This document shows positions 1 through 12,262 of a stretch of 12,262 bases of DNA, piece after piece; position 1 is the first letter of the stretch; the number at the start of each line of letters is the position of its first letter. The translations under genes were made by a program, and so were the position numbers. Where the stretch lies: assembly GCA_003512805.1 (NCBI GenBank), contig DOOK01000114.1, forward strand, positions 9,582 through 21,843. Direction: 5' to 3'. This DNA is from Erwinia sp. (GTDB lineage: Bacteria; Pseudomonadota; Gammaproteobacteria; Enterobacterales; Enterobacteriaceae). The notes beneath the pieces are model-generated. The model did not search any database. It saw nothing but the letters and a program-made list of their open reading frames with translations, and was not told where the DNA came from.

Positions 1-912
1 CTGCTCGTAAATTTTTGCCGCGCCCGCTTTTTCCAGCGGTAGCGCGTTCCAGTACTGCTGGCGATCTTTATGCTGAAACGGCACGAAGATCGCCGGTAAG
101 CCTGCGGCAGCAACTTCACTGACCGTCAGCGCGCCGGAGCGGCAAACAATGACGTCCGCCCAGGCGTAGGCCGCCGCCATATCATCAATAAATTCGGTCA
201 CTTTGTGCTGCGTCTGGCCGACCTCGCGGTAGGCGTCGTTAACTTCAGCCAGGGCGCCTTTCCCTGTCTGGTGCCACAACGTGATGCTGTCGCCCAACTT
301 CGCCGCCACCTGCGGCAGCGTTTGATTCAGGACGCGTGCGCCCTGGCTGCCGCCAATGACCAGTACCCGAACCGGCCCGCTGCGATTGGCCATGCGTTCA
401 GCAGGCAACGGCAGGGCAAGCACGTCCGTCCGCACCGGGTTGCCCACCACATCCGCATCGGGAAACGCGCCGGGAAATGCCTGCATCACTTTTTTGGCGA
501 TTTTTGCCAGCCACTTGTTGGTCAGGCCAGCGATGCCGTTTTGTTCATGCAGCACCACCGGAATACCGCAGCTCCACGCCGCCAGTCCGCCAGGCCCGGA
601 AACATAACCGCCCATGCCCAATACTACATCCGGCCGGTAAGCCTTCATGATCGCACGGGCCTGGCGTACGGCGTTGAAAATGCGCAGCGGCGCGGCCAGC
701 TGTGCCTTCAGACCTTTGCCGCGCAGGCCGCTGATGCGAATAAAATCGATGTCGATACCGTGTTTTGGCACCAGATCGGCTTCCATACGGTCAGCCGTGC
801 CGAGCCAGCGCACCTGCCAGCCCTGCGCCATCAGATGGTGCGCGACCGCCAGGCCCGGGAAAACGTGTCCTCCGGTGCCGCCAGCCATAACCATCAGTCG
901 CTTCCCTTTCAT
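1..912 (-). CDS. murG: MurG, lipid II-forming UDP-GlcNAc transferase (C-terminus cut by window edge)
   Basis: Peripheral inner-membrane glycosyltransferase that adds GlcNAc from UDP-GlcNAc to lipid I, giving lipid II. 304 codons are present and stay open to the left edge; the E. coli protein is 355 residues, so about 50 C-terminal residues lie outside. Visible features are the N-terminal glycine-rich loop GGTGGH (residues 11-16), a second loop [10 protein letters not shown] (about 100-109), LHEQN (121-125), the linker motif GNPVRTDV (157-164), GGSQGAR (187-193) opening the C-terminal Rossmann domain, and the donor-binding stretch SGALTVSE followed by [13 protein letters not shown]. The ATG overlaps the ftsW stop as ATGA, and GAGG sits 6 bases upstream of it. 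The product starts [12 protein letters not shown], about two residues shorter at the N-terminus than E. coli MurG as I remember it. It is the last gene seen in the operon; murC would be expected beyond the edge. Family assignment is very secure. Confidence 0.97.
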
Positions 913-2123
913 CGACTACCTCGCGTAAACGCCTGGGCTTTTGCCAGACGCGTTTCATAATCTATGCGTAACAAAAATACGATGGCGGTGGACATAATTA
1001 TCAGGCTGGAGCCGCCATAACTGATCAACGGCAGCGTCAGGCCTTTGGTCGGCAGCATCCCCGCTGCCGCGCCCACATTCACCAATGCCTGGAAGCTGAA
1101 CCAGACGCCGATAGAGCAGCCCAGAAAACCGGCGAAGCGCTGGTCAAGTTCCAGCGCGCGGCGTCCAATAGACATCGCGCGAAAAGCGACGAAGAATACC
1201 ATTAACAGCGCTAAAACCACACCGATATAACCCAGCTCTTCACCGATAATCGAGAAGATAAAGTCGGTATGCGCTTCCGGTAAATATTCCAGCTTTTGCA
1301 CCGAGTTGCCCAATCCCTGCCCCCAGAATTCGCCGCGGCCAAACGCCATCAGCGACTGGGTCAGCTGGTAGCCGCTGCCGAAAGGATCTTCCCACGGATT
1401 CCAGAAAGAGGTAACGCGTCGCATACGGTAAGGTTCGGCAACAATCAGCAGGCAAACGGCGAAAATACCGGAGCCGATAATGGCCAGAAATTGCCATAAT
1501 TTTGCGCCTGCCAGGAACAACATCGCCAGCGTGGTCACAAACAGCACTACCACGGTGCCCAAATCGGGCTGTGCCAGCAGCAGAACCGCCAGCACTACCA
1601 TCACGCCCATCGGCTTACAGAAGCCCCAAAAGTTGTTGCGCACTTCCTCTACCTTGCGCACCAGATAGCTGGCGAGGTAGCAAAAAAGTGAAAGCTTGGA
1701 GAGTTCTGCAGGCTGGATACGCAGCGGGCCCAGCGCGATCCAGCGCGAGGCACCGTTTACCGAGCTGCCCACCACCAGTACGATCAGCAGCATCACCACC
1801 GTGACCAGTAGCATGATGTTGCTGTAGCGCTGCCAGAAAGCCATCGGTACGCGTAGCGTAACCAGCCCGATGCCGAATGCCAGCACGATGTAAAACGCGT
1901 CGCGCTTGGCGAAGTAAAAAGGATCGTCCGACAGACGCTGGCCTACCGGCATCGAGGCCGACGTCACCATCACGAAGCCAATAATCGCCAGGCCTATGGT
2001 CAGCCACAGCAGCGTACGATCGTAAAGCACCATGCTGCTGGCATCGCTCTCGCGCGGCCCCATCACCCACTCTTTCAGGCGTTCTGACAGCCAGCTGGCA
2101 ACGCTTAAACCCGGAACACGCAT
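909..2123 (-). CDS. ftsW: FtsW, septal peptidoglycan polymerase (SEDS family)
   Basis: Integral inner-membrane glycosyltransferase that polymerises lipid II at the septum in complex with FtsI (PBP3). It has 404 residues against 414 in E. coli; the difference is at the variable cytoplasmic N-terminus. Sequence shows about ten hydrophobic segments and the SEDS signatures: [11 protein letters not shown] (119-129), QPAELSK (137-143), QPDLGT (185-190), [15 protein letters not shown] (248-262), the long periplasmic loop with LPEAHTDF (281-288) whose Asp287 matches the essential E. coli Asp297, and [10 protein letters not shown] near the last membrane segments. The start codon shares one base with the murD stop (TGATG), and AAAGGAG lies 8 bases upstream, so translation is both coupled and independently primed. 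It sits beside murG and murD in the usual dcw order. No defect seen. Confidence 0.97.
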
Positions 2124-3439
2124 CAGCCCAGCTCCTTTGCCAGTCGAGTAAACACGTCGCCGCGCTGCTCAAAGTTTTTAAATTGATCCAGGCTCGCACA
2201 GGCTGGCGACAGCAGCACCATATCACCCGGCTTCGCTTGAGCCGCGATCTGCTGCATAGCTTCCTGCAGGGTTTTAGTCTGCTCTGCTTTTTCCGGGCGC
2301 AGTGTCGCCAGCGCGGCCGCATCCCGCCCAAAGCAGTACATTCTGATGTTATCGCCCTGTAAATAGCGCGCCAGCGGGCTGAAGTCGGCGGATTTGCCGT
2401 CGCCCCCCAGCAGTAGCCAGAGCGTGCCCTGCACGTCAAGGCCGTTCAACGCCGCTTCGGTGCTGCCCACGTTGGTCGCTTTGGAATCGTTGATCCAGCG
2501 GATGCCGTTACGCTCGTGCGCCAGCTGGAAACGGTGCGCCAGCCCGGTAAAAGTCGTCAGCGCTTTCAGGCTGGAGGCGCGGGGCAACCCGACCGCGTCA
2601 GCCAGCGCGAGCGCGGCCAGGGCATTGGTGAAGTTATGCTGCCCGACCAGCGTCATCTCGCCGGTATTTAATACTTTCTCGCCTTTCACCCGCAGCCAGG
2701 TACTGCCCTGTTGGCGCGTCAGATGATAGTCGCCGACGTCTACCCCAAAACTAATACAGCGTTTATCAACGCCGCGTACTGGCATGGTCATGGCGTCGTC
2801 CGCGTTCACAATGCAGACGCCAGCCTGCTCATAAACGCGCAGCTTGGCCGCACGATACTGCTGCATTCCGAACGGATAGCGATCCATATGGTCTTCCGTC
2901 ACGTTCAGAATGGTCGCCGCGGCCGCTTTCAGGCTGTGGGTCGTTTCCAGCTGGAAACTGGAAAGTTCCAGCACGTAGAGTTGTACAGGCTTATCCAGCA
3001 GCATCAGGGCGGGAAGACCGATATTGCCCCCCACGCCGACCTGCCAGCCTGCCGCTTTAGCCATCTCGCCCACCAGCGTGGTCACGGTACTTTTACCGTT
3101 CGAGCCGGTAATCGCCACGATCGGTGCCTGCGCCTCGCGGCAAAACAGTTCGATGTCGCCTACGATCTCTACGCCTGCTTTCGCCGCCGCCGTCAGTGAA
3201 GGATGCGACAGCGCGAGGCCGGGGCTGGCAACAATCAGATCGGCGCTCTGTAGCCAGTCGTCATTCAGCGACCCGAGCCAGCGTTCAACGCCCGCCGGCA
3301 GCTTTTCCAGGCCCGGCGGCACAAGGCGGGTATCCATGACGCGCGGCGTGACGCCGCGTGCTAAAAAGAAGTCAACGCATGACTGTCCGGTCAGCCCCAG
3401 ACCGATGATGACAACTTTTTTACCCAGGTAATCAGCCAT
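2123..3439 (-). CDS. murD: MurD, UDP-MurNAc-L-alanine:D-glutamate ligase
   Basis: Cytoplasmic ATP-dependent ligase that adds D-glutamate to UDP-MurNAc-L-Ala, the second amino-acid addition of the stem peptide. It has 438 residues, the same length as E. coli MurD. Domains: N-terminal UDP-binding Rossmann fold starting with GLGLTGQS (13-20); central ATPase domain with P-loop GSNGKST (112-118), ELSSFQLE (158-165), and [10 protein letters not shown] (179-188); Lys199 in YRAAKL matches the carbamylated lysine of the E. coli enzyme (198 without Met). The C-terminal domain carries AHRFQ, NDSKATN (317-323), GGDGKSADF and [17 protein letters not shown]. Two bases separate it from the mraY stop; an AAGG Shine-Dalgarno lies about 10 bases upstream of the ATG. 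All residues I would expect are present. Confidence 0.97.
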
Positions 3440-3441
3440 TA

Positions 3442-4524
3442 TTACCGCACCTTCAGCGTCGCCAGGCCAATCAGCACCAGCATCAGTGAAATGATCCAGA
3501 AACGAACAATAACGCGCGGTTCCGGCCAGCCTTTGAGTTCGTAATGGTGATGAATCGGCGCCATGCGGAAAATCCGCTGGCCGCGCAGCTTGAATGACCC
3601 CACCTGGAGGATCACCGACAGGGTTTCCACGACGAACACGCCGCCCATGATGACCAGCAGAAACTCCTGGCGCAGCAGCACGGCGATGGTGCCCAGCGCG
3701 CCGCCCAGCGCCAGCGATCCGACGTCACCCATAAAGACCTGCGCCGGATAGGTGTTAAACCATAAGAAGCCCAGACCAGCCCCGACGATGGCCGTACAGA
3801 CAATCACCAGCTCGCCAGCATGGCGCAAATAGGGAATATGCAGATAGTTAGCGAAGTTCATGTTACCGGTGGCCCAGGCAACCAGCGCGAAGCCGGCGGC
3901 GACAAAAACGGTAGGCATAATCGCCAGGCCATCCAGCCCGTCGGTCAGGTTTACCGCATTGCCGGTGCCGACGATCACGAAGTAGGCCAGCACCACGTAA
4001 AACAGGCCCAGCTGCGGCATGATGTCCTTGAAGAACGGCACCACCAGCTGCGTCGCTGGCGTGCCCTTCCCGGTGGCATAGAGCGTAAAAGCGACGCCCA
4101 ACGAAATCACCGACATCCAGAAATATTTCCAGCGAGCGATCAGCCCTTTGGTATCTTTACGCACCACTTTGCGGTAGCCATCCACAAAACCAATAATGCC
4201 AAAGCCCACCAGCACGACCAGCACGCACCAGACGTAAGGGTTGGATGGATAGGCCCACATCAGCACCGACACGGTAATGGAGAACAAAATCATGATGCCG
4301 CCCATCGTCGGCGTGCCGCGCTTGCTGAAGTGTGATTCCGGGCCGTCGTTGCGAACAACCTGACCAAAGGACATCTCCTGCAGGCGGGCGATCATACGCG
4401 GCCCCATCCACAGAGAGATAAACAGAGCGGTCAGCAGGCTGACGATGGCGCGAAACGTCAGATAAGAAAAGACGTTAAAGCCTGAATAAAAAGCGACCAG
4501 ATGTTCGGCCAGCCAGACTAGCAT
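3442..4524 (-). CDS. mraY: MraY, phospho-MurNAc-pentapeptide translocase, with Asp116 replaced by Gly
   Basis: Integral membrane enzyme that transfers phospho-MurNAc-pentapeptide from UDP to undecaprenyl phosphate, forming lipid I with Mg2+. It has 360 residues, exactly the E. coli length, and is almost identical through most of its ten membrane segments: [11 protein letters not shown] (66-76), [11 protein letters not shown] (191-201), the Mg2+ ligand Asp267 in MGDVGS, and [10 protein letters not shown] (321-330). The odd point is the DDxxK motif. The family reads GFVDDYRK; here it reads GFVDGYRK, so Asp115 is kept but residue 116 is Gly (codon GGC, plus-strand 4177-4179). Substitution of either Asp is reported to cripple MraY. 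The rest of the gene shows no decay, so either a single-base sequence error or a true variant must be considered. The ATG overlaps the last 7 bases of murF; AGGAG lies 8 bases upstream. Confidence 0.96.
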
Positions 4525-5879
4525 GTTCCTTTCTCCTGTAAGCTCTGTACTACCTGCTCCATGGCGGCACTACGTGAACCTTTGACTAAAATGGTGATCG
4601 TTGGCTGTTCCGCCAGCAGTATTTGCAGACGCGCCGTGACGGCAGCCTTATCGGTAAAATGTTCGCCCACGCCGCTGGCTTCGCTGATAAAGCGGCTTAA
4701 GCCGCCTACGCTAAGCACTTTGTCCACGCCAGCGCGGCGCGCCGCCTCGCCGACTTCGCGATGGCACGCTTCGGCTTCTTCGCCTAACTCCGCCATATCG
4801 CCAGTCACCATGACGCGGTAGCCTGGCATGTCCGCCAGCACCTGGGCCGCAGCGGTCATTGAGCCAACATTGGCGTTGTAGCTGTCGTCCAGCAGCAGCT
4901 GATTTTCTCCCAGCAGGATTGGGAAAAGGCGGCCCGGCACGGCTTCAAGTTTGCTCAGCCCCAGCTGGATCGCCTCAAGTGAAGCGCCTACAGAGAGGGC
5001 CAGAGCGGCGGCGGCCAGCGCATTAGCGATATTGTGGCGTCCCGGCAACGGCAGCTGAACAGCTACGCGACCCGCGGGCGTCTGCATCATAAAATGCGTT
5101 CCCGCGCTGGTAATCTGAATGTCGCTGGCAGAAAAATCGCTTTCTGCCTGTGGCTGAGCGGAGAAGCGCCACACCGTTTTGCCCTCCAGCATCGGCTGCC
5201 AGTTAGTCAGGTCATTGCTGTCGACGTTCAAAATGGCGGTACCGTTATCCGGCAGCCCCTGAAAAATTTCACCCTTGGCTTTAGCCACGCCCGCCAGCGA
5301 GCCGAATCCTTCCAGGTGGGCGGCCGCCAGATTGTTGACCAGCGCCGTTTCCGGTTGGACCAGGCTGGTGGTCCAGGCGATTTCGCCCTGATGGTTGGCC
5401 CCCAGTTCAATCACCGCAAACTGGTGCTTCGCGGTCAGACGCAGCAGCGTCAGTGGGACGCCGATATCATTATTAAGATTGCCGGCGGTATAAAGCGTTT
5501 CGCCGCACTGGCGCAGAATGGCAGCGGTCATCTCTTTTACCGACGTTTTGCCGGAAGAGCCGGTCAGCGCCACCACGCGCGCCGTGGATTGCTGGCGAAC
5601 CCAGCCAGCCAGCTGGCCCAGCGCCACGCGCGTATCGGCCACGATCACCTGCGGCACGGCAACAGGTAAGTGCTTACTGACTAACAGAGCCGACGAACCG
5701 GCGGCTATTGCCTCACCGACCAGCTCGTGCGCGTCAAAGCGCTCGCCCTTCAGCGCGATAAACAGGCAGCCAGCACTGACCTTACGCGTATCGGTAGTCA
5801 CCTCACTAAAGGTAAGGTCACTGCCCACTACTTCGCCATCGGTAATGTCCGCCAGCTTCTGCAAAGAGAGTGCGATCAT
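4518..5879 (-). CDS. murF: MurF, UDP-MurNAc-tripeptide:D-Ala-D-Ala ligase
   Basis: Cytoplasmic ATP-dependent ligase that adds the D-Ala-D-Ala dipeptide to UDP-MurNAc-tripeptide, completing the pentapeptide that MraY uses. It has 453 residues (E. coli 452). N-terminal substrate domain includes [20 protein letters not shown] (28-47); the P-loop is TGSSGKTS (106-113); the ATPase core shows [17 protein letters not shown] (158-167), [13 protein letters not shown] (182-194) and AKAKGEIF; the C-terminal domain has [27 protein letters not shown] (331-337) and [10 protein letters not shown]. The ATG overlaps the murE stop as ATGA, with a GGGGTGA ribosome-binding stretch upstream inside murE. Its end, TGCTAG, lies within the start of mraY, so the two are translationally coupled. 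Nothing unusual seen. Confidence 0.97.
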
Positions 5880-7363
5880 GCCATCACCCCCAACAGACGC
5901 GCCACGGTTTCACGGTCGGAATAGTCCAGCCGACGATTGCCAACAATTTGATAATCTTCATGGCCTTTACCGGCAATCAGCACGATATCCTCTTCTTTAG
6001 CCTGCATGATGGCGTTAGTGACCGCTTGCGCTCGCCCGGCTACCACGCGGGCGCGGCCCGGATCGAGCAGGCCGGTCAGGATGTCGGCCACGATAGCGGC
6101 AGGATCTTCACTGCGCGGGTTATCGTCGGTTACCACCACCACATCGGAAAACTGTTCGGCAATGGCGCCCATGAGCGGACGCTTACCTTTGTCGCGATCG
6201 CCGCCGCAGCCGAAGACGCACCACAGCTTGCCCTTACAGTGCAGGCGAGCGGCTTCCAACGCTTTTTCCAGCGCGTCGGGCGTATGGGCATAATCAACGA
6301 CAACCGTTGGCTTCGCAGTGGCGCTAAAGACTTCCATGCGGCCGGTAACCGGCTGCAGACGATTGCCCGTTGCCACCAGTTCGCTGAGCGGATAGCCCAG
6401 CGCCAGCAGCGTGGCCAGCGCGACCAGCAGGTTGCTGACGTTAAACGCGCCCATCAGACGGCTCTCCAGCTCGCCGCCGCCCCAACTAGAGTCGAAGCGG
6501 ATAACCGCGCCGTTATCGTGATAACGCACGTCCGTCGCTTTCAGCCAGCGGCCATGGCAGCCCGGCGCCAGATTGTTTTCCAGCGTCACCGCGACCGCAT
6601 CCGGCAGCCTTGCCAGCCAGCGGCGTCCCGTCTCGTCGTCGGCATTGATAATGGCCTGACCGACCAGGTGTTCGGAAAAAAGCAGCCACTTGGCGGACTC
6701 ATAGCGCGCCATATCGCCATGGTAATCCAGATGATCGCGGCTGAGATTGGTAAAGGCAGCGGCGGCAAAAGGCAATGCCGCCACACGATGCTGTACCAGA
6801 CCGTGCGAGGAAACCTCCATCGCGGCCACCGTAGCGCCCTGCTCCACCAGTGAAGCCAGCGTCTGCTGTACTTCTACTGCCGAGCCGGTAGTGTTTTCAA
6901 CCGGCGCCAGGTGACCGTAAAGGCCATTGCCAACGGTCCCCATTACCGCGCCGGTTTCGCCCAGCAGCTGCGCCCATTGCGCCAGCAGCTGGGTCGTGGT
7001 GGTTTTGCCGTTGGTGCCGGTCACGCCAATCAGACGCAGCTTCTCGCCCGGCTGCTGATAAAAGCGACCGGCGAGCGCCGAAAGGCGCTGGCTCAACTGT
7101 GCCAGATAAATCACCGGTACGCCGTGTACGGTAGTGACGTCGCCATCTTCCGCTTCGCCTTCCGCTTCGGCGATAATCGCCGCCACGCCCTGGGCAATGG
7201 CCTGCGGAATAAAACGGCGGCCGTCTGCCGCATGGCCTTTTACGGCGACAAAAAGGTCGCCAGACGCCGCAAGGCGGCTGTCCAGAATCATTTCACGCAG
7301 CGGCAGCGCAGGTGCGCCAGGCACCCACGGCGCCAGTAAGTCGTGCAGATTACGATCTGTCAC
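5876..7363 (-). CDS. murE: MurE, meso-diaminopimelate-adding ligase
   Basis: Cytoplasmic ligase that adds meso-diaminopimelate to UDP-MurNAc-L-Ala-D-Glu. Evidence: P-loop TGTNGKTT (115-122), [32 protein letters not shown], the lysine of YESAKW (225, the expected carbamylation site), [23 protein letters not shown], and the DNPR motif (414-417) that selects diaminopimelate over lysine. I chose the GTG at 7363 because it gives 495 residues, the E. coli length, starts at the family position ([13 protein letters not shown]), and has GAGG 6 bases upstream. A second in-frame GTG at 7375 overlaps the ftsI stop as GTGA and would add four residues (to 499); its upstream GGTAG is a poor ribosome site. 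The stop overlaps murF as ATGA. Confidence 0.95.
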
Positions 7364-7371
7364 TTGATCCC

Positions 7372-9114
7372 TCACTTATTGTCTACCAGTTCGTTTTTCT
7401 CAACGACCGGTAGCGCATCAGGTTCAATATTCATGGTGCGCAACACACCGCCCATAATGGCGCCAAACACCGGAGCCGAAACCGCACCACCGTAATATTT
7501 ACCGGCCTGGGGATCGTTGATCACCACAACCAGGGCAAAACGGGGACGGCTCGCCGGCGCCACGCCGGCGGTGTAAGCGATATATTTGTTGACGTAGCGT
7601 CCGTCCGGCCCGACTTTTTTCGCCGTACCGGTTTTAATGGCGATGCGGTAACCTTTGATGGCCGCTTTCACGCCACCGCCACCGGGCAGCGCCACGCTCT
7701 CCATCATATGCATGACGGTGCGAACCACTTCTTCAGAGAAAACGCGCTGTCCGCCCACCGGCGGATCGACTTTGGTAATCGACAGCGGGCGATACAGGCC
7801 GTAGCTGCCAATCGTGGCGTAGACTCGCGCTAACTGTAACGGTGTTACCATCAGCCCGTAGCCAAATGAGAAGGTGGCCCTCTCTATGTCAGACCACCGT
7901 TGTTTTTGGGGATATAAGCCACTACTTTCTCCGACCAGTCCCAGATTGGTCGCTTTACCCAGTCCAAAGTGCGAGTAGGTTTCTACCAGCGCCGAGGACG
8001 GCATCGCTAACGCCAGCCTGGAAACGCCGACGTTACTCGATTTTTGCAAAACGCCGGTCAGCGTCAGCTCGTTATAGCGGGCCACATCTTTGATTTCATG
8101 GCCATTAATACGGTAAGGCACCGTATTCAGTACGCTGTTTTCCCGCACCACGCCGCGCTGTAATGCGGTCATGACCACCATCGGCTTGACGGTGGAACCC
8201 GGCTCGAAAATATCGGTAATGGCGCGGTTTCGCATCACGTCTTTGGTCACGCCGGACAGGTTGTTCGGGTTATAAGCCGGGCTATTAGCCATAGCCAGCA
8301 CTTCACCCGTGTTGACATCCACCAGCACGGCGGTGCCTGATTCCGCTTTATTAAAGGCGACGGCATTATTCAACTCGCGATAGACCAGCGCCTGCAGGCG
8401 TTCATCAATACTCAGCGCCAGATTATGCGCTGCCCGGCTGTCTACAGAAGAGATGTCCTCAATCACGCGACCATGGCGGTCTTTGCGCACCGTTCGTTCG
8501 CCCGGCTCGCCCGTCAGCCATTTATCAAAACTCTTTTCGACGCCTTCAATCCCCTGTCCATCAATATTGGTAAAGCCGATCAGATGTGATGTGACCTGCC
8601 CTGCCGGATAATAGCGACGCGACTCCTCCCGTAAAAAAACACCGGGAAGCTTGAGCTTTTTGATGTAGTCGCCGATGGCCGGATTGACCTGACGCGCCAG
8701 ATAGACAAAGCGCCCTTTGGGATTGACGTTAACGCGAGCCGCCAGCTGATCCAGCGGAATGGAAAGCGCATCAGAAAGCGCCTGCCAGCGGCTATCCAAT
8801 GTGATGCCGCCTTTGGCATGCAGCTCTTTAGGATCGACCCAGATAGCATTGACCGGCACGCTGACGGCCAATGGACGGCCGGCACGATCGGTAATCATGC
8901 CGCGAGAGGTCGGGACGGCCTGAACGCGCAGCGAGCGCATATCGCCTTCCCGCACCAGCTTATCCGGATTGATTACCTGCAGATAAGCCATCCGCGCCAG
9001 CAGTCCGCCCAGCGCGAGTAAAATACAGCCGCACAACAACGCAAAACGCCAGCTGACAAAGCTGGCCTGATCTTCCTGACGTTTTGTCTTAAGCGTCTTA
9101 ACTGCGGCTTTCAT
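7372..9114 (-). CDS. ftsI: FtsI (PBP3), septal peptidoglycan transpeptidase
   Basis: Bitopic inner-membrane class B penicillin-binding protein that cross-links septal peptidoglycan with FtsW, FtsL and FtsQB; target of aztreonam-type beta-lactams. It has 580 residues (E. coli 588). A cytoplasmic tail and one membrane segment (about 22-42) precede the pedestal domain with [15 protein letters not shown] (71-85). The transpeptidase domain has all three catalytic motifs at E. coli numbering: STVK with Ser307, SSN (359-361), KTGT (494-497). There is no insertion after Pro333, so the known YRIN/YRIK resistance duplications are absent. It ends EKNELVDNK: the alignment stops at 580, three residues past the Val577 position where E. 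coli PBP3 is trimmed, so the usual cleaved tail is nearly missing. The ATG is 8 bases beyond the ftsL stop, with AAGGG overlapping that stop. Confidence 0.97.
7873..7931 (-). ncRNA. Candidate FtsO-like ORF-internal sponge RNA (RybB-pairing segment plus hairpin)
   Basis: Inside ftsI the minus strand carries AAAGTAGTGGC (7928-7918), which can pair with all of the first 11 bases of the sRNA RybB (GCCACUGCUUU, from memory) with one G-U wobble. Twenty bases further on is a hairpin with 8-base arms, GGTGGTCT (7898-7891) and GGGCCACC (7880-7873), two wobbles, a 10-base loop, then TTCTCATTT. E. coli has a RybB sponge, FtsO, made from within the ftsI coding sequence; I recall its existence but not its exact ends. 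The coding triplets here include ATA and AGG, rare in enterobacteria, side by side with GAG between, which fits RNA-level constraint. Only the 3' part is proposed; the 5' end is unknown. The RNA itself is an inference. Confidence 0.4.
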
Positions 9115-9122
9115 TTATGCCC

Positions 9123-9443
9123 TTATGGCTGTACCACAATATTTTCCTGCGAAGGATCAACATGCTGCATCTGCAGTTTTTCCATCGCCGTCCTTTCAAC
9201 ACGACTGTGATCGCCCAGCGCATTTTCTTCCAGAATGAGATTGCGCCATTCGATATCCAGCGCGTCGCGTTCCAGCACCAGCTGCTCGCGCTGCGCGGTG
9301 AGCAGGCGGGTTTTATGCGCCGTGGTCACCACCAGCACGGCAGAAACCAGCACGGCGACAGCCAGAATCAGCGGAATTTTGCCATGGCGTAAAAGATCGC
9401 CTGCAATCACGCCGGGTAAACTGTGTCGCTCGTTGCCAATCAT
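9123..9443 (-). CDS. ftsL: FtsL, divisome scaffold protein
   Basis: Small bitopic membrane protein that forms the FtsQLB complex and passes the activation signal to FtsWI at the septum. It has 106 residues: a cytoplasmic tail of about 22, one membrane segment (about 23-42), and a periplasmic coiled coil from about 43 to 75 rich in Leu and Glu ([20 protein letters not shown]), followed by [16 protein letters not shown] and the conserved end [15 protein letters not shown]. coli FtsL has 121 residues; the missing part is N-terminal. The start here is fixed because an in-frame TGA lies five codons upstream. The ATG overlaps the rsmH stop as ATGA. Its close match to E. coli beyond the tail makes the call secure. 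Confidence 0.96.
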
Positions 9444-10381
9444 GCGTCTGTTCTCTCAGCAATACGTAATACGGAGCTGCGCGCACGCGGGTTTTCCGCC
9501 ACTTCCGCTTCACCCGGCATCATTTTGCCCAGCGCTTTTAGCTGACGACCGCCGAGTTTATTCAGCTGCTCTTCCGTCATCGGAATACCAGCCGGCACCT
9601 GGGGGCCGCGGCTCTGCTCGCGCATAAAGCGTTTGACGATGCGATCTTCCAACGAGTGGAAACTGATTACCGACAGGCGACCTTGCGGGGCCAGAGCGGA
9701 AAGTGCGCCTTTCAGCGCTTTTTCAATCTCTTCCAGCTCGCTGTTCACCCAGATGCGAATAGCCTGGAAGCTGCGCGTGGCCGGATGCTTGAACTTATCT
9801 TTTACCGGCGTAGCGGCATAAATAACGTCCGCCAGCTCTTTGGTGCGGGTCATGGGCTGCTCGCGGTTACGCTCCACGATGGCGCGCGCGATACGCTTTG
9901 CGAAGCGCTCTTCACCAAACGTTTTCAGCACGAAGACGATATCGCTCTCTTCTGCCTGAAGCAGCCATTGCGCAGCGGACAACCCTTTGGTCGGATCCAT
10001 GCGCATATCCAGCGGGCCGTCACGCATAAACGAAAAGCCACGTTCGGCATCATCCAGCTGTGGCGAAGAGACGCCCAGATCCAGCAGGATCCCGTCGATG
10101 CGGCCCGTCAGTTCACGCGCGTCGACGTACTCCGCCAGCGCAGAGAAAGGCCCATGAATAATGGTAAAGCGCGGGTCGGTAATGGCGGCGGCGGCGGCAA
10201 TAGCCTGCGGATCGCGGTCAATGGCGTAAAGACGCCCCTGTTCACCCAGCGCGGAGAGGATCAGCCGGGAATGCCCGCCTCGTCCAAAAGTGCCATCAAT
10301 GTAAATGCCGTCTGGCTTGATATTGAGGCCGTTAACCGCCTCGTCCAGCAGCACCGTGGTGTGTTTAAAATTTTCCTGCAT
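9440..10381 (-). CDS. rsmH: RsmH, 16S rRNA m4C1402 methyltransferase
   Basis: Cytoplasmic S-adenosylmethionine-dependent methyltransferase that N4-methylates C1402 of 16S rRNA in the decoding centre (older name MraW). It has 313 residues, the E. coli length. Motifs: [10 protein letters not shown] (7-16), SAM-binding [12 protein letters not shown] (27-38), the acidic DRDP loop (55-58), [10 protein letters not shown] (101-110), [16 protein letters not shown] (114-129), [25 protein letters not shown] and the C-terminal [13 protein letters not shown]. It begins two bases after the mraZ stop. No proper Shine-Dalgarno is close to the ATG: the nearest AGGA is about 18 bases upstream, inside mraZ, so translation probably depends on ribosomes finishing mraZ. 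Confidence 0.97.
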
Positions 10382-10383
10382 AG

Positions 10384-10842
10384 CTATAATGACAAGTCCT
10401 GCAAGCGCTCAGATAGTGGTTCCTGAGACGACTGCTCCGCGTCAATATCCTCCCTGACTTGTTGATACCAGGTCTGTTCATCCCACAGCTCAAACTTGTT
10501 AAACTGTCCAACCAGCATCACTTCTTTGGTCAGATTCGCATGCTGACGGAGCGTGCCCGCAATCAGCAAACGGCCTGCATTATCCATCTGGCATTCGCTG
10601 GCATGGCCAAGCAACAGACGCTGAATACGGCGCTCTACCGGGTTCATGCTCGATAAGCGAGCCAGCTTACGTTCAATAATTTCCCATTCAGGCAGGGTGT
10701 AAAGCAGCAGGCAGGGCTGGTGGAGGTCAATAGTACACACCATTTGCCCCTGAGATTCCCCGATCAGCGTTTCACGGTAACGCGTGGGCATAGCCAGGCG
10801 CCCTTTGCCGTCGAGATTGACTAACGTTGCTCCACGGAACAT
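10384..10842 (-). CDS. mraZ: MraZ, AbrB-fold transcriptional repressor of the dcw operon
   Basis: Nucleoid-associated DNA-binding protein that forms ring-shaped oligomers and represses its own operon in E. coli. It has 152 residues, the usual length, with two swapped-hairpin repeats marked by the DXXXR motifs DGKGR (11-15) and DNAGR (87-91), each followed by hydrophobic residues (LAMP, LLIA). The start [11 protein letters not shown] is the family start, with AAAGGAG 9 bases upstream. It is the first gene after the promoter at 10905-10934 and its likely operator lies between the two, consistent with autorepression. Nothing unusual seen. Confidence 0.97.
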
Positions 10843-10851
10843 GCCAGTCTT

Positions 10852-10858
10852 CTCCTTT
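10852..10858 (-). promoter_or_regulatory. mraZ ribosome-binding site
   Basis: AAAGGAG on the minus strand, 9 bases from the mraZ ATG. It is the strongest Shine-Dalgarno in the 5' half of the operon and fixes the mraZ start; rsmH downstream has none of comparable quality. Confidence 0.85.
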
Positions 10859-10872
10859 AGTTGCCCTTAAGC

Positions 10873-10896
10873 CCCACTTTACACCACAAATTCCCA
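10873..10896 (-). promoter_or_regulatory. Probable MraZ operator: three TGGG-type repeats at 10-bp spacing
   Basis: On the minus strand the tetramers TGGG (10896-10893), TGGT (10886-10883) and TGGG (10876-10873) start exactly 10 bases apart, one helical turn. MraZ of E. coli and other bacteria is known to bind such TGGG repeats upstream of mraZ. The middle copy is imperfect. The repeats lie just downstream of the proposed -10 box, at and after the predicted transcription start, so bound MraZ would block initiation or clearance. Confidence 0.75.
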
Positions 10897-10904
10897 CCCG
10901 GAGG

Positions 10905-10934
10905 AGTGTACGGAGCGGAGGAAATCATTGTCAA
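10905..10934 (-). promoter_or_regulatory. Pmra, sigma70-type promoter of the dcw operon
   Basis: Minus strand: perfect -35 TTGACA (10934-10929), 18-base spacer, -10 TACACT (10910-10905; 4 of 6 to TATAAT). Transcription would start near 10898, giving a leader of about 56 bases before mraZ. Its position directly before the first dcw gene and the MraZ repeats supports the call; the start site is inferred. Confidence 0.75.
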
Positions 10935-11277
10935 GCGACAGCGCGGGCCGTGAGGAATTATTTCCTTTCCGGAAAAAACAGCAAAGAGTTAAAAAAGAAG
11001 CGCCTTTAGCGAGATATCGAAAATTAAACTAATGAATAGTGACGGGAAATTGATGAGAAAACCTGAGTTGTTCAAAAATATACCAGCAGTGACCTGCAAA
11101 ATTCCTGTTACTGGTTTTGCTCATTGAGCGGCATTTTAAGGAATTTCCTAAGAAACCTCGCCGATTGTCCCGTTCTGCCTGCTACCACGGAGGACGCTCA
11201 GGGATAATGTTTTAATAACCAGACATTTTCGGAAAGTGAGAATTTCTTGAAACTTTATCTTTACTTTTATTTACGCT

Positions 11278-11302
11278 ATCGGCAAACGAAACGTTTCCCG
11301 AT
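11278..11302. repeat. Inverted repeat with Cra-like core GAAACGTTTC
   Basis: Plus strand: left arm ATCGGCAAACG (11278-11288), three-base centre AAA, right arm CGTTTCCCGAT (11292-11302). Ten of 11 arm positions pair; the exception is a C-C mismatch at 11283/11297. It includes the perfect palindrome GAAACGTTTC (11288-11297), the core of the Cra consensus TGAAACGTTTCA, though the flanking T and A are not matched. It could be an operator (Cra or another LacI-family protein) or an RNA hairpin. It lies about 90 bases past the cra stop. Confidence 0.6.
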
Positions 11303-11310
11303 CTTATTTA

Positions 11311-11323
11311 GCTGTCCGACAGC
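11311..11323. repeat. 13-base palindrome GCTGTC-C-GACAGC
   Basis: Perfect 6-base arms around one central base. On the minus strand it lies between a weak -35-like TTGCGC and a -10-like TAAGAT (17-base spacing), a position typical of an operator, but the promoter boxes match consensus in only 3 and 4 of 6 bases, so this is suggestive only. Confidence 0.4.
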
Positions 11324-11344
11324 GCGCAAAAAGTAGCATGGCCG

Positions 11345-11378
11345 AAAAAAGAAAAGGTGCCAATAAAAGACACCCTTT
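11345..11378 (-). terminator. Rho-independent terminator of cra
   Basis: Begins 10 bases after the cra stop. Minus strand: arms AAAGGGTGTC (11378-11369) and GGCACCTTTT (11361-11352) form 10 pairs with two G-U wobbles, a 7-base loop TTTTATT, then C and six T (11350-11345). On the plus strand the same hairpin is followed by TTTTT at 11376-11380, so it may also stop transcripts coming from the other side. It separates cra from the dcw operon. Confidence 0.8.
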
Positions 11379-11388
11379 TTGTCATTGA

Positions 11389-12261
11389 TTAACTTCCTTT
11401 ACGACTCAGTCGCCCGCGCCGGTAAAGATTACGGCGTATACGCGTCAGGCCTGCTTTTGGTTTACGTGGCTCGTCCAGGCTGGCCAGGACCAGCTCCAGA
11501 ACCCGCTCGGCCACGTCGCGATGACGCTGACCTACTGCCAGTACGGGACAATCGAGGAAATCCAGCAGTTCATGATCGCCAAAAGTCGCTATCGACAAAT
11601 TGGTTGGCATCCGGCCTTCCCGCTTAAGCGCCACGTCCATCACGCCCTGCAGCAGCCCAAAAGAAGTGGTGAACAGCGCGTCAGGCATCGGATGCGTTTC
11701 GAGCCAGGTTTCAAACAGGGCTGCCGCCGTAGTGCGCTCAAAGCTGTCGGCATAGATATAGTCAATATGTCGCTCATCACCCTGCCACGCCTGGCGAAAG
11801 CCCATTTCACGCAGGAAGCTAACGGAAAGCTCCGGCAGTGCCCCCAGGTAGAGAATGGATTCAGCAGGCTGCTTGCGCAGTTCGGCTGCCAGCATCTCTG
11901 CATCATCCTGATCGGCACCAACCACGCTGGTAAAATGTTCACGGTCCAGTGCGCGGTCCAACGCAATGATCGGCAAGGGATCGTTAATCCATCGCTGGTA
12001 AAAAGGATGTTCAGGCGGCAGAGAGGTCGAGACGATAATAGCGTCCACCTTGCGCTGTAACAGGTGCTCCACACAGCGCATTTCGTTATCGGGCTGATCT
12101 TCAGAGCAGGCGATCAGCAACTGGTAGCCGCGCTGACGAGCCTGCCGCTCCAGATAATTCGCGATGCGCGTGTAGCTGGTATTCTCCAGATCGGGGATAA
12201 CAAGACCTATTGAGCGGGTGCGGCCCGCCCGGAGTCCTGCGGCCACCGCATTAGGGTGAGA
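11389..12261 (-). CDS. cra: Cra (FruR), catabolite repressor/activator, N-terminus cut by window edge
   Basis: LacI-family regulator of carbon flow that responds to fructose 1-phosphate and related sugar phosphates. 290 residues are present, corresponding to E. coli residues 47 onward; the helix-turn-helix (1-46) lies outside. Visible: hinge start [20 protein letters not shown], then the periplasmic-binding-protein-like core with [92 protein letters not shown] and the end [20 protein letters not shown], two residues longer than E. coli. The first visible codon is TCT (Ser) where LacI-family proteins nearly always have Tyr, and the base before it does not fit the Asn codon of E. coli. cra directly upstream of mraZ is the standard enterobacterial order. 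Confidence 0.95.
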
Positions 12262-12262
12262 T

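Follow-up and report, generated by a model that had tools for sequence, protein, structure and literature searches.

A glycine codon in place of the second motif aspartate of mraY in an Erwinia sp. contig: a probable one-base record error

Enzymes of the MraY family carry a pair of adjacent aspartates, Asp115 and Asp116 in E. coli numbering, and the question raised here is whether a bacterium has come to grow with an MraY that lacks the second of them or whether a single letter of a public record is wrong. In a 12,262-nt stretch of Erwinia sp. DNA from contig DOOK01000114.1 (hereafter the window), residues 115-116 of the predicted MraY read Asp-Gly, from the codons GAT GGC at 4182-4177 of the minus strand. 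An earlier note, made from the letters of this DNA alone, had offered either a sequence error or a striking natural variant as the explanation. The pair of options was well chosen, Gly116 being isolated and the rest of the gene intact; we consider a one-base record error the most likely explanation and rank a strain-private, weakened allele second.

The window and its mraY gene

The whole window is an ordinary mra/mur cluster, with its genes all on the minus strand. Read along that strand, it contains a start-less cra, followed by mraZ, mraW, ftsL, ftsI, murE, murF, mraY, murD, ftsW, and the start of murG; in plus coordinates the order of the open reading frames (ORFs) is murG(cut)-ftsW-murD-mraY-murF-murE-ftsI-ftsL-mraW-mraZ. 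The names mraY, cra, and ftsW are based on family searches, ftsI, murE, murF, and murD are also annotated features beneath the matches to plasmid records, and murG, ftsL, mraW, and mraZ were named by recognition and gene order. The mraY gene sits between murF and murD of the dcw cluster, with an identical order in 8 of 8 relatives. Coordinates of the features discussed are given in Table 1.

Table 1. Features of the window that bear on the reading of mraY codon 116
Feature	Positions	Strand	State	Basis
mraY, phospho-N-acetylmuramoyl-pentapeptide transferase, 360 aa	3442..4524	minus	frame intact	ORF, TIGR00445, PF00953
Codon 115, GAT, Asp, first of the DD pair	4180..4182	minus	normal	sequence
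Codon 116, GGC, Gly	4177..4179	minus	Asp in all relatives read	sequence, loci and protein hits
Codon 267, GAC, Asp, position of the Mg2+-binding Asp	3724..3726	minus	normal	sequence
HHH motif, last cytoplasmic loop (PIHHHYE)	3544..3552	minus	normal	sequence; unchanged in the 8g01_A alignment
murF, upstream of mraY	4518..5879	minus	intact; 7-base overlap with mraY	ORF, relatives
murD, downstream of mraY	2123..3439	minus	intact	ORF, relatives

G394 (locus L137) was the closest genome to emerge from the searches, at 90.9% identity to the window, with 12,259 of the 12,262 bases aligned in one piece with one gap; this value is the best from the genome contigs (best 80 of 585 matches) together with the genomes of the genus. 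G394 and G001 belong to the same genus, represented by 37 genomes, and Erwinia endophytica (G002, L003) and Erwinia mallotivora (G003, L002) are among them. The window would accordingly derive from Erwinia or a very close neighbour, and its species appears to be absent from the genomes searched. An exact 30-base stretch of the window spanning codon 116 had no match in viral_contigs, nor did a search of the same collection with MraY find one, and the 11 matches among plasmid records all lie below 80% identity to the window (76.5-78.1% for the 10 listed).

The window MraY scores 525.5 bits against TIGR00445 (cut-off 192.05), covering positions 1-321 of the 321 in the profile, 106.3 against PF00953 (cut-off 27), and 24.1 against PF10555 (cut-off 20.1). 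Enterobacterales MraY (TIGR00445; E. coli structures 8g01, 8g02, and 8tlu) are its orthologues and occupy the same cluster position. The alignment with E. coli 8g01_A runs from end to end, with Asp115, Asp267, and the HHH motif shared and with Asp at 116 where the window has Gly; in the MraY of Aquifex aeolicus (4j72), a member of the same family, the Asp-Asp of 4j72_A aligns with residues 115-116, both aspartates being kept. Viewed in terms of the DDD motif, the window protein has Asp115, Asp267, and the HHH loop motif, and the second Asp (116) is without a match, the codon there being GGC. On sequence grounds the gene is mraY by descent, but as recorded it is not classed as encoding a complete DDD-motif enzyme.

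The description of this gene in the earlier note was accurate. The codons GAT GGC for residues 115-116 were given correctly to the base, and the plus-strand C at 4178 is indeed there, as a minus-strand G inside codon 116, where a single transition would give Asp. The 360-residue protein is otherwise intact, as was stated: the ORF at 4524-3442 is unbroken, and Asp115, Asp267, and HHH are kept. To call it nearly identical to E. coli was fair, as it shares 93.6% identity with the MraY of an E. coli genome (L037).

Conservation of Asp116 and constraint on mraY

Asp115, Asp116, and Asp267 are present in 180 of the 180 mraY loci fetched, which represent 137 distinct MraY sequences with a lowest identity of 69.6%. 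Several genomes were entered more than once in this count; the set covers the 80 best-matching genome loci, every one of the 37 genus members, the best 30 of 296 matching genomes for the phylum, and the best 30 of 328 for the family. All 194 protein hits listed likewise have Asp-Asp; they come from two overlapping searches (the best 120 of 7999 and the best 120 of 422) of a database clustered at 90%, in which rare members could be hidden. The second search was focused on residues 98-138, to make any Gly116 protein rank high, and no such protein was among its best 120 of 422 hits. These counts bear out the claim that Asp-Asp is general in the family, and they speak against Gly being common at this position, an outcome that the earlier note had named as a refutation.

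Nucleotide patterns were also used. A 27-base degenerate pattern for DGYRKVVRK matched 0 of 394 genomes of the order, and the corresponding DD control, DDYRKVVRK, matched 116 of the 394, so that a pattern of this length detects only about 3 in 10 genomes, those in which the flanking codons or residues differ being missed. A short DG pattern with 17 specified positions matched 21 of 392 genomes of the family, and its reversed control 14. These 21 matches were rejected as Gly116 mraY genes: 14 of the places, when fetched, were without mraY (they complete the 194 loci fetched in all), and the remaining 7 do not coincide with the mraY position in the genome concerned. One MraY-like protein (P0002, 403 aa, on a 2762-base public contig) has its N-terminal part, DD motif included, tandemly doubled, which may be an assembly artefact.

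Between the window and L137, the mraY genes differ by 80 synonymous and 2 nonsynonymous codons. The latter are D116G and residue 139, which is Val in the window, Ala in L137, and Val in E. coli 8g01_A. Comparison with the relatives and with 8g01_A revealed no compensating change inside the window MraY.

Over ten genes and 3579 columns, D116G is the sole position at which the window breaks an otherwise invariant column, in a count that omitted matches with less than 60% identity or less than 90% protein coverage, columns with fewer than 60 sequences (the window included), and L144, which comes from the same genome as L001. Private breaks in the 87 relatives, over the same ten genes, number 3.26 each on average, with a median of 1 and a maximum of 33. 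The number of private breaks in the window is unremarkable, but the kind of break is not. All 21 private mraY breaks of the relatives have BLOSUM62 scores of 0 or more and none falls at 115, 116, or 267; the score for D>G is -1. Harsh private changes do occur in the relatives as well (50 of their 284 private breaks in the ten genes, gaps included among the 50, have scores of -1 or below), including losses of Asp in other genes (mraZ D149G in E. endophytica and murF D361Y in L009), so a lone harsh change does not suffice to prove an error.

A looser count, omitting matches with less than 60% identity, repeated identical sequences, and columns with fewer than 20 sequences, added FtsI codon 93 (Val in the window, Ala in 81 others, and Ile in 1) and MraZ codon 18 (Met in the window, Val in 77 others, and Ile in 1). 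These changes, ftsI A93V and mraZ V18M, are rare and both mild.

Within 30 codons of codon 116, the other window-only changes are synonymous and lie at codons 111 and 142. A>G accounts for 9 of 76 window-only changes and is not over-represented. At the site of codon 116 there is no long homopolymer, nor any GATC or CCWGG within 12 bases, and none of the ten compared genes of the window is broken. A literature search on read errors linked to methylation yielded a single paper, which concerns RNA modification.

A one-base error in the record

We assign a probability of about 0.7 to Gly116 being a single-base error in the deposited sequence, introduced in base calling, consensus, or assembly. We infer an error, instead of a real mutation, because Asp116 is invariant in the relatives read and mraY constrained, D116G being the lone column break with no change in a partner residue, and because frame damage, presumably error, occurs in the same panel of sequences. 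In that case the organism itself would encode Asp-Asp as its relatives do, and its MraY would catalyse the standard transfer of phospho-MurNAc-pentapeptide to undecaprenyl phosphate. Several points count against an error: the site carries no classical error signature, the remaining window looks clean, and A>G is not enriched; one harsh private change in ten genes is within the range of the relatives; and mutants of human DPAGT1, described below, make a weak but viable allele possible.

For the frame-breaking damage, seven cluster genes were compared across the 80 best-matching loci, and 2 of the 555 copies are broken; matches at or below 60% identity and copies that reach a locus end were omitted. 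One case is the mraY of Kluyvera genomosp. 3 YDC799 (L054; CP022114.1, labelled "complete genome"), at approximately 8353-9431, which is frameshifted near residue 293; intact copies are present in relatives of this genome, and the frameshift in this essential gene probably stems from an error of the sequence. The other is the ftsI of Pantoea sp. MAG Chal_Metagen_Bin9 (L012), at approximately 3769-5503, which consists of two overlapping frames with one stop and probably reflects an assembly error. Both breaks are presumably errors.

A further oddity among the comparison loci is the murE of L142 (genome G418), at approximately 7507-6193, in which about 56 codons (residues 395-450) are missing relative to the window and seven other relatives. 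In L143, which is close to L142, murE is whole. An assembly error is the likelier explanation of the gap, as a real deletion would be odd in an essential gene.

On the likelier reading, that of an error at codon 116, the locus illustrates that single-letter errors in public records can mimic the loss of an essential active-site residue. An isolated deviation in a constrained gene needs reads before biology, and Gly116 is as yet no basis for the latter.

The role of the aspartate pair and the alternatives to an error

An unlikely but serious alternative is that D116G is real, recent, and private to the strain. In this case Asp116 would serve to brace a loop, its replacement by Gly would loosen that loop and weaken MraY, and the enzyme would still make enough lipid I for growth, perhaps aided by higher expression or by suppressors elsewhere. 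Apart from codon 116, mraY is undamaged and in frame, as for a gene still in use, but no other residue is found at 116 in the relatives read, and MraY holds no change that would compensate. In addition, the E. coli D116N enzyme is said to have shown no activity in the work of Lloyd from 2004.

How far this alternative can be credited depends on what the second aspartate does. Two MraY papers name the pair as critical or essential (PMC6606608, PMC11117252). In a 2016 review, D98 and D99 of the Bacillus subtilis enzyme (E. coli D115 and D116) are among the residues proven catalytically important, and D98, the first of the pair, is proposed to deprotonate the lipid substrate (PMC5039524). A Mg2+-binding role of the pair, proposed by Lloyd and others, was challenged, according to a 2015 review (PMC4790310).

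For the A. aeolicus enzyme (MraYAA), one report both opposes and favours a viable Gly116 allele: D117, D118, and D265 are described as critical for activity, but Mg2+ is held by D265, and the five inhibitors with crystal structures make no contact to the Asp pair (PMC6606608). Mn2+ exchange likewise gave no metal contact to D117 or D118 in another study (PMC4902027). Two further papers, PMC11915815 and PMC12681378, contributed nothing on this point.

Human DPAGT1, also of the PNPT superfamily and with a pair matching Asp115/Asp116, shows a possible effect of losing the second aspartate and counts in favour of a real allele. In the report on this enzyme, the pair touches neither Mg2+ nor substrate; the residue matching Asp116 of MraY is structural, this Asp116 making hydrogen bonds to Ser57 and Thr253 and capping helix 8; and mutants of the pair to Asn, Glu, or Ala retained at least 10% activity (PMC6218659). 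These are laboratory mutants of a eukaryotic enzyme carrying Asn, Glu, or Ala, whereas the window has Gly. By analogy with them, the Gly116 MraY of the window could be weakened and not dead, and for this reason the probability of a real allele is put at roughly one in five. The earlier note had treated Asp116 as essential and its loss as near lethal; the first part agrees with the wording of the MraY papers, and the second, a near-lethal catalytic loss, could be an overstatement in view of the activity of the DPAGT1 mutants.

It is more doubtful still that a free-living bacterium related to Erwinia depends for growth on one MraY with Gly in place of the second DDD aspartate. Were this true, the protein would be the only natural enzyme of its family without Asp116 in the sets examined, and Asp116 would act in MraY as a brace, the part it plays in DPAGT1, and not in catalysis. 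A real base would amount to a natural experiment on the dispute between a catalytic second Asp, as in the MraY papers, and a structural one, as in DPAGT1.

It is very unlikely that the source was mixed or of low coverage (a population, a metagenome, or a contaminated culture) and that the base entered in the record belongs to a minority or damaged allele. The nearest relative found differs enough from the window over 12.26 kb that there is no close copy to compare, which leaves room for such an origin, but the one-piece alignment to L137 gives no sign of a chimera, and no odd changes cluster near codon 116, where the only ones are the synonymous changes at 111 and 142.

Least probable is that a second, intact mraY elsewhere has the function and that the window copy is starting to decay: records do show displaced or additional copies (3 of 5378 mraY-matching places in E. 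coli assemblies are on plasmid-classed records), but the 8 nearest genomes found carry one mraY each, plus one PF00953 gene elsewhere that is presumably wecA, and the window copy lies in its native cluster and shows constraint rather than decay.

The E. coli assemblies contained up to 3 mraY-matching places per genome. Eleven PLSDB records carry mraY or much of the mra/mur cluster, and several of the plasmid-classed records are megabase-sized; the plasmid-classed records with mraY are possibly mislabelled pieces of chromosome or very large replicons.
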